A program made the translations under genes and the position numbers. This document shows, piece by piece, positions 1-50,204 of a stretch of DNA of 50,204 nt (its first letter is position 1; each line of letters starts with the position of its first letter). The notes beneath the pieces were generated by a model, which was not told the DNA's origin, searched no databases, and saw only the letters and a program-made list of their open reading frames with translations. The stretch lies in IMG/VR virus record IMGVR_UViG_3300042988_000913, positions 1 through 50,204 of that record; one strand, given 5' to 3'. The stretch comes from a virus.

Positions 1-389
1 GGTTCTTTTTGTTTTATGGGTTTTGGCTTAAGTTTCGATTTATTGGCTTTATTGTTTTTTAAGGTTTCTTCAAGAGTTAATCCGGAATTGACTTCGTCTT
101 GTAGTTCTTTTAGGTAGTTTTCTTCTTCATTAACTCTCTTTTGTCTTTCTTCTGGAGTCTCAAGTAAGTAAATTATTTGATTATGCTTGTCGACATCTTC
201 CATTTCTTCATAAATACTTTCAAAATAATGTTGGTATATGTATTCTTTTGGAAGGTCTTCGACTACATGCAGTGGGGTATTGAATTTAACGCTAAACCAC
301 CTGCATATTTTGCGCATAATAGCATTATTATCTGGCTCTAAAACAGCCAGTAATGCAGCTTTTTGTATTTCTTCTAAATAATTACTCAC
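1..389 (-). CDS. Unknown acidic protein, cut by the left edge
   Basis: An open frame begins at a GTG at 387-389 and stays open to the left edge; about 129 codons are visible. The product is rich in Glu and Lys. It has a probable helical region (LEEIQKAALLAVLEPDNN) and a Lys-rich stretch near the edge. It follows the 135-residue gene by 24 bases and shares its frame, but TAA and TAG codons separate the two. No good ribosome site precedes the GTG, so the start is uncertain. By position (after tail tube and fibre genes, just downstream of a small chaperone-like gene) it may be a second tail-assembly chaperone or the start of a tail gene. I do not recognise a family. Confidence 0.55.
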   Translation of the reverse strand, partial: MSNYLEEIQKAALLAVLEPDNNAIMRKICRWFSVKFNTPLHVVEDLPKEYIYQHYFESIYEEMEDVDKHNQIIYLLETPEERQKRVNEEENYLKELQDEVNSGLTLEETLKNNKANKSKLKPKPIKQKE

Positions 390-413
390 GACTATTGTCT
401 ATGACTTATTTAG

Positions 414-821
414 TTACTTTGCGACTTCGTTCTTTTCGGCCATTTCCTTTAATCTAGCTTCACTGGCCTTGCCTTTTTCTTGGACTTCCTTAATAGCATC
501 AACTCTTATTTTAATGCTTTCTGACCATACGGCACCGACTACATTGTCATCAACTAAGTCAAGGCCATAACCGGTTTCTTTCCACCAAACTGGAACATCG
601 GTTAAACAAACTGCTAAATCTGCAAATATTTCAGCTTTTTCTTTTGCAAACTCAGATGCTGTTGTTGGATTTTCACCAAGTAATTCTCGATACTTACGGT
701 CTCTGGCTAATTCTTGTCTATGACTAAGGCGGCGTAGACACTTAAATGTACCAATATATGTCTCTCCGGACTTATCGCCAGTTACTGATATTCTAAATTC
801 TGTTGTTTCTAATAAATTCAT
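414..821 (-). CDS. Small tail-assembly protein, chaperone-like (tentative)
   Basis: The protein is 135 residues with a clean ATG start and the ribosome site AGAGGT nine bases upstream. The N-terminal half looks beta-rich (EFRISVTGDKSGETYIGTF). It continues into a basic helix (LRRLSHRQELARDRKYREL) and a WW-containing segment (DVPVWWKETGYGLDL), with a charged helical tail. Size, composition and position at the far end of the tail module resemble tail-assembly chaperones that act with the tape measure protein, but I see no diagnostic motif. A perfect extended -10 element (TGC-TATAAT) lies about 95 bases upstream, so it may start a transcript. No programmed frameshift into the next gene is evident, because that gene is in the same frame behind two stops. 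Confidence 0.6.
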   Translation of the reverse strand: MNLLETTEFRISVTGDKSGETYIGTFKCLRRLSHRQELARDRKYRELLGENPTTASEFAKEKAEIFADLAVCLTDVPVWWKETGYGLDLVDDNVVGAVWSESIKIRVDAIKEVQEKGKASEARLKEMAEKNEVAK

Positions 822-873
822 TCTTTATTACCTCTTCCCATTTGGCTTTCTTTTTTGGATTTGACTGCTAAAC

Positions 874-889
874 CACCCAGCTTTGGGTG
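874..889. repeat. Leader hairpin between divergent genes
   Basis: A perfect 6-bp inverted repeat (CACCCA, GCTT loop, TGGGTG) lies in the leader of the minus-strand gene ending its start at 821. Neither side has a T-run, so it is unlikely to be a terminator. It may stabilise the leader or act as an operator. Confidence 0.4.
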
Positions 890-913
890 TAGACTACTAA
901 TCTTCCTTGTGGT

Positions 914-922
914 ATTATAGCA
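914..922 (-). promoter_or_regulatory. Extended -10 promoter for 135-residue gene
   Basis: On the minus strand the sequence reads TGC-TATAAT, a consensus extended -10 element for host sigma-70. It points at the gene starting at 821. The opposite strand reads TGG-TATTAT (plus 910-918) toward the plus-strand gene at 960, so the site could fire both ways. No clear -35 was seen. Confidence 0.5.
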
Positions 923-959
923 TAACACATAATAGACCCTAAGGAGTCTGACTGTATTA

Positions 960-1142
960 ATGTATACGACAATTGGAACTAATGGTAAAGGCTGTAATCA
1001 CGAGCACGAAACATTCGACGAAGCTCAAGAGTGTTTACATAATTTCATTGAAGAATGTCGAAAGGCCAAAAAGAAGGCCAATCGACAAGTAGTTGAATGT
1101 GAGTCCTTAGAAGACTTAGAAGACCAAATGACTATGTATTAA
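960..1142 (+). CDS. Small acidic plus-strand protein with Cys/His cluster
   Basis: This 60-residue protein is one of the few plus-strand genes. It fills the gap between two minus-strand genes. An AAGGAG ribosome site lies about 13 bases before the ATG, somewhat far, and a TATTAT -10-like element lies about 45 bases upstream. The product has CNHEHETFDEAQECLHNFIEEC, shown here as spaced Cys and His residues at roughly positions 12, 14, 16, 26, 28 and 34, which could bind a metal. The C-terminus is acidic (LEDLEDQM). The Cys/His spacing is not one I recognise. It is likely an accessory early or middle gene of unknown role. Confidence 0.65.
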   Translation: MYTTIGTNGKGCNHEHETFDEAQECLHNFIEECRKAKKKANRQVVECESLEDLEDQMTMY

Positions 1143-1165
1143 TATTGCTTCCCAATACTTAATTA

Positions 1166-1693
1166 TCAATAACTAGAATTAGCCACTTCAAGCCAATTAG
1201 GTCCGCCAATTGTATTGGCAGAGCCTTCGTCTATAAGATTGATAAGCCCATTTGAGCGCAGTTTTTCAAGTAAAAACGGTTCATCCAATACGGTTACGAA
1301 AGTAAACACAGCCACTGGATGCTGTAAATCTGTAACAGCTAAGGCAAGATGGGAAGGAGGAGCTAGAGCACCTATTGATTTAACTCCAATTTCTTCTAAT
1401 TTTGATAAAACAGGTGCGACAGTATCTTTCCATTTTTGAGAAATATTATTGTCTTCTTCCTCTCTCATTGCATCAAGAATTGAATTCCTGACAATTGTAG
1501 ATAAAAACAGGGTTCTGAATGACTCCCCTTTATCCGTAACTCCTGAAACTTTATTAAAAGGAGTTTTAAGGACTTTAATCCATTCCTCTGAAAGACCTTC
1601 TTCCCAGTTCTTTACTTTTCCATATTGCAATAAAGAATTACCTTCACTAACGCTGCCTTCATTTCCACATTTTTCACATTTATAATTAGTCAT
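1166..1693 (-). CDS. Unknown protein with N-terminal zinc-ribbon knuckle
   Basis: A longer frame could start at GTG 1714, but those first seven codons contain a TGG-TATAAT element, and ATG 1691-1693 has AAGGGA just upstream. I therefore take the 175-residue form. It opens with YKCEKCGNEG, a single CxxC knuckle, and continues as a helical and mixed domain with a hydrophobic beta segment (HPVAVFTFVTVLDEPFLL). No second CxxC is visible, so metal binding would need a dimer or other ligands. It follows the ClpP-like gene directly. Function is unknown. A virion or tail accessory role is inferred only from position. Confidence 0.6.
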   Translation of the reverse strand: MTNYKCEKCGNEGSVSEGNSLLQYGKVKNWEEGLSEEWIKVLKTPFNKVSGVTDKGESFRTLFLSTIVRNSILDAMREEEDNNISQKWKDTVAPVLSKLEEIGVKSIGALAPPSHLALAVTDLQHPVAVFTFVTVLDEPFLLEKLRSNGLINLIDEGSANTIGGPNWLEVANSSY

Positions 1694-1702
1694 AGTCCCT
1701 TC

Positions 1703-1711
1703 ATTATACCA
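1703..1711 (-). promoter_or_regulatory. Possible extended -10 element (TGG-TATAAT)
   Basis: On the minus strand, TGG-TATAAT lies just beyond the ClpP-like gene stop. A start about seven bases downstream would fall almost on ATG 1693, giving a nearly leaderless message. The sequence matches well, but activity is uncertain. Confidence 0.3.
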
Positions 1712-1714
1712 CAC

Positions 1715-2350
1715 TTATAGTCCGGGAATTAAGTCGGATAAAGACTCTGAAGCCTTGCTGTATAGGTGTGGCATTTCTTTTGGAGTGATTATTTTATCTA
1801 TTGCTCCAATTTCAAGCGCTTCTTCTGCACCAAAGAAGTAGTCGCCTTCATCTATTATAGTAAGAAACTCTTTCTTTGTTAAATGAGTTCTTAGTGCAAC
1901 CTGGTCTGCAAATATTTCCTTAATCACTTCTAAGAACTTGCTTTCTGAAGCTAATTGCTTATCTGTCCCTTGCGCTCCACTTCTTGGTCCATGAGCCATT
2001 AATACAGTTCTTTGTGTAGAGAGTCTCACATCACAGTATTGCAATAAATAAAAACCCATTGACATTGCTTTAATATCAGCTACACATGTAATTGGATGAC
2101 CAAATTGCTCCAATTCTCTTACTAAATTCATTCCATCAAAAACTGAGCCCCCAAATGAGTCAATACGAACCCATAAATTGGTATAACCCTTTGATTTTAG
2201 GAGCTTAATCTTAGCTACGTAAGTCTTGACTGCATTTTCATTAAAATCAGTTACTTCAATCATAACTGGTTCATCATTTGATATAGAAGGGGTCTGGGCT
2301 AATGCACAAGTAGTTAAAAATACTACAAAAAACAAAGAAACTAATCTCAT
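1715..2350 (-). CDS. Exported ClpP-like serine protease (S14 fold)
   Basis: The protein is 211 residues. Residues 1-18 form a Sec signal peptide with a hydrophobic core and an ALA-QT cleavage site. The lipobox alternative LTTC is poor. The mature part has ClpP landmarks: the strand-turn IDSFGGSVFDG (63-73), the nucleophile elbow AMSMGF with Ser97, His120 in LMAHGP, and Asp170 in DEGDYFFGAEEALEIG. These align with the Ser-His-Asp triad of ClpP/SppA-type enzymes. Phages often encode cytoplasmic ClpP-like prohead proteases; an exported one beside tail and fibre genes is unusual and suggests work in the periplasm, for example on envelope proteins or in lysis. The start codon is locked in a hairpin (2342-2376). 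Confidence 0.8.
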   Translation of the reverse strand: MRLVSLFFVVFLTTCALAQTPSISNDEPVMIEVTDFNENAVKTYVAKIKLLKSKGYTNLWVRIDSFGGSVFDGMNLVRELEQFGHPITCVADIKAMSMGFYLLQYCDVRLSTQRTVLMAHGPRSGAQGTDKQLASESKFLEVIKEIFADQVALRTHLTKKEFLTIIDEGDYFFGAEEALEIGAIDKIITPKEMPHLYSKASESLSDLIPGL

Positions 2351-2376
2351 TTGTAAATCCTCTACATATGAGATTA
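2342..2376 (-). promoter_or_regulatory. Start-codon hairpin of ClpP-like gene
   Basis: A perfect 9-bp inverted repeat has arms 2342-2350 and 2368-2376. On the minus-strand RNA the 3' arm is ATGAGATTA, which contains the ATG start. The AGAGGA ribosome site lies in the 17-base loop. Folding would hide the start codon, so translation could be conditional (temperature, protein or upstream translation). Confidence 0.55.
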
Positions 2377-2389
2377 ATACGCCTCTTGG

Positions 2390-3433
2390 TTATTCTAGGG
2401 TGAATAAATTCATTTGTTCACCAGCCTGACTGGTGTCACCATTTGGCTTTTTAAGCCAATATCCTCTATATGTATATAATCCAGAGGGTTCGTTGTCAAA
2501 TACTTGCCAATAAAGGAAGTATTCACATCCTTCGCTTAAAGCTATTGACTGAACCTTACGAATCATTGCTTTTACGTCATATCCGGGATGTTCTGCGGCT
2601 ATTTCATTTTCTGGAAAACCAAATTCCCCTATAAAAATTGGAGTACCTGGGCATGCGTTCTTAATAGCTTTTAATGCTTTAGTGAAGTTCTCTGTACATT
2701 GAGCTTCCCAATCAGCCTGATTCGCTCCATATCCAAATACTATAGTTGAGTCATAAGCTGAATAAGCTACAGCATCTGGCTGGATTATTGGCAAAATGTC
2801 CTTAACTACTCTTCTATAGCTTGGGTTTGAGTAAATATCAGATATTCTATTTGCTTCTATTACATTCAATACCCTGACATTTTGATGCGCTGTATTTCTT
2901 CTTGCATCACTTACTGCTCGTTGTCTGATTTGATGGAATGTAGCATAATTGTCTACAATTTGTCTACTTATTGGAACAGTTGGGTCGAATGTGTCTAAAA
3001 ATGCCCAATCTCCTTCCCAGTTAGAGAAAACGAAGGTTTTTCCTGTATTATTATAAGTAGTTAGCAAATGAACAGCTGCATTGTAGATTTCTGTATATTC
3101 AGTATCTAGCCTTGTCTTGGTAATTCCAGTTCTCCACCAGTTATTGTTTGGATTACCAAATGCAAAGGTGGTGAAATAAAAGGTGGTCAGAGCGGAGTTA
3201 ATTAACGTAGAAAATTCGGTTGTTTGAAGTAATTGAGTTATATTAGCTGCGGCCATGTTTGACCAAGCAGTTTGGTAGTCATATCTTACTAAATAATCTT
3301 GTGTGCAATAAACTCTTATTGTAGATAGATTTAGTGCAATTGCTTCATTCATTCCGTCAAGAAACTGAGTTCCTGACCCATTTGGGACGGTATACAACCC
3401 GTCAACATGTGAAGCTCCATAGCGCATTACCAT
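2390..3433 (-). CDS. Clan GH-A-like glycoside hydrolase, tail depolymerase candidate
   Basis: The 347-residue protein is a probable TIM barrel. It shows the clan GH-A pattern: acid/base Glu140 in FSNWEGDW after strand 4 and nucleophile Glu270 in PIFIGEFGFPENE after strand 7. The strand DAVAYSAYDST (220-230) and a C-terminal YFLYWQVFDNEPSG fit strands 6 and 8. It starts one base after the stop of the beta-helix protein upstream and so is co-translated with tailspike genes. The natural reading is a capsule or exopolysaccharide hydrolase at the tail tip. The substrate cannot be read from sequence. No signal peptide is present, as expected for a virion protein. Confidence 0.7.
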   Translation of the reverse strand: MVMRYGASHVDGLYTVPNGSGTQFLDGMNEAIALNLSTIRVYCTQDYLVRYDYQTAWSNMAAANITQLLQTTEFSTLINSALTTFYFTTFAFGNPNNNWWRTGITKTRLDTEYTEIYNAAVHLLTTYNNTGKTFVFSNWEGDWAFLDTFDPTVPISRQIVDNYATFHQIRQRAVSDARRNTAHQNVRVLNVIEANRISDIYSNPSYRRVVKDILPIIQPDAVAYSAYDSTIVFGYGANQADWEAQCTENFTKALKAIKNACPGTPIFIGEFGFPENEIAAEHPGYDVKAMIRKVQSIALSEGCEYFLYWQVFDNEPSGLYTYRGYWLKKPNGDTSQAGEQMNLFTLE

Positions 3434-3434
3434 A

Positions 3435-5165
3435 TTAAGTGCTCGCTATTGTCAAGAACGACAGCCCGTCATTGCTGCTGGATATAAAAGTTCTAGTTTT
3501 TTGTGTATTTATGGTTACGCTTGCTAGTCCGTCTATGGTGCCGCCAGCTGGTGGATAGACAGTTAGTGTATTTGCTCCATTATTACTGACAACAACTAAT
3601 ACACCTGGAAGTATTGCGCCAGCAGTTAATCTAACTCCTGTACCAGCAGCTACTGTATCGATTCTTTCAAATGCTTGTTGTCCTAGAACTAGCGCAGTTG
3701 ATGCATCGGTTCCTGTAGCAGTTAATCCGGTGATTTGGGACATGTTGTGGAAACCATAGCTAAGTAATCTACCACCGATAGCTACTTGCCCAGTAAATGA
3801 ATATGCACCATTAACTATAGCTTGGTTTTGACCAGCTAAAGCAACTAGCGTAGTTCCATAGCTTTGTGCAACACCATAAGATGGGTCGGTTAATGTAGCC
3901 CATGCAATTGGGACGTTGTCTAGTAATATATCGCCAGCAGCACCAGCAAGTGTGCAACCTATTAAGTTATATCTACCAGCTTTGTTTATTTCAACGCCAT
4001 ATGTTGAAACGCCTGTATTTGAAGACCCAGATAATTTATATGTCCCGATTGGCTCGAAGAAGCTGACATTTTCCATGTAAACTGGAGTTGCAGTACATGA
4101 ATTTGCATTAATATCCGCTCTGACGTAGTTCATCTGGCTTGCATAGAATGCATTCCCGACACAGTTAATTGCATCTATTTGGATATTGCCGCTTTGACAT
4201 CTGTCAAGTCTGATTCTGCCATTATTGAGATGGACACCGCTTATTAAGACTTCTTTGCCGCTGTCTTGTATTTCTGCATTTGATGTCGATGTAAAGACGC
4301 AGTTTTTAATGCTGATTCTTCCATCAAACTTAGATAGAACTGAATCAGAAAGAGTTGCTACATCAAAAACACAGCCTTCTAGTATTATTTCTCTATTGTC
4401 TTGTGAATATACTAAGTGCTGTAATGAAGCTCCACTAAACTTTAAGCTACGTAGTGTTATTTGGATGTCATTGTCTGATATTAATGCACAATAAGTATCG
4501 CTTCCTAATAGAGCATCTGGGTCTTCAGTAATAGTAGCGTTTGGTTCGACTATTTCAAAGACAGAGGTGTCATTAAGTCCGGTTATGGGGTGTATGGTTA
4601 GATTTGTTGTTGTATTTGATAGTATAGGACGTAAAACTGGATGACTTTCAGTACCTGCAGCTGCTCCTGAGGTTATTTTAACAAATTTACCACGTAAGTT
4701 ATTTACTGTCCAGTTTGCTGCTGCTCCGGGTTTGACTAAAGTAGTTGAATTTGTTCCAAATCCAGCAGTACCCGCATTGACGCCGGTAGTTAGTGTAGCT
4801 AATGCAGTTCCGCCGTCTATAGCAATGCCATTTTTAAATCCTGAACTAACTCCACCGCCTTGAAAGCCTGATATTGAAAATCCTGACCAAGTTCCTGAGA
4901 TTCTGATGGTTACTGAGCTTTTAATTTCATGACCAACTAATGAAGACAAAGCAGCTTGAATGGTTTTAAGCGGGGAACCTGGTGACCCTATATTGCTGTC
5001 ATTTCCAGTTGAATCTACATAAATAACTGGATAGTCATCTACAGTAAAATTAAGAAATGAAGATAACTCAATATCTGAATTATAAATTCTGTTTTGGCGC
5101 AATAACTGTCTAAACGTATCATCTATTGCTATTTTTTCATTACCATTCAATGAGCGTCTTGTCAT
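3435..5165 (-). CDS. Tailspike-like parallel beta-helix protein 1
   Basis: The 576-residue protein has an N-terminal helix (RRSLNGNEKIAIDDTFRQLL) that may be a virion-anchoring segment. A pectate-lyase-type opening follows at about 47-75 (YVDSTGNDSN then SPLKTIQAALSSL), then a long Asn/Ser/Gly-rich beta-helix. The C-terminal domain (about 490-576) has a short beta structure ending in DGLSFLTIAST. It is paralogous to the next gene upstream (5181-6590): both share the N-terminal layout and the inserted segment TVNNLRGKFVKITSG / TVNELTGKFVEFTSS. Ribosome site GGAG lies nine bases upstream of ATG. It likely binds or degrades host surface glycan. Confidence 0.75.
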   Translation of the reverse strand: MTRRSLNGNEKIAIDDTFRQLLRQNRIYNSDIELSSFLNFTVDDYPVIYVDSTGNDSNIGSPGSPLKTIQAALSSLVGHEIKSSVTIRISGTWSGFSISGFQGGGVSSGFKNGIAIDGGTALATLTTGVNAGTAGFGTNSTTLVKPGAAANWTVNNLRGKFVKITSGAAAGTESHPVLRPILSNTTTNLTIHPITGLNDTSVFEIVEPNATITEDPDALLGSDTYCALISDNDIQITLRSLKFSGASLQHLVYSQDNREIILEGCVFDVATLSDSVLSKFDGRISIKNCVFTSTSNAEIQDSGKEVLISGVHLNNGRIRLDRCQSGNIQIDAINCVGNAFYASQMNYVRADINANSCTATPVYMENVSFFEPIGTYKLSGSSNTGVSTYGVEINKAGRYNLIGCTLAGAAGDILLDNVPIAWATLTDPSYGVAQSYGTTLVALAGQNQAIVNGAYSFTGQVAIGGRLLSYGFHNMSQITGLTATGTDASTALVLGQQAFERIDTVAAGTGVRLTAGAILPGVLVVVSNNGANTLTVYPPAGGTIDGLASVTINTQKTRTFISSSNDGLSFLTIAST

Positions 5166-5180
5166 AATTTATTGCTCCAA

Positions 5181-6590
5181 TTATTCGTAAATAAGTGTTC
5201 CATAGATATTAGCTACGGTTGGGAAGGTCTTGGGAGTATTAAGTCTCATATTGGCTAAGGTCTCGGTAGCTCCATCGACACTAAGTTCTGTGGAGGCTCC
5301 AAAGCCAGTGAAAGTGGAGGGGATTTGGCATAGCGTCCCCTTGGATACAACAACACCATTTGTATTGCCAGAACTTGGAAGATACGTGCCCGAGGGGGTC
5401 GAGAAGCTAAACCAAGCAAGAGGTCGCCCTGAGCTAAGTATTGTTGTGCAATTCAAGAAGGCATGTCCAATAATATAAGATAGCGGTGGATTAGGGTTGT
5501 TAGTTCCTAACGTAACATAAATACCAATCGCATAGTTTTCAACAACACCGTAGGTCGAGGCGATCCTGCCAGCGTACGGGGCAAAAAAGGTTCCATTCAC
5601 TGTCGTGTTTTTTGCCCATATACCTGATAAAGCGAGATTGGTAGATACTACAGTAATATTCGTAGACAGTGCTGCTACGCCACTTGAAGTATAAACTGTG
5701 GAAAACTTACAGCCGCTTAATTGCATAAATCCATCTACAGTTACCGCAGAAACCTGTGTAGTCAATGCGTAATTGAAGTGGCAACCCTTGAATTCTACCT
5801 TAGCCTCCGAGGACACAGTATTTACCAGCCGGTTGCCATTAACTGTATCGTTGAATTCCATTGTCTGGATTTTAACGGACAAGTTTCTCAAGCCATTGAT
5901 AGGACCCAATACAACGCCACTTGAGGAGGCGGCGGCGGCGGACGAACTACCGGGAGTTACCTTATTAGACCTGATGAAGGTTGCTGGAGTATAGATAGTA
6001 TATGGCTGATTAAAGCCAGCATTAGTTCCTGTCAAGGCAAGGGCTGTTGCGGTATTGGACCTAATTGGATAGTGAGTGAGAGCCCCGGTAGAGGAGGTGA
6101 ATTCAACAAATTTACCGGTTAATTCATTAACTGTCCAGTTTTGGTTTGAATCAACACTTTCTAGATTGGCATTAGTAGTGCTCGTAATTGTCCCAGACGT
6201 TGTGCCTGTAGTGAGAACTGGGGTTCCCTTTGTACCTACAATCTTTAATCCTGGACTATCAGTTGCTGGCGATTCAGCATAAGTGAAGGTGAGTCCGCCT
6301 ACATAAAAACCATCAAATGTTCCGGCACCTACGTTTATGGTCACAATGCTTCTAATTTCTCTATTTTGCAATGAATCTAATGCCGCTTGGATAGTCCTAA
6401 AAGCTTGTTCCTCAGTTCTGCCATTATTTGAGTCATTACCTGTAGTTGAAACAAATAGCGTTAGCGGAGACGTAATTGGAGTAGAAAGTACAGAGCTTAT
6501 ATTAAAATCAGTATGGACTCCACTATCTCTTAGCTGGCTCTGAAAACTAGCATCTATTGCATTTTTAAGTTCATCATTTAGAGTTGCCAT
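5181..6590 (-). CDS. Tailspike-like parallel beta-helix protein 2
   Basis: The 469-residue paralogue of the downstream protein starts with a similar helix (NDELKNAIDASFQSQLRDSG) followed by FVSTTGNDSNNG and FRTIQAALDSL, the usual entry to a parallel beta-helix. Low-complexity Ser/Ala/Thr stretches occur near residue 215. The C-terminal parts of the two paralogues differ, as expected if the tips diversified for different glycans. The coding DNA is visibly more GC-rich than the neighbouring assembly genes, compatible with recent exchange. A GGAGA ribosome site precedes the ATG. Confidence 0.72.
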   Translation of the reverse strand: MATLNDELKNAIDASFQSQLRDSGVHTDFNISSVLSTPITSPLTLFVSTTGNDSNNGRTEEQAFRTIQAALDSLQNREIRSIVTINVGAGTFDGFYVGGLTFTYAESPATDSPGLKIVGTKGTPVLTTGTTSGTITSTTNANLESVDSNQNWTVNELTGKFVEFTSSTGALTHYPIRSNTATALALTGTNAGFNQPYTIYTPATFIRSNKVTPGSSSAAAASSSGVVLGPINGLRNLSVKIQTMEFNDTVNGNRLVNTVSSEAKVEFKGCHFNYALTTQVSAVTVDGFMQLSGCKFSTVYTSSGVAALSTNITVVSTNLALSGIWAKNTTVNGTFFAPYAGRIASTYGVVENYAIGIYVTLGTNNPNPPLSYIIGHAFLNCTTILSSGRPLAWFSFSTPSGTYLPSSGNTNGVVVSKGTLCQIPSTFTGFGASTELSVDGATETLANMRLNTPKTFPTVANIYGTLIYE

Positions 6591-6628
6591 ACTGAATCTC
6601 CATTATTCATGATTATTAATATTTGTAT

Positions 6629-7003
6629 TTAATGCTGAGACAAATGCTCTATTAATAATGTCCCAACAGCCCCGCCGCCGCCGACAATGATTGCATAAAT
6701 AAGCTTTCTATACCACTTTGTCTTCTCTACATCGGATTTTTCACGTTTTTCTAATGAAGAAATTCGATGCTTCATTTTTGAGTCTTCTTCAGCGACATTT
6801 TTGGCGAATTCAGTTAATGCGACATTACTTTCTTTGAAAGAAGAGGTTAATCCTTGAATATCTTCTTTCATTGACTTAAGTATTGTAGTTTGTTCAGCTA
6901 TTTGCATAGCTACTTCAACACGCTCATTTTCTAGACGCTGAATACGCTCTTCTTGGTTCTCAAAAACAAATGCTATTGGGAATTTACTAGAAGGCTCTGA
7001 CAT
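6629..7003 (-). CDS. Coiled-coil protein with C-terminal membrane anchor (XhlA-like lysis candidate)
   Basis: ATG 7001-7003 has AAGGA seven bases upstream and is preferred over the TTG two codons earlier, giving 124 residues. Residues about 15-95 are a charged coiled coil (ENQEERIQRLENERVEVAM and later SSLEKREKSDVEKT). The C-terminal LIYAIIVGGGGAVGTLLI is one transmembrane helix with a short tail. This layout is that of XhlA-type phage membrane proteins linked to holins, or of spanin-like or tail-anchoring proteins. The family assignment rests on architecture only. It lies alone after a structured gap and before the tailspikes. Confidence 0.55.
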   Translation of the reverse strand: MSEPSSKFPIAFVFENQEERIQRLENERVEVAMQIAEQTTILKSMKEDIQGLTSSFKESNVALTEFAKNVAEEDSKMKHRISSLEKREKSDVEKTKWYRKLIYAIIVGGGGAVGTLLIEHLSQH

Positions 7004-7020
7004 TTTCAATCCTTAAATAA

Positions 7021-7048
7021 GTTTAAATAAGTAAAATAAGTTTAAATA
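7021..7048. repeat. Short AT-rich direct repeat
   Basis: The element AAGTTTAAATA appears twice in tandem, separated by AGTAA, in the leader of the coiled-coil membrane gene. It may be an operator or simple slippage product. Confidence 0.35.
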
Positions 7049-7090
7049 CTAATTAATACGATTATATAATACTGCAATAAATACAATTAG

Positions 7091-7130
7091 ATAGAAAGGC
7101 TGATTAGTTAAAATCAGCGTCTCTATCTGA
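7091..7130. terminator. Two-part hairpin, possible weak terminator
   Basis: Nested inverted repeats pair AGATAGA with TCTATCT (outer) and GCTGATT with AATCAGC (inner, loop AGTTAA). No long T-run follows on either side, so it could be a weak terminator for the gene ending at 7197 or an RNA-stability element. The surrounding gap, 7004-7196, holds no gene. It contains this hairpin, one copy of the CAATCTTTA motif and an AT-rich leader. Confidence 0.45.
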
Positions 7131-7142
7131 TAAATTTTCTTA

Positions 7143-7159
7143 ATTTAAAGATTGCTATT
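7143..7159 (-). promoter_or_regulatory. CAATCTTTA motif copy
   Basis: On the minus strand it reads AATAGCAATCTTTAAAT, about 140 bases before the coiled-coil membrane gene. A separate TATAAT (minus) follows near 7055-7060. Confidence 0.45.
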
Positions 7160-7196
7160 GTTTGATTTTATTACTTAACGATTATAGTAATAAATC

Positions 7197-7457
7197 TTAT
7201 GGAACTACCGGTGGTTCCGTTGGGTCCGCTGCATCAATCGTAATATCTGGTAGGGCGTCAACGAAAGTGTTAAATTGGCTTTGTCTTGACGCAGCAAAGT
7301 CAGCTGGCGCTGCGTTGTCTTGTGCGTCGAACTTAGCTAGCCATTCTTGTCCAGCCGTAACTAGCGCTGCTACTTGACGGCGACGGGCATTTCTTCCACT
7401 AACTGCTAACTTAATTGCGTCTAATGCTGCTATGAATTGTTGTCTTCCGATTCCCAT
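7197..7457 (-). CDS. Small helical protein of fibre module
   Basis: The 86-residue protein starts at an ATG with GGAG five bases upstream. It looks mainly helical with Ala- and Arg-rich segments (IAALDAIKLAVSGRNARRRQ) and a Pro-rich end (PTEPPVVP). It lies just downstream of a putative receptor-binding gene and is likely a small virion or fibre-assembly protein. I recognise no family. Confidence 0.6.
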   Translation of the reverse strand: MGIGRQQFIAALDAIKLAVSGRNARRRQVAALVTAGQEWLAKFDAQDNAAPADFAASRQSQFNTFVDALPDITIDAADPTEPPVVP

Positions 7458-7475
7458 ATGTACTCCTTGTTGTTA

Positions 7476-8075
7476 TTATGCATAAAAATTTGGTGCTTTA
7501 TTGATTGTACCGATGTTAGAACTAAGATAGTGAATGTCAACGAAAAGAATTGCTGGCTCATTAGGAGTTCCGCCTGTAATGGTCGGAATCGTAGTGGTCT
7601 TGATTGAGCAAAGTATCAACCCGTCAACCTCTAGAAGGTCTGTATCAATCTGATTAACGGTAGGACTAGCTGCTGATAGTTGAAACTCGTCAATCCTATG
7701 ACGATATCTTGGAACTGTAGCAATGTCGGGCGTTAATATAGTCTGCGTTACGGTAATTGGCGAAGGGAAGTTCTCTTGGTTGTGACCTTTGCTGTAGCTA
7801 AACTCAAATTGATTCACTAAAGAACCTGATATAGCTGTTCCATTATGACACCAATGAACGTGGCAGTATAGGTCAGACCCGACTACCCAATCATGGGGCA
7901 TATGAAAAGCAAAACTAGCTACGTCATTGGCCCCAAAAAATGGGACTTGGAAAGTTGAACCAACAAAGAGTTCATCAAGTATTGGCTGTCCAGCACCACC
8001 AACCTTAAGTGAAACATCGCCTTCCAAATCCCGCCAGGTGTAAGCATTATTAATTTTCAGTCCATACTGAGGCAT
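7476..8075 (-). CDS. Beta-rich fibre or receptor-binding accessory protein
   Basis: The 199-residue protein is predicted to be all beta. It has conserved-looking aromatic and His-rich strands (LYCHVHWCHNG, EFSYSKGHN, RYRHRIDEFQ) and a characteristic end (FVDIHYLSSNIGTINKAPNFY). It follows the long fibre gene by about 45 bases, and its coding ends 19 bases before the small helical gene. A jelly-roll receptor-binding or fibre-tip role is likely from position and fold impression. No enzymatic motif is seen. The leader contains TATAAATA on the minus strand at 8101-8108, which resembles T4 late promoters, but no other copy in the window supports it. Confidence 0.6.
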   Translation of the reverse strand: MPQYGLKINNAYTWRDLEGDVSLKVGGAGQPILDELFVGSTFQVPFFGANDVASFAFHMPHDWVVGSDLYCHVHWCHNGTAISGSLVNQFEFSYSKGHNQENFPSPITVTQTILTPDIATVPRYRHRIDEFQLSAASPTVNQIDTDLLEVDGLILCSIKTTTIPTITGGTPNEPAILFVDIHYLSSNIGTINKAPNFYA

Positions 8076-8119
8076 TGTATTTTTTATCTCTCTATCTCTA
8101 TATTTATACTACTATACTG

Positions 8120-10621
8120 CTATACAGCTACAACACTAAGTGCACCTTCATTGCTTACTGTTAGTTTAAAGCGCGTTCCATTAGGACTCTTTAAAATTAC
8201 CCCAGCACCGGCTGTATTAATTTCAACCGTTCCATCTGCTGATGAAATACTAGCCATTTGTACAGTACCAGCTGAGTTCATTACCTTTAATCCGTAACCA
8301 ACCCAGAGTGAACCTGAGGAGTGGTCAATAGCGATTGAGTTGTAATCAACTACTCCTGAGGAGTAAATCCCAAATGCCGTCTGGTATGAAGCTCCACCAG
8401 CACGTTCACCAATTCTTAAGCTATAGCCAGTGGATGGACCAACCATGTGGGTTGAGTCTTTGGTGACATAAAACTTCTCTACTGGTGTTCCACCCATGCC
8501 GGTCTGTACTGACAATAACTTGGCAGAAGCATTAACGCTCGCATCAGCTGCACCGAAACCAAGTTTCAAAGCAACATCTGAAGCCCCGGGTGTCGCATAT
8601 GAAGACTGGAACTTAATTGGCGCTTGGTTGAGATTGTTGATATACCAACTAGTTCCATCATTACCCATTAGACCATTGTAGGTATGGGAAAGAAATGGAT
8701 TGCCAGCGGCTGTAACGGCAACTGAGCCATAGCTGTGCTGTAAATAAGCACCGTATGTGCTTGTGCAATACAGCTGACCAATTGAGTTCCCGGCAGTATT
8801 TCTGAAAATCAGTGCCCCGCCGTCGTAGTTTTGGTCTACATAGAACGCAGCACGTTCTACTTCAGTGCCGCCAAGACCTGTCATTATGGATAATAACCGG
8901 GCCCCGGTCGAGCCCCCCGCGTAGCCATTTACAGATGCATTAGCGACACTAGTTCCAACCTTCCAACAATGGTCACCTGAGATTGCACCCTTGCCGCTGA
9001 TAAGCTTGCCAGTCTGTGCACTCCCGCCGATAGCTGATGAGTAATACTCCCCACTGCCAGCGAAAATACCTTGTCCGGTTTGCAATGAATGACTTGCATA
9101 GGCAATACCATTGCCAAGACCTAGGGCAATGAAGGCTGACCCTTGTTGGTTATACATCCCCAACTGCGCCCCGCCTGCATAATAAAAGAACCCATTAGCC
9201 CGGTTATAGACGTAATCACCAAAGCCTACTCCGGTGTTTGGATTGATAATGGTGCCGTCTTTGGCTACATAGATTTTTTCAACAGGCGTACCGCCTATGC
9301 CAGTTTTCAGGCTTAATAGCTTTGCCCCGGCATTCACCGAAGCATCGGCCACAGACGTTCCGATGGTATTGCAGACGTCATTTGCACCGGCACCGGCACC
9401 CGCAACTAGGTGGTGAGTTATTTCGTAACAATAATGACCAACACCGGCATTGAAGCGCTGTTTTAGAGCCCCGCCATGATAAAGGTCGTATAAATCACCA
9501 TCAGTTTCGATACTGTAGTTAGGCCCCATCGTAAGGGTTTGGCCATAGGTTCTAATTCGACGGAACGAGAACGCCTCATACTCGCTGGCATCGCCGATTC
9601 CCGTTCTCAGAGACAGCAGGCGCGCGGTATTCGAGACAGACGAGTCAACAACCGATGTTCCGATTTTCGCAACGATGTCAGTGGCCCCGGCTTGACTGCC
9701 TTTGACTTGAAATTGTGTCCTATTGCCAGCAGCAAGTGAGTAAAATTGAATATGAGGTGAGCCAGCTGGAGAGTAGGCATCAGAATTAGCAAGGAAATGT
9801 AAATTTCTGTTTACGTTGCCAATGCCAATAGAGCTGTTATCGCCGCTAACTCCTGAACCCCATTCTGAAGAACCTTGACCAGTACCGTGATACATTCTGA
9901 TGCCATTCACACCGGCCGGGAGGTCGCCAATGGTGATTGCGTATGTGTTGGTCTTATTCTTTTGGTCAATATGTACTACACTGGTTCCATATGAACCGGG
10001 CTTTTTGATATTTAGATACTCGGATTCTGTGCCACCGATTCCAGTCCTGACTGAAACTAACTTTGAGCCATCAATTACGCTTGCATCAGCTACAGACGTT
10101 CCGATGATATTAGAGATATCTGAAACACCCGCTGTGCTTGAAGTGACGATATTTTGGGCATAGATATTGCGCCACTTATTACCGGGACCGCCTAGGTCAT
10201 TAGTTACATTGCTCAGCGGAAAGAGCCCGGAGCCCGATGGCATACTTAACATCAGCCCAGTCGCCCGGGTTGAAATGGTTGGGGTTAGATTGCCCGTGTA
10301 ATAACCAAGCGCAAACTCCCAATCATTACTCGATGTGCCACCAAGCTGTAGCAAGTTGAGTTGATTCGTTCCCGCGAGTGGGATGCGGAAAGCGGGGTTT
10401 GAATAAGACGTTCCGACGCCAGAAGCGGCATTTAGAAAAATTGGGTCATTAAAGGTTTTAGCGCCTGCTAAAGTCTGTGTTCCGGCAGTAACAATTCCAG
10501 GAAATGAAGCATCAGCGGGTTGTAGAGTTAGTTGTTGACCGGAAAGCGAAGCCGCATTAGCATTTGGCGTATTGCCAACTGGCGCAAGAGTTACTGGTTC
10601 ATTCCATGGAAAATATGGCAT
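8120..10621 (-). CDS. Long tail fibre with five repeated modules
   Basis: The 833-residue protein has an N-terminal virion-attachment part (about 1-60) followed by fibre sequence containing LGGPGNKWRNIYAQNI, a segment common in phage tail fibres. Five copies of a module then recur with the core GTSVADASV, KLLS, TGIGGTPVE. They are separated by variable stretches of about 90-130 residues that read as beta-structured inserts. The C-terminus ends in NGTRFKLTVSNEGALSVVAV. An AAGGA ribosome site precedes ATG. The repeat layout suggests a segmented shaft whose variable inserts evolve by module shuffling. The gene is more GC-rich than its neighbours, hinting at horizontal exchange. Confidence 0.8.
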   Translation of the reverse strand: MPYFPWNEPVTLAPVGNTPNANAASLSGQQLTLQPADASFPGIVTAGTQTLAGAKTFNDPIFLNAASGVGTSYSNPAFRIPLAGTNQLNLLQLGGTSSNDWEFALGYYTGNLTPTISTRATGLMLSMPSGSGLFPLSNVTNDLGGPGNKWRNIYAQNIVTSSTAGVSDISNIIGTSVADASVIDGSKLVSVRTGIGGTESEYLNIKKPGSYGTSVVHIDQKNKTNTYAITIGDLPAGVNGIRMYHGTGQGSSEWGSGVSGDNSSIGIGNVNRNLHFLANSDAYSPAGSPHIQFYSLAAGNRTQFQVKGSQAGATDIVAKIGTSVVDSSVSNTARLLSLRTGIGDASEYEAFSFRRIRTYGQTLTMGPNYSIETDGDLYDLYHGGALKQRFNAGVGHYCYEITHHLVAGAGAGANDVCNTIGTSVADASVNAGAKLLSLKTGIGGTPVEKIYVAKDGTIINPNTGVGFGDYVYNRANGFFYYAGGAQLGMYNQQGSAFIALGLGNGIAYASHSLQTGQGIFAGSGEYYSSAIGGSAQTGKLISGKGAISGDHCWKVGTSVANASVNGYAGGSTGARLLSIMTGLGGTEVERAAFYVDQNYDGGALIFRNTAGNSIGQLYCTSTYGAYLQHSYGSVAVTAAGNPFLSHTYNGLMGNDGTSWYINNLNQAPIKFQSSYATPGASDVALKLGFGAADASVNASAKLLSVQTGMGGTPVEKFYVTKDSTHMVGPSTGYSLRIGERAGGASYQTAFGIYSSGVVDYNSIAIDHSSGSLWVGYGLKVMNSAGTVQMASISSADGTVEINTAGAGVILKSPNGTRFKLTVSNEGALSVVAV
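8477..10110 (-). repeat. Five degenerate fibre-module repeats
   Basis: Copies lie at about 10021-10110, 9577-9670, 9279-9372, 8849-8962 and 8477-8566. Each encodes a variant of GTSVADASV then KLLSLKTGIGG. Copy 4 carries a short Gly/Ser insertion (NGYAGGSTG). Copy 2 lacks the usual GGT after the last TGIG. Confidence 0.8.
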
Positions 10622-10639
10622 TTTACGTCCTTAATCTAA

Positions 10640-11383
10640 TTAAACCTTGGATATTTCTGTTACGTACGCAAAACCATTAGCTGCTACCCATATCCCATCA
10701 ATTCTTCCACTGTAACCGCTTGGTACTTCATAATAAGAGCTTGGCGCCATTTGTAAAGTATAGTCAGCACTTGTAGCAGTTGCTCCTAGTTTTACATATA
10801 AAATTGCAGTCGATGCATTAAAAATAGTCAATCCAGTTCTTAAAGTATTAGCTGCCTTTAAGGTAACATTAGTTATAGAACTAGCTACTTCTGTTACTAC
10901 AGTTGCAGTTGAACCGCCAGTAGATACGACTATTGGGTTTGTATTTGTCCCTAATACGTTTGTTCCATCAGTTATTTTAACCGGCCAAGCATTTGCTACT
11001 GTATTGGGAGCACCTTGTTTGATGCCAGTTGAATCGCGTAAATCTCTTAATGCTCTAAATACATCAGCAATTCCTGGCTCTTTGTAAATATAGAAGTTAG
11101 TCTGTTCTGGTTGAGTAAGTGAAGCCGAAAGTAAAACCGTGTATGCAGAGGCATTAAATCTTGTATAATTAAGTGGGTCGGTTAGTTTTACGTATAATTG
11201 GGTATCACTTACTATATCTGCTATTTGGAGAGTTTTAGTCTCTAATCCTGTAGCTGAAAGATAACAAACTGCTCCAATTCTTAAGTTAAAAGTACTTGGA
11301 ACAGTTAATAAACCTGTAGACCCACCATCTACCACAAGGCTTAGTTTTGCAAATGGAATTAAATTTGAGCCCCAATCAGCCAT
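10640..11383 (-). CDS. Virion structural protein, baseplate or fibre connector
   Basis: The 247-residue protein has a beta-rich N-terminal part (LRIGAVCYLSATGLETKTLQI) and a helix (GIADVFRALRDLRDSTG). Its C-terminal jelly-roll-like domain reads LRTGLTIFNAS, ILYVKLG and YYEVPSGYSGRIDGIW. That C-terminal pattern recurs in many phage virion proteins of unknown role. It begins the fibre block after the tail tube and is preceded by a CAATCTTTA motif copy (11406-11421). Ribosome site is weak (GAGAG). Confidence 0.65.
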   Translation of the reverse strand: MADWGSNLIPFAKLSLVVDGGSTGLLTVPSTFNLRIGAVCYLSATGLETKTLQIADIVSDTQLYVKLTDPLNYTRFNASAYTVLLSASLTQPEQTNFYIYKEPGIADVFRALRDLRDSTGIKQGAPNTVANAWPVKITDGTNVLGTNTNPIVVSTGGSTATVVTEVASSITNVTLKAANTLRTGLTIFNASTAILYVKLGATATSADYTLQMAPSSYYEVPSGYSGRIDGIWVAANGFAYVTEISKV

Positions 11384-11405
11384 TTTTCACTCTCGGAGTA
11401 ATTAT

Positions 11406-11421
11406 AGTAAAGATTGGTATC
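11406..11421 (-). promoter_or_regulatory. CAATCTTTA motif copy with TATAAT
   Basis: The minus strand reads GATACCAATCTTTACT and runs straight into TATAAT (11401-11406), about 20 bases before the 247-residue virion gene. This is the copy with the clearest -10-like neighbour. Confidence 0.5.
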
Positions 11422-11428
11422 AAAAGGT

Positions 11429-11953
11429 TTATGCGGAAGCCTTGGAGTTAAGGATGTTTATTGGTAAAGAACCTGTATTCTCATCTGAATTCTGCTTTAA
11501 TTGTGACTTACGTTCAACAGGAAGTGGACCATCTTCAAATGATTTATCTATTTTTTGGATTAATTCACGTCCAATGGCTTCAAAGTCCTTCTTGATATCA
11601 TCTGGAAGGGTCTCCTTTGTGGTTTCTTTACACAATAAATCAAAGATTTTAAGCATTTTTCTTGATAATATTACTACTGCTACCTTATTTTCTTGAGTAG
11701 CAGCTATATTGTTTTCAGCAGTAACTATATCTTCTCTTAGATTACTGAGTTTGTCCTTAAAATCCATAAAAGAATCAAAGGTTTGAACGATTTTATTTAA
11801 TAATACAGTTTTGTCTGTTATGTTATTAATACCATCACGGATTTGTAAAATAGTCTCAATATTTGCTAAATCAAATATTAAATCAACATCTTTTGGTGTT
11901 AATTGAATAGCTAAATAATCATCATTTCTAATATTACTATTATAGTTAGTCAT
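11429..11953 (-). CDS. Helical protein after tail tube, possible tail chaperone
   Basis: ATG 11951-11953 is preferred to a TTG four codons upstream, giving 174 residues. The product is largely helical and charged (LIFDLANIETILQIRDGINNI; later KDKLSNLREDIVTAENNIAA) with a polar tail. It follows the tube gene and its terminator. In many myoviruses this slot holds tail-assembly chaperones, and helical content fits, but there is no identifying motif and no visible slippery site. Confidence 0.55.
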   Translation of the reverse strand: MTNYNSNIRNDDYLAIQLTPKDVDLIFDLANIETILQIRDGINNITDKTVLLNKIVQTFDSFMDFKDKLSNLREDIVTAENNIAATQENKVAVVILSRKMLKIFDLLCKETTKETLPDDIKKDFEAIGRELIQKIDKSFEDGPLPVERKSQLKQNSDENTGSLPINILNSKASA

Positions 11954-11962
11954 TTTGTCTTT

Positions 11963-11997
11963 CAAATAAAAAGCCCAGGTTTACAAGGCCTGGGCTC
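11963..11997 (-). terminator. Rho-independent terminator after tail tube
   Basis: On the minus strand, AGCCCAGG pairs perfectly with CCTGGGCT (9-base loop) and is followed by TTTTTATTTG. It ends the sheath-tube transcript. The stretch 11998-12052 also holds a hexamer run (TGCTAC, TGCTAC, TGCTAA, TGCTAT). Confidence 0.85.
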
Positions 11998-12052
11998 ATT
12001 ATAACATATTCTGTAATGCTACTGCTACTGCTAATGCTATGTATCTAAATAA

Positions 12053-12511
12053 TTAAACGCCGTATGGGGTAGCACCTGGGTCGTCATCATTTGGGTTACT
12101 TTCGTCATGGACAACTGTTCCCATAAATCGAGCACTTAAGTCCTGAATGCCTCTTGCTGAAGTAGAGGTGCTGTAACCTAGTGGACGAACATTTTCTACA
12201 GTCATTACGTGCTTATTGCCTTGACGATCTTCTAGATAAAGAGAGAAATCTTCATGGGCAAGTAGGTCTTGTAGTCTTGGGATAGACATTGTACCATATG
12301 GACCATTGTCTAATACACGGAAACCGGTGCATGAAACAGTAACTGTATCCATGTCTGTATAGACTAGTTCAGCGGCATTGTAACGCCCAAGGATGTAAAT
12401 TGGAGATACACCGTAGTTTACTTCGTAACTAGCGCTAGTAAATACTCCAATTAAATTGCCGTTAATATAAAGACGGGCTCTAGCGCCTGTTAGTGTTTTT
12501 GCTTGTGCCAT
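12053..12511 (-). CDS. Tail tube protein
   Basis: The 152-residue protein directly follows the sheath gene with an AAGGAG ribosome site. Size, beta-rich pattern (GARARLYINGNLIGVFTSASY; DTVTVSCTGFRVLDNG; FSLYLEDRQGNKHVMTVENV) and place are those of a myovirus tail tube subunit, which stacks as hexamers inside the sheath. The C-terminus is acidic and Pro-rich (NPNDDDPGATPYGV). A terminator follows. Alternatives such as a tail-terminator protein are less likely given the sheath-tube order. Confidence 0.8.
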   Translation of the reverse strand: MAQAKTLTGARARLYINGNLIGVFTSASYEVNYGVSPIYILGRYNAAELVYTDMDTVTVSCTGFRVLDNGPYGTMSIPRLQDLLAHEDFSLYLEDRQGNKHVMTVENVRPLGYSTSTSARGIQDLSARFMGTVVHDESNPNDDDPGATPYGV

Positions 12512-12543
12512 AAATCAAATTCTCCTTAATTCTTTTTCTTTAA

Positions 12544-15417
12544 TTAAACAGCAGACGATTGCTGAACTTGGTTGATAAGTGCAGTAATTGGGATAAAGTA
12601 CAATCCAGTAGCTTCGAAGATTTCTACGCTGATTTCCGCAACTGGACCAGTTATTCTAACTGAAGCATTTCTGTAACCAGCTGGCGCTCCATCAGATGAG
12701 GCAATTAACTTAAGTCTCTTAAGGTCGCTTAATACGCCTTGTAAGTAAGCAAGCATCACACCTGAACCTACATCACCAAGTGATTGACCGACGAAAGCTC
12801 TTTCCATACGTGAAGCAAGGGTTAGAGCAATTACGTCAGCTACATACATTGCTTGAACTGAGTTATAAACGAAGTTATCGTCAACGCCGTATGTAGTTTG
12901 GTCAGAAACCCACTTAAACCCGCCTGTGTCAGCTTGTTCTGCTGGTAATAGGCCGCTTAATAGGGCGTCTTCGACTTGGCTTAATACTTGGTCTGAGTAA
13001 GAGCCGTCGCCCATTAATACACCGCTGCAGTTAATGAACTTATTGACAACAGGCTTATAGAAGCCAGCTGCTTGCATAGCCGCAACAAGAACTGAGCCAG
13101 CCCATGGTTGGAATTGTGTCAATGAACCGTCAAGAGCAACTAACTTGAAGTCCTGGAAGCACATTGCAACTCTTGAAGAGGCAAGATTTGATGAAGCAAG
13201 CTTCGCTTCAGTAAATGTACCTTTCTTGCTAACAAAAGCTTGACGATGACGGCGTCTCTTGATTTGGCTCATGGCAAGAACGTGGCTCTTGGCATAAGCA
13301 TTGATTGAATCAATCGCATAAAGCGATGAAGCATCGGTTGAACCATCGGCAATATCTGAAGCCGCATCTCTTGAGAATAAGGTTACTAAGAAGTTACCAC
13401 GAACCTTTTCTAGTTGGTCGATTGCTGAGGTGACATCTGAAGTACTTGAACCACCACGGGCACCATTGGCAAGGAAGAATAACCCTTGATTTTCTGGTTG
13501 ACCAGCTGTAGGAGCAGTACTTACAGTTGAACCTAATTGAACCAATATAGCGCTATCAGCAAGTAACTTCCAAAGAGCGAAGGCTTCTTTCTTAACTCTT
13601 CCGGGAACTGATTGTAAGTGACTTGCAATTCCAAAAGTACCCTTATCAAGAATTACTTGAGCGGTGTTGTTAGCATCTGTATAATTAAGTGCTGCTTGAC
13701 CGAATAAAGCAGAGGCAACGCTCGCCTTATAGCCAGTTTGTGCATTAATATATGTAGCTAAGTCATTAAGAGTCTTAAAGTTCTTAAGATTTAAGCTTAA
13801 GTTGCCACCAGTTCCGCCACTTACTGTAGTAGTTAGTGTAGTTCCGGAGATGGTCATTGTACCGGTAATTCCACTAACTGAAGTTCCACCGTGGTAACCT
13901 ACTCTTAATACAACGTCACCATCCCCTTGGAATGATTCGGTTATATTATCTACAGAGCGGGAAGCGGTTAATAAAGCTTCTCTTTCAGTAGCTGAGGTGA
14001 GTAAGTATGGGGTTGCAAGTGTAGAAACCCAAGTTACCGCAGTGGTGCTTAGGTTAAAGAATTGACTTTCAGCAGTAACACCGCTAAGACTGCAGAATTC
14101 TAGCGACTTACCAATACCGTCAATTGCAGGGCGTAGGCAAACTAAATCTGAAGTAGCTGCAACGGCAGTTGCTCCGAATGAAACTGGGTCACCATTGCTA
14201 AGTTTGGTCATTGTTATATATGACCCACCTGCAATAGTTGAAGAACCTGAGGCGGTAACGCGATACCAGCCCGCATTTGTTCCAGGGGTCCAACCACCGG
14301 GAGCAGTTGAGGCAATTTGTAGATAATCGCCAACCGCTGGGGTTGCAGCCCAAACTTGACCTGTAGCTAATGTTAGTGTTAGTGAAGAAGACGCTGCTGT
14401 ACCTGTAACATTTTGACCGACTAATCCGGTAAGAACTGCTCTTGAAGTACCAGTTAAGTTAGTAACACTGACAGGTGAATAGCAGAGAATGTCGCCAACC
14501 GCAGCAATGTCTACTGAACCGACTGGAGTAGTTACGTTAACTGCACCACCAGTAGTTGTCGCATCAGCTAATTTAGTAGCCGAGATGGAGGTGCTTGTAG
14601 CAGCTGTGACTACATATGAACCACGGTTATTAGTTTCAGTATCAGCAAGAACTGAGGTAGCTGAAAGAATTAGTGTATCTCCGGGAGTTGGAGTTACAGC
14701 CCAAGTACCTGAATCTAGGCCAATTACAATTGAACCAGATGAGCCGGTTAGAGCTAAGTTGCCAGTAGTTACGTTACCAGCATTAAGTACGCCTCGGTCA
14801 ACACCACCAGTAGCAAGTAAGTCACCTAATGCATTAATTGCAGTAACTAGCGCAGTTGGGCTAGTTAAAGCCGCTGGGGACAAGGTTTTTAATGAACCAC
14901 CGTTTACTCTAATTCCTATACTTGAGGCTCCGACTCCACCGTATGGAATGTAGGTAAATGACCCAGTTGTAGGAGCTACTTCATCTTGACCTGAAGTTAC
15001 AGTTAAGTTTGTTAAATTACCTAATGAGCCATAGCTCTTGTCGGCAACAGTTGCCCAATTCGCTAAACCTGAGCGGGTAAGTGAACCGGAGGCCTTTGTT
15101 GAAACATTGGTCTTTGCTAAATAAGCTCTAGTAAATGAACCAGTAATCCCTGGGTCATTTGAGGCTTGACAGGCCATTTTGAATGCTTCAACAAGAGGGC
15201 CGCTCTTGTATTTTGCTAAAACTGATGTTAGTTCATCGGGACCGAAATAGTTATTGACGATATTATCTGACTGTACGTCAGGACCCGCTTCTGCTTCACC
15301 AACTAGCATTAATACACCAGTTGTGGCAACGCCTGAATTTGATTGCTGAACTTTGACATCCACAACCGAACTTGGCTTAATTAATGTACCAAAAGTACCT
15401 GTATAGCGTTGTGCCAT
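12544..15417 (-). CDS. Tail sheath protein with large inserted beta domains
   Basis: The 957-residue protein is long for a sheath. Residues 1-125 (GTLIKPSSVVDVKVQQSNSG; VLMLVGEAEAGP) and about 560-957 match sheath architecture. The C-terminal part includes SVRITGPVAEISVEIFEATG and YFIPITALINQV, typical of the strands that link neighbouring subunits. Between them, about residues 130-450 form Thr/Ser/Gly-rich beta segments that repeat internally: TWAVTPTPGDTLILSA and VWAATPAVGDYLQIAS are two copies. These inserts probably decorate the outside of the sheath. Good ribosome site (TTAGGAGAG), preceded by a CAATCTTTA motif copy. Confidence 0.85.
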   Translation of the reverse strand: MAQRYTGTFGTLIKPSSVVDVKVQQSNSGVATTGVLMLVGEAEAGPDVQSDNIVNNYFGPDELTSVLAKYKSGPLVEAFKMACQASNDPGITGSFTRAYLAKTNVSTKASGSLTRSGLANWATVADKSYGSLGNLTNLTVTSGQDEVAPTTGSFTYIPYGGVGASSIGIRVNGGSLKTLSPAALTSPTALVTAINALGDLLATGGVDRGVLNAGNVTTGNLALTGSSGSIVIGLDSGTWAVTPTPGDTLILSATSVLADTETNNRGSYVVTAATSTSISATKLADATTTGGAVNVTTPVGSVDIAAVGDILCYSPVSVTNLTGTSRAVLTGLVGQNVTGTAASSSLTLTLATGQVWAATPAVGDYLQIASTAPGGWTPGTNAGWYRVTASGSSTIAGGSYITMTKLSNGDPVSFGATAVAATSDLVCLRPAIDGIGKSLEFCSLSGVTAESQFFNLSTTAVTWVSTLATPYLLTSATEREALLTASRSVDNITESFQGDGDVVLRVGYHGGTSVSGITGTMTISGTTLTTTVSGGTGGNLSLNLKNFKTLNDLATYINAQTGYKASVASALFGQAALNYTDANNTAQVILDKGTFGIASHLQSVPGRVKKEAFALWKLLADSAILVQLGSTVSTAPTAGQPENQGLFFLANGARGGSSTSDVTSAIDQLEKVRGNFLVTLFSRDAASDIADGSTDASSLYAIDSINAYAKSHVLAMSQIKRRRHRQAFVSKKGTFTEAKLASSNLASSRVAMCFQDFKLVALDGSLTQFQPWAGSVLVAAMQAAGFYKPVVNKFINCSGVLMGDGSYSDQVLSQVEDALLSGLLPAEQADTGGFKWVSDQTTYGVDDNFVYNSVQAMYVADVIALTLASRMERAFVGQSLGDVGSGVMLAYLQGVLSDLKRLKLIASSDGAPAGYRNASVRITGPVAEISVEIFEATGLYFIPITALINQVQQSSAV

Positions 15418-15435
15418 TTTGCTCTCCTAAATCAA

Positions 15436-15451
15436 ATAAAAGATTGGTATT
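15436..15451 (-). promoter_or_regulatory. CAATCTTTA motif copy before sheath gene
   Basis: The minus strand reads AATACCAATCTTTTAT about 20 bases before the sheath start and just upstream of its ribosome site. It lies between the disordered 241-residue gene and the sheath-tube unit. Confidence 0.5.
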
Positions 15452-15469
15452 GCTTTGTTATTTAATCTT

Positions 15470-16195
15470 TTAACTATTCTCAGTCTTTTTCAACTCATTT
15501 AGTATAAGTTTTAATTCTTTTAAAATTTCTGACTTGGACATTTCTTCTTTTTTGAAGAATTTGTCCATTTTAGTGAATTCTTCTTCTGACATCTTAAGTC
15601 GTTCAAATCCGGCCATTGGAAGTTTAGGCTTTGGATTAGTTAATTGCCCTAAATTAGCGACTCCATATTTACCACCTAATGAAGCTTTTGCTTTTTCTGG
15701 GTTTGGTCCACTTAATCCTGACATTACTCTTTCGGCTGTATTAACTCTCGCTGGCATTAATGAATTTAGTCCAGGTTTAAAGGCTTTTGAGTGAACTGTT
15801 TGCATTAATGCTTGATTCTCAAAATCCCCACCCTTTGGAGCTACACCGGCAGGTGTTAAATCGGATGGCTCTGCTGGGATAGAAGCTTTTTCTGGATTAA
15901 ATGAAGTAGGATGCTCATCTCCTGCTGGTAAATTAGATAGAGAAGGCATATTAGGTACAATTGACCCAAATCCAACATTTGAAGACGACGGTGGTGCACC
16001 TGCTGAATCTAATTTCATTCCGGGTGGCTTAAGTTTGGGGGCTGGAGCCAGTGGCGACATATTTGATTTAGGTGGATTTGGCTTAATAGCCGGAGGACCC
16101 GACAATCCCTTCTTTGCCCATGGGTCCGCGCCAACTTTTTCAAGCTTATCAGCGAAAAACTGTTCAATTTTATCTAAATCTTTAAATTCGCTCAT
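15470..16195 (-). CDS. Disordered Pro-rich protein with helical MSEEEFTKMD tail
   Basis: The 241-residue protein begins with a helix (FKDLDKIEQFFADKLEKVG) and runs through a Pro/Ala/Ser-rich disordered middle. It ends in a Lys/Glu-rich helix that starts with KMSEEEFTKMDKFF (207-214 for the FTKMDKFF core). The same core occurs near the ends of two other disordered proteins in the window (16216-16239 and 20855-20878). It starts two bases after the upstream stop. A virion-internal or chaperone role is inferred. No enzyme signature is present. Confidence 0.6.
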   Translation of the reverse strand: MSEFKDLDKIEQFFADKLEKVGADPWAKKGLSGPPAIKPNPPKSNMSPLAPAPKLKPPGMKLDSAGAPPSSSNVGFGSIVPNMPSLSNLPAGDEHPTSFNPEKASIPAEPSDLTPAGVAPKGGDFENQALMQTVHSKAFKPGLNSLMPARVNTAERVMSGLSGPNPEKAKASLGGKYGVANLGQLTNPKPKLPMAGFERLKMSEEEFTKMDKFFKKEEMSKSEILKELKLILNELKKTENS

Positions 16196-16197
16196 AA

Positions 16198-18471
16198 TTA
16201 CTTCCTTCTCTTATTCATGTATTCGTCCATTTTATAGAAATCAGGATTATAGAAATCAGGATCTTTTGGACCTACTACTTGTGTTTTGGGTTCAGTTTGT
16301 GTTCTTGATGGTGGTCTTGTTTTAACTGAACCAGCGCCTTTTGGAGCTATACTTGGAGTCTTTGGGAACATCGCCGGAGATGTTTGTTTTGGGGTTTCGT
16401 CAATTAATGTCCCCGGAACAATTGGAAGCTTACTCATGTCTTCGTCATTTTTGCCAAATAAACCCCTGATTCTACTGCCGATACTTGGCTTAATGCCAGC
16501 TGCTTGTCTATCGGCTTGTTCTTCTGGGCTTAATTGTTCACCAAAACCAGCAGCTTCTCTATCTGCTCTTTCTTCTGGAGTTAATACTTCAGGTTGCGCT
16601 GGATGTTGTGGAACTGGGTCTAATGGACTAACTCGATTAACTAGATTTCTGCCAGCTTGTTTTACTTTGCCTGCAGCAGAGCTTAATCTTTCTCCAACAC
16701 TTGGCCCAATGCCAGCGGCTCGTCTAATGGCCATATCTTCGGCATCTACGGCTGATGGATTAGAAGGATTTGTATTAGCTAATGAACCAGGTTCAGTGCG
16801 CTTTTGTTGTGCAGCAGAGAATCTTCCTGCAAATACAGGCGATTGCGAAGCCATCATTGTTGGCTTAGGTGGAACTGGAGCCATAGCTTGTTTTCTTGAA
16901 ACAACCTTGGGCCCCGCCCATTCTGGGTCTAATGGAGCTTGTGGAACTGGGTCTAATGGAGCTTGTGGAGCTTGTGGAACTTTACGAGCAGCGGCTCTTT
17001 GTCTAATGCCTTCTTGTAATTGCTCTCTTTCTGTTTTTGGAGGATTTCCCCATTCAATAGGAATATCCGCAACTGGAGCAGGTGAAGAAACTGGTGCTGG
17101 TGCTGGCGCTGGAGCAGCGGCTTCAGAAACTGGCTTTGCAGCAGCTTTTTGCTTATTTGCATTAATAGCTGCTAAAATCTCTGGAGGAACATCTGTAGAA
17201 GGAGAAGGGGGTGGGGCCGCAGGTTGAGTTACGACAGGCGCAGCAGGTTTAGGTTGATTTCTTGGTTTGGACTTTACTTTTTTAACAGCTTGCGCAACTT
17301 CTTGTGGAACTGCAGGTGCTGGAGCTGCAGGAGCGGCTGGAGTTTGAGCAGGAGCGGCCTGAACAGCTTCTTTATTTGTAAAGAAACTATCGTCAGGTAG
17401 TGCTTCTTGACCTGTACCCTTTACTTCTTCTAAATTTGACTCAGGAGTTGGTAAAACTGGTTCTGGCGCTGGTTTTGGCGTAGGGGCAGGTGCGGGAGTA
17501 GCAGCATTTGATTCAGGAGCCTTGACAGGCGCTTGCTGTTCTGCTGGAGGAGTTGGAGCTTGAACATTTTCTGGCTTTACGGCAGGCTTTGCTTTAGGCT
17601 TAGGAGTTGGCTTGCCAGTAACTGGAGAAACTGGAGGAGAAGCTAAATGTGGCGCTGGAGGCTGAGGAGTTGGTTTAACTGGTTTTCCAGTAACTGGAGA
17701 CACTGGCTTTGCAGCTAAATGTGGCTTATATTGAGCGCGAGCAAATTTCTCTGCATCAGTTTCTTTTTCTGAAGGAATTGTAGCCTTGGCAGCTTGTAAG
17801 TCTTTTGACTTATCGTGCGCACCTTTGATTTTATCAATCTTGCCTTGAATATGGGCTTTATCTTTTGGGTCATCCGCTAAATCTAAGTCCGCCTGAAGAT
17901 TTTTTAATTCTTTAGCGGTCTTTGGGTCAGCAACTATATGCTTAGAACCTTGAGGCGCTTCTTTCTCTTCTTTAGGCTCTTTCTTGGGTTCTTTAGCTTC
18001 TTTAGCTTCTTTTGACTTTTTTGGAGCCTTTTTGACTGCTTTTTCCAAAGTTTCGTCTAAAATTTCATTTTTTTTTACGATTTGGCCACCACTGCCAGTG
18101 TCTTTGTGACCTACGTGTTCAGGGTTTTTATCAGAAGGAAGCACTGCCTTTGGCTTCTTTGTTTTGTTTAAATTCTTTTGGTCAGCTGGATGATTCTCAG
18201 CTTCAGCCTTGGCATCGTCAGTTTCGCCTACATCTGACATAGAAACTTCTTCATAAGAACTTGATTCTGAAGCCGAAGATTCAGATAGTTCCTTGTGATA
18301 TTTCTTTAATTCAGCAATTTGCTGAAGTCTTAGCTCTTGCTGACTAATTTCTTTAGAAACTTCAGCTAATCCATTGTCATTCTTAAATAGCTCGACTTCT
18401 TTACGTAGTGCTTTGGCAACTAACTTAAGCGCCTCCGCTGCTGTAATTTTTTTATCGCTACCGTTAGACAT
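16198..18471 (-). CDS. Large disordered Ala/Pro/Lys-rich protein
   Basis: The 757-residue protein is mostly low-complexity. It has a helical N-terminus (TAAEALKLVAKALRKEVELF), a Lys/Glu-rich block near 140-190, and long PAP/APAP runs with a repeated PVSPVTGKPxxP element (twice near 255-290). It also has repeated AADREAAGFG-type segments near 640-680 and a C-terminus NPDFYKMDEYMNKRRK carrying the FYKMDEYM motif. Such composition suits an internal virion or flexible tail-associated protein. The long antisense frame across it is a by-product of the Ala/Pro codons. A good AGGAG ribosome site and a CAATCTTTA motif lie upstream. Confidence 0.65.
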   Translation of the reverse strand: MSNGSDKKITAAEALKLVAKALRKEVELFKNDNGLAEVSKEISQQELRLQQIAELKKYHKELSESSASESSSYEEVSMSDVGETDDAKAEAENHPADQKNLNKTKKPKAVLPSDKNPEHVGHKDTGSGGQIVKKNEILDETLEKAVKKAPKKSKEAKEAKEPKKEPKEEKEAPQGSKHIVADPKTAKELKNLQADLDLADDPKDKAHIQGKIDKIKGAHDKSKDLQAAKATIPSEKETDAEKFARAQYKPHLAAKPVSPVTGKPVKPTPQPPAPHLASPPVSPVTGKPTPKPKAKPAVKPENVQAPTPPAEQQAPVKAPESNAATPAPAPTPKPAPEPVLPTPESNLEEVKGTGQEALPDDSFFTNKEAVQAAPAQTPAAPAAPAPAVPQEVAQAVKKVKSKPRNQPKPAAPVVTQPAAPPPSPSTDVPPEILAAINANKQKAAAKPVSEAAAPAPAPAPVSSPAPVADIPIEWGNPPKTEREQLQEGIRQRAAARKVPQAPQAPLDPVPQAPLDPEWAGPKVVSRKQAMAPVPPKPTMMASQSPVFAGRFSAAQQKRTEPGSLANTNPSNPSAVDAEDMAIRRAAGIGPSVGERLSSAAGKVKQAGRNLVNRVSPLDPVPQHPAQPEVLTPEERADREAAGFGEQLSPEEQADRQAAGIKPSIGSRIRGLFGKNDEDMSKLPIVPGTLIDETPKQTSPAMFPKTPSIAPKGAGSVKTRPPSRTQTEPKTQVVGPKDPDFYNPDFYKMDEYMNKRRK

Positions 18472-18503
18472 TGAATTCTCCTAAAGAATTTGTTAATAAT
18501 ACT

Positions 18504-18519
18504 ATTTAAAGATTAATAT
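18504..18519 (-). promoter_or_regulatory. CAATCTTTA-type motif copy
   Basis: The minus strand reads ATATTAATCTTTAAAT about 35 bases before the 757-residue gene. It is the copy that replaces the usual CAATC by TAATC. Confidence 0.45.
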
Positions 18520-18525
18520 CGTATC

Positions 18526-19542
18526 TTAGCTTCTACTTGGGCCAATTCCATCAAAATTATCGTCTAACATATGCCAGCCCTGTGCTTGAACTAGAGCCAA
18601 TAATGCATCTGGAGTAGTTGTTCCGCTTACTATTTCAATACCATTGATTTTAACTCCCTGAATTTTAGGAGAAATCATCTTAGGCCAGTATTGTCTGCAA
18701 TATCCAGTTAATGTAACATCTCTTCCGAATGTCATTTCATTTTGAGATTGTGGTAGCTGATGTACATACATGGGCCCTGAAGAGGTTACTTGTCTATCAA
18801 AGCCACGTTTTTCTAGAAATTCTTGTTTGTATCTATAAAGTATAAAAACTAAAATACTATGTAAATACAATAAGTTAACTGGATCGCTCTGAGCAAAGCA
18901 TTTCAGTAAATATGTTTCTTTAAATAAACAGCTTTCAATTGAGACTACATAAAAGCTGTCTATTGGCATGATTATTGCGTTTGTAAAATCTACATTTAGT
19001 CCGGTTTGAATTACAAATCTATTATCACTTAATACATCTGTAATTACAAAGCCTTCTTTAATGCTTGGTGAAAACAAAATTTGATTTACAAAGACTTCGC
19101 TAGTTGAAAAACCATCTGGAATAATTACATATCCAGTAACTGGGTCATATGTTGGGGTAAATGGACCTAAAATTGGGTCAATTTTGATTCCAAACTCTGA
19201 AGATGGAGTTTCTTCACTTACGTCGTAGTTTACATCACCTAATGTTGCTTGGTCTTCTGAAGAAGACTGTAACCCTATTGCAATCATTGGGAACTTTGGG
19301 TCATCAGTCCTGAAGTTCATTGAAACTGAGATTTCATTATTTAAGAACCAATTCTTAGCCCTTCTTTTCTCAGAATCTCCATAGATATTCTTTGTTAAAT
19401 CATCAGTTGAATACCAATTAAAGACATAATCTAACAAAAATGGGTTATCGCGTAAGTCCTTGAGACCTGCTATAATGGCGGTCCTGATTAGGATATCTGA
19501 AGGAACAATACCGTGTATGTTTTGTGAAGTTATCATAATCAT
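18526..19542 (-). CDS. Probable neck or tail-associated structural protein
   Basis: Start choices are TTG 19548, ATG 19542 and ATG 19536. None has a strong ribosome site; I give ATG 19542 (338 residues). The protein begins with a helical part (VPSDILIRTAIIAGLKDLRDN), has a long beta-rich middle (FGIKIDPILGPFTPTYDPV) and a hydrophobic helix (LHSILVFILYRYKQEFLEKRG). It ends with a predicted beta domain. It stands between the gp10-like gene and the disordered proteins, where myoviruses place neck or tail-completion proteins. I do not recognise a family. Confidence 0.55.
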   Translation of the reverse strand: MIMITSQNIHGIVPSDILIRTAIIAGLKDLRDNPFLLDYVFNWYSTDDLTKNIYGDSEKRRAKNWFLNNEISVSMNFRTDDPKFPMIAIGLQSSSEDQATLGDVNYDVSEETPSSEFGIKIDPILGPFTPTYDPVTGYVIIPDGFSTSEVFVNQILFSPSIKEGFVITDVLSDNRFVIQTGLNVDFTNAIIMPIDSFYVVSIESCLFKETYLLKCFAQSDPVNLLYLHSILVFILYRYKQEFLEKRGFDRQVTSSGPMYVHQLPQSQNEMTFGRDVTLTGYCRQYWPKMISPKIQGVKINGIEIVSGTTTPDALLALVQAQGWHMLDDNFDGIGPSRS

Positions 19543-19545
19543 TAT

Positions 19546-19563
19546 CAATCTTTAATAAGATTG
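19546..19563. promoter_or_regulatory. Inverted CAATCTT repeat between divergent genes
   Basis: CAATCTT and AAGATTG are perfect inverted arms around TAAT, so the motif faces both the minus-strand neck-like gene (start four to ten bases away) and the plus-strand gene at 19578. It is one of two palindromic copies in the window. Confidence 0.5.
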
Positions 19564-19577
19564 CTTCTATGTGAAAT

Positions 19578-19862
19578 ATGTTCGAACCTAAAATCTCTAC
19601 AATCCAACTGTCTTTAATCATGATTCGTTTACGAAACGAGCTTAGTAGTATTAAAATTAACAAGCCTAAGGTTAAAAACATTAAACATGAGTGGATTAGG
19701 GCTACTGGAACTAAAGTGATAGAATTAATTGAAAAAGAAGTTAAGGTCTTTAATGAAGCCAATCCGGACTTAAAGCTGAATTCAAATGATGTAATTGGTG
19801 CTATAAATACTGTATTAAATAGGCTATTAAAGGCAATGGGTAAATTACCACCCTTGAGCTAA
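19578..19862 (+). CDS. Small plus-strand charged helical protein
   Basis: The 94-residue protein fills a 300-base gap between two minus-strand genes and overlaps the 3' end of the next gene by 18 bases. Its composition is ordinary for a soluble protein: Lys/Glu-rich helices such as GTKVIELIEKEVKVFNEANP and DVIGAINTVLNRLLKAMGK. The opposite-strand frame here is hydrophobic and eccentric, so I take the plus frame as real. There is no clear ribosome site. A second ATG exists at 19620. Function unknown. Confidence 0.6.
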   Translation: MFEPKISTIQLSLIMIRLRNELSSIKINKPKVKNIKHEWIRATGTKVIELIEKEVKVFNEANPDLKLNSNDVIGAINTVLNRLLKAMGKLPPLS

Positions 19863-20654
19863 GTCATCTAGAAGTCCTGGTAATATTGTATTATCCCATT
19901 TATCTTGTGCCCATTCTTGAGCATCTTCCCATATTTGACTAGGGGGAGTTCCTGGGTGGTCCCATTTACCTGTATTTCTTTGTGATTCAGCCGCTGTTCT
20001 GAATGTATAGGCTCTTCCTTTAGGTTCAGAATCACCAGATAATCCAGAATGGCTATATACTCTTACATTTTTTAATAGCGGAACAGTCGGGTGGTCTTGT
20101 TTCATATTAACAGACCATGGTGGTCGCTCTTCGTCTGTTAATTGGTCATATGCTTCTTTCTTTGTAGACGGATATTCTATATCAAAAGATGACAACAACC
20201 ATGGATAAGATTCTTGGGTTGAACTTTCATCAGCATCTTCTGTTCCAATGTGTCTTTTTGTCATTTCTGCCTTTACGGCAGTCGCAAGAACTGCTTGCAT
20301 TGGAGTTAAGTTGTCACCGCTGTGTTTAAATGGTACTATTATATATCGGCCATTCTTGCCATGCTTAGCCTTACTTGAGCTTAGTAAGCCATCTAGCATG
20401 TTAAATGGACTGGAACCCTCAATTATCCAATTAGCTTTATCATCTAAAGCTACTCCCCATGTTCCATCTTCTACTTTTATAATTCTTAATGCAGAAACGA
20501 AGTCTTTACGACGACTTTTGAACTCCGAATTGGCTTTTTCTATTAAATAAGCATGCACCATACCAGCAAGCCATTCAGTTCCTTCTTGAATGGCTTGTTT
20601 AATATTGGAATCCTCGATGGTTCCAACTGATATTTTGATTAAGTATTTAGGCAT
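19845..20654 (-). CDS. HK97 gp10-like tail completion protein
   Basis: The 269-residue protein contains the layout of gp10-type neck/tail-completion proteins: an N-terminal helix (EGTEWLAGMVHAYLIEKANSE), a strand pair with DDKANWIIEGSSPFNML, and a later YTFRTAAESQRNTGKW. The segment IEGSSPFNMLDGLLSSSKAK followed by a basic loop is typical. The C-terminus is a Trp/Asp-rich helix (WEDAQEWAQDKWDNTIL). It begins inside TAATG shared with the stop of the preceding gene. It probably caps the tail or joins tail to head. Confidence 0.6.
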   Translation of the reverse strand: MPKYLIKISVGTIEDSNIKQAIQEGTEWLAGMVHAYLIEKANSEFKSRRKDFVSALRIIKVEDGTWGVALDDKANWIIEGSSPFNMLDGLLSSSKAKHGKNGRYIIVPFKHSGDNLTPMQAVLATAVKAEMTKRHIGTEDADESSTQESYPWLLSSFDIEYPSTKKEAYDQLTDEERPPWSVNMKQDHPTVPLLKNVRVYSHSGLSGDSEPKGRAYTFRTAAESQRNTGKWDHPGTPPSQIWEDAQEWAQDKWDNTILPGLLDDLAQGW

Positions 20655-22249
20655 TATTTATTTTCAATTTTACCTGGAGATTGCGGTACACCTTCTGGAC
20701 CCATTACGCCGCCAGTACTCATTTGGTGCCAATGTCCATTTTTCATCTTAATTTTATTGCCAGTTCTGTGTCCCGGAGGAACTGTTTGGCCTTGTAGGGA
20801 TTTGTCTAAAACCTTCCCATCTTTTGGAGCTTCTGATGGATTCTCTTCTGTATTAAAATATGAATCCATTGAAGTAAAGTCGCATTTATCTAATTCAGCC
20901 TTCTTTGTTGGATCATTGTCGAGAATAGCAGTTGCTGGAGAAGGAGGTTGTTTAATTCCTCTATCTTTTTTTCTTCTAAAATCTCTTAATGACTCTCCTG
21001 CGGTCATTGCATCGATGTCTTCCCAAAAGTCCTTCTCTACGTTTTTACCTGCAACAGTATTATTATATCCTACGCTTTCATTTGGTGCACCAAGTGCTTG
21101 TGGTGGGTAATTATGTATTCTACCTTTAGCAGTATGTGGGTTCGCACTAACTCCCATATTGTGTCTATAGGCTTCCCATATCTGCGGATCTTCATTATCA
21201 AACAAGTCATACCCCTGTCCACTAATTGGCGCCGCTGGATTAACTGGACCAGATACAGCAAATCTATCTTGTCGATGAATCTTCGATGTAGTATGGACTT
21301 GGGGTTTAGCTCCAGTTTGTTCCATGTAATTATCTCTGGATACTGGATTATTCAAGAATCCTGCCATATTCTCTAAATTTTCTGCATGGCTTCTTGGAAG
21401 AGCTTTAGCTAGATTTAGTAATTCAAGAAATTGACCTATTTCTTCAGTCTTAACCATTTCTCCATGTGTTTGTGCCATCTTAATCATTGAATCGATTAAT
21501 TTCTTAATGGCATCAAATGCTTTTGGATTAATTTCCTTTAGTCTCATTATGTCTACTGAGTAATGCTTTACTAAACTCAATGCTTCTAGTACTTTTTGCT
21601 TAGTACTTTGTGAAGACCTAGGACTTGATACAACATCGTGACTAGGACCCATTTTAGGTTGGTCAGAAATAGGCATTTCACGCGATGGAGTTGCGCTATT
21701 TACTTCATTAACCTGTGGGTCATTTGATGCCCCACCAGTAACTTGGACTGGATTCCTGGCATTATGGTCAATTGCTTGCTTAAATTCTATATCTTCTTTT
21801 TCAAGGAATGGAAGTCTTAGTTCATATCCATTCTTGGATAAATCATCTTCATCTTCTACTAAGTCGCCATAGCCTTCTGTATCGAGCTCTTTGCTATATA
21901 GGACTATTCTGTGTCCACCTTCTAGTTCTGACTGCTGCATTGCCTTATAGGCTTCAATAGGGGTTATTCCTATACCTATAGCTAGCTTGGTTTTAGCAGA
22001 TAATTCATATTTATGGGCAAATTCAGATAGTTTAAGTATGCAATCAGCTGGAATCTGTATACCAATTTGATTACCAAAAGAAGTCAATACGCGTCCATGA
22101 CCTTCATTTAGAGTCCATTCTTTGATTTCACAAAAAGCTTTCTCTAATGGGGCAGAATATCGTAGCAATGCCTCGGCGTCATCTCCGATTAGCGCTTCTT
22201 CAAACTGAGAGTGGGCCGAAATGGGCCTAATGAACACAAATGACAACAT
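20654..22249 (-). CDS. Protein with degenerate GGDEF-like N-terminal fold and disordered tail
   Basis: Start ATG 22249 has AAAGGTGA upstream (a GTG two codons earlier is an alternative), giving 531 residues. Residues about 55-125 resemble the second half of a nucleotidyl-cyclase fold: FGNQIGIQIPA sits where GGDEF would be, followed by KTKLAIGIGITPIEAYKAM and RIVLYSKE. This matches VAVGIGYTPIQSEEALAEAK of the protein at 40859-41557. The acidic metal residues are missing, so no cyclase activity is expected. The rest is a helical segment (about 190-280) and a disordered tail with the motif FTSMDSYF (460-467) and KMKNGHWHQMS near the end. It may be a virion-internal scaffold-like protein. Confidence 0.5.
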   Translation of the reverse strand: MLSFVFIRPISAHSQFEEALIGDDAEALLRYSAPLEKAFCEIKEWTLNEGHGRVLTSFGNQIGIQIPADCILKLSEFAHKYELSAKTKLAIGIGITPIEAYKAMQQSELEGGHRIVLYSKELDTEGYGDLVEDEDDLSKNGYELRLPFLEKEDIEFKQAIDHNARNPVQVTGGASNDPQVNEVNSATPSREMPISDQPKMGPSHDVVSSPRSSQSTKQKVLEALSLVKHYSVDIMRLKEINPKAFDAIKKLIDSMIKMAQTHGEMVKTEEIGQFLELLNLAKALPRSHAENLENMAGFLNNPVSRDNYMEQTGAKPQVHTTSKIHRQDRFAVSGPVNPAAPISGQGYDLFDNEDPQIWEAYRHNMGVSANPHTAKGRIHNYPPQALGAPNESVGYNNTVAGKNVEKDFWEDIDAMTAGESLRDFRRKKDRGIKQPPSPATAILDNDPTKKAELDKCDFTSMDSYFNTEENPSEAPKDGKVLDKSLQGQTVPPGHRTGNKIKMKNGHWHQMSTGGVMGPEGVPQSPGKIENK

Positions 22250-22265
22250 AGTCACCTTTAATTAT

Positions 22266-22273
22266 GATATAAT
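22266..22273 (+). promoter_or_regulatory. Extended -10 promoter of 52-residue gene
   Basis: TGA-TATAAT reads toward the plus-strand gene at 22288. A transcript would begin close to its start codon, giving a very short leader. No matching -35 was seen. Confidence 0.45.
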
Positions 22274-22287
22274 ATTCTTGAGGCTTT

Positions 22288-22446
22288 ATGGAAAACACAA
22301 ACAACTTAATTACTACTTTGAAGAAGGCGTATAAGATAATGGAATTAGATATAGATAAGATTGATGACCCAACAAGTATTTATATTTATACAGAAATCAT
22401 GAACAGAATCAGGGATTTAATTGAAGACGTTAAAACCCTTCAATAA
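22288..22446 (+). CDS. 52-residue plus-strand helical protein
   Basis: The frame MENTNNLITTLKKAYKIMEL, continuing through IDKIDDPTSIYIYTEIMNRI to a TAA, fills the gap between two minus-strand genes and overlaps the next gene's 3' end by 17 bases. It is acidic and helical. An extended -10 promoter sits just upstream. There is only a weak ribosome site (TTGAGG). It is a small accessory protein of unknown role. Confidence 0.5.
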   Translation: MENTNNLITTLKKAYKIMELDIDKIDDPTSIYIYTEIMNRIRDLIEDVKTLQ

Positions 22447-23389
22447 TTTCATATACAGCTTCGATATCCTCTTCTGGTAATTCTTCTGAGAAATTCAAAT
22501 AGTTACCACTTTGAGTTTTCTCTAGTTTAATGTATTGAGATAAGTAGGATAGACACACACATCCTACGAACTCTTCTGATTTAAAGATATTTCCACCACA
22601 TTCTGAACAAACCTTACCCATATCTTCTTCGCTCATCTTAAGCTTTGCTTTACGTGGCTTAAGGTGTCTACGTGGAGTTAATCTTGGTTTAGTCGGACCT
22701 TTGGGAATCTTTGGTGTAAACTTAGACTTCTTTTTGTGGTCATACCTATGGTCTGCGTGTGGCTGATGTGGGTGTTGCTTCCTATATTTATATTCAGCTG
22801 CAGATTCTTGATATTTACTAAGTTTTTCTTGGGCTAATTGAGCTATTTTCTTGGCGTCTTCTATTTTTAATAAATCAGTCGCAACTACTTTATTGGTTGG
22901 TTCATGTTTTACTAAATATGGAGAGGTCAAAATGCCGGTATATTCAATTACAAAGTCACCATAGTCTAATTGAGATAAGTATTGTTCTTGAATATTCTTA
23001 ATTAATGTAGTTTTGACTAAAATATCTATATTTTTACCTAATACTTCTAAGTCTTTTTCATTAAAATCTTCATTACCGCTTATTTTACTGTTTAATGCCA
23101 CTCCTATAGCGGCTGCGACATGAATAAGAGAGGAGTTGTTGAAGGTGAATAGCTTTTCGTCTATGGTAACTGCACCATCTAGTCCATTTTCGGTCTTTTC
23201 TAATACCAAGAAGGTTTCATTAGTGCCTGGAACTTTGCCTTCGAATCCATAATTGCTAATATTATTAATCCATGACAATAAAACTCTGGGAACCAGGATG
23301 TTATTGAATGACGGATTCTTCTCTATTGCACGCTGAATAGCTAGCGAACCATTTTCTCCAAGAACTGAATCTAAGAATTGAGTATTCAT
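22430..23389 (-). CDS. Unknown protein with His-rich linker and C-terminal zinc finger
   Basis: The 319-residue protein has a mixed alpha/beta N-terminal domain (1-200; FLVLEKTENGLDGAVTIDEK). A His-rich stretch follows (about 205-222; HPHQPHADHRYDHKKK), then a Pro/Lys/Arg-rich linker. The end is a putative zinc finger (CSECGG, then CVC about 16 residues later). The phrase KLKMSEEDM before the finger recurs in the disordered 241-residue protein as RLKMSEEEF. It starts two bases after the stop of the gene upstream. A virion-associated nucleic-acid or metal-binding role is possible. No family is recognised. Confidence 0.55.
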   Translation of the reverse strand: MNTQFLDSVLGENGSLAIQRAIEKNPSFNNILVPRVLLSWINNISNYGFEGKVPGTNETFLVLEKTENGLDGAVTIDEKLFTFNNSSLIHVAAAIGVALNSKISGNEDFNEKDLEVLGKNIDILVKTTLIKNIQEQYLSQLDYGDFVIEYTGILTSPYLVKHEPTNKVVATDLLKIEDAKKIAQLAQEKLSKYQESAAEYKYRKQHPHQPHADHRYDHKKKSKFTPKIPKGPTKPRLTPRRHLKPRKAKLKMSEEDMGKVCSECGGNIFKSEEFVGCVCLSYLSQYIKLEKTQSGNYLNFSEELPEEDIEAVYEIIEGF

Positions 23390-23391
23390 AA

Positions 23392-24192
23392 TTAACGTGG
23401 TCCAAAAACACCATCTCGTGGTTGAATTACTTGACGATTGGTATTGGTTCCATCCTCTTTCTTTTCTTCCTTAAACATATAGTATTCGCGAGCTAAATGA
23501 GCTGAATACGGTGCTCTTTGTGGAACTTTTTTATTAGTCATGAAATCAGTCTTATTTACAATACGGACTTCATGCATTAATCTATTTACATAATAAAATG
23601 GTGTATACAAATATCTTACAGAATAAATACTGCCTCTGTTTAGTTCTTGGTTGTATCCAGGTCTATTGCCTATCCATTTAATTTTGCCATCTACAATAGT
23701 ATAATCGCTATCTGAATATTTAACGCCATTTTCATCATAAATAGATTCAACTTTAACGGCTAGGTAGTTTAGTTTATCTATTCCAGTTATATTGGCTTCT
23801 ACCTTTTGCCCGGCAGGAACCAATACAGCACAGCTTGAGATATAGAATCTATCAAAGCTTTGAACATATATTTCATTCTTCGTGCCGTCATAATATCTTG
23901 GAAATGTAACATTTACTACGCTACCGTCTAGTAAGCCTAAGTCAGTTAACTGAGCAGACGCTGGGTTATTGGTAAACAAAACTGTTATGTCGCCTACGCA
24001 TTCATAAATATAACCGTTTGTGCAATTACCGTGCCCATCATGTCCACCTCTATGGTCCATTACGTCAGTAATACCAATTGGACAAGGAATAGAGCGCCAA
24101 TGAGTCATTTTAACTCCGTTTTGGGAGATAAATTGGTCTTGGGCGTCTAAATCTAACCCTATTTGCTCAAATGGTATTTTAATATCGGCCAT
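23392..24192 (-). CDS. Beta-rich virion protein
   Basis: The 266-residue protein is predicted mostly beta. It has a Cys/His-rich N-terminal part (THWRSIPCPIGITDVMDHRG followed by HDGHGNC) and barrel-like strands (YIYECVGDITVLFTNNPAS). Its C-terminal tail is charged and likely flexible (EEKKEDGTNTNRQVIQ). Its start shares TAATG with the holin-like gene stop. Cysteines and histidines near residues 30-60 could bind a metal. Position suggests a neck, connector or baseplate part. No family is recognised. Confidence 0.55.
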   Translation of the reverse strand: MADIKIPFEQIGLDLDAQDQFISQNGVKMTHWRSIPCPIGITDVMDHRGGHDGHGNCTNGYIYECVGDITVLFTNNPASAQLTDLGLLDGSVVNVTFPRYYDGTKNEIYVQSFDRFYISSCAVLVPAGQKVEANITGIDKLNYLAVKVESIYDENGVKYSDSDYTIVDGKIKWIGNRPGYNQELNRGSIYSVRYLYTPFYYVNRLMHEVRIVNKTDFMTNKKVPQRAPYSAHLAREYYMFKEEKKEDGTNTNRQVIQPRDGVFGPR

Positions 24193-24476
24193 TATTTTTT
24201 ACCGGTTGACTTAGTAGGCGGAGTTGGGGCTGGGGTTGGTTCTGGTTCAGGTGCAGGACTGGGTTCGGATTTGTCTTTATAAAAATACTTAATTACAGAG
24301 TTAGCTCCCATGTACAAAGCAGCTAATGTCAATATGGTTGTACAAAAAGTACTATAAATAACAGAGATATTGCTCCATTTACCAGCAGCTAATCCAACTA
24401 AAGTAACTAAAGCGCAGGAGATATGAAATGTATGTAGTTTTCGGGAACGCCATCCCCCGTCTCGCTTACTTGACAT
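24192..24476 (-). CDS. Holin-like membrane protein with Pro-rich tail
   Basis: The 94-residue protein has a basic N-terminus (SSKRDGGWRSRKLH) and two hydrophobic helices (about 16-32, HISCALVTLVGLAAG, and 39-62, VIYSTFCTTILTLAALYMGA). A Pro/Glu/Thr-rich tail follows (EPSPAPEPEPTPAPTPP). Two helices with a basic end fit small phage holins, but a membrane or virion-anchoring role is also possible. It sits beside the transglycosylase/HExxH and kinase genes, not in a clear lysis cassette. Confidence 0.5.
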   Translation of the reverse strand: MSSKRDGGWRSRKLHTFHISCALVTLVGLAAGKWSNISVIYSTFCTTILTLAALYMGANSVIKYFYKDKSEPSPAPEPEPTPAPTPPTKSTGKK

Positions 24477-24477
24477 A

Positions 24478-24804
24478 TTAGCTCTCCCTGAGTATTGTAT
24501 TCAATAAGTCAGTAACCTTATCCCATGTTGGGAATAAGTGGCTAAACATCATTGGGTCAAAAGTCTCGCTTTTGGACAGTTCATCTAATACAGTGTCTGG
24601 AAACTTCTGGACCGCTAATTGACGAGCAAATCCCCTATGAGGACCGGAACCAAGAATCATTATCCCTGTATTGTCATCATTTTTAGCAACTATATTGAAC
24701 CCGCCCTTTGTAACAAATTCGAAAACGGGCACACCATTGCTCATTCCAATTTTCTTTGGTGGTTTCTTAGGGTCTAATTGGTCTTTGGTAATCTGAAGTT
24801 TCAT
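24478..24804 (-). CDS. Small protein coupled to kinase-fold gene
   Basis: The 108-residue protein begins inside the ATGA overlap with the stop of the kinase-like gene. It has a compact beta domain (NGVPVFEFVTKGGFNIVAKN, then TGIMILGSG) and a helical C-terminus (ARQLAVQKFPDTVLDELSK). Another kinase-fold gene in the window (42006-43985) is also followed by a small protein. That suggests a paired partner, though the two partners are not obviously related. Function unknown. Confidence 0.6.
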   Translation of the reverse strand: MKLQITKDQLDPKKPPKKIGMSNGVPVFEFVTKGGFNIVAKNDDNTGIMILGSGPHRGFARQLAVQKFPDTVLDELSKSETFDPMMFSHLFPTWDKVTDLLNTILRES

Positions 24805-26798
24805 TGCTTACTCCCAAGTACAAGATTGTTAGTAAAGAATTTTCTGATAAACTCAGATTTAGGTCCTGAATAATTCTTGACTTCAAGCAATCTATCCAAT
24901 ACAGGTCCTGGGTTTATTTGGAATTTATTAAGCAATTCTACTAACTTAGTTTCATCAACTAAATATAGCCAATGAGCTAATGAATCTTCGACTTCATGGC
25001 TAAGTGTAGGTAGGACATCCATCTTGGATTCGGGCGTTAATTCCTTCCACTTTCTTGCGGAAAATACCCTTAAATAAAATGGAACCCATGATTTTGGGTC
25101 TTTAGCTGGATTAAAGCTTGGGCCAGCAAATGCAGAGCCTGCGTCAATAAGCTTTAAATTCCCATATTCATCAATCATGATGTTTCCGCCATGTCTATCT
25201 GGGTTGCCTAATACAAAGTCTAATATGGCCCATTTGTACAATAATCCATTATTTACGTATTTAGAGAATTCATTGCGTAAATCAACGGTCTTATCTTTTC
25301 TTATCTCTTCTATTGACTTAAAGTTGCCAGTAAAGAACTCAATAGCCGCTACTTCTTGCCCATCTAGAGTAATTAATGCTGATTTTGGAATATATCTGCT
25401 TAATCCAAATAACTTGGCAGCTTCATTAAAGGCAACTTCCCTTCTTGAAGCTGAGGCCGCTTCTTCTGTTACACCCCAAGCCTTACTTGGCTTTCCAGAG
25501 CCTGGTTTTAAGAACCAAATGGTATTAGTTACAGTATCCTTCATTAGCGCGGAGCCTTTGCAGTGTTTTCCGTCTAATTCAACTGGATAAACCTTATTGT
25601 CCTTAAATGCCTTTTGAATTGCTGTAGATACTTTCTTATATTCAGAGAATACTGGCTTAACTATACGCGGAATGGACGAAACGTTCATTTCGGACTTACC
25701 AAATGATTGAATTTGTAATAATTTAGCCAAAATATCTCTATTACTTTCATTTACTTCAATTCTATGAGCCGCTAGCGCAATTGCTACATAATCGCCTTCA
25801 TAATCTATTGTAGCATTAATTATATCTTCTTCTGTTGGGATATAATTATTTGCCATAAATTTGGCTGAATTGAATTCTGGAGATAATATAAGCCCAGAAC
25901 TGGCCATAATGAAGGCCTTCTTGTAATCTTCTGGGGTTGGCTCCCATTTCATTAAGTTATTAATCTGCTCTACTTCAGTTTTGTGCAAATCTCTGGTAAG
26001 CCAGTTATTTGTAGCCATGTTTGCAGCGTATTGTAGATGCTTATGCCCTTCTTCCATATTTCTATGGAATTGTTCTGGGTCATTTCCTGTTAAATGGAAA
26101 AATTCCTGCTGCTCTTCTGGCGCGGCTTGCATGTAGTCAATAATGCCATTTAATTGAGCATGGTGCCATGTTTCTGGTTTAGCTGGGTCAGCTGTACCAA
26201 TGTCTTTTTGATATTCATGCCATTGTTGTGCAGCTAATTTTGAATCATGTGGTAAAAATCCATATAAATTTCTACTTAACTTAAAGGCAGGGACTTTCCC
26301 TAGACTTACTGGCAGTTGTTTAAAATCAGAATAAACAATAGGAAGGGCTCTATCTGGGTCACCAGTATTTACTTTAACAGGGGAATTTTGCCAAGCTACC
26401 ATTGCTTTTTTGCCATCAAAATCATTTAAATTCGGCAAAGGCCTTTCTAGTTCATTTTGGTCATTTGCTTCTGTATTTGCTGCCCACCAAAAAGTTTCTT
26501 GTGTATCATGGTCTATATCAGAGATAGGGAACTCGCCTCTATCGTGTGCATTTTGGCGATTATTCTGAGAGGCAACAAATGTTCTATTTGTAGATTCGAG
26601 ATGGGTCTGGCCTTCAGGATATAGGGATTTGTCTTGAATAAATCTATTGCCTTGAGTTCCCTGGGGGTCTTGTTCTTTTGGAACTACATGACTTACGTCA
26701 GCATAAGCGTCTCTTAATACAGCATCATTCTGCTCATTGGCTGCATTTTCTGCATCATTGGCTGGCCAGCCCTTTTTCATTTCTTTTTCTTTGGACAT
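24801..26798 (-). CDS. Virion-cluster kinase-fold protein (PI3/4K- or HipA-like)
   Basis: The 665-residue protein has a low-complexity polar N-terminus, then a helical region. Its C-terminal kinase-like domain (about 400-600) shows all expected landmarks. Lys431 lies in TIWFLKPGSG and Glu454 in SRREVAFNEAAKLFG. The catalytic loop is LGNPDRHGGNIMID (Asp534, Asn539). The metal-binding Asp552 lies in LKLIDAGSAF. The GNxDRHxxN loop is shared by PI3/4-kinases, HipA and FAM20 proteins. All catalytic residues are present, so activity is likely. It may phosphorylate phage or host proteins; packaging is a guess from its place among structural genes. Confidence 0.75.
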   Translation of the reverse strand: MSKEKEMKKGWPANDAENAANEQNDAVLRDAYADVSHVVPKEQDPQGTQGNRFIQDKSLYPEGQTHLESTNRTFVASQNNRQNAHDRGEFPISDIDHDTQETFWWAANTEANDQNELERPLPNLNDFDGKKAMVAWQNSPVKVNTGDPDRALPIVYSDFKQLPVSLGKVPAFKLSRNLYGFLPHDSKLAAQQWHEYQKDIGTADPAKPETWHHAQLNGIIDYMQAAPEEQQEFFHLTGNDPEQFHRNMEEGHKHLQYAANMATNNWLTRDLHKTEVEQINNLMKWEPTPEDYKKAFIMASSGLILSPEFNSAKFMANNYIPTEEDIINATIDYEGDYVAIALAAHRIEVNESNRDILAKLLQIQSFGKSEMNVSSIPRIVKPVFSEYKKVSTAIQKAFKDNKVYPVELDGKHCKGSALMKDTVTNTIWFLKPGSGKPSKAWGVTEEAASASRREVAFNEAAKLFGLSRYIPKSALITLDGQEVAAIEFFTGNFKSIEEIRKDKTVDLRNEFSKYVNNGLLYKWAILDFVLGNPDRHGGNIMIDEYGNLKLIDAGSAFAGPSFNPAKDPKSWVPFYLRVFSARKWKELTPESKMDVLPTLSHEVEDSLAHWLYLVDETKLVELLNKFQINPGPVLDRLLEVKNYSGPKSEFIRKFFTNNLVLGSKQ

Positions 26799-26800
26799 AA

Positions 26801-28798
26801 TTATTTTTCCAAGTCTTCCCAGCCATCAAACTCAATTGTTTCTGATTCTGACTTATAATAATCAGGATTTTCGATAAGGTGGTCCATTGCAATAGATTGA
26901 GCAACTTTCTTCTTATTTGTATGCTCCATTTCGTGCTCGGAGCCTTCTGCTAGTTGTTCTTGGTCAAAATCCTTTGGATCCATTCCTTCAGATAGACCAC
27001 CTTCCATCTTTTGCTCTAATTCCGGTGGAGCATCTGTGTCAGTTGGCATTGGTGGAGTATTGTCAAAAGAGAAGGTTGCATGAGCACCTGGTTTAGATAG
27101 CTCATCGACGTGTTCCGGTCTGACCTTATTTGCCAATGTGTTGAAGTTCCTGAAAGTCCTTTTTAATGCATTAAAATACTTATTATAATGCCTATCTCTT
27201 TCTTGTTGTATTACTATGTTTCTTTGCGCTGGGTCTTTGAAATTCCATACATGCTTTGGTATAACAAATTGTGGCAAAAGCTTTTCTAGTTTCTTTCTAG
27301 TAACTGGGTCGTTCATTACATTTATTAATCTAGCATAATGCTCTGTACCGCCTCCACCACCGGGTCCGTAATTAAGATTTTGGAATGCCTTCATTGCATT
27401 TTTAGCTTCTTGACCATTTTCTACACCATTATAAGCCATTTCTAATAAATTATCATATAATGGAGATAATTGAGATACCTTTGCTTTATTTTCTGTGACT
27501 AATCTGTGTTCAAGGCCGTGAGAATCTTCGTGTAATTTTGTTCCAATTACAGATTTGGGATTATTAAGCAACTTTAAGCGTCTTCTTACATCTTCATCAT
27601 TGACTTTAACACCTGCCTCCTTGTCTTTTAAATATTTTTGCCTAACAATATCGGCTCTCATATTTTCATTCAAAGCGGCGCCAGTTGTTGTTAATCTAAA
27701 TCCCGAATGACCTATGTCACCAAGTAATTCTTGTGGGTCTTTCTTTGCTCTTTCTATCTTTTCGCTGTCTCCTTTTGTTCTAGCTTCAACTAGTGCCACT
27801 TTATTTGCATGGGCTTTATAGTCACTTTCTGCTGGAATTGTAAATGGAGTTTTTGATCCGGGTGGGGTGGAAGGTCCGATAATTGGAGTATCTCTTCTAT
27901 CATCTCCTTTGGGAGAATGCTGAGTACCCAATAATCCGGGCCACTTAGTAGATGGTTGTACTTTAGTTAGTTCTTCCGACTTTTTCCAGTTATATGAAGG
28001 CAAAGATAATTTGCTAGCTATTTTATCAAAAGCAGTTCTTAATTCTGGATTCATTTGTGGCTTAGCTTTTAGCCAAGGCTTTGCTTGTTTAGCTTTATTA
28101 AAAGCAATTACATATGAATCTTGCTTAATTTTCTCTGGATTACTCGCTAATGCCGACTTAGCTGCATTAATTCCATATCTCCATGAATAAGCAACCGCAT
28201 CTGGGTCTAGTAATTGATTTTGATTACTATTCCAGATGTGTTTAGCTATTTCATTATGGAAATCTGGGTCGGTCTTGATTTTCTTAAGAAAATCCATTTT
28301 ACTGCCAATATCTGGGAACTTGGCCTGTAATCTCTTGCTATCTTTATAGGCATCAAAAGCAACCATTGGCTTTAAGCCTAATGGTCCATGAGCAGTATTC
28401 CAGTCAGTTTTGTTTGGAACATGTTTCATGTTTGTTCCATATTGACTTTCATTTATAGAAATAGCTCTTAAGTCATCATGCAGAGTTTCTGGCTTAAATA
28501 CAGCTTCTGCGTCGAATTTCTCTGGCTCATTAGGAGAGTTAGTTGCTAAGAACTTAGGTTTCTCCTTAAACATCATTGCTGGAGGTGGCTTTTGTTGATT
28601 GGGTTGACTTGGATTAACTGCAGATTGATTTACTGCAGTAACTGGCTTTTGTGGAGTTTGTTGAGTAGGAGGCGAAGCGATAGCAGAAGCGGACAATGCA
28701 GCACCAGCTAAGGCACCTTTCCATCCCTTTTCTAAATCAGAGCCTGAATTAAGCAGCTTCTTAAGCTCTTCTTTATGTTCTGTATCTTTATTAGACAT
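26801..28798 (-). CDS. Lytic transglycosylase-like plus HExxH metallopeptidase-like protein
   Basis: I choose ATG 28798, the ninth codon of the longest frame, so that it overlaps the stop of the gene upstream by eight bases (665 residues). An N-terminal low-complexity Pro/Gln region is followed by an SLT-like segment near 105-220. There, Glu117 in SINESQYGTN and AHGPLGLKPMVAFDAY resemble the catalytic Glu and GxxGLxQ region of lytic transglycosylases. Further on, TKLHEDSHGLEH (423-427 for HEDSH) is an HExxH zinc motif, with a possible third ligand in GGTEHYARL. The end is acidic. It could open peptidoglycan during entry and cut a protein target. Both activities are predictions. Confidence 0.6.
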   Translation of the reverse strand: MSNKDTEHKEELKKLLNSGSDLEKGWKGALAGAALSASAIASPPTQQTPQKPVTAVNQSAVNPSQPNQQKPPPAMMFKEKPKFLATNSPNEPEKFDAEAVFKPETLHDDLRAISINESQYGTNMKHVPNKTDWNTAHGPLGLKPMVAFDAYKDSKRLQAKFPDIGSKMDFLKKIKTDPDFHNEIAKHIWNSNQNQLLDPDAVAYSWRYGINAAKSALASNPEKIKQDSYVIAFNKAKQAKPWLKAKPQMNPELRTAFDKIASKLSLPSYNWKKSEELTKVQPSTKWPGLLGTQHSPKGDDRRDTPIIGPSTPPGSKTPFTIPAESDYKAHANKVALVEARTKGDSEKIERAKKDPQELLGDIGHSGFRLTTTGAALNENMRADIVRQKYLKDKEAGVKVNDEDVRRRLKLLNNPKSVIGTKLHEDSHGLEHRLVTENKAKVSQLSPLYDNLLEMAYNGVENGQEAKNAMKAFQNLNYGPGGGGGTEHYARLINVMNDPVTRKKLEKLLPQFVIPKHVWNFKDPAQRNIVIQQERDRHYNKYFNALKRTFRNFNTLANKVRPEHVDELSKPGAHATFSFDNTPPMPTDTDAPPELEQKMEGGLSEGMDPKDFDQEQLAEGSEHEMEHTNKKKVAQSIAMDHLIENPDYYKSESETIEFDGWEDLEK

Positions 28799-29639
28799 GG
28801 GAACTAAATACCCCCAGACCATATAGGTTCTTTAGTCTGCGAATTAGCCCGTCTCTCTTCTTTTCTAAGTAGTCAATCTTAGGCTGGAACGCTTGTGGAC
28901 CCGGGGTTGACATACTTTGGCTTGCCCCGTCAATTGACATAGAGTAGCTTTGTGCTCTATTAGTAATCTGTAGAGCATTTAGTACCTCAATTGCCGCATT
29001 GCATCCTATAATTTCATTTACAACCTTTGGAACTACAGCATTTGGGAATCCAGCAGTATAGGTTACTCTAATAAACGCAGGAACCCATGCCAAACCTGAC
29101 ATAACATGTAAATAAGCTGCACCGCCGCCAGGATTTCCTGTATTAGTACCACCAATAAGACCGCCCGCTATTGCTGGAACGAATGGAATTAGATTTATTT
29201 GACCCTTATGGAAGTTAGCTGATTCAATCCAGTCTAGGTTTACAGAGAAAATATCTTGCCCAGATGGAGGAGTGAAGGCAAACTTTTCGATACTCATTAC
29301 TGGACGATGCTCTACCTTAATGTACCCATATGAAATCCAGAAGTTTCTATCAAATGGATGCTTTTCGTCGTATTGGACTGGAAATATAGTTAATCCAGTT
29401 TGCAATTCGGCTTCAGCAACGCCACGTTCAATAAAATCCTTTAAATCATCACTAGTAAGTTCGTCTCTTTGGTTAGTGACGGGATTAATGAAATATGAAA
29501 CTAATGGGATTCCAAAAAGGAATCTCTTAGTTAGTTGCTCTGGAGTAATAAGCGGTTCTACGCGTCTCCATTCTTGAGCATCTATAGCTCTATCTGGAAA
29601 TACGGAACTAACTGGCTTTGAATTATCGTAAGATGCCAT
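28791..29639 (-). CDS. Head-tail connector or adaptor protein (tentative)
   Basis: ATG 29639 (GGAGG five bases upstream) is preferred to a TTG four codons earlier, giving 282 residues. It shows an early helix (DDLKDFIERGVAEAELQTG), beta strands (FAFTPPSGQDIFSVNLDWIE), a Gly-rich loop (GGTNTGNPGGGAAYLHV) and a long C-terminal helix (FQPKIDYLEKKRDGLIRRLK). Head-completion adaptors often combine an N-terminal helical bundle with a C-terminal helix that reaches the portal. The next gene overlaps its end. Confidence 0.5.
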   Translation of the reverse strand: MASYDNSKPVSSVFPDRAIDAQEWRRVEPLITPEQLTKRFLFGIPLVSYFINPVTNQRDELTSDDLKDFIERGVAEAELQTGLTIFPVQYDEKHPFDRNFWISYGYIKVEHRPVMSIEKFAFTPPSGQDIFSVNLDWIESANFHKGQINLIPFVPAIAGGLIGGTNTGNPGGGAAYLHVMSGLAWVPAFIRVTYTAGFPNAVVPKVVNEIIGCNAAIEVLNALQITNRAQSYSMSIDGASQSMSTPGPQAFQPKIDYLEKKRDGLIRRLKNLYGLGVFSSHV

Positions 29640-29651
29640 TGTAGCCTCCAA

Positions 29652-30068
29652 TTAACAACGTGAAGCAGTCTGAGGAGCTACGTTGACGACATTGCTAACA
29701 AACGCTCTAGTAACCTTAAGTGTCTCAGTTAGAGCTATTTGAAGACTGAATGTCCCTGACTTAAGCAAGTCAGTACTTAAGATATCTATCTTCCATATGG
29801 AAGTATCGTTTGCGAATGGCTGAGTAGCTATTTTAGCTAAACTATTGACATCATTGATGTTTTGGATATTAACCTGCAAAGTAGCGCCACTTGCTGGCAT
29901 ATATCTCTTACCAACCGGCCTATTTTTGACAATATCCTTGTCTTTGTCTAAGTCAACTAATTGAAAATATAGAGACGGGGTATCACCTTCTGATAATCTA
30001 TAAACATCCCCATATTCCCAATTATTAACGTCAACAACGTTTAATAATAAGCGTGCAGAAAGATACAT
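29652..30068 (-). CDS. Beta-sandwich virion protein (BppU-N-like)
   Basis: The 138-residue all-beta protein reads like the N-terminal domains of phage baseplate upper proteins (SEGDTPSLYFQLVDLDKD, ATLQVNIQNIND, SGTFSLQIALTE). The pattern of strand pairs supports a sandwich. The start ATG is in a perfect 7-bp hairpin with its GAGGAGA ribosome site partly in the loop. It is preceded by a CAATCTTTA motif copy. It lies before a connector-like gene, so it is probably a neck or baseplate part. Confidence 0.5.
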   Translation of the reverse strand: MYLSARLLLNVVDVNNWEYGDVYRLSEGDTPSLYFQLVDLDKDKDIVKNRPVGKRYMPASGATLQVNIQNINDVNSLAKIATQPFANDTSIWKIDILSTDLLKSGTFSLQIALTETLKVTRAFVSNVVNVAPQTASRC

Positions 30069-30086
30069 TCGAGTTTCTCCTCGAAT
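30067..30086 (-). promoter_or_regulatory. Start-codon/RBS hairpin
   Basis: The minus-strand RNA has ATTCGAG pairing with CTCGAAT around GAGAAA; the 3' arm includes the first two bases of the ATG, and the ribosome site spans stem and loop. Translation of the 138-residue gene is likely restrained. Confidence 0.5.
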
Positions 30087-30098
30087 TAAAGATTGTTA
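30085..30098 (-). promoter_or_regulatory. CAATCTTTA motif copy
   Basis: The minus strand reads TAACAATCTTTAAT directly upstream of the hairpin before the 138-residue virion gene and just past the stop of the small two-helix membrane gene. Confidence 0.45.
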
Positions 30099-30104
30099 CG
30101 TCGG

Positions 30105-30281
30105 CTATCGCGACTTGGCCTTATTTGTATTTAATAATTTATTGTTAAGATAGGCTCCTAAGATGCAAATTATTGCTAAAAATAGGTAGTATCCTCCAAA
30201 ATCATTCTTAAATAAAACTTTGTGTATAATAGCTTGTACGATATTTATAAAAGCGCAAAACAGCATTATCCAAAACATCAT
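30105..30281 (-). CDS. 58-residue two-helix membrane protein
   Basis: The start ATG ATG overlaps the stop TGA of the gene upstream (ATGA coupling). The product has two hydrophobic helices: FWIMLFCAFINIVQAII (3-19) and GYYLFLAIICILGAYL (30-45). They are separated by HKVLFKNDFG, and a basic end follows (NTNKAKSR). This is a small holin- or membrane-accessory-type protein. It falls at the end of the nucleotide-metabolism operon, so a lysis role is only one possibility. Confidence 0.55.
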   Translation of the reverse strand: MMFWIMLFCAFINIVQAIIHKVLFKNDFGGYYLFLAIICILGAYLNNKLLNTNKAKSR

Positions 30282-30697
30282 ATTGTTCCAATTCTTGGGT
30301 CGATATCTCTGTTTTTGTTTAAGATAACAGAACTAACCATAAACTTCTGGGCCACATCTGCCTTACCACTGACTGATTTTACAGTATAATGACCTTGTAA
30401 ATGAGGATAGAGGCCGGGGGAGCCATTTTCTAAGTCAAGTCTCTCTGGAGTTTCGTAATCAATGAAAAACTCAGCTACAACCACCTTACCTTCTACTTTT
30501 AAGGTGGCGCATCCAATTAGTCCGCTTTCTCCATAAACCGGAACAACTGGCTCACAATGGAGTTTACATACTTCAAAGTTGCATCTACGGACATTTTGGT
30601 GTTCGTCATCAAAAATAAAGACATCGGCAGACTTATTAAAAGTCCTGATGTCATTCATTGAAATGACTTTGGTTTCGTCTAGTTCTAATTCATCCAT
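30278..30697 (-). CDS. Small beta-rich protein, unknown
   Basis: The 139-residue protein begins two bases after the upstream stop. It is acidic at its N-terminus and beta-rich later (ATLKVEGKVVVAEFFIDYET). Four cysteines (VRRCNFEVCKLHCEP and IGCAT) occur near 39-64 and might bind a metal. It is coupled by ATGA to the two-helix membrane gene. No family is recognised. Confidence 0.55.
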   Translation of the reverse strand: MDELELDETKVISMNDIRTFNKSADVFIFDDEHQNVRRCNFEVCKLHCEPVVPVYGESGLIGCATLKVEGKVVVAEFFIDYETPERLDLENGSPGLYPHLQGHYTVKSVSGKADVAQKFMVSSVILNKNRDIDPRIGTI

Positions 30698-30699
30698 GA

Positions 30700-31038
30700 T
30701 TAAGCATTAGCTCCCTTTTGGGTAGCCATTATATCATACGGAACGTGTCCTGAATAGGCCAGAAGTTCATACCAGGTATTGAGTTTTACGAAGAAATCTC
30801 TATCTTCGGCTAAATCTTCATAAAGAAGGTCGTTTATATAGCTTTGATTAATACTTAAATACATGTTAATGGATTCATTTATAAAGCCATTAATAGAATA
30901 TTCATACACCATAAGACAGAGGCCCTTGGAATGCTCTCTTTTTGTAATCTTGTTCTTATTAAGAAGGCTATCAAGCGCTATCTTCTCAGCCTCTAAGTCC
31001 TTCTTTTCCTTGGTCATATTTAATAGATTACTATTCAT
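30700..31038 (-). CDS. Small helical protein, unknown
   Basis: ATG 31038 lies just beyond the stop of the dNMP kinase gene; an ATG 11 codons upstream overlaps the kinase end. The 112-residue product is helical, with a Lys/Glu-rich start (TKEKKDLEAEKIALDSLLNK) and a Tyr/Asn-rich middle. The TATAAT inside its last codons is probably coding. It resembles no family I know. Confidence 0.5.
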   Translation of the reverse strand: MNSNLLNMTKEKKDLEAEKIALDSLLNKNKITKREHSKGLCLMVYEYSINGFINESINMYLSINQSYINDLLYEDLAEDRDFFVKLNTWYELLAYSGHVPYDIMATQKGANA

Positions 31039-31042
31039 AGTA

Positions 31043-31828
31043 TCATTTCTTTGTATAGACGAATTGTTCATTATAGATGTTCTGGACTCTATCTTTAAGC
31101 AGATTTAAACCCATTTCTTTGCTATTATGAATAATTGCATCAAATAATGAAGCACTGATGTCGCTAAGTTCCGTCTCAGATTGATGCGTACTTTTAACTA
31201 CATCATTGCGGCTCTCTATTTTCCATACTTTACTACCCAATAGTGCCATGTTTACTACTTCATTTCTAAATCTAGCATCGGTGATTATAATAAACGGACT
31301 ATAATCTCTTGAATCCGTCCTAACAAGACCGTCAGTTTGAGAATATTTGTATCCACCAATAAGCATTTTTTTAATAACATCTTTAGCATAATTTACCCAA
31401 ATGTCAGGATGGACACTTCTTCCCCATTCTGTACCTAAAGTTTGTAATGCTATTCTTGGTGTTAATACTGGCTCATTTGTTAGTTTAACAAAAATATCAT
31501 TTCTTAGAGAATTTATAGCTGCAGCGAGGTTTTCATGCTTAAATACTTCAGCTATTTCTTGAAATAATGGTTTTTGAAAAATATTTCTATTAATTTGATA
31601 CCATGCTTCTTTAGCGGTTTCCTTGTCTGAAAACCTAGGCTCTATTTCATTACGTTTATGAGATGGTCCCCATAGTTGTTCATCTGAGAAGCCAAAGATG
31701 TTTTTAGCTATTCTTTTTAATGGATCAGCAAAGGCTATAGTTTGCCCATTTGATACCTCTGTAAGCATCTTGCCTACAGTATCCTTGCCAACCCCAGCAT
31801 TTCCAACTAATGTAATTACTGGAATCAT
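31043..31828 (-). CDS. Deoxynucleoside monophosphate kinase
   Basis: ATG 31828 overlaps the ThyX stop as ATGA, so the 261-residue form is preferred to a GTG three codons earlier. It has a P-loop GNAGVGKDT near residue 10, a lid-like basic segment, and a later IITDARFRNEV strand that resembles the second half of T4 gp1-type dNMP kinases. It converts dNMPs to dNDPs. With ThyX and the IMPDH/GMPR enzyme it forms a nucleotide-supply unit. Length matches T4 gene 1-like kinases (about 240 residues). Confidence 0.75.
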   Translation of the reverse strand: MIPVITLVGNAGVGKDTVGKMLTEVSNGQTIAFADPLKRIAKNIFGFSDEQLWGPSHKRNEIEPRFSDKETAKEAWYQINRNIFQKPLFQEIAEVFKHENLAAAINSLRNDIFVKLTNEPVLTPRIALQTLGTEWGRSVHPDIWVNYAKDVIKKMLIGGYKYSQTDGLVRTDSRDYSPFIIITDARFRNEVVNMALLGSKVWKIESRNDVVKSTHQSETELSDISASLFDAIIHNSKEMGLNLLKDRVQNIYNEQFVYTKK

Positions 31829-32490
31829 GTATTCCACCCCAATGCATTTAATGTATGTGGGAAATGTACTGGTAATATTGTAGTTATTATACTATTTGCA
31901 ATATCTGAGTGTTCCTTTTGAGTTCCATTAGCCCTTCTTAGGTCTAGGTAATGAATCCAGCTGCGTAGACTGCCCTTCATATATAGTCTGGTAGACGTAT
32001 TTAGTGGGAGGAGGAATCTTGCTTGTTCCTTAGCTATGCCCTTGGCAATTGCTTCATTATATAGATTAAATGATTTATCCCATACCTGCATTTGAGCTTC
32101 GATAAACCACTCTTTGTCTGATTGCGACATATCATCTATAGAGTTCTGTCTATTCTTTGTGTCTTGACGACGAGCTTCGTATTGTTCAAAATTCGTAACC
32201 CCTGAATATCTTTGGGAAAATTCTGAAAATACAAAACTTCTGTGACGAAGTATTTGCGCAGCAATTGCCCTACTTGTCTCAATTTCAACAGTAAAGTCCA
32301 CCATTTCTAATGGTGACCAGTGTTTATTAGCAATGAGATACTTTAATAACTTAGGTGCGGTTTCTAAATTGTCTTGATTTTGTGGAGATGAAACTCTCCC
32401 TACATAACAAATTAAATCCTCTGTACTAAGTTCTAATCCATTGGCGGTAGTTATTAACGGCTTAGTAATACTTACAATTTTAGTCTTCAT
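31825..32490 (-). CDS. thyX: Flavin-dependent thymidylate synthase ThyX
   Basis: The 221-residue protein carries the ThyX signature RHRSFVFSEFSQRYS (RHRx7S) near residue 82, which binds FAD and dUMP. Supporting segments include SPLEMVDFTVEIETSRAIAAQ before it and LLPLNTSTRLYMKGSLRSWIHYL after it, a standard ThyX region. It methylates dUMP to dTMP using methylene-tetrahydrofolate and FAD. The start overlaps the stop of the split-enzyme C-half gene as ATGA and the kinase follows with the same overlap, so the three are translationally coupled. Confidence 0.93.
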   Translation of the reverse strand: MKTKIVSITKPLITTANGLELSTEDLICYVGRVSSPQNQDNLETAPKLLKYLIANKHWSPLEMVDFTVEIETSRAIAAQILRHRSFVFSEFSQRYSGVTNFEQYEARRQDTKNRQNSIDDMSQSDKEWFIEAQMQVWDKSFNLYNEAIAKGIAKEQARFLLPLNTSTRLYMKGSLRSWIHYLDLRRANGTQKEHSDIANSIITTILPVHFPHTLNALGWNT

Positions 32491-33107
32491 TTACTCCCTT
32501 TCAATCCGTGTGGGTGACCTTCTTCATTTCCTGAAGGAGTTACTTGTAGTATTTTAACCTTATTTCTGAATTCAGACAGATTTGTAGCTCCAGTATAGCT
32601 AAGTGCTGAGCGTAATCCTCCACAAATTTGGTTAATAATATCGCCAACTGGCCCAGTTACTGGCTTCATCATCGCGACTCCTTCTGGAGTATAGTCATTT
32701 GATAGATTTTCATCAAAATCAAGACGTGCTTCACGACTTGCCATACCTCGATAAACCTTTTGTCCTTGAATTATTTGACCTGGAGTCTCAAAGCTACCTA
32801 CAAGCATCCCACCTAGCATTACTGCATCAGCGCCGCAAGCAAGGGCTTTAGCTACATCTCCGCTTTCTCTACATCCACCATCGGCTATTAGGTCGAATTT
32901 GAATTCCTTCTTTAAAGCGGCTATATCAACGATAGCTGATAATTGTGGAACTCCATGGCCTGTGACGCGACGCGTTACGCAGCTGGAATTGTGGACAACA
33001 ATTCCTTCAATGTTATATGTATGTGTTTTTTCTACAGTAAGGTCGTATACTTGGCCATTAAAATCAAACTTTTTTATGTTCACTACCGGCACTAATTTGA
33101 ATTTCAT
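32487..33107 (-). CDS. C-half of split-intein IMPDH/GMPR: IntC plus C-extein
   Basis: The 206-residue product has two parts. Residues 1-40 are the split-intein C-fragment: VYDLTVEKTHTYNI matches block F, and IVVHN is a canonical splice end with penultimate His and terminal Asn. Residues 41-206 are the C-terminal part of the enzyme and begin SSC, where Cys is the catalytic residue. The next motifs are HGVPQLSAI, DLIADGGCRESGDVAKAL and GADAVMLGGM, ending with CGGLRSALSYTGA. After protein trans-splicing the active site loop GIGPG-SSC is restored. AAGGA lies nine bases before the ATG. Its start overlaps the endonuclease stop by 44 bases. Confidence 0.9.
   Translation of the reverse strand: MKFKLVPVVNIKKFDFNGQVYDLTVEKTHTYNIEGIVVHNSSCVTRRVTGHGVPQLSAIVDIAALKKEFKFDLIADGGCRESGDVAKALACGADAVMLGGMLVGSFETPGQIIQGQKVYRGMASREARLDFDENLSNDYTPEGVAMMKPVTGPVGDIINQICGGLRSALSYTGATNLSEFRNKVKILQVTPSGNEEGHPHGLKGSK
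32988..33107 (-). mobile_element. Split-intein C-fragment (IntC)
   Basis: It covers 40 residues and ends in HN, followed by Ser+1. The partner IntN is encoded at 34161-34460, beyond an endonuclease gene. The order IntN gene, homing endonuclease gene, IntC gene is that of fractured genes. Confidence 0.9.
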
Positions 33108-34110
33108 TATAAATTCCTTTAATTATTTCAACTTCTTTTAAAAAATCAGTTTTTCTACTTTTGGGTTCTTCAACTCTATATAAAACAAATCCAAGATCTT
33201 TAGCTAATAATTCTTTAATTTTGTCATTTTTATTAGTCTTTATTTTATGCCAATAAAAGCCATCATATTCTATAAGTAGACAATTGTCTATCAGACAATC
33301 ATAAAGGTATTTGCCAATTCTATATTGATGAATAAGTTTTTCGCCAAACACCTTTAATAATTCTTCCTTCAGTTTGAGTTCACTTTTAGAAACGAACTGT
33401 CCTTGTTGTTTTCTTAATGAAATCTCTAAAAAACGCTCATTACTGCAAACGTATTTTATTAAATATCTTCTCAATGTTCTTAAATCAATTTTATAATGTT
33501 CTGAAAGACTGCTTATAGTTTCTGGACTATTTTTATATTTTTCAAATATCTCTTTTAATTTATCAAAATCTAATCCTTGTTTTTCTAAAAAGTTCAAATC
33601 TTTAGTTAATACAGTCTTGGGCGCTAATTCTTTTAGTTTAGTACTCAATTCCATACGAGTTTTTTCTGTATGATGTTTGCCAAAAAAAGGATTTTTTCTG
33701 CCCAGCATAGTTATTTTTAGTTTTTTGACAATTTTTTCTTTAGTTTCTTTTGTATGATGTTTACCATAAAATGGATTTTTATCTCCAAATAAATCCTTTT
33801 TGGCTAATGACATTTTTTCTAAACTTTCTTTTGAATGTTTTTTGCCAAAAAATGGATTCTCTGTATATCCACGACATGTAAAGCACAAATATTTTTTTGT
33901 AGATTTTCTTATATGATAAGTTAGAGCTGCTGTCTTAATGATGTTTTCTTTATTACATAATTCACAAATAATTTTAAGTGTTTTATCTTTTAAGTCTTTT
34001 AAATTAAATTGCTCATCTTTAGTCTTTAATACAAAAATGTTTTTATCTTTTTCTACGGCTATTATAATTTGTTCATCTATTTTTGATTTAAAAGCAATAT
34101 CAATATTCAT
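33064..34110 (-). CDS. Vsr-like (EDxHD) homing endonuclease inside the fractured gene
   Basis: I give ATG 34110 (348 residues). A TTG at 34116 with AAAGGA six bases upstream is a strong alternative. The protein has an N-terminal Cys knuckle region (CELCNKEN, CFTCRG). Three NUMOD3-type repeats follow (ENPFFGKKHSKES, KNPFYGKHHTKET, KNPFFGKHHTEKT), as used for DNA recognition. Then comes a helix-turn-helix-like stretch and a C-terminal nuclease. The nuclease reads SELKLKEELLKVFG, then LYDCLI, then LIEYDGFYWHK and ND, the E-D-x-H-D pattern of Vsr-related homing endonucleases. Its last 44 bases overlap the IntC gene. It would cut intein-free IMPDH/GMPR alleles. Confidence 0.85.
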   Translation of the reverse strand: MNIDIAFKSKIDEQIIIAVEKDKNIFVLKTKDEQFNLKDLKDKTLKIICELCNKENIIKTAALTYHIRKSTKKYLCFTCRGYTENPFFGKKHSKESLEKMSLAKKDLFGDKNPFYGKHHTKETKEKIVKKLKITMLGRKNPFFGKHHTEKTRMELSTKLKELAPKTVLTKDLNFLEKQGLDFDKLKEIFEKYKNSPETISSLSEHYKIDLRTLRRYLIKYVCSNERFLEISLRKQQGQFVSKSELKLKEELLKVFGEKLIHQYRIGKYLYDCLIDNCLLIEYDGFYWHKIKTNKNDKIKELLAKDLGFVLYRVEEPKSRKTDFLKEVEIIKGIYNEIQISAGSEHKKV

Positions 34111-34111
34111 A

Positions 34112-34148
34112 TCCAATACCAATCCTTTAAATAAAGATTGGTATTGGA
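34112..34148 (-). promoter_or_regulatory. Perfect 13-bp hairpin over endonuclease ribosome site
   Basis: Arms TCCAATACCAATC (34112-34124) and GATTGGTATTGGA (34136-34148) flank an 11-base loop. On the minus-strand RNA the AAAGGA ribosome site of the endonuclease spans the loop edge, and the start lies in or just past the 3' arm. The 5' arm includes the CAATACCAATCTTTA motif, so the copy is itself part of a palindrome. Confidence 0.65.
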
Positions 34149-34157
34149 CCTGGATTA

Positions 34158-35132
34158 TTAAAGCATTTCTATAAGCAAATAATTATCATTTAATTCTCTG
34201 GCCTCTACCCACTCAGCCAGTTCATGTAAATTTTCTTCATTAGCTATATTTTGATATTTTTTATCTAAAACAAGAAATTCATGATTTTTAGTGCATTTAA
34301 TTCCATTTATTTCTATTAATTCTTCATTTTTTTCTTGAATAATAGTATTTATAACACGATTAAATGTTCCATCATGTGACTGAACCTTGTCTCCTATTTT
34401 TATATCACTTATTTGCTTTAAACCATCACTCGTCTTGACCAGATTCTCTGAGGTGAAGCAACCCGGCCCGATTCCAACTTTAATGGCTATAGCTCCAGCT
34501 TCTAATAGTCTCCTTGCGCCTTCATAAGTGGCAACATTGCCAGCAATTATTTTAGCTTGTGGATGGTATTCTAATAATTTTTTAATAGTATCTACCATCA
34601 TCTTGCAATCGCCGTGAGCAATATCTATACAAATTGCATCAGCTGCTGCCCACTGTGAATCTTTAGGTTGTTCAACTAAGTAATTTACCCCAAGCATAGC
34701 TTGTTCTTCGCCAACTCCAATACTTGGAATAGCGACTATACCCTTGGACTTAAGGGTCGCTATTGATTTAAAAACTTCTTCTGGGGTTTGGTATCTATGT
34801 AAAATACCTAATCCGCCTGAATTGTGCATAGCTATTGCCATTTCAGTACCGGTTACGGTATCCATGTTTGCTGAAATGATTGGATTTAAAAAGTTAAACC
34901 CCAATAGTGTGGTAGAAATGTCTACATTCTTTCTGGAAGTTACTTCGGAGTATTGTGGAAGCAGTAAAACATCGTCAAAAGTAAATGCTAATCCCATGCC
35001 CCAGACTTCTTTTGGAGGTTCGGTTACATAACATGATTGATGTTTCTCTTCTAATACCACTTCAACCTCTACTACTTCTTCTTTGGGTTTAAAACCCAGA
35101 AACTTCAAAAAATCTTTAAATGACCAAGCCAT
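34158..35132 (-). CDS. N-half of split-intein IMPDH/GMPR: N-extein plus IntN
   Basis: The 324-residue product has residues 1-224 of a (beta/alpha)8 IMP dehydrogenase/GMP reductase without CBS domains. The N-terminal 40 residues are an extra acidic stretch. Family motifs include AFTFDDVLLLPQYSEV, NPIISANMDTVT, GGLGILHR and the Asp in DIAHGD. Residue 225 (Cys) begins the intein N-fragment, whose 100 residues end in a stop. The cut falls in the active-site loop KVGIGPG, right before the catalytic Cys. A host-type promoter (TGG-TATAAT, 35162-35170) and a terminator just upstream isolate it from the capsid genes. IMPDH versus GMPR specificity is undecided. Confidence 0.88.
   Translation of the reverse strand: MAWSFKDFLKFLGFKPKEEVVEVEVVLEEKHQSCYVTEPPKEVWGMGLAFTFDDVLLLPQYSEVTSRKNVDISTTLLGFNFLNPIISANMDTVTGTEMAIAMHNSGGLGILHRYQTPEEVFKSIATLKSKGIVAIPSIGVGEEQAMLGVNYLVEQPKDSQWAAADAICIDIAHGDCKMMVDTIKKLLEYHPQAKIIAGNVATYEGARRLLEAGAIAIKVGIGPGCFTSENLVKTSDGLKQISDIKIGDKVQSHDGTFNRVINTIIQEKNEELIEINGIKCTKNHEFLVLDKKYQNIANEENLHELAEWVEARELNDNYLLIEML
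34161..34460 (-). mobile_element. Split-intein N-fragment (IntN)
   Basis: It covers 100 residues starting with Cys. A block-A-type opening (CFTSENLVKTSDGLKQISD) is followed by IGDKVQSHDG and a block B with TxxH (KCTKNHEFLVL). The fragment then ends at a stop codon in NDNYLLIEML. No endonuclease domain is embedded. Confidence 0.9.
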
Positions 35133-35142
35133 TATTTTTCCT

Positions 35143-35159
35143 TGTTGTATGAAACAACA
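35143..35159 (-). promoter_or_regulatory. Leader palindrome downstream of promoter
   Basis: TGTTGT and ACAACA form a perfect 6-bp inverted repeat (5-base loop), close to the predicted transcript start of the split-enzyme operon. It may be an operator or a 5' stability hairpin. Confidence 0.4.
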
Positions 35160-35161
35160 TA

Positions 35162-35170
35162 ATTATACCA
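35162..35170 (-). promoter_or_regulatory. Extended -10 promoter of nucleotide-metabolism operon
   Basis: TGG-TATAAT on the minus strand lies about 30 bases before the split-enzyme start, right after the terminator of the decoration-like gene. It probably makes this island independent of late transcription. No clear -35 was seen. Confidence 0.6.
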
Positions 35171-35213
35171 CACCACACCATCGTGGTTACCGCTTCACCC
35201 TACCATGACACTA

Positions 35214-35245
35214 CGCAAAAGAAAAGGCCCCGTAAACGGGGCCCT
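35214..35245 (-). terminator. Rho-independent terminator after decoration-like gene
   Basis: On the minus strand, GGCCCCG pairs with CGGGGCC around a TTTA loop and is followed by TTTTCTTTTG. The stretch between the gene stop and this hairpin (35246-35294) holds repeated ATTAGG/ATTAATTAG units and no gene. Confidence 0.85.
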
Positions 35246-35294
35246 GAGTGCCTTACTGAACTAATTAGGATTAATTAGGACTGATTAATTAGAC

Positions 35295-35651
35295 TTAAAT
35301 CTTAGTAGTTACTGTCGCTGTAGCGAATGATACTTGGCGGAAAGCTAAGTAAAGGTCGCCAATTACAGCCGCAGCAGGTAGTGTACCAGCAGTAGCAACA
35401 GTATAGAAGATAGCATTGCCAGCTACAGCAGGAATCTTCGCAACAAGGTCGCCAACAGCTAGTGCAGCAAAATCAGTAGTAGTGGAGGTTGAGGTAGCAA
35501 CCTTGGCTAGTGCACACATCGCACCAGTTGAACCTAACGCAGCCGCCATTAAACCAGCTTCATTAAGCTTAGTACCTACATCTTGTCCAGTAACGGTATC
35601 TGACATACCGTGAATAAGGTGTTTTACTGATTTTTCAGTTAAGTTAGCCAT
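35295..35651 (-). CDS. Small capsid decoration-like protein
   Basis: The 118-residue protein is Ala/Thr/Val-rich with an N-terminal helical start (NLTEKSVKHLIHGMSD) and a beta-rich rest (GDLVAKIPAVAGNAIFYTVA; TATVTTKI). Good ribosome site (AGGAGA). It has its own terminator and a CAATCTTTA-type motif 90 bases upstream, so it may be highly expressed. Its position beside the major capsid gene, once the inserted endonuclease is removed, supports a capsid decoration or head-fibre role. Confidence 0.6.
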   Translation of the reverse strand: MANLTEKSVKHLIHGMSDTVTGQDVGTKLNEAGLMAAALGSTGAMCALAKVATSTSTTTDFAALAVGDLVAKIPAVAGNAIFYTVATAGTLPAAAVIGDLYLAFRQVSFATATVTTKI

Positions 35652-35734
35652 ATTTATTTCTCCTAAGTTTAAAATCTACTTAAATTTACTTCTGTTTATT
35701 TACCTACATGCCTACATATTTCAAAATTTTATAT

Positions 35735-35750
35735 ATAAAAGATTAGTATT
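35735..35750 (-). promoter_or_regulatory. CAATCTTTA-type motif copy
   Basis: The minus strand reads AATACTAATCTTTTAT, followed by ATATAAAATTTTG, about 90 bases upstream of the decoration-like gene and immediately after the endonuclease stop. The long leader 35652-35734 has no gene. Confidence 0.5.
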
Positions 35751-35753
35751 CGA

Positions 35754-37271
35754 TTAGATTTGTTTTAGTAGCCATTTTTTGTGCCCATAGTCTTCAATTC
35801 TGTATAAAGGCTTTAGATAGTTGAATATCTTCAATCCGATTAATCCGCTATTTGCTTGGTCCTTTTCAGTATGCGGAATGTCTGGGAATTGAGCTAATAT
35901 TCCTGGGTCATTAATTCTTCTACACTTCCATCTCCAAATACGTTGTTTCCCGTCTGTATACCAATAACTTGGATTATTTTCTTGTATTAATACCCCATTT
36001 AACTCTTTATAGACATTACCAGTTGATAGGCGGTTATTGCTAAATGTAATTACTTCATTGAAATCATTAAATACCGCTTTTAATAACCTACCTGCCCCTC
36101 CGTAGACGTGATAATCATAATCTGTGGCAAAACGACATATTTCAATTTCTGAATTATGATTTTTCCGTATACTCATGCATGTAATTAGCTTATCTTCTTT
36201 AAATAACCCATAAGCAAACATTGCCGAAGAGTGTCCATCTAGGTGGTTTTTATCAAAGAATGGCTCTATAAGCTTATTTTTATGTATTTTACGTAATTCT
36301 AACTTAGAAGCTCTTAGTCTATTTTCTTTTTGAGGCAGTATTCCTAATCTATGGCGAATCATTGACTTAATTAATGATTGTTTCTCGGGGTTATTCCATT
36401 CATCTTCAAATATAGCTAATAATTTAATTCCATTATCTTCGCATATTTTAAATTTATTTAAATGCCTGTTTCTAATATCACCAAAATAGTCGCTATGGAA
36501 CAATAATCCATTAAACTCAATCCCAAATGATTTACTGGGAATATAAATATCTAATTCTAGATAATTATCAGTTTCTTTATTTAATAATACACTTCGGTCA
36601 TTTAAAACAACATCATTTGCTAATGTTTGTATGTAATTAAATACTTCAATCTGACCCTTACTTGGACCTACATTTGCGCACTGTGGACACCATTTGCCTT
36701 GTTGTATTGAATTAGGTATTGCTTCCCACGAATGTCCAGCGCTGCACTTGACAGAGACATATTCTTTACTTTTTGTATATGGAGTAAGTAGGATGCCTCC
36801 ATTTCGCTCAACTATACTTTGTATCTTATCTTGCCATGAATCAAAATTACCTAATTTAGAATCTGTTGCTGCCTTATTAGCCTTAACTTGATGATTCTTC
36901 TTCCATTCTTCGGCAGCGCCTGATTCTATGTATCTCTTAATTCTATTCTTGATAAATTCTTCTTTATTTCCATTTTCTTCAAGATTCTTCCAGAAGTTCT
37001 TAGACCTATTTGAGGCGAATTCTTTCTTTTCTTCTGTATTCCAAATCTTTGAAAGTTTTTCAGCTTTTCTGGACTTTAGTGGAGAATTATTGATAGCATC
37101 TTTAATGATTTTATTTAATTTAGCTTTATCTTTATACTTTCCATTGCGTTTTACTATATGTATTGGTATATTAAGTTTTTCGGCTATTTCTTTAGAAGAA
37201 ATTCCTTCATCCTTCATTTTTTGAATATCATTTCTTCTGATTTCAATTTCTTCTTTAGTCAATTTAGCCAT
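35754..37271 (-). CDS. Free-standing Vsr-like homing endonuclease
   Basis: The 505-residue protein sits between the capsid gene and the decoration-like gene, a common site for invasive endonucleases. It has an N-terminal helix-turn-helix (EGISSKEIAEKLNIPIHIVK), Lys-rich helices, and a zinc knuckle (KCSAGHSWEAIPN then WCPQC). The nuclease core reads YLELDIYIPSKSFGIEFNGLLFH with ND-like residues after it, related to the core in the IMPDH-locus endonuclease. The C-terminal part (FFDKNHLDGHSS; HVYGGAGRLLKAVFND; KQRIWRWKCRR) is a further domain I do not identify. The ATG lacks a good ribosome site. Confidence 0.8.
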   Translation of the reverse strand: MAKLTKEEIEIRRNDIQKMKDEGISSKEIAEKLNIPIHIVKRNGKYKDKAKLNKIIKDAINNSPLKSRKAEKLSKIWNTEEKKEFASNRSKNFWKNLEENGNKEEFIKNRIKRYIESGAAEEWKKNHQVKANKAATDSKLGNFDSWQDKIQSIVERNGGILLTPYTKSKEYVSVKCSAGHSWEAIPNSIQQGKWCPQCANVGPSKGQIEVFNYIQTLANDVVLNDRSVLLNKETDNYLELDIYIPSKSFGIEFNGLLFHSDYFGDIRNRHLNKFKICEDNGIKLLAIFEDEWNNPEKQSLIKSMIRHRLGILPQKENRLRASKLELRKIHKNKLIEPFFDKNHLDGHSSAMFAYGLFKEDKLITCMSIRKNHNSEIEICRFATDYDYHVYGGAGRLLKAVFNDFNEVITFSNNRLSTGNVYKELNGVLIQENNPSYWYTDGKQRIWRWKCRRINDPGILAQFPDIPHTEKDQANSGLIGLKIFNYLKPLYRIEDYGHKKWLLKQI

Positions 37272-37294
37272 GGCTTATTTTAACACTAATGGTA

Positions 37295-37326
37295 CAAAAA
37301 GAAAAGGCCCCGGATGGGGGCCTTTT
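37295..37326 (-). terminator. Rho-independent terminator after major capsid gene
   Basis: On the minus strand, AAAAGGCCCC pairs with GGGGCCTTTT around a short loop and is followed by CTTTTTG. It separates capsid transcription from the downstream endonuclease gene, which begins 24 bases later. Confidence 0.88.
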
Positions 37327-37361
37327 CGCAGCTTAGATTGCTAAGTGCTTGATTTTATTAT

Positions 37362-38774
37362 TTAGAAGCTGCCGAGGAGTGAATCGATGAGCACGTTTTT
37401 GCGTGGCTCGTAAGCCGCTAGACAGAGGAAGCGGAAGTGCGCTTCAGTCTGAGTTAAGTCAACAACAGCTAGCTTGAGTCTGCTGTAACCAGCAAGCTCC
37501 TTGAGCGCCATTGTATCCTTTTCTACTAGGAACCCAGTAACGCCACCTGGCTTACGGTTGTTAAGGTCGGTGAAGACAGTGGGTGAAGCGCCTTTGTAGG
37601 CAACTTTGCCAACTAGCTTACAGGTCGCAGCGCCACCGCCAGCAGTTGAGCGGTAAACGTTGAAGTATCTGATTGTACCAGTGCCGGGGGTGATGTTTAC
37701 GGCAATTTGGTTACCAGCACCGAGCGCCGCTGAGGCTGAAGTGGCTGAAGGAGCTGATTCGCCAATTTCATTTTCAGCAGTAACGTAGTAGGTGTAAACT
37801 TCACCAGCTAGGAATGAGGTTGAACCGCCTGAGAGCGCGATTGACGCAATGGTAGGAGCGCCGGGAGCACCGTTGCGGGTTCTCTTATTTTTGGTTTGAG
37901 CACGGAGGAACTGTGATGGCTCAATTTTAACAACGCCACCTGAAACCGCTTGCTTGCTGATATCAGCACCGGAAACTGGTTCCATACCTGAGTTACCAAG
38001 AACAATGCGCTCTTTGCCAGCATACGCATTCTTGCTGTAAGCTGAGAGGACGAGTGGGTCAGTGTAAAGAACGTCGGCTGAGCCAAGGTTCATTAAACCA
38101 CGAATCCACGCATCTTCAATCATTGACTGGGTAAGTGTACCACCACCCGCAATGACGACTGAGAGGTTTGAACCGAACGCGTCAAACATCAGGTCTTGTG
38201 TGTTAACAAGAGTATCTGATTGACGGATTTGTGGGTCAAGACCAACCATGCCGGGCATACGGTCTGGGAAAGCAAGTGGGTTACCATCGAAAACACCGGC
38301 GTTTGAGAACGCGGCCTTGCCACCGAAAACATCCCATTCAACGTCGCCAGCGATTTTCTTCGCACCGGCTTGCGCTTCACGGTCTTCCGCCTTGACACCG
38401 TCTTGGGTTTCTGCGAAGTTCGCAGCAAGAGTGACTCGACGAATATGTGAGTAGTACGCCATTGGAACTACTGAACGGATGTAATCACTGGTATCTTCAA
38501 CACCAACTTGACCTTCATGTTGGGCTGAACCACCAAATGTACCATATGATAGCTGGCGGTTGAATTGAATTAATTGGCCCTTCGCCTTTTCAACCTTAAG
38601 ATCCTTTTGGAGCTTAATGTGCTTATCTTGGAATGTTACATTGTGCATTACAGGTGAAACGTCTTCAACCTGAAGTGCACTGCCTTGCACTAGTGACCCG
38701 GGGGTCGCATTATATGAACCTAGTTCAAGTGCTTTAACTAAGTCCTCGATTTTGTTTAAAAGATTGTTTGACAT
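37362..38774 (-). CDS. Major capsid protein (HK97 fold) with inserted Ig-like domain
   Basis: The 470-residue protein has the order expected of an HK97-fold capsid protein. Residues 1-17 form an amphipathic helix. The N-arm motif (LGSYNA then GSALQ, 18-38) comes next, then long-helix and P-loop-like regions (EGQVGVEDTSDYIRSVVPMA). The C-terminal part is TEAHFRFLCLAAYEPRKNVLID. Between about 315 and 410, GAPGAPTIASIALSGG and YTYYVTAENEIGESAPS form an Ig- or Fn3-like inserted domain, likely displayed outside the shell. Codon use is more GC-rich than neighbouring genes, as for a highly expressed gene. Strong ribosome site and terminator. Confidence 0.88.
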   Translation of the reverse strand: MSNNLLNKIEDLVKALELGSYNATPGSLVQGSALQVEDVSPVMHNVTFQDKHIKLQKDLKVEKAKGQLIQFNRQLSYGTFGGSAQHEGQVGVEDTSDYIRSVVPMAYYSHIRRVTLAANFAETQDGVKAEDREAQAGAKKIAGDVEWDVFGGKAAFSNAGVFDGNPLAFPDRMPGMVGLDPQIRQSDTLVNTQDLMFDAFGSNLSVVIAGGGTLTQSMIEDAWIRGLMNLGSADVLYTDPLVLSAYSKNAYAGKERIVLGNSGMEPVSGADISKQAVSGGVVKIEPSQFLRAQTKNKRTRNGAPGAPTIASIALSGGSTSFLAGEVYTYYVTAENEIGESAPSATSASAALGAGNQIAVNITPGTGTIRYFNVYRSTAGGGAATCKLVGKVAYKGASPTVFTDLNNRKPGGVTGFLVEKDTMALKELAGYSRLKLAVVDLTQTEAHFRFLCLAAYEPRKNVLIDSLLGSF

Positions 38775-38793
38775 ACAGTTTTCTCCTAAGTTA

Positions 38794-39627
38794 TTACTTC
38801 AATAAGTGTGAAATTTCTTTTACATCTACATCGCCATTAAGAACGTATCGGTTGATTAAATCACGGTCAGATTTCTTTAATTCAGTCGACTGAGCCGCTT
38901 GTGTTAACTTACCCAATATTTCTTTACGGGTCAGTTTTGGTGCTGATTGCTTATCTGACTCAGACTTAGCTACAAATTGAGCCATTGAAGTAAAAGCCTT
39001 TTGAGAAGGTCTTGTTACCATCATTTCAAGTAATTGAGTTACGCTAGTTAATTGCTTCTCTAGGTTAGCTACTCTTTCATCAGATGCTTTCTTTACTTCT
39101 TCAGTAGCTTTCTGTAGTTCCTCAGCCCAGTTTGGAGCTTCGGACATTTGCATTTGTTGCTCTGGAGCAGCAGGAGCTTCTGGAGCCATTGGGGCTTCGG
39201 GAGCAGCAGGAGCTTCTGGAGCCATTGGAGCTTGTTCCTGACCCTGGCCTTGACCCATTCTTTGCATAACTACAGCACGGAGTGCTTCGTAGTGCATTTG
39301 TAATTGGTCTTCTGGAAGCGCAGAGTAAGCTTGTTCAAGTGTTTGTTCATCACCTTGAGCCGCTTCTGGAGCTGCTTCGGGAGCCGCTTCTGGTGAAGGT
39401 GAACCTTCGGGAGCCGCTTCTGGTGAAGCTGAGGCTTCTGGAGCAGCAGGAGAGACTGAAGCTTCGGCAGCAGGTGAAGCTGAACCTTCAGGCATTGAAC
39501 CTTCTTTTTCAAGACTTTCGCTGTGTTCTTGGGCTTTGCTTAAACCTTCTGACTTAAGCAATTCAGGTAAATCTACCTTTAGCTCCTCAATAAGTGAATT
39601 AATTTCATCGTCGGTATATGTTTTCAT
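38794..39627 (-). CDS. Capsid scaffold-like Ala/Pro/Glu-rich protein
   Basis: The 277-residue protein stands directly before the major capsid gene. It has a helical N-terminus (DDEINSLIEELKVDLPELLK), repeated Pro-Ala-Glu segments (SASPEAAPEGSPSPEAAPEA and APEAPMAPEAP), and a coiled-coil and helical C-terminus (LEKQLTSVTQLLEMMVT). It ends in a basic helical tail. Highly charged helical proteins in this slot are usually scaffolds or core proteins degraded during maturation. The APE repeats vary and might slip. Confidence 0.6.
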   Translation of the reverse strand: MKTYTDDEINSLIEELKVDLPELLKSEGLSKAQEHSESLEKEGSMPEGSASPAAEASVSPAAPEASASPEAAPEGSPSPEAAPEAAPEAAQGDEQTLEQAYSALPEDQLQMHYEALRAVVMQRMGQGQGQEQAPMAPEAPAAPEAPMAPEAPAAPEQQMQMSEAPNWAEELQKATEEVKKASDERVANLEKQLTSVTQLLEMMVTRPSQKAFTSMAQFVAKSESDKQSAPKLTRKEILGKLTQAAQSTELKKSDRDLINRYVLNGDVDVKEISHLLK

Positions 39628-39656
39628 ATAACCAGTCCTTTTGAGATTAACTCAAA

Positions 39657-40118
39657 TTACATGTCGCCTAGGTTCTTCCAGAGGAGGTCTGAAACAACAA
39701 ATGTTGGGGTTCCGGTGATGTCTGATGTGGTAGGAGCAGCGCCGTTAGCACGGATATAAACTTCAGTGCGGAGACCGGCCTTCGCTAGTTCTGACCAAAC
39801 TCTCATCTTGACAACTTCTTGAGTTAGCGCAACGCCAGTAAGACCAGACGCTTGCTCTAGAGCAACTTGCGCAATGTGGGGACCATATGAGTCTTGCGCT
39901 ACGCCAACTGAGTTGGTGCCAATTGAGGGCATTTCGATGATTCTGAGAACGAGAACGTTTTCAGTGGTGGCTGGGGTGCCGTCGCTTACGGTAATAACTG
40001 GGTTACCTGACGCATCAAGTGTTTCAACTACGGTTAGAACTGGAGTTTCAGCAAAGCGAAGTGAAAGATTCGCGGCAATGCTTCGTGATAATACTAATGC
40101 TTTCTTAAGTGTTGACAT
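39657..40118 (-). CDS. Small virion protein near scaffold
   Basis: The 153-residue protein is mixed alpha/beta with a helical N-terminus (KKALVLSRSIAANLSLRFAE). A strand-rich centre follows (TVVETLDASGNPVITVS; VLVLRIIEM), with a helix further on (TQEVVKMRVWSELAKAGL). Strong AGGAGA ribosome site. Codon use is like the capsid gene, so it is probably abundant, perhaps a head decoration or minor capsid protein. A CAATCTTTA-like sequence lies 50 bases upstream. Confidence 0.6.
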   Translation of the reverse strand: MSTLKKALVLSRSIAANLSLRFAETPVLTVVETLDASGNPVITVSDGTPATTENVLVLRIIEMPSIGTNSVGVAQDSYGPHIAQVALEQASGLTGVALTQEVVKMRVWSELAKAGLRTEVYIRANGAAPTTSDITGTPTFVVSDLLWKNLGDM

Positions 40119-40164
40119 AATTGTCTCCTAAAGGCCTAATGCCTGTACTGCGAAATTTTGGTTA

Positions 40165-40184
40165 CGATATAAAGTATTGATATT
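40165..40184 (-). promoter_or_regulatory. CAATCTTTA-like motif copy
   Basis: The minus strand reads AATATCAATACTTTATATCG about 50 bases before the 153-residue virion gene. The core differs by an inserted A (CAATACTTTA). Confidence 0.4.
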
Positions 40185-40207
40185 AAATAAATACACAAAT
40201 AATGCCG

Positions 40208-40220
40208 AATCAATCTTTAA
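40208..40220 (+). promoter_or_regulatory. CAATCTTTA motif copy on the plus strand
   Basis: AATCAATCTTTAA lies only three bases before ATG 40224 of the zinc-ribbon gene. It supports a real signal used by plus-strand genes too, or a start at the second ATG (40230). Confidence 0.45.
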
Positions 40221-40223
40221 GTC

Positions 40224-40571
40224 ATGGAAATGTTTTTATGCTCAAAATGTGGTATCAAAAAAGAACGACAATTCTTTCACGAATTCTCAAATAATAATAG
40301 AATTAGGCCGGTAACTTCTTGGTGTTGTGAATGTAGAAAGACAATAAATAGAAAGATGGAAAGCTATAATTATTTGTTTAAAAAGTATAAACAAAAATGC
40401 AATTATTGCATCTTTCCTAAGAAAATGTTATTAAATGGTATTTGCAAAAAGTGTCTTAAAAAACAAGGACTTAAGTATTGTCCATGTTGCAAAACAGTTA
40501 AGTTAATAGATTTTGATTTTTATTCAAAAACTAAACTATGTAAACACTGTATTGGAGTAAAAAATGGGTAA
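40224..40571 (+). CDS. Zinc-ribbon protein 1 (endonuclease VII-like N-domain)
   Basis: The 115-residue plus-strand protein has five Cys pairs: CSKC and CCEC, CNYC and CKKC, CPCC, then CKHC. The opening FLCSKCGIKKERQFFHEF followed by TSWCCECRK matches the CxxC...Phe...CxxC zinc ribbon often found before HNH or EndoVII nuclease domains in phages. No nuclease motif follows. It overlaps the next gene by eight bases (coupled). These two genes are transcribed against the surrounding late block and could be a homing-type or regulatory insertion. Confidence 0.7.
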   Translation: MEMFLCSKCGIKKERQFFHEFSNNNRIRPVTSWCCECRKTINRKMESYNYLFKKYKQKCNYCIFPKKMLLNGICKKCLKKQGLKYCPCCKTVKLIDFDFYSKTKLCKHCIGVKNG

Positions 40572-40920
40572 GAATGCAAATCATGTCTGTACAATTTGTA
40601 AGAAGGAAAAAGAAGGTAAAGAGTTTCCCTTATATCCAAGTAACAAAATGAGAAGGCAGACAAAGTGTAATGAATGTTTAAAGATATATAAGAAGTGCGC
40701 TATATGCGAAAAGTCTAGTTTATTAAATGAAAACAATTTATGTAATGGTTGTAATAAAGTATTTAATATAAAGAATTGCTTAATATGTAAACAACCTATA
40801 TATATGCCCGCAAATGCTTATTCAAAGAGCAAATGCGATAAATGTCTTGGAAAATCTGTTATTTCAGTGGATGTTGAAGCTTTAGCCCGCGAGGCACTAT
40901 TGCCTCCGAAAAATTCTTAG
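40564..40920 (+). CDS. Zinc-ribbon protein 2
   Basis: The 118-residue protein begins within the end of zinc-ribbon gene 1. It carries CTIC and CNEC, CAIC and CNGC, then CLIC and CDKC, so three knuckle pairs. It shares layout with its neighbour and probably arose by duplication. Its last 62 bases overlap, antisense, the 3' end of the GGDEF-like gene, and the tail VDVEALAREALLPPKNS is encoded there. DNA- or RNA-binding is likely. A specific role cannot be assigned. Confidence 0.65.
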   Translation: MGKNANHVCTICKKEKEGKEFPLYPSNKMRRQTKCNECLKIYKKCAICEKSSLLNENNLCNGCNKVFNIKNCLICKQPIYMPANAYSKSKCDKCLGKSVISVDVEALAREALLPPKNS

Positions 40921-41557
40921 TAGCATTTAGTGGCTTCCAGCTATCTGGTGGAGCATTATGTAGCTTTGAGACATAAACATATGGTTCTTTGCCTAGTTGG
41001 AATTTTTTAACCCTACTGGAATTAACCATATCTCCAAGAATATCCTTAGCTTCAGCTAATGCTTCTTCAGATTGGATTGGAGTATATCCAATACCTACAG
41101 CAACTGTTACTTTGTGTTCGGTTCCGGCAAGGACTGGACTTGAATCAATTATTTGCTCAAGTTCCTTTACAAACTGAACGCCTTGTTCTGGAGTTTTAGC
41201 TATTACCTTGGCCTTGTCTCCACTTGTTCTAAAAGCGTGCAGGCGATGGGTCTTGGCTAAATCTGAGATTGATTCAAATATAAATCTTATTGCTTCATTT
41301 CCCATTAAATGACCGTGCCTTGAGCTAAGTGCACCTATAGAATTTCCATCAATGGATATATGAATACCGGCATCTGGGTTGAATGATATAAACTTCTTAT
41401 AAGAAAAGCGATTGCCTAAATGACCAAATTGGCTGTCTTTTTCTATATAATCCGGGAGTTCAGGCTCCTTTGGTGAGTTATATATAGGAAGTGATGGGTC
41501 AGCTTTGGTAAGTTTTTCAAGTTGCTTATATAATTCAAAATATTCTTCATTAAACAT
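40859..41557 (-). CDS. GGDEF-fold nucleotidyl cyclase-like protein
   Basis: The 232-residue protein aligns with a GGDEF domain. ISIDGNSIGALSSRHGHLMGNEA (68-90) is given in pieces: SIDGNSIG, then RHGHLMGN, matching D-x-N...GH..GD. The active-site loop reads RTSGDKAKV (110-118) where RxGGDEF is expected. KVTVAVGIGYTPIQSEEALAEA (149-170) matches the strand and helix after the loop. Asp70 and Asp114 could bind metal, but the loop change (SGDKA) makes diguanylate cyclase activity doubtful. It starts inside TAATG shared with the gene before. Being in the capsid block, it may be a packaged or host-signalling protein. Confidence 0.7.
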   Translation of the reverse strand: MFNEEYFELYKQLEKLTKADPSLPIYNSPKEPELPDYIEKDSQFGHLGNRFSYKKFISFNPDAGIHISIDGNSIGALSSRHGHLMGNEAIRFIFESISDLAKTHRLHAFRTSGDKAKVIAKTPEQGVQFVKELEQIIDSSPVLAGTEHKVTVAVGIGYTPIQSEEALAEAKDILGDMVNSSRVKKFQLGKEPYVYVSKLHNAPPDSWKPLNATKNFSEAIVPRGLKLQHPLK

Positions 41558-42003
41558 TATGCTTTCTCCATTTTGAATTTACCAAGTTGAACTTGAGCAA
41601 ATAATTCTCTTAATTCTTCATTCGAAAGCTTATTTCCATCAAGAATTGCTGACTTGCCATAAATCTCTAGCATTTTGGGAGCATCTATGCCATTCCATAC
41701 AAAATATTGACTATCTGGATTTACATCCCCAATGCTCATTTCTGGGATTAAATCATCATGGAATCCTTCATTGGATTGTTTGTCTGATATTACCTTGAAA
41801 TATGGAGAATGGCAGAGATGATAAACCTTTTTACTAATTGCTTCAGTCAGTGGACCTTCAATAACATCTTCCATTATATTATCATGGTCTTCTAAGACAT
41901 AGAATTTCTTTGATTTAATCAAAAACTTAGCAACTTGGCGCTCTATAGGCTTACCATATCCTGCCTTTATTGAAAATACTCTGTAAACGCCATCTTTTAG
42001 CAT
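41557..42003 (-). CDS. Small protein following protease-kinase gene
   Basis: The 148-residue protein starts two bases after the protease-kinase stop. It has an N-terminal strand-rich part (DGVYRVFSIKAGYGKPIERQ; KKFYVLEDHDNIM) and a helical C-terminal part (SNEELRELFAQVQLGKFKME). It lies between two signalling-like genes in the operon. No family is recognised. A partner of the kinase domain is possible. Confidence 0.55.
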   Translation of the reverse strand: MLKDGVYRVFSIKAGYGKPIERQVAKFLIKSKKFYVLEDHDNIMEDVIEGPLTEAISKKVYHLCHSPYFKVISDKQSNEGFHDDLIPEMSIGDVNPDSQYFVWNGIDAPKMLEIYGKSAILDGNKLSNEELRELFAQVQLGKFKMEKA

Positions 42004-42005
42004 GA

Positions 42006-43985
42006 TTAAACCCCATAGGCTTTATTTGCAAACAATAAATCAGTTATTCTATCATTGCCAAGCGCTGAAGCTGACTGGGCAGATAGTAGTCTTTGAACCG
42101 CTTTCTTAGCTATTTCTGGATGAACCTTTGCTTCATCTAAATGAGCCTTTAGTTGAAATGGGTCCAATGACATCAACCATTCACGAGCTTCTGGGTGAAT
42201 TTTCTTTTCATGAACATTCTTTCCCTTCATTCTTGCATAATCTTCTAGATAGGAGGGGATTTCTTCTTTATTGTAGTCAAATGTAAGTGCATTATCAATT
42301 AACATCAGCTTATTGGTTCGCTTGTCAATCATGTAATTAGTTCTGTTTCTGTCTCTATTTCCTAAAATACTGTCCATCAAAGCCATTTTATCTAATTGAC
42401 CAGTAATTCCTTCTTTGTGAAGTATAGGTCTTGTGTCTGCTGATGGAGAATCTGGATGATAGTGAACAGCTTCTGGATGAACTTCCATTGCTGAATGTTC
42501 TTCTCCGCTATCTGGGTGCTTAAATAAAGCTGTTGTCGGTACATTATCTATACCAAAGAATCCTCTAGATAGATTATGAAATAAAACCTCTCTAGAGGCG
42601 GTAGATGGCTTTAATTCCTTTTCTGGCTCATCTTCATAGTCTACATTGGGCTTGACGTGAACAGTCTTTCCGCCATTGTTCTTAAACCAGCCATAAACAG
42701 AATCTTTGTTCTTTGAGTACCAAGTTGAAGTATGTGGAGTGCTTTCTGGTTTTTTATTTAAATCAATACCATGGACTAAGTCTTTTTGTTCATTAAACTT
42801 TGTGTGCTCAAGACTTACATGCTTATTACTATCTACGAATTTGGGTTCGTGTAATTCTTCTGGGTGAGAAAGGATTACGAAGTGTGAACCTTCTTGCTTT
42901 CTATTGATTTTATTTATATTAACCTCAGATTGGTCACTTGCTTTTGGTGGCTTGACGTGCACATGAGTGTCGTCTACATGCATTAATTTAAGCTTACTGC
43001 CCTTAAATGGACCAGCAACTAATTCAATCTCTCCAGGCTTAACTGTTTTATCTTTATACTTAACGCCTTTTTCCTCAAAAGTCGGTGGTTGGTCTTCATT
43101 TTTTCTGAATTGAATTTCTTCAACCATATCTGAGTACTTATCCAGATACTTATCAGCAACGTCTGGTAATGAATGCTTTACGAATTTCTTTAAATATTCT
43201 CTAAATGGTTCTCTACCATCATAGTCTCTTGCAGCTGCAAGTAATTGATTTTTAAAGAATTTTCTTTTAATTATATCTTCTTTTTGTAAAGCTGAACCAC
43301 CAGTTAATTCACTTGGAGCGGCGTTGTAGCTACCTAATGTCAAGGTTTTTGACATCGGGACGTCAATTAGAACGTCATATTCCATTTCATTAATTGCAAT
43401 ATATTTTTCATTCTTTTCAATATCTAAACCTACTTGGGCTGGTGTAGGTTCGGACACTAAAGCGCTGTAACTTGATTTATTGCATGGTTTAATAGTAGCA
43501 GCTACTCGTCTGGCTATTGTTTTAACTAAATAATTACCATTTCTATCGATAGTACTGCCTTCAATAGAATACCTAATAACTACAGGAAGACCTCTCCTAT
43601 GATAGTGCTTAATCATAGCAGCTGCATCTTTTGCATTACTGTGGTCTTCTTTGTCGAATAGCTCAGCTGCACCATATATAAATGGTAGGCGTATTTCGTT
43701 CCAAAGCTTTAACTCTCGTTCGCTTTCACAATCATTTTGTGTAAAAATCTTCTTAGCAAAGATAATTCTGCCTATAATTACAGAAAATGTAGGGAAGTTT
43801 TTCTCAGAGGCGTGTTCAACATTTAATACACCATCTTCATTTAAGGAGGAGATGTCTGTCCCTTTAACATCAATGACCTCTCCTGAAGTATCAATGGCTT
43901 GACTTGCAAATGCACCATCTATAATAGTTCCGTGCTCTTGAAACCTAAGGGCTTCTTCGATTTTTGGGTGAATCTTGATTAACAT
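42006..43985 (-). CDS. Prohead protease fused to a kinase-fold domain
   Basis: The 659-residue protein directly follows the portal, the standard slot for the maturation protease. Residues 1-180 have a His-Ser protease pattern: His58 in LNVEHASEKNFP and Ser140 in VVIRYSIEGST. Strands around IARRVAATIKPCNK match XkdF/HK97-type prohead proteases. Residues 217-237 repeat the capsid N-arm motif (LGSYNA, GSALQ, ED). The C-terminal half (about 440-600) is a kinase-like domain, with SREVLFHNLSRGFFG (Glu466), the loop LGNRDRNRTNYMID (538-554) and LMLIDNALTF (560-569). A Gly-rich middle (KOW-like, 314-345) links them. Protease-kinase fusions are unusual. Confidence 0.78.
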   Translation of the reverse strand: MLIKIHPKIEEALRFQEHGTIIDGAFASQAIDTSGEVIDVKGTDISSLNEDGVLNVEHASEKNFPTFSVIIGRIIFAKKIFTQNDCESERELKLWNEIRLPFIYGAAELFDKEDHSNAKDAAAMIKHYHRRGLPVVIRYSIEGSTIDRNGNYLVKTIARRVAATIKPCNKSSYSALVSEPTPAQVGLDIEKNEKYIAINEMEYDVLIDVPMSKTLTLGSYNAAPSELTGGSALQKEDIIKRKFFKNQLLAAARDYDGREPFREYLKKFVKHSLPDVADKYLDKYSDMVEEIQFRKNEDQPPTFEEKGVKYKDKTVKPGEIELVAGPFKGSKLKLMHVDDTHVHVKPPKASDQSEVNINKINRKQEGSHFVILSHPEELHEPKFVDSNKHVSLEHTKFNEQKDLVHGIDLNKKPESTPHTSTWYSKNKDSVYGWFKNNGGKTVHVKPNVDYEDEPEKELKPSTASREVLFHNLSRGFFGIDNVPTTALFKHPDSGEEHSAMEVHPEAVHYHPDSPSADTRPILHKEGITGQLDKMALMDSILGNRDRNRTNYMIDKRTNKLMLIDNALTFDYNKEEIPSYLEDYARMKGKNVHEKKIHPEAREWLMSLDPFQLKAHLDEAKVHPEIAKKAVQRLLSAQSASALGNDRITDLLFANKAYGV

Positions 43986-43987
43986 AT

Positions 43988-45892
43988 TTATTCTCCCTTA
44001 ATCTTCGACAAGAAACCTTTAATACTATCCTTTTCCTTCTTAGACAATTCAGAGCGGGTCAATAAGCTTTCTAATTGATTAATGCCAGAAACTAATTCAT
44101 TACTCTTAGAATCAGCCTGTTTTTGCTTAGAAACTTCTTGTTGTTGCATTTGTTGCTGTTGTTTCATTTGCTCTTCAGCCATCTTCTTTTGTTCTTCATT
44201 TTGTTTTTCTTGCATTACGAGACTTTGTTGAGTAAACCAATATTGGTCTCTGATGTAATTATATTCTTTCTTCTTGGAAGCACCTTCCACTCCAAAGAAG
44301 TGTTCAATTATTTGTCCAACAGTGAAGTATTTATCTAATACACCTTGAAATAATTCATTAAATGGGAATTCGCCGCCCATTTTCTTGCCTATCTTGGGGC
44401 GCTCAACCTTATCAAGAACTTCGTCCATTGTCCCCCATAAAGGAGCCCATTCTTGGATAGCGGTTCTTTCTTTATCTGGAGAGTCTGTTTCTAAACCATG
44501 GAACGTAACTCTGCAATATTCCCCAACTTCTTCGTCTATTAGAGGAAGAATCTTGGTCGATAGGAAGTCTTGAAGATTTGCTAACATTGGCCTAATACCA
44601 ACGTCTCTGTGTGCCTCAAGTTTATATTCCGAATTGCTCTCTGAGAGAGTTTGAGTATTTGAGCCTCTACTTAAATGGCTGTATCCAGGGACTTCATCTG
44701 GAGACATTTGAAATGAAGCCAATACGACTCGGCAGTTGGAATCATAGAGATATTGGAATTCCCCATCTTTAGATTGGGCATCCATTGCTCTCCATTGAAC
44801 GTCATCTTCCTTGCCGACTCTTATTACTGGAGTTTTCCAAGAATTGGCTACGCTATTAATAGCAGCATTGAATTGTTGCTTTAAATCAGCTACAGTGCCT
44901 TGGTCAACTTCATCAGAAGTAATTACCAACATACCCTTAGCTGCTCGTCCATTTTGAAAATATAACTTATTATGGTTAGTTATATTTATGTGAGTGCTTA
45001 CGGCAGCAAAAGCTAAATCAATCGGAGTTATTGGATATCCATTGTTTTCAATATCAGTTGATGGATAACAGTTTTTAACTATTAATTCATCTGACTCGAA
45101 ACCTTGTGCTGGAGTTCCGTTGATAATTTGAAAGAATTTATAACTATCTGCAGCAAATTTCTTTGGGTCTAATTTGACATTTTTAATTCTATTTAATGTC
45201 CTAATTGCTTCTTTACGGATATTACTATCCATTACGTCATTTGGAACAGCTTTAAATATAGTTCCTGCATCAACTGGACGGAAGGCATAGAATCCAGTCT
45301 TATTTCCTTGCATATCTCTTCTATGAAGGATTTCTGTGGCAAATCTACCGAATAATAGGGAGTTACGTGCTGAAATGTAAAGAAATGTAGACAAACTCAT
45401 TTCTTCATCTTCGTCAGTACTATCGGTATGTCCGCAGGTGGCCAATAGCTCTTGCGCTTTATTCATCTTTTTGCGCAACTCTTCTTGTTTCTCTTTAGGG
45501 AGGTTCTTGAATTTTTGAGGCTTGGGTTCAACTCTAAACCCCCATTCAAACCTATCTTCGAGGACTTGACCGAAAACACTTGCTTGATTACCACGAATAT
45601 GTAGAATATTACCAACTAAGTCGTCAGTATTAGCAACTCTTTTTAATAGAATGTCAGGGAGTTGACCAACTTTGTCATAATAGATTCCAAGAAACCTATT
45701 TACTCCTCTTGGATCTTCCTCAAGGGCTAATCTTTGAACTTTTTCTGTCTTAGTGATACTATCTAATATGTTCTTAATTAATGGAGTTTGAGTTGGTAAC
45801 TCAAAATCTTCGCCATTTTCATACTTTTTAAGTATTTCTGGCGAAATATTGTTATCTAATGTCTCAAACTGGATTTTAGACTTCTTAGTCAT
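43988..45892 (-). CDS. Portal protein
   Basis: The 634-residue protein has the length, position and pattern of a phage portal, the dodecameric ring of the DNA-packaging vertex. An N-terminal clip/wing part (DDLVGNILHIRGNQASVFGQ) is followed by a stem-like region with FLYISARNSLLFGRFATEIL. The Gln-rich C-terminal helix (residues about 565-615) is KQNEEQKKMAEEQMKQQQQM. It ends with a Lys/Ser-rich segment. It lies between the 329-residue virion gene and the protease-kinase gene. GGAG ribosome site. Confidence 0.85.
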   Translation of the reverse strand: MTKKSKIQFETLDNNISPEILKKYENGEDFELPTQTPLIKNILDSITKTEKVQRLALEEDPRGVNRFLGIYYDKVGQLPDILLKRVANTDDLVGNILHIRGNQASVFGQVLEDRFEWGFRVEPKPQKFKNLPKEKQEELRKKMNKAQELLATCGHTDSTDEDEEMSLSTFLYISARNSLLFGRFATEILHRRDMQGNKTGFYAFRPVDAGTIFKAVPNDVMDSNIRKEAIRTLNRIKNVKLDPKKFAADSYKFFQIINGTPAQGFESDELIVKNCYPSTDIENNGYPITPIDLAFAAVSTHINITNHNKLYFQNGRAAKGMLVITSDEVDQGTVADLKQQFNAAINSVANSWKTPVIRVGKEDDVQWRAMDAQSKDGEFQYLYDSNCRVVLASFQMSPDEVPGYSHLSRGSNTQTLSESNSEYKLEAHRDVGIRPMLANLQDFLSTKILPLIDEEVGEYCRVTFHGLETDSPDKERTAIQEWAPLWGTMDEVLDKVERPKIGKKMGGEFPFNELFQGVLDKYFTVGQIIEHFFGVEGASKKKEYNYIRDQYWFTQQSLVMQEKQNEEQKKMAEEQMKQQQQMQQQEVSKQKQADSKSNELVSGINQLESLLTRSELSKKEKDSIKGFLSKIKGE

Positions 45893-45895
45893 AGG

Positions 45896-46885
45896 TTACT
45901 CCGCTGACATTATAACAATATTTAAAATACTAGTTGTTGAACGATTAACTACATCAAGTTGCCAACATGGACCTGAACCAGTTTCAAACCATCCAAAGTT
46001 CTCACCTGTAGATAGTTGAGTTGTTGAGATTCTTAATTTATCGCTAGTATCGCCATTTAGTCGTAAAACTACATTTTGGTCGACTTCAATCCTTAAAAAC
46101 CTCTTGCATTTTGTATAAAATACCATACCGGAGGCAGTAGGTAATATACCTGTTTCTAACGGAAGCGCTGCTGTACTGATAAATTCAACCCATGATGGAT
46201 TTACGGCAGTAATAACAAAGGCTTGTCTGGTTATGGGGCTAAATCCAGCTGAAATTTCTACCGTATCCCCTACTTGAACTCCGGAAGCTGACATTGCTTG
46301 TAAATGAAGGTTATTAGTAGGAGTGACTGTTTCGGCAGTTCCTGAAAAACTCTGTCCAGTTGGACGGGTAACTGTTAAAACAGTTGAGGTTGCACTAAGT
46401 ACGGTCCAGTATCCACCATTCAGAACGCTAAAAACGTTGTTTAAGGCACTGTCTCCAGTTAATGCTGTTGGGATAAAGATAGTGTCTCCGGCTTGAACTG
46501 AGCCAAATGTGGGCGCTCCAACGGTAAATGTAGCTGAAGCATTGTTGTTTATAGCTACTGTTATGGCCACGCCGTTTACAGTTACTGCCCTAGCCGTCCT
46601 AAATCCTGGAGCAGTACCTCCTGTATTCAGAACTCTGTAAGTTGATGTCAATACCGGGTTTAAACTAATACTAAATGCGGAAGTCCCGTCAATCAAGGTC
46701 GCGGTTGTTCCATTAAATACATTTAATGTTTGACCCGGAAGGACTTTTAGTCTAGTATTTGTTGGATTATTTACAGACATCGACAATACATTGCGTTTCC
46801 AGTTAACAAAGCTCTGTTGGGGGGAGTTTGTTGTAGACGAATCGTCGTAAATAGTAACTGTAGATAAAGAATTTAGAATTGACAC
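45896..46885 (-). CDS. Beta-rich virion protein upstream of portal
   Basis: The 329-residue protein starts at a GTG with GGAGA seven bases upstream. It is all beta, with at least two copies of a barrel-like segment (VQAGDTIFIPTALTG; VQVGDTVEISAGFSP followed by ITAVNPSWVEFIS). Similar VGD segments occur in the sheath insert. The end (LDVVNRSTTSILNIVIM) is a typical C-terminal strand. It probably forms part of the head vertex or decoration. No family is recognised. A palindromic CAATCTT motif precedes it. Confidence 0.6.
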   Translation of the reverse strand: MSILNSLSTVTIYDDSSTTNSPQQSFVNWKRNVLSMSVNNPTNTRLKVLPGQTLNVFNGTTATLIDGTSAFSISLNPVLTSTYRVLNTGGTAPGFRTARAVTVNGVAITVAINNNASATFTVGAPTFGSVQAGDTIFIPTALTGDSALNNVFSVLNGGYWTVLSATSTVLTVTRPTGQSFSGTAETVTPTNNLHLQAMSASGVQVGDTVEISAGFSPITRQAFVITAVNPSWVEFISTAALPLETGILPTASGMVFYTKCKRFLRIEVDQNVVLRLNGDTSDKLRISTTQLSTGENFGWFETGSGPCWQLDVVNRSTTSILNIVIMSAE

Positions 46886-46896
46886 AATATAGTCTC

Positions 46897-46917
46897 CAAT
46901 CTTAAAGATTGATTTCT
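46897..46917 (-). promoter_or_regulatory. Palindromic CAATCTT motif copy
   Basis: CAATCTT and AAGATTG form a perfect 7-bp palindrome around one base, and the flank AAAT completes the motif on the minus strand. It overlaps the ribosome-site region of the GTG-started virion gene. Confidence 0.45.
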
Positions 46918-46929
46918 TCTACCTTTGGG

Positions 46930-49293
46930 TTAAATGGAGAATAACAAGCCTCCGGGCTTGCCAACTACCTTAACTTCTTCATCTAATCCAGTATATCTTT
47001 GTATCCAACCCTCATTTGGGTCCTTTTCAAATAACTTATTCTTTTGGTATCCGGGGACTATATTGATTTTATTAATTGGGACATTTTGACATAAATACCG
47101 CAATGCGTCTAATTCGTCATCATCTTTGCTATCTGGCTCGTCCGTTAACTTACCGGCTTGGTCAGTTTTCCAGTGATAGTTAATTATCTTATCAGCTAAT
47201 AATTCACATCCTGGGTCGTCTTTTAATAGGAACATAGAAGGTGGCAATCCGCCACCTGGCATTATACGTTTTCTTGTGTTTTCAATACCCAAAAGGACGT
47301 CTTTACGGAAGTTAACCATTCTAAAGCCAGCCATTCTAAATGACTTAACGTCTGATGGATAAGCATTATCTGGATAAATGACTGGAGTAAGTGGATTTAA
47401 CTTCTCTCTACAAAGTTCTATTCTTTGCTGTAATTCAAGGCCTTTAATAGATATTACGTCAATTATATATAAATTATGACCAAGAAGTGCTGCGGTAACA
47501 ACTGCGAAATTATGAGTAAATCCCCAGTCCAATCCACTATAGAAGATTGCTCCCATTGATTTCAATAACTCTATTAATTGAGCCTTATTGGTAGATGCTG
47601 GGTATGTTTCGCCAGTAATTCTCTCTGCCATTTGTGAAGCTGGGATAAGATGGGTGGGTTTTGAGAAATTTGGGAAGATTTTACCTTCTGAAGATGGTTC
47701 CCAACTAAGTAACTGAGCTTTAGCTAAGTCTACAGAGATTGATTGGAATAATGGCTGTACGGCATGTATCTTCTTTAATAGCTTAGATTTAGAGGTTTGC
47801 TGAGTAGCTAAGCGTCCTTGACAAGCTGCAAAGAGTTTGCATTTAGCCAAGCAACCCTGAAATCCTTCTGTTACGTCATATTGTTCCTTTTCTTTAACAG
47901 AAAGAAGTTCATATTCTTCTTTTGAAATAGCTCTTAATTGATTCTCTGAATAATAAATGGGTATTTTGGGTAATTCTGGTAAATGTCTTGATGATGGACA
48001 AGCTTCTGTAACATCTATGATATTCCAGTGCCTGATATTTAGGCCTGTTGTATGAGCTACATCTATTTCTGACTGAACCAATCCGAACGAATATTTTCTT
48101 GTTGAAGTAAGGAAGGTCATTGGCAATTCGCCATTATCTCCCATACATGGAATCATCTTAGATTCAGCATATGCAGCTGGGTCGGCTAGATCTAATTCGT
48201 CGCAATTCTTGACCAAAACTCCATTTGCAATGAAGTTGTGATTATCCTTTACCGTAAAGTCAATTACCCAACCTGGGTCTATTTTTGTAATATTTTCAAT
48301 TTCTATTGCATTTTTTGAATCATTTTCATCTAAAAATAGGACTTTATCATTTTTAGATAATTCTGAAACCTTCTTGAATCCATTTGGAGACATCAATGGA
48401 TGCTCTTCTGTACAAATTATTTTTTTACCATTTTTAAAATTTACTTCATATCTATCTTGCCATGTGCGACTTGTGCCTATTATTGGTTTAAATTCAAATT
48501 CACCTGTATTTAAATTAAACGATAGAGCTTCTATGTTTTTTAAAGGATTTTGCGTAAATCCTTCAAATTCACTGTTACTACCTGGAGACTTGCCTATTAA
48601 TCTATTATAAACACGTCCAGCATTGGCCCAAATCCTATCTTTTTGATTTTTAGGGCTCTTAATTAAAATTTTACTTTTTTCATCTACGCAAACGAACATC
48701 GGGACGTGGAGTCCATTGCAGTCAGCAACTGTAGCTATAACTATTTTAATCCAGTTAGTTTTTTCCTCATACCTCATCTTCTCAGCTTCGTTTAGCTTTC
48801 CATATTCAACTGGAGATATGGGTCTACCTCCGGCTGAATCTACGTATTTAGTTATTTCAAGAGTCCTTTTGTTCTTTGAAGTCAAGAATTCTCTAATAAT
48901 AGGTCGCTTTAGATAGCCTTCGATGTATCTTTGACAGTTTTTGGCTTGTGTTTCCAGTGCGGCCATGTGACCAACGTTTCTGCCTAAATGAAATAAACAT
49001 AGCGTTTCTAGAATTGATGCTGAAACAGTCTTATAACTATCTCTAGCTGCGAATCCTAAGATTCTAGTAAAGTTTTCGTCATTACCTGCTCTGGCTTTTG
49101 AGTAGATTTCCCAAATCAAATCCATAGGATTGGAGTTGCTTGGTGGATGTCTTGTGTTATTACTACAAACTGTTACATTAGGCAAGTCCAGGCCTAAATA
49201 GACCTTAATCCACTTATGAAGATGCTCCTTCGTTTCGCAAGGGACGAATAGTGCTGCTCTGAGTATGTCTTCTTGGTTAATATTATTTGCCAT
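46930..49293 (-). CDS. terL: Large terminase (TerL) interrupted by a mini-intein
   Basis: The precursor is 787 residues; removing the 162-residue intein leaves 625, a normal TerL size. The ATPase has a degenerate Walker A FAARDSYKT (81-89) and Walker B IVIATVA..PMFV-CDELD, the intein sitting exactly between Val201 and the Cys of CDELD. The nuclease has the RNase-H-like acids Asp589 (GLDWGF), Asp642 (IYPDNAYPSD) and DDELDALRY near 726-733. A Cys cluster (C481, C485, C491) in CLAKCKLFAAC may bind a metal. TerL packages DNA through the portal. The gene follows TerS by two bases. Confidence 0.93.
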   Translation of the reverse strand: MANNINQEDILRAALFVPCETKEHLHKWIKVYLGLDLPNVTVCSNNTRHPPSNSNPMDLIWEIYSKARAGNDENFTRILGFAARDSYKTVSASILETLCLFHLGRNVGHMAALETQAKNCQRYIEGYLKRPIIREFLTSKNKRTLEITKYVDSAGGRPISPVEYGKLNEAEKMRYEEKTNWIKIVIATVADCNGLHVPMFVCVDEKSKILIKSPKNQKDRIWANAGRVYNRLIGKSPGSNSEFEGFTQNPLKNIEALSFNLNTGEFEFKPIIGTSRTWQDRYEVNFKNGKKIICTEEHPLMSPNGFKKVSELSKNDKVLFLDENDSKNAIEIENITKIDPGWVIDFTVKDNHNFIANGVLVKNCDELDLADPAAYAESKMIPCMGDNGELPMTFLTSTRKYSFGLVQSEIDVAHTTGLNIRHWNIIDVTEACPSSRHLPELPKIPIYYSENQLRAISKEEYELLSVKEKEQYDVTEGFQGCLAKCKLFAACQGRLATQQTSKSKLLKKIHAVQPLFQSISVDLAKAQLLSWEPSSEGKIFPNFSKPTHLIPASQMAERITGETYPASTNKAQLIELLKSMGAIFYSGLDWGFTHNFAVVTAALLGHNLYIIDVISIKGLELQQRIELCREKLNPLTPVIYPDNAYPSDVKSFRMAGFRMVNFRKDVLLGIENTRKRIMPGGGLPPSMFLLKDDPGCELLADKIINYHWKTDQAGKLTDEPDSKDDDELDALRYLCQNVPINKINIVPGYQKNKLFEKDPNEGWIQRYTGLDEEVKVVGKPGGLLFSI
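48205..48690 (-). mobile_element. Cis-splicing mini-intein in TerL at Walker B
   Basis: Residues 202-363 of the precursor. It opens with Cys202 (CVDEKSKILIKSP). Block B IICTEEHPLMS has TxxH. Block F is WVIDFTVKDNHNFIANG. It closes with VLVKN followed by extein Cys364. The penultimate residue is Lys, not His, a tolerated variation in some inteins. There is no endonuclease domain (mini-intein). Exact excision rebuilds PMFVCDELDL. Confidence 0.95.
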
Positions 49294-49295
49294 AT

Positions 49296-49919
49296 TTAGG
49301 AGTCTTTAGTAGATATTAAATCCAATAAGTCAGAAGCTGCAGCGCTTTTGATTTTCTTGTCTTTGCTGTCAGTAACTGCATGGACGTGCTTTACAGTCCC
49401 GCCAACCATTACTTCCTTCTTAGAAGGCTCGTTCTTGTTTTCAGACAGAGCACTTAACATAGTGACAATTTCTTTATAATTCTTAAGGTTAGATGGGTCA
49501 AATCCACCAAGAGCCTCTGAATCACCAGTTTCTAGGTATTTAGCTATTTTTTCAGCCCAAACCTTATGAGCAACACCTAATAAGTCAGAAAGTGTTGACA
49601 TTGCGTCATGCTTGACTTTATAGACCTTGCGTTCTACTTGTAAATGGATATTAGCTAACTGAGCTTCTCTTTTGGAATCCCAGCTTAAGCGTTGTTTAGC
49701 ATCCAATATAGCCCCTAAGGGGAATTGGTTGCCATGAGCAAGACAAATCTGTTCGCAATTAAGACCATTGAGATACATTTCATACATCTTTATTGCGGAG
49801 TTTAGTGGGACTGGAAGTTCCTTTTTTCGCTTCCATTCCTTTAAAACCTCCTTTTCCTCCTCTGACAGATAATTCTCTGGCAAAGCGAGTTGATTGCTCC
49901 GATTCTCTGATGAGTCCAT
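49296..49919 (-). CDS. terS: Small terminase subunit (TerS)
   Basis: The 207-residue protein begins at ATG 49919 with AGAAGGA seven bases upstream and ends two bases before TerL. A helix-turn-helix-like region (AIKMYEMYLNGLNCEQICLA then GAILDAKQRLSWDSKREAQL) is followed by helices (LSDLLGVAHKVWAEKIAKYL) and a Lys-rich disordered tail, the layout of small terminases that bind the packaging site. Position before TerL supports this. Its first 140 bases overlap the gene cut by the right edge in another frame. Confidence 0.82.
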   Translation of the reverse strand: MDSSENRSNQLALPENYLSEEEKEVLKEWKRKKELPVPLNSAIKMYEMYLNGLNCEQICLAHGNQFPLGAILDAKQRLSWDSKREAQLANIHLQVERKVYKVKHDAMSTLSDLLGVAHKVWAEKIAKYLETGDSEALGGFDPSNLKNYKEIVTMLSALSENKNEPSKKEVMVGGTVKHVHAVTDSKDKKIKSAAASDLLDLISTKDS

Positions 49920-50204
49920 TTACTATTCCTTCTGAATAAAACCAAACTGACTCACCTTTTTGAACAATAACACTATATTCATCTCCAAGGAGCCATTTTG
50001 TATAATATTCAAGTATTTTCAACCGTTTACCAAGGTCTTTTGGCATTTTTCCCTTAGTTTTCTGTATATTATAGATTACTGTTCTTGAGTCAAAATTAAA
50101 CAAAACCTCTGCCTTAGTGGCATGAGTAAGAGTTAATGGCCAATATCTTAATTGCTCAACTTGAGCATCGTGTAATGCTCCGTAAATCTTAGTCCATTCT
50201 TTTA
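49780..50204 (-). CDS. Unknown protein, cut by the right edge, overlapping TerS
   Basis: An open frame enters at the right edge and ends at 49780; about 141 codons are visible, starting inside the gene. It reads KEWTKIYGALHDAQVEQ, later FDSRTVIYNIQKTKGKM, then a charged tail (GGKGGFKGMEAKKG). The reading starts before any ATG, so a TTG at 50103 would be only an internal codon. Its last 140 bases lie in TerS in another frame. The TerS side is supported by the ribosome site and order, so both may be genuinely overlapping. Family unknown. Confidence 0.5.
   Translation of the reverse strand, partial: KEWTKIYGALHDAQVEQLRYWPLTLTHATKAEVLFNFDSRTVIYNIQKTKGKMPKDLGKRLKILEYYTKWLLGDEYSVIVQKGESVWFYSEGIVNGLIRESEQSTRFARELSVRGGKGGFKGMEAKKGTSSPTKLRNKDV

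What the first reader, a model, noticed from the sequence alone, without database searches (positions are those of the whole stretch)
32487..35132. Fractured IMPDH/GMPR gene: split intein halves flank a homing endonuclease gene
Seen: the N-extein ends KVGIGPG, then a 100-residue IntN starting Cys and ending at a stop. A separate endonuclease gene follows, then a 40-residue IntC ending HN, then SSC with the catalytic Cys. The joined loop GIGPG-SSC is the family's active site. Known: Dassa and co-workers described fractured genes with split inteins and Vsr-like endonucleases in environmental phage-like sequence, including an IMPDH locus. This window gives such a locus a phage structural context. 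Here ThyX and a dNMP kinase are coupled by ATGA, and a host-type promoter and upstream terminator isolate the operon. Inference: the endonuclease mobilises both intein halves at once.
Basis: partly seen in the sequence, partly recalled or inferred. Interest (0 to 1): 0.92.

Follow-up and report, generated by a model that had tools for sequence, protein, structure and literature searches.

The report
Phage enzyme gene split by intein
A phage gene for a purine-nucleotide enzyme is broken into two separate genes whose proteins should rejoin by trans-splicing; a selfish DNA-cutting gene sits in the break, and an RNA hairpin appears to lock that gene's translation, as in phage T4 and recurrently in diverged phages with the same break.

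Summary
A fractured IMPDH/GMP-reductase gene has an N-half ending in a 100-residue IntN (34158-35132, -), a free-standing NUMOD3 + EDxHD/Vsr-like endonuclease gene (33064-34110, -), and a C-half opening with a 40-residue IntC (32487-33107, -). A syntenic relative (L273; major capsid 81% identical) has one uninterrupted enzyme, GIGPG|AVCTTR, so the insertion is clean. About 47 other phage loci carry an intein at this position: 28 split with an endonuclease gene (or candidate), 11 split without a full one, 5 fused mini-inteins, 2 large cis inteins, and one in three pieces with a 10-residue middle extein. In related pairs the intein halves are far more alike than the flanking enzyme gene, the footprint of homing.

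New here: an RNA hairpin masks the endonuclease gene's ribosome site. The window's is the tightest of 339 starts tested (23 kcal/mol; controls median 4.6). Masking recurs across lineages with unrelated sequences (p about 1e-7), while C-half starts stay open. Eight of 20 representatives also carry a T4-late-promoter-like box placed to start an unmasked transcript; the window does not.

The kind is known (Dassa 2009, IMPDH-1). The expression lock on a split-intein endonuclease is, as far as I could check, a new variant.

The parts
34461..35132 (-). N-extein: N-terminal part of IMPDH/GMPR-family enzyme, ends KVGIGPG
   Evidence: Pfam IMPDH profile 1-197; collinear with unbroken gene in L273
34161..34460 (-). 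IntN, 100 aa, Cys1, block B CTKNH; stop codon 34158-34160
   Evidence: alignment with relatives; weak PDB match to gp41-1 intein 6qaz
34112..34148 (-). RNA hairpin, 17 bp, that pairs the endonuclease gene's Shine-Dalgarno and abuts its start codon
   Evidence: MFE z -6.0; opening energy 23.3 kcal/mol, 0 of 312 control starts as high; shuffle p 0.005, the minimum possible with 200 shuffles; persists in a 450-nt context
34123..34128 (-). Shine-Dalgarno AAAGGA of the endonuclease gene, inside the hairpin
   Evidence: sequence
33064..34110 (-). free-standing homing endonuclease gene: three NUMOD3 repeats plus C-terminal EDxHD/Vsr-like nuclease (EYDGFYWH)
   Evidence: Pfam, PHROGs homing endonuclease, AF2 model and Foldseek to 3r3p, family alignment
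33115..33120 (-). accessible Shine-Dalgarno AAAGGA of the C-half gene
   Evidence: sequence; opening energy of the start 3.7 kcal/mol
32988..33107 (-). IntC, 40 aa, ends VVHN; its start overlaps the endonuclease gene's end by 44 nt
   Evidence: NCBIfam intein_Cterm above cutoff
32490..32987 (-). C-extein: starts SSC (catalytic Cys third), rest of the enzyme
   Evidence: Pfam IMPDH profile 178-345
31825..32490 (-). thyX (FAD-dependent thymidylate synthase), ATGA overlap with C-half
   Evidence: TIGR02170 above cutoff
31043..31828 (-). deoxynucleoside monophosphate kinase (from the ATG at 31828)
   Evidence: Pfam DNMK
35162..35167 (-). extended -10 promoter element (TGTGGTATAAT) of the operon
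   Evidence: sequence; same 11-mer before the enzyme gene in L273
35224..35245 (-). intrinsic terminator upstream of the operon

Best explanation
This is a homing split-intein cassette (IntN - endonuclease gene - IntC) that invaded the catalytic loop of a phage IMPDH/GMPR-family gene and turned it into two genes. One transcript carries N-half, endonuclease gene and C-half. The two halves are translated from their own accessible ribosome sites, IntN and IntC associate, and trans-splicing joins GIGPG to SSC to rebuild the enzyme. On that transcript the endonuclease gene's ribosome site is folded into a hairpin, so the endonuclease is kept low while the enzyme is made. Where a T4-late-promoter-like box sits inside or just before the hairpin (8 of 20 representative phages, not this one), a later transcript would start downstream of the 5' arm and free the site, as for T4 I-TevI and mobE. 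The endonuclease cuts intein-free alleles and repair copies the whole cassette, carrying both halves together. Shown: anatomy, empty site, mobility footprint in relatives, purifying selection in relatives, non-random hairpin. Inferred: splicing, cleavage, translational repression, how repression is relieved in this phage.
For: Complete IMPDH profile split at the active-site loop with canonical splice residues. Unbroken allele in a syntenic relative: GIGPG|AVCTTRRVTGHGVPQ versus GIGPG[intein]SSCVTRRVTGHGVPQ. Same three-gene layout in many diverged phages. Cassette-centred identity peaks: L044/L043 97-100% over IntN and IntC, enzyme flanks 66-97%; L079/L084 99-100%, enzyme flanks mostly 85-97%; dS about 0-0.05 in intein halves versus 0.34-0.75 in exteins for L045/L048, L044/L043, L079/L084. 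Endonuclease dN/dS 0.13-0.26. Nuclease fold matches I-Bth0305I. Hairpin: 0 of 312 control starts as closed; endonuclease starts versus C-half starts 8.9 versus 3.7 kcal/mol, paired p 2.8e-7; composition-controlled Fisher p 1e-12 over 20 representatives. Late-type box [TC]ATAAATA in 8/20 representatives versus 7/312 controls (p 2e-7); predicted truncated transcripts are less closed in all 10 boxed loci.
Against: No experiment. The window's own hairpin has no close relative carrying it, so no covariation test was possible. The window lacks a TATAAATA-type box, so how its endonuclease would be switched on is unknown. Several split loci (L005, L083, L096, L101) show no hairpin. Start codons are predicted. 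The late-promoter reading assumes a T4-like late sigma factor, not checked in those phages.
Confidence: 0.8

Rival explanations
1. A contiguous intein with internal endonuclease broken by sequencing or assembly errors.
For: Contiguous inteins do occupy this site in a few phages: L047, L051, L068, L076, L090, L088, L099.
Against: Independent contigs show the same stops, own start codons, own Shine-Dalgarnos and a similar endonuclease/C-half junction. The endonuclease is of the EDxHD/NUMOD3 type, unlike the inserts of the two large cis inteins.
Confidence: 0.02
2. A decaying relic: the enzyme is dead and the halves no longer splice.
For: Relatives with degenerate states exist: endonuclease remnants in L044, L079; a TGA in IntN and no detectable C-half in L093.
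Against: In the window every splice residue, the catalytic Cys and both enzyme parts are intact, with promoter, terminator and operon mates conserved in L273. In relatives intein halves and endonuclease are under purifying selection.
Confidence: 0.06
3. The endonuclease gene is merely parked between the halves and homes to another site; the split arose separately.
For: Free-standing endonucleases often sit beside, not in, their target; the window has a second one at 35754-37271.
Against: Endonucleases of the same general architecture lie at the same junction in many lineages, and cassette-centred identity peaks include both halves in four of five pairs.
Confidence: 0.1
4. The hairpin is not a translational lock but a terminator, a processing site or a chance inverted repeat.
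For: The 13-nt arm has a third near-copy at 23436-23448, so it may derive from a dispersed repeat; the window lacks the late box that would complete the T4 design.
Against: No U-tract follows it. Different sequences in several lineages all fold over the same ribosome site, while C-half starts stay open.
Confidence: 0.12

Closest known systems
Fractured genes of Dassa et al. 2009 (NAR 37:2560), including the IMPDH-1 split intein
   Same: Split intein halves in separate genes with a free-standing Vsr/EDxHD-type endonuclease between; same host gene (from own knowledge; paper not held). The IMPDH-1 split intein is characterised and fast-splicing (PMC7090010). L043's halves closely resemble the published IMPDH-1 halves as I recall them (lead only).
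   Different: Window halves are only 47-51% (IntN) and 48% (IntC) identical to the L043/L045 type. Here there is phage structural context, a syntenic empty allele, homing footprints in relatives and a ribosome-site lock. Whether the 2009 paper noted hairpins is unchecked.
T4-type hairpin control of homing endonucleases (I-TevI, segB, Aeh1 mobE; PMC2988022)
   Same: Hairpin masks the ribosome site on the long transcript; in many relatives a late-promoter-like box would start a transcript lacking the 5' arm.
   Different: Those are intron-borne or free-standing; here the gene lies inside a split-intein break. The window itself lacks the late box.
I-Bth0305I (EDxHD homing endonuclease, 3r3p)
   Same: C-terminal nuclease fold (Foldseek prob 1.00, TM 0.63 on target) and conserved acidic/His motif.
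   Different: About 17-19% identity; intron-encoded; its DNA-binding region was not compared here.
Phage L272/L273 (syntenic relative)
   Same: Same gene order capsid - small protein - enzyme - thyX - kinase.
   Different: Enzyme unbroken, no endonuclease genes in the interval.

Membership tests
Class 1 split intein | Cys/Ser at position 1, TxxH in block B, His-Asn at the end, Cys/Ser/Thr at +1 | tested here: met
   Cys1, CTKNH, VVHN, Ser+1
Class 1 split intein | Halves in separate genes that splice in trans | not testable with these tools
   Separate genes shown; splicing needs an experiment
Fractured gene (Dassa) | Host gene broken at a conserved site, halves fused to IntN and IntC, free-standing endonuclease gene between | tested here: met
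   empty allele
Fractured gene (Dassa) | Cassette is mobile | tested here: inconclusive
   Identity peaks over the cassette in related pairs of other phages; the window copy has no close relative carrying the cassette
EDxHD (Vsr-like) homing endonuclease | EDxHD/Vsr-like nuclease fold | tested here: met
   Foldseek to 3r3p prob 1.00 though E 0.02; profile E 0.02; invariant D271, G284, H288, K299, E315, near-invariant E281
EDxHD (Vsr-like) homing endonuclease | Site-specific cleavage of the intein-free allele | not testable with these tools
   none
T4-type hairpin-locked endonuclease gene | Stable hairpin sequesters the ribosome site | tested here: met
T4-type hairpin-locked endonuclease gene | Late promoter overlapping the hairpin gives unmasked late mRNA | tested here: not met
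   No [TC]ATAAATA in the window's leader; met in 8 of 20 representative relatives
IMP dehydrogenase or GMP reductase, specifically | Passes a family cutoff | tested here: not met
   All NCBIfam equivalog models below cutoff for either half and for intact L003; superfamily only

The most novel reading that the evidence does not exclude
Endonuclease genes lodged in split-intein breaks of phage genes are commonly held off on the host-gene transcript by an RNA lock over their ribosome site and, in many phages, released by a late promoter inside the lock. The fractured state would be one phase of a cycle: invasion, endonuclease loss by deletion, and in some lineages re-fusion to a contiguous mini-intein or a second fracture into three pieces.
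Probability: 0.5. Interest if true: 0.75.

Novelty: new variant of a known kind. Interest (0 to 1): 0.6.

Why it matters
It gives the fractured IMPDH arrangement a phage context, an empty allele in a syntenic relative and a molecular footprint of homing. It also suggests that a T4-type expression lock serves split inteins, where masking cannot be about protecting RNA splicing (the explanation proposed for I-TevI), so the reason for the lock becomes testable. The range of states at one site lets the order of fracture, endonuclease loss and re-fusion be worked out, and adds dozens of new split-intein pairs for protein ligation.

Tried and rejected
Isolated-phage records: the endonuclease had no match; N-half matches were to IMPDH/GMPR genes without this intein or to unrelated proteins. 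Bacterial and archaeal genomes gave 17 partial matches, not followed up. PDB search by sequence gave only distant inteins. Trees of inteins and exteins: most deep forks are weak, and labels for split, no-endonuclease and cis states were no more clustered than shuffled labels, so direction and number of changes are not claimed as proven; some pairs are well supported, e.g. L090 (cis) with L091 (split), starred in both trees. Codon identity of window versus L273 along the enzyme gave no clear co-conversion edge. The TGA in L093's IntN as recoding: reading it through extended the frame, but no C-half appeared under any code tried. Dassa 2009 could not be read.
Full report
WHAT IS THERE. On the minus strand, in order of transcription: terminator (35224-35245), extended -10 promoter (TATAAT 35162-35167), N-half gene 34158-35132, hairpin 34112-34148, endonuclease gene 33064-34110, C-half gene 32487-33107, thyX 31825-32490, dNMP kinase from 31828. 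The N-half carries IMPDH profile positions 1-197 and the C-half 178-345. The break lies in the active-site loop...KVGIGPG | 100-residue IntN, stop ... 40-residue IntC ...VVHN | SSCVTR... All class 1 splice residues are present. The endonuclease has three NUMOD3 repeats and a C-terminal domain whose AF2 model (pLDDT mostly 89-95 there) matches the catalytic domain of I-Bth0305I (3r3p, Foldseek prob 1.00, TM 0.63 on the target, E 0.02).

EMPTY SITE. Two IMG/VR contigs (L272, L273) with a major capsid protein 81% identical to the window's keep the gene order capsid - small protein - enzyme - thyX - kinase. Their enzyme gene is uninterrupted (361 aa)...ALKVGIGPG|AVCTTRRVTGHGVPQ... against the window's ...AIKVGIGPG|SSCVTRRVTGHGVPQ... 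after removal of the intein. The insertion is clean to the residue. The residue after the site is Ala there and Ser here, as the intein's +1 nucleophile requires.

RELATIVES. A profile of five N-halves found 70 viral loci. After removal of near-copies, about 47 other loci carry an intein at this position: 28 split with an endonuclease gene or candidate (in L100 its frame is interrupted), 11 split with a remnant or none, 5 contiguous mini-inteins (L047, L051, L068, L076, L090), 2 contiguous large inteins (L088, L099) and one three-piece gene (L087). L374 is a variant in which the site is shifted within the loop. Two near-identical cassettes show endonuclease loss by deletion: L079 against L084 (4-nt microhomology AGCA) and L044 against L043, where hairpin and most of the endonuclease gene are gone together. 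In L047 the fused intein reads ...LIELIAE-MKFKL..., keeping a Met where IntC genes start, consistent with re-fusion. Trees do not fix the direction.

MOBILITY. In related pairs from other phages the cassette is younger than its host gene. dS is 0-0.05 in IntN and IntC but 0.34-0.75 in exteins for L045/L048, L044/L043 and L079/L084. Windowed identity peaks over the cassette and falls off on both sides; in L083/L077 the tract ends before IntC; in L005/L100 cassette windows are mostly 83-95% against about 60-80% nearby; L045/L048 also share a separate near-identical stretch 2-3.5 kb upstream. dN/dS is 0.13-0.26 for the endonuclease. This supports joint mobility of both halves in relatives; the window's own copy has no close relative to test.

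THE LOCK. The window's leader between IntN stop and endonuclease start folds into a 17-bp hairpin that buries the Shine-Dalgarno (z -6.0) and persists in 450 nt of context. I measured the free energy needed to open ribosome site plus start codon. Endonuclease starts: median 8.4 kcal/mol (27 loci); 312 other gene starts in the same loci: 4.6 (Mann-Whitney p 6e-8); the window's 23.3 exceeds all. With hand-set starts for a few loci, endonuclease versus C-half in the same operon is 8.9 versus 3.7 (26 pairs, Wilcoxon p 2.8e-7), and dinucleotide shuffles combined over 20 representatives give 1e-12. Stem sequences differ between lineages. Some loci (L005, L083, L096, L101) lack it. Loci are related to varying degree, so the p-values are guides.

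LATE BOX. [TC]ATAAATA lies within 70 nt upstream of the endonuclease start in 8 of 20 representatives, against 7 of 312 control starts and 4.5% of shuffles (Fisher p 2e-7). In all ten boxed loci examined, a transcript starting about 6 nt after the box would be easier to open (7-18 down to 0.3-5.4 kcal/mol). This is the T4 I-TevI/mobE design (PMC2988022). The spacing rule and the presence of a T4-like late sigma are assumptions. The window has no such box.

KNOWN OR NEW. Fractured genes with split inteins and an endonuclease, IMPDH included, are known (Dassa 2009, cited in PMC7090010 and PMC10448857; the paper itself was not available). The IMPDH-1 split intein is characterised (PMC7090010). 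Hairpin control of phage homing endonucleases is known in T4 (PMC2988022). I found no text joining the two, but the library is partial. I therefore rate the locus a new variant of a known kind.

Noticed in passing
L087:1816-4537: Three-piece IMPDH gene with two split inteins: the middle gene encodes IntC1 - SACTTRFMTG - IntN2, a 10-residue extein to be spliced at both ends; an endonuclease-like gene (HNH-like by eye) sits at the second break. Relative L096 has the loop unbroken at the second site (RFLTG|CGIPQ).
   Followed up: partly
window 35754-37271 (-): Second free-standing homing endonuclease gene (phrog_3339) between the major capsid gene and a small protein gene, absent from the syntenic relative L273.
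   Followed up: partly
window 48205-48690 (-): In-frame intein-like insert of about 160 residues in a large protein that looks like terminase large subunit, ending VKN|C; an IntC-like match lies at the corresponding place in L272/L273.
   Followed up: no
L374:3551-6029: Split intein at a site shifted within the same loop (GIGNGGG|C), so that the +1 residue may be the enzyme's catalytic Cys.
   Followed up: no
L093:5535-5831: IntN interrupted by an in-frame TGA after four residues, with no detectable C-half: decayed or recoded copy.
   Followed up: partly
window 23436-23448 (-): A third near-copy (one mismatch) of the 13-nt hairpin arm lies 10.7 kb away; 0 of 100 shuffles gave three matches.
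   Followed up: no
window 42006-43985 and 24801-26798 (-): Two large proteins each match the PI3/PI4-kinase Pfam domain at E about 6e-7; unusual in a phage structural region.
   Followed up: no
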